DNA of 5,301 nt from Clostridia bacterium (GTDB lineage: Bacteria; UBA6262; WVXT01; JAUXBS01), in the NCBI GenBank assembly GCA_030618495.1, contig JAUXDE010000110.1, positions 1-5,301 of the forward strand. The letters run 5' to 3'. The notes under the pieces are model-generated. The model had not been told where the DNA came from, made no database searches, and worked only from the letters and a program-made list of their open reading frames with translations. The stretch's first letter is position 1, and each line of letters starts with the position of its first letter. The translations under genes were made by a program, and so were the position numbers. Shown in pieces: positions 1 to 5,301 of the stretch.

Positions 1-672
1 CTTTACGCCGATAAAGCCAGCCACTTCAAAACAACAAGACATGCAGGTATCCATTACAACATCAATCAAGAACAGGCTGATACTCAGATTGAACGCGCAT
101 TAGAGGAACTTAATATTACCCTTATCCCAGCTAACTCTCCCCAAGCTAAGGGCAGAATAGAGCGCCTCTTCAGAACATTCCAGGATAGACTCATTGCTGA
201 AATGCGCCTGGCTGGAATCAAGAACTATGAACAGGCTAATAAGTTCCTTGACACCTTTATTCCTGATCATAACAAACGATTCTCAATTAAGAATGTCCCT
301 TCCGTGTATCGCAAGTTATCAAAAGAGATAAACCTTGATACTGTTTTTTGTAAAAAAGAAGAACGTACGGTTAAACCCGATAATACTATACAACTTAATG
401 GACAAATAATCCAGATACCTCCTTCTGCCAATTACCGCTCCTTTGCTAAGCGGAAGGTCATTGCCTGCGTTCTTGAAGACAACAGAATATTTATTCTCTA
501 CAAAAACAATATTATCTGTAATTCTAAATTATCAAAGAACAACAAAATCCTTAAAAAACGAAAAACAATTGAGAAAACCCTTAATCTAAGTGAATACTTT
601 GATGTTCCTAAGAAAAAACATATCCCCGCAAAGGATCATCCATGGAGAAAATGGAACCCAAATTATTTATGA
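1..672 (+). CDS. ISNCY-family DDE transposase, C-terminal part (5' end outside window)
   Basis: This reading frame is open from the first base and stops at TGA 670-672, giving 223 codons without the N-terminus. The first in-frame ATG (202) is internal, because the 67 codons before it are clearly part of the same protein. Visible landmarks are an LYADKASHF stretch whose Asp (4th codon) fits the second catalytic Asp of an RNase H-like integrase core, and a P-A-N-S-P-Q-A-K-G-R-I-E-R segment (codons 43-55) whose Glu at codon 54 fits the final catalytic Glu. FQDRLIAEMRLAGI then follows, as is usual in ISNCY transposases. The tail is very Lys-rich and carries a K-D-H-P-W-R motif near the C-terminus, again typical of the family. 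The role is cut-and-paste or copy-out movement of its own element. Family members are roughly 400-450 residues, so about half is missing to the left; whether the full gene is intact cannot be judged. The gene looks more AT-rich than the downstream operons, consistent with an acquired element. Confidence 0.88.
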   Translation, partial: LYADKASHFKTTRHAGIHYNINQEQADTQIERALEELNITLIPANSPQAKGRIERLFRTFQDRLIAEMRLAGIKNYEQANKFLDTFIPDHNKRFSIKNVPSVYRKLSKEINLDTVFCKKEERTVKPDNTIQLNGQIIQIPPSANYRSFAKRKVIACVLEDNRIFILYKNNIICNSKLSKNNKILKKRKTIEKTLNLSEYFDVPKKKHIPAKDHPWRKWNPNYL

Positions 673-675
673 ATT

Positions 676-720
676 ATTAACATTTAAGCTTAGTAAAATA
701 TTAACATCTTGACTTAGTAA
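676..720 (+). repeat. tandem 21-bp imperfect direct repeat after the transposase gene
   Basis: Two 21-bp copies lie at 676-696 and 700-720, a period of 24 bp. They match at 17 of 21 positions by my hand alignment. Both start with ATTAACAT and end with CTTAGTAA, and differ only in the middle. The position, just behind the transposase stop codon, suggests subterminal transposase-binding sites of the insertion sequence. That role is inferred from location only. A much weaker similarity (TAATAAC and CTTGAC words) continues to about 757, overlapping the -35 of the next promoter. Confidence 0.6.
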
Positions 721-751
721 TAACACAAATAATTAGGCAGTTAATAATAAC

Positions 752-780
752 TTGACAATAACAGGGGTATATGTTATACA
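752..780 (+). promoter_or_regulatory. promoter of the fur-feoA-feoB operon
   Basis: A perfect -35 box TTGACA (752-757) is followed after exactly 17 bases by TATACA (775-780), a 4/6 match to the -10 consensus. The TG at 772-773 gives an extended -10. The expected transcription start is about 786-788, inside the adjoining Fur-box palindrome, leaving a leader of about 30 bases before the fur start codon. The imperfect -10 is compensated by the TG extension. The promoter lies outside the transposase gene but close to the possible end of the insertion sequence. Confidence 0.75.
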
Positions 781-801
781 TGATATTGATAATCAATATC
801 A
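781..801. promoter_or_regulatory. Fur box (iron-responsive operator)
   Basis: Bases 781-801 form a perfect palindrome with 10-base arms around a central A (791). The 19-base core GATATTGATAATCAATATC (782-800) matches the classical Fur box GATAATGATAATCATTATC at 17 of 19 positions. It starts directly after the -10 box and should cover the transcription start, so bound Fur would block RNA polymerase. A Fur-family gene and feoAB follow at once, which supports negative autoregulation and iron repression of the whole operon. Confidence 0.88.
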
Positions 802-815
802 AGTAGGGGTTAGCT

Positions 816-1259
816 ATGGATTACAAAGAAGAAATAAAAGTATTTTCATCGTTCCTTAAACGCAGGGGCCTGAAACATACCGATCAGAGGGAAGAGATAT
901 TAAAAGCATTTCTTTCGGAAGAAAAACACCTGACCGCCGATGATTTATATCTTCTGGTAATGAAGAAGAATCCTGCCATTGGCCATGCAACGGTATACAG
1001 GACATTGAAGTTATTGTGCGGGGCAAACCTCGCTTCTGAAATCTACCTGAAGGATAACAGGGTGTGCTATGAACATAAGTACGGGCACCGGGCGCACGAG
1101 CACATGGTGTGCGTGCATTGCGGAAAAACGATAGAACTAAGAATACCGGAGATTGAATCATTGGTAAAAAAGGTTGAGAAAGAACATGGTTTTAAGCTTA
1201 ATGACTATGCCTTGAAATTATCCGGCATTTGCGCCAAGTGCGGGAAGGACACTAAATGA
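816..1259 (+). CDS. fur: Fur-family ferric uptake regulator
   Basis: This encodes a 147-residue cytoplasmic metal-dependent repressor, the usual length for Fur. The N-terminal winged helix includes T-D-Q-R-E-E-I-L (about 22-29) and the recognition-helix segment H-A-T-V-Y-R-T-L (57-64). The C-terminal dimerisation and metal domain shows H94-E-H96-M-V-C99-V-H-C102, the family's HxHxxCxxC motif, and a second CxxC pair (C139, C142). Together these form a structural Cys4 zinc site, and nearby His/Glu residues fit a regulatory metal site. The start at 816 has AGGGG (805-809) six bases upstream and gives the expected N-terminus. The gene lies behind a strong Fur box and is the first gene of a feoAB operon, so it most likely senses Fe(II) and represses itself and iron import. 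PerR or Zur cannot be fully excluded from sequence alone, but operator and neighbours favour Fur. Its stop overlaps the feoA start by ATGA (1256-1259). Confidence 0.92.
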   Translation: MDYKEEIKVFSSFLKRRGLKHTDQREEILKAFLSEEKHLTADDLYLLVMKKNPAIGHATVYRTLKLLCGANLASEIYLKDNRVCYEHKYGHRAHEHMVCVHCGKTIELRIPEIESLVKKVEKEHGFKLNDYALKLSGICAKCGKDTK

Positions 1260-1504
1260 AGAGCAATGAAGTAATAACGCTTGCAAAAATGAAACAGGGG
1301 GAAACAGGCACCATCGTTGAAATTGCAGGCGGGCACGGCTTGACGAACAGGCTTGAGCCGATGGGTATACGGGAGGGCGGTAAAGTAAAGAAAGTTAGCG
1401 GCCAGTTGATGAGGGGGCCTATAACCCTCATGGTGGGAAGCACGCACACTGCAATAGGATACGGCATGGCGCAGAAGATACTCGTGGAGGTTGACGGTAA
1501 ATGA
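1256..1504 (+). CDS. feoA: FeoA, small SH3-like protein of ferrous iron transport
   Basis: This 82-residue cytoplasmic protein is the typical size for FeoA. It has the family's small beta-barrel (SH3-like) pattern: an opening L-A-K-M-K-Q-G-E-T-G segment (9-18), the hallmark L-E-P-M-G-I-R-E-G (33-41), and the strand region G-P-I-T-L-M-V-G (54-61) leading into the final I-L-V-E-V. FeoA is thought to bind FeoB and support Fe(II) transport or the FeoB GTPase; its exact mechanism is unsettled. The start ATG overlaps the fur stop codon, with AAGGA (1245-1249) six bases upstream inside fur. Its own stop overlaps the feoB start (1501-1504). The overlaps and shared promoter indicate a co-transcribed, translationally coupled fur-feoA-feoB unit. 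No feoC-like gene is seen. Confidence 0.93.
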   Translation: MKSNEVITLAKMKQGETGTIVEIAGGHGLTNRLEPMGIREGGKVKKVSGQLMRGPITLMVGSTHTAIGYGMAQKILVEVDGK

Positions 1505-3204
1505 AGATATTGCTGGTGGGCAATCCCAATGTCGGCAAGAGTGTTGTATTTACAAGGCTTACCGGTGTTGATGTGATAGCGTCAAATTATCCTGGTACGA
1601 CCGTTGGATTTACCGAAGGAAAGCTGAAACTGGATAAGGAATTCGCTGATGTTGTGGACGTGCCGGGGATATATTCCCTTGAAGCGGCATCGAAGGCGGA
1701 GGAAGTTGCCGTAAAGATGCTTGAAGAAGGCGATGTAATAATTAATGTAATAGATTCAACCAACATTGAAAGGAACCTGAACCTCACGCTCCAGCTTGTA
1801 AGGATGGGCAAGCCAATGCTCGTGATCCTTAACTTCTGGGATGAAACCCATCACAGGGGCATACACATTGATGTTGAAAAACTTGAGAAGCTTCTGGGTG
1901 TTCCGTGCATTACCGCATGCGCTGTTTCCGGGGAGGGGATAAACCATATTGTAACGAGGCTTGCGGAAGCAAAGGTCAGTTCCTTCAAGTACAATGAGAA
2001 GGAAAGGTTCCATGAGGTAGGTAACATTGTAAGCAGTGTCCAGAACCTTGAACACAGGCACCACACGTTGATGGACAGGCTGGGGGAGCTGACGGTAATG
2101 CCGTTTACGGGGATACCGTTTGCGGTATTTGTAATGGCGCTAACGTTTGTGGTAATAAGGTTTATCGGCGAGGGATTGATTACCCGTGTGTTTGACCCTC
2201 TTTTTGAAAAGATTTGGGCTCCACTGGTAATGAAACTTTCGGGCGTTCTTGGTTCAACGGGATTCATTCATGATATCTTAATCGGAAAGTTAACGGACGG
2301 GGGAATAGATTTTGTGCAGTCCTTCGGGCTTATTACGACCGGCCTGTACGTACCCGTGGCCATGGTCCTGCCCTATATATTATCCTTTTACCTGATATTA
2401 AGTGTTTTAGAGGACATGGGTTACCTGCCCCGGCTTGCGGTGCTCGTGGATAACCTCATGCACAGGCTGGGGCTTCACGGGCTGGCAATAGTTCCCATGT
2501 TTCTGAGTTTCGGCTGTAATGTTCCGGGTATCATGGCAACAAGGATACTTGAATCCAGGAAACAGCGCTTCATATGCGTGGCGTTAATGTGCATATGCGT
2601 GCCGTGCATGTCGCAGTCCGCGATGATAATAAGCCTTTTAGGCAAACACGGGATAAGCGGATTGGGCATGGTTTTCCTGACACTGTTTATTGTGTGGACA
2701 TTGCTTGGTTTTATCCTGAAGAAGTTGATAAAAGAGGAAACGCCGGAGATATTCGTTGAAATCCCGTCATACCGCCTGCCCCACATGGGAGCGTTGATTA
2801 AAAAACTCTGGATGAGGCTCAGGTGGTTTCTGAAGGAGGCAATCCCCTTTGTTATCCTTGGGGTATTCGTAATGAATATCCTTTATACCTTAGGCATAAT
2901 AGATTTCATAGGCTCGCTCATGCAGCCCGTTGTCACGGGAATCCTCGGACTCCCGAAGGAAGCGGTAATGTCAATGCTTATCGGTTTTTTAAGGAAGGAT
3001 GTTGCGGTAGGGATGCTTGTTCCCCTGGGGCTGAGTTTAAAACAGCTTATAATAGCAAGCGTGGTTCTCACCATGTACTTTCCCTGTATCGCCTCTTTTG
3101 TCGTTCTTTTCAAGGAACTTGGATTAAAGGACATGATAAAAGCGGCGCTTCTTATGATTTTCACATCGTTATTCGTGGGCGGAATTCTGAACATAATACT
3201 GTAA
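1501..3204 (+). CDS. feoB: FeoB, GTP-binding ferrous iron transporter
   Basis: This 567-residue inner-membrane Fe(II) permease has an N-terminal G-protein domain. G1/P-loop G-N-P-N-V-G-K-S is at 7-14, the switch I segment N-Y-P-G-T-T-V-G is at 29-36, G3 D-V-P-G is at 53-56, G4 is N-F-W-D (111-114, where FeoB often has NMxD), and G5 is around A-V-S-G-E-G (141-146). A short helical linker (about 160-200) follows. About eight or nine hydrophobic segments come next (near 203-222, 283-303, 325-345, 357-380, 386-408, 444-466, 490-510, 515-537, 547-566). The two Cys-containing gate motifs are present: F-G-C-N-V-P-G (337-343) and Y-F-P-C-I-A-S (526-532). The E-D-M-G-Y-L-P-R-L-A segment (304-313) is also typical. 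It is shorter than E. coli FeoB (about 770 residues), mainly through a reduced linker and no extended cytoplasmic tail, yet has every core element. GGAGG (1486-1490) precedes the start by ten bases, and the start overlaps the feoA stop. It is expected to be Fur-repressed. Confidence 0.95.
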   Translation: MKILLVGNPNVGKSVVFTRLTGVDVIASNYPGTTVGFTEGKLKLDKEFADVVDVPGIYSLEAASKAEEVAVKMLEEGDVIINVIDSTNIERNLNLTLQLVRMGKPMLVILNFWDETHHRGIHIDVEKLEKLLGVPCITACAVSGEGINHIVTRLAEAKVSSFKYNEKERFHEVGNIVSSVQNLEHRHHTLMDRLGELTVMPFTGIPFAVFVMALTFVVIRFIGEGLITRVFDPLFEKIWAPLVMKLSGVLGSTGFIHDILIGKLTDGGIDFVQSFGLITTGLYVPVAMVLPYILSFYLILSVLEDMGYLPRLAVLVDNLMHRLGLHGLAIVPMFLSFGCNVPGIMATRILESRKQRFICVALMCICVPCMSQSAMIISLLGKHGISGLGMVFLTLFIVWTLLGFILKKLIKEETPEIFVEIPSYRLPHMGALIKKLWMRLRWFLKEAIPFVILGVFVMNILYTLGIIDFIGSLMQPVVTGILGLPKEAVMSMLIGFLRKDVAVGMLVPLGLSLKQLIIASVVLTMYFPCIASFVVLFKELGLKDMIKAALLMIFTSLFVGGILNIIL

Positions 3205-3221
3205 AATAATTATTTATTTTC

Positions 3222-3250
3222 TTGACAGGATTAAATCCCTGTGCTATAAT
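3222..3250 (+). promoter_or_regulatory. strong promoter of the rrf2-cysK-hcyA operon
   Basis: A perfect TTGACA (3222-3227) and a perfect TATAAT (3245-3250) are separated by exactly 17 bases, with TG at 3242-3243 giving an extended -10. The AT-only stretch just upstream (3203-3220) could act as an UP element. The expected start is about 3256-3258, leaving a leader of about 34 bases. Such a near-ideal promoter would be very active unless repressed, which fits the inverted repeat lying across the -10 and start site. Confidence 0.88.
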
Positions 3251-3278
3251 ATCACTAAAGCGGTAGTAATAGTGATAT
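3249..3278. promoter_or_regulatory. inverted repeat, likely operator of the Rrf2 regulator
   Basis: Perfect 9-base arms ATATCACTA (3249-3257) and TAGTGATAT (3270-3278) are separated by 12 bases. The left arm overlaps the last two bases of the -10 and the predicted start site, so a bound protein would compete with RNA polymerase. An extra TAGT lies at 3264-3267, giving an alternative inner pair ACTA-N6-TAGT (3254-3267). The gene immediately downstream encodes an Rrf2-family regulator, and these commonly repress their own operon. The site is visible; its ligand is inferred. As RNA it could also fold into a hairpin just before the ribosome binding site, but there is no T-run, so it is not a terminator. 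Confidence 0.7.
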
Positions 3279-3290
3279 AAGGAGATTACC

Positions 3291-3737
3291 ATGAAACTTT
3301 CCACTAAGGGACGTTACGGGGCCAGGGCGATGCTTGAACTGGCGCTTAATTATAAGAAGGGTAGTATGCCTCTTAATGAAATTGCAAGAAAGCAGGATGT
3401 TTCAGAGAGGTACCTTGAACGCATGATGAGCGCCCTGGTTTCCGCGGGGTTTGCAAGGAGTTCAAGGGGCAAGGGGGGCGGATTCAGCCTGGCAAAACCG
3501 CCCGGAAAAATCCGTTTGAGCCAGGTGATTCAGGTTGTTGAAGGTTCAATTGCCCCCGTGGAATGTATTGATAATCCCAAGTTCTGTAACCGGGTTGATA
3601 CGTGTATAACACGCGACATCTGGACAAAATTAAAGAATGCAATGTTGGAGGTTCTTGATTCAGTAACCCTTGAAGATATGGTTAAGATGCAAAAGAAAAA
3701 GATGATAAAATCAAAGGAACGGATGTACTATATTTAA
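3291..3737 (+). CDS. Rrf2-family transcriptional regulator, CymR-like with three cysteines
   Basis: This 148-residue winged-helix repressor begins with the Rrf2 signature M-K-L-S-T-K-G-R-Y-G and continues with the recognition region D-V-S-E-R-Y-L-E-R-M-M (36-46) and wing S-R-G-K-G-G-G-F-S-L-A (58-68). Three cysteines C92, C99 and C105 (C-x6-C-x5-C) occupy the place of the Fe-S ligands of IscR and NsrR (C-x5-C-x5-C). The rest resembles CymR, the master regulator of cysteine metabolism in Bacillus: I-A-P-V-E (87-91), V-L-D-S-V-T-L-E-D (121-129) and a C-terminal M-Y-Y-I. CymR binds CysK as a partner, and cysK follows here after 13 bases. AAGGAG (3279-3284) sits six bases before the start. The probable role is repression of this operon in response to cysteine/O-acetylserine and possibly an Fe-S cluster. 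Whether it should be called CymR or IscR-like is not settled, so no symbol is given. Confidence 0.88.
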   Translation: MKLSTKGRYGARAMLELALNYKKGSMPLNEIARKQDVSERYLERMMSALVSAGFARSSRGKGGGFSLAKPPGKIRLSQVIQVVEGSIAPVECIDNPKFCNRVDTCITRDIWTKLKNAMLEVLDSVTLEDMVKMQKKKMIKSKERMYYI

Positions 3738-3750
3738 ACGGAGGTAAGAG

Positions 3751-4683
3751 ATGGCTAAAATCGCAAATGATGTAACTGAATTAGTAGGGAATACGCCGCT
3801 GGTAAGGCTGGGCAGAATAGCGGCAGGGGTAAAGGCGGAAGTCATCGGGAAACTTGAATATTTTAATCCCTGCGGGAGTGTAAAGGATAGAATCGGGTTG
3901 AGTATGATTGTTGCGGCCGAGAAAAAAGGTTCGTTAAAATACGGCTATCAGGTTATCGAGCCTACCAGCGGGAACACGGGTATAGCCCTTGCATTTGTAT
4001 GCGCGGTCAAGGGATACAAACTTATCCTCACCATGCCGGATTCGATGAGTGTTGAACGCAGGATGATACTGGAGGCGCTGGGAGCTGAAATCGTTCTGAC
4101 CCCGGGAAGCGATGGGATGAAGGGGGCGGTGGATAAGGCTAAGGAGATTGCAAAGAAAAACGAGAAAACAGTTCTGCTTCAGCAGTTCAATAATCCCGCT
4201 AATCCCCAAATCCACCGGGATACCACGGCGCAGGAGATATGGAAGGATACGGACGGTAAAGTTGATATCCTCGTTTCCGGAGTCGGAACGGGCGGAACGA
4301 TTACGGGTATTGCGGAAGCGCTCAAAAAGAAAAAGCCGTCGTTTAGGGCAGTTGCGGTTGAGCCGGAAGATTCGCCTGTCCTTTCAGGCGGGAAGCCGGG
4401 GCCGCACAAGATCCAGGGGATTGGCGCCGGTTTCGTTCCGGAAATCCTGAACAGGAAAATTATTGATAAAGTAATTAAGGTATCCAACGAAGATGCCATG
4501 GTCACTGCCAGGCGACTGGCAAGGGAGGAAGGCATATTTGCCGGAATATCTTCAGGAGCTGCGGTTTACGCGGCATTGGAAGTCGCAAAGAAGAAAACAA
4601 ATGAGGGAAAGCTTATCGTAACGATACTACCCGATTTAGGCGACCGTTATCTTTCAACGGAGCTATTCCAGGTGAAAAAGTAA
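3751..4683 (+). CDS. cysK: cysteine synthase (O-acetylserine sulfhydrylase)
   Basis: This 310-residue cytoplasmic PLP enzyme of fold type II makes L-cysteine and acetate from O-acetyl-L-serine and sulfide. The length is normal for the family. The opening [10 protein letters not shown] (11-20) is typical. The PLP Schiff-base lysine is K45 in G-S-V-K-D-R (42-47); the substrate-binding loop T-S-G-N-T-G spans 72-77; the phosphate-binding loop G-T-G-G-T-I-T-G spans 179-186; and G-I-S-S-G-A (265-270) supplies the serine near the pyridine nitrogen. The Q-G-I-G-A-G-F-V-P segment (222-230) closes over the active site in this family. GGAGGT (3740-3745) lies five bases before the start. The gene follows the Rrf2 regulator by 13 bases and is clearly co-transcribed. 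Besides catalysis it may bind the regulator's C-terminal tail, as CysK does with CymR. Cystathionine beta-synthase or CysM are less likely, because the protein has CysK motifs throughout and no CBS domain. Confidence 0.94.
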
Positions 4684-4698
4684 TTTTAGGAGGAGGCA

Positions 4699-4800
4699 AT
4701 GATGTTATGTATTATGCGCAGCCCTGTAGAAGGGCTAACGGTAAGTATTAAGGAGCATTATTCTGCATGTGTGTTGGTTAATATGAGAGTTAATAAATAA
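4699..4800 (+). CDS. possible small ORF of 33 codons between cysK and hcyA
   Basis: This short open frame (stop TAA 4798-4800) fills most of the 127-base gap between cysK and hcyA. It starts 15 bases after the cysK stop and ends 10 bases before the hcyA ATG. It is preceded by an unusually strong AGGAGGAGG (4688-4696), which fits initiation at 4699 or at the adjacent ATG 4702. The peptide would begin M-M-L-C-I-M-R-S-P, with cysteines at 4 and 24 and no recognisable domain. The ribosome binding site and tight spacing argue for translation, at least as a bridge that carries ribosomes to hcyA. A two-Cys leader peptide is also conceivable. There is no homology I recognise, so it may be a chance ORF or the remnant of a longer gene. 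Confidence 0.4.
   Translation: MMLCIMRSPVEGLTVSIKEHYSACVLVNMRVNK
4720..4736 (+). other. small RNA hairpin between cysK and hcyA
   Basis: AGCCCT (4720-4725) and AGGGCT (4731-4736) form a perfect 6-bp stem with a 5-base loop in the cysK-hcyA gap, inside the small ORF. No T-run follows, so it is not a standard terminator. It could adjust hcyA expression relative to cysK by mRNA processing or pausing, or be incidental. Confidence 0.35.
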
Positions 4801-4810
4801 AGGAGAAGAG

Positions 4811-5301
4811 ATGGCAAAAACAATCAATGAGATAAACGACAGAATCAGCAAGGGGAAGGCTGTTATAGTAACAGCTGAGGAGATTATTGATATAGTAGAG
4901 GAAAAGGGCGTTGAAACCGCTGCCCGCGAGGTTGATGTAGTAACAACGGGGACCTTCGGCCCGATGTGTTCGTCAGGCGCGTACCTTAACGTGGGACACA
5001 CCAAGCCAAAGATAAAACTTGGAGGCGGCGACGCGTTTTTAAATGAAGTCCCTGCGTATACGGGTTTTGCGGCAGTTGATATTTACATCGGGGCCACGGC
5101 GCTTCCAAATGAAGACCCCAGGAACAAGGTTTATCCCGGGGAGTTCAAATACGGCGGCGGACACGTGATAGAAGAACTGGTGGCGGGAAAGGACGTACGG
5201 CTTACCGCAAAGGCGTACGGTACCGACTGCTATCCCGGGAGGAAGCTCGATACCTGGATAAACATCAAGGACGTCAACGAGGCAGTGCTGTTCAATCCAA
5301 G
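4811..5301 (+). CDS. homocysteine biosynthesis protein HcyA (HcyBio/DUF39), 3' end outside window
   Basis: The first 163 codons are present and the frame is still open at the window edge. The N-terminus M-A-K-T-I-N-E-I-N-D, followed by a K-G-K-A-V-I-V-T-A-E-E segment and T-T-G-T-F-G-P-M-C-S-S-G (45-56), is the hallmark of the HcyBio family (DUF39, methanogen MA1821-like). C53 in P-M-C-S-S-G and C140 in G-T-D-C-Y-P are the conspicuous cysteines; the family is believed to use a cysteine persulfide to place sulfur. In methanogens the protein, with a small ferredoxin partner (HcyB), is needed to make homocysteine from aspartate semialdehyde and sulfide, bypassing O-acyl-homoserine. AGGAG (4801-4805) is five bases before the start. 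Its place after rrf2-cysK suggests one operon for sulfide assimilation into both sulfur amino acids. Any C-terminal CBS or ferredoxin part, or a separate HcyB gene, would be beyond the window. Confidence 0.88.
   Translation, partial: MAKTINEINDRISKGKAVIVTAEEIIDIVEEKGVETAAREVDVVTTGTFGPMCSSGAYLNVGHTKPKIKLGGGDAFLNEVPAYTGFAAVDIYIGATALPNEDPRNKVYPGEFKYGGGHVIEELVAGKDVRLTAKAYGTDCYPGRKLDTWINIKDVNEAVLFNP

Follow-up and report, generated by a model that had tools for sequence, protein, structure and literature searches.

An Rrf2-family regulator with a C-terminal tail resembling CysK ligands and putative Fe-S ligand cysteines, encoded directly upstream of cysK

A 5,301-nucleotide stretch of Clostridia bacterium DNA (contig JAUXDE010000110.1, hereafter the window) encodes an Rrf2-family regulator directly upstream of cysK. 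By analogy with CymR, the regulator most likely represses its own unit, with CysK stabilising it on DNA. Regulator-cysK pairs of this kind proved frequent among bacteria. Reading it as a CysK partner is well supported, if unproven, by comparison across genomes. The tail of the regulator, together with the adjacent cysK, suggests that CysK itself reports the cell's need for cysteine to the regulator. The whole model, in which the self-repressor would place its tail in the CysK active site, be released by O-acetylserine and receive a second signal through an Fe-S cluster, appears fairly probable.

The Rrf2-cysK operon, its promoter and a candidate operator

The window belongs to a genome of 1.69 Mb that is 98% complete. 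It contains the following features.

1-672: 3' end of an ISNCY-type transposase gene that runs in across the window start
816-3204: fur-feoA-feoB, directly upstream of the Rrf2-cysK unit
3222..3250, + strand: sigma-70 type promoter, TTGACA-17-TATAAT (12/12), with an extended -10
3249..3278, strand not applicable: candidate operator ATATCACTA-N12-TAGTGATAT, a perfect 9-bp inverted repeat over -10/+1
3291..3737, + strand: Rrf2-family regulator, 148 aa (family profiles, alignment and predicted fold)
3564..3605, + strand: codons C92 to C105 of the regulator, with the putative Fe-S ligands C92, C99 and C105, invariant in alignment A1
3723..3734, + strand: codons of the M-Y-Y-I tail (ATG TAC TAT ATT, then the TAA stop)
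3751..4683, + strand: cysK, O-acetylserine sulfhydrylase, 310 aa (TIGR01139 and pocket segments)
4699..4800, + strand: small ORF, 33 aa, with a strong RBS
4811..5299, + strand: HcyBio (PF01837), homocysteine biosynthesis enzyme of the same predicted operon, truncated by the window end

The ORF calls agree with a preliminary description of this DNA in that the Rrf2 stop and the cysK start are exactly 13 bases apart and the regulator C-terminus reads M-Y-Y-I. Gaps of 13, 15 and 10 bases separate the regulator, cysK, the small ORF and HcyBio, and nothing resembling a terminator turned up from 3150 to 4850. Thus, the four genes are probably co-transcribed.

The candidate operator, with the consensus ATCACTAAAACGgTAgtAaTAgTaaT, recurs by the -10 element in 11 orthologues (leave-one-out z 5.7-11.5), in three of which the next gene is cysH. 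Conservation of a palindrome over the promoter -10/+1 indicates that the unit very probably represses itself. Scanning the window's own genome with up to 3 mismatches recovered no operator site beyond the local one at 3249-3278, and matches to a looser pattern were no more frequent there than those to its reversed control. Neither scan yielded a genome-wide regulon. In the Chloroflexi loci L007-L010, the Rrf2 promoters bear a different palindrome, about GTTGACTAAATTAGTCAAC.

Two further features of the locus were observed. The start of the small ORF is conserved in several cysK-HcyBio loci (the window, L006 at 3325-3448, L008, L010, L050 and L053), with the pattern [LV]-[WC]-x-M-(R), a DNA sequence of about TATGGAYNATGCG and a strong RBS; a small GC hairpin 3' of this start is weakly supported (4 pairs). 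An Rfam search that included the small ORF returned no match, and outside cysK-HcyBio loci the pattern had four matches in 290 genomes, none of them leader-like: two lie in a tandem repeat and two apparently within other coding sequence. Separately, two distant genomes, those of the window and of G043 (L020), have feoB directly 5' of the Rrf2-cysK pair, hinting at either an iron link or shared transfer.

Family assignment, conserved cysteines and predicted fold of the regulator

The regulator belongs to the Rrf2 superfamily by PF02082 (4.1e-40, 137.4 bits against a cut-off of 30) and scores 138.6 bits against TIGR00738, above the cut-off of 73.3. It stays below both the curated CymR cut-off (NF047409, 131.7 versus 195 bits) and that for IscR (TIGR02010, 114.2 versus 207.55 bits). 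As a positive control for NF047409, the protein of locus L033 reached 235.9 bits (cut-off 195) and is a bona fide CymR. No isc or suf gene adjoins the window regulator, which has cysK and HcyBio downstream and feoB upstream. Its best sequence match in the PDB is the Thermincola potens IscR (4cic chain A), which likewise ends in MYYI. An AlphaFold2 model (pLDDT 88) has its best fold matches in CymR (top Foldseek hit 2y75) and T. potens IscR and features a long final helix with a low-confidence end. The mean pLDDT of the last 8 residues is 57, so that the tail is probably flexible, as a free tail would be.

Three cysteines, C92, C99 and C105, are spaced C-x6-C-x5-C and are invariant in ten orthologues with 45-76% identity to the window regulator (alignment A1); they probably hold an Fe-S cluster. 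By a loose pattern, three cysteines also occur in this region in 66 of the 73 tailed Rrf2 proteins of the survey described below and in all the tail-less ones. The CymR of L033 has the tail and lacks the cysteines. The preliminary description had called the regulator CymR-like, which is apt for its aromatic-x-Ile tail but not for its profile score, which misses the NF047409 cut-off, or for the three cysteines at Fe-S ligand positions.

The invariant cysteines, the MYYI-ended IscR as nearest PDB sequence and fur-feoA-feoB just upstream would all suit an IscR-like regulator that senses only cluster status or iron, its tail being a relic of an ancestral CysK-binding regulator without a present role. 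We consider this unlikely, since a useless terminal Ile would not stay invariant beside a varying linker and since the presence of the tail follows cysK linkage, as documented in the next section. In the favoured model of a CysK-partnered repressor, the Fe-S cluster is possibly a second input.

Distribution of the tail and its link to cysK

Genes matching the window protein were collected from 120 genomes and named MAG loci, giving 162 complete Rrf2 proteins; sampled relatives outside the genus and order of the window genome share no taxonomic rank with it below the domain. A C-terminal [FYW]-x-I was present in 73 of the 162, a share (45%) that is not that among all Rrf2 proteins because the sample was picked by similarity to the window protein. 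It was present in one of 508 adjoining genes, each encoding at least 150 aa, that served as the neighbour control. The tail frequency among the surveyed Rrf2 proteins is far above chance. The 73 tailed proteins represent 56 genomes plus 9 MAG loci. Their position -3 is Tyr in 58, Phe in 14 and Trp in 1 and their position -1 is Ile, both being set by the class definition; position -4 is Met in 32 of the 73, and positions -5 to -11 vary freely. Thus, the end of the tail is conserved while the linker drifts. Conservation of the terminal Ile among close homologues was borne out by alignment A1, in which Ile148 is invariant, and the CymR ending -F-Y-I given in the preliminary description was recovered in L033, which ends in M-F-Y-I.

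One close relative, 52% identical to the window regulator and with cysK two genes downstream, at first resembled a tail-less exception (L019, 1870-1960). An alternative frame of this gene gives ...IVYNI-stop at the same spot, an ending of a kind found 4 times in 1296 control frames. The apparent tail loss is therefore a probable frameshift, in the gene or in the assembly, and L019 was rejected as an exception.

Of the 29 regulators whose gene is directly followed by cysK, 27 carry the tail, compared with 46 of the 133 others (Fisher 5.6e-9); the linked exceptions are L074, which ends in Y-Y-L, and L069, which has no tail. A sulphur-assimilation gene lies within three genes of 52 of the 73 tailed and 15 of the 89 tail-less Rrf2 genes. 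The association between tail and cysK gave p of about 0.0003 under tree simulation, in which the tail was described by a fitted two-state model that was run 3000 times on the maximum-likelihood tree with weak branches trusted. An independent-pairs test on supported branches, underpowered with only 5-8 pairs, was not significant.

The tail is not confined to regulators beside cysK, contrary to a possibility that the preliminary description had raised for the terminal Ile. Tailed Rrf2 genes that lack an adjacent cysK neighbour cysH, metY, sulphite reductase, cysE or iscS, and tails also occur in unlinked regulators. cysK was found above cut-off in 30 of 32 genomes with tailed, cysK-unlinked regulators and in 20 of 32 genomes without the tail (p = 0.005). 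The tail thus appears to mark a cysteine-related Rrf2 group and not only its adjacent form. Nor are linked pairs, put forward in the preliminary description as a compact form of the system, a new form. Besides the 29 linked cases found here, Clostridium acetobutylicum CAC2236 (CymR), directly upstream of CAC2235 (CysK), was reported in 2013 (PMC3828012).

The window CysK should be able to accept such a tail. It scores 475.4 bits against TIGR01139 (cut-off 350.95) and shares 63% identity with M. tuberculosis CysK1, the pocket segments of the two (TSGNT, QQF-NPANP and one further 10-residue stretch) being identical. M. tuberculosis CysK1 has been crystallised with a DFSI tail (2Q3C; PMC9547175), and the terminal Ile of CysE contributes about 80% of the CysK binding energy (PMC9547175, PMC12895370). 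The best CysK-binding peptides have an aromatic residue two positions before the Ile. Salmonella CysK binds MNYDI at 0.22 uM and YGYDI at 0.42 uM versus 11.8 uM for the native YGDGI, and in Haemophilus CysK the peptide Tyr becomes part of an aromatic cluster that includes Phe144 and Phe233. The CysE of the window's genome ends in DEKK, without Ile, and so would not compete for CysK by the terminal-Ile route. Among 49 CysE genes in genomes with a tailed regulator, 39 likewise lack the terminal Ile. A trade-off between CysE tails and regulator tails was rejected, since the CysE tail is as infrequent in tailed (10/49) as in tail-less (3/17) genomes (p = 1).

Proposed mechanism and comparison with known systems

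In the proposed mechanism, the regulator would bind the 3249-3278 palindrome over -10/+1 and repress its own operon, and its flexible Met-Tyr-Tyr-Ile tail would enter the CysK active site. Under ample cysteine and low O-acetylserine, CysK would grip the tail and steady the repressor on DNA; a rise in O-acetylserine would displace the tail from CysK and allow expression of the operon. An Fe-S cluster on the three cysteines may add a second signal, reporting iron, redox or Fe-S demand. The direction of the CysK effect is taken from Bacillus. There, CysK prolongs DNA binding by CymR and O-acetylserine breaks the CymR-CysK complex (PMC2940859, PMC3828012). By this analogy, CysK most likely stabilises the repressor here too.

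Since aromatic-x-Ile peptides are potent CysK inhibitors and the genome's own CysE has no such tail, the regulator might instead act as a brake on CysK catalysis, as CysE does, its DNA binding being unaffected by CysK. This is improbable: a repressor would normally be far scarcer than CysK, so that only a small fraction of the enzyme would be inhibited, and in Bacillus CysK stabilises the DNA-bound CymR. An opposite sign, with CysK sequestering the regulator from DNA as an anti-repressor, would presumably leave the same linkage of regulator and enzyme genes; the sign is not readable from sequence. We consider it just as improbable, since CysK has a stabilising effect on the DNA binding of the sole studied relative, CymR.

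CysK as a partner in gene regulation is documented in the accessible literature for Bacillus and staphylococci. The tails surveyed here suggest that the device exists in dozens of bacterial families, chiefly among regulators that have Fe-S ligand positions, and that one mechanism may widely couple cysteine supply to Fe-S status. In the literature searched, mostly non-subscription, no report was found that the tail is widespread in Rrf2 proteins having such positions. The aromatic-x-Ile at the protein end provides a simple sequence mark for these regulators. A broader proposal, plausible if short of probable, is that regulators with dual input from an Fe-S cluster and a CysK-binding tail form a large class found in many bacterial families, in which cysteine supply and Fe-S demand would be signalled by CysK and the cluster together; the cluster-free CymR would be a derived member, and some proteins named IscR, such as that of T. 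potens, would be unrecognised CysK partners.

The already crystallised T. potens IscR (PDB 4cic), the nearest PDB chain by sequence, bears the same mark, and its MYYI end may be an unrecognised CysK ligand. This protein is described as cluster-binding (PMC9338935) and, unlike the role predicted for the window regulator, is reported to sense how much Fe-S cluster is present; the literature searched, with little subscription content, reports no CysK partner for it. CAC2236-CAC2235 shares the regulator gene immediately 5' of cysK and a proposed role as cysteine repressor (PMC3828012), but its host is a Firmicute. The C-terminal Ile that CysE, in the cysteine synthase complex, and the CdiA-CT toxin insert into the CysK active site (PMC12895370) belongs to an enzyme or a toxin, whereas the window protein is a predicted DNA-binding regulator. 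CymR-CysK of Bacillus subtilis and Staphylococcus aureus shares the Rrf2 fold, the C-terminal aromatic-x-Ile and control of cysteine genes with CysK as partner, the last being predicted for the window regulator. CymR is a global regulator without cysteine ligands, whereas three cysteines are present in the window regulator and a single operator is detectable for it.
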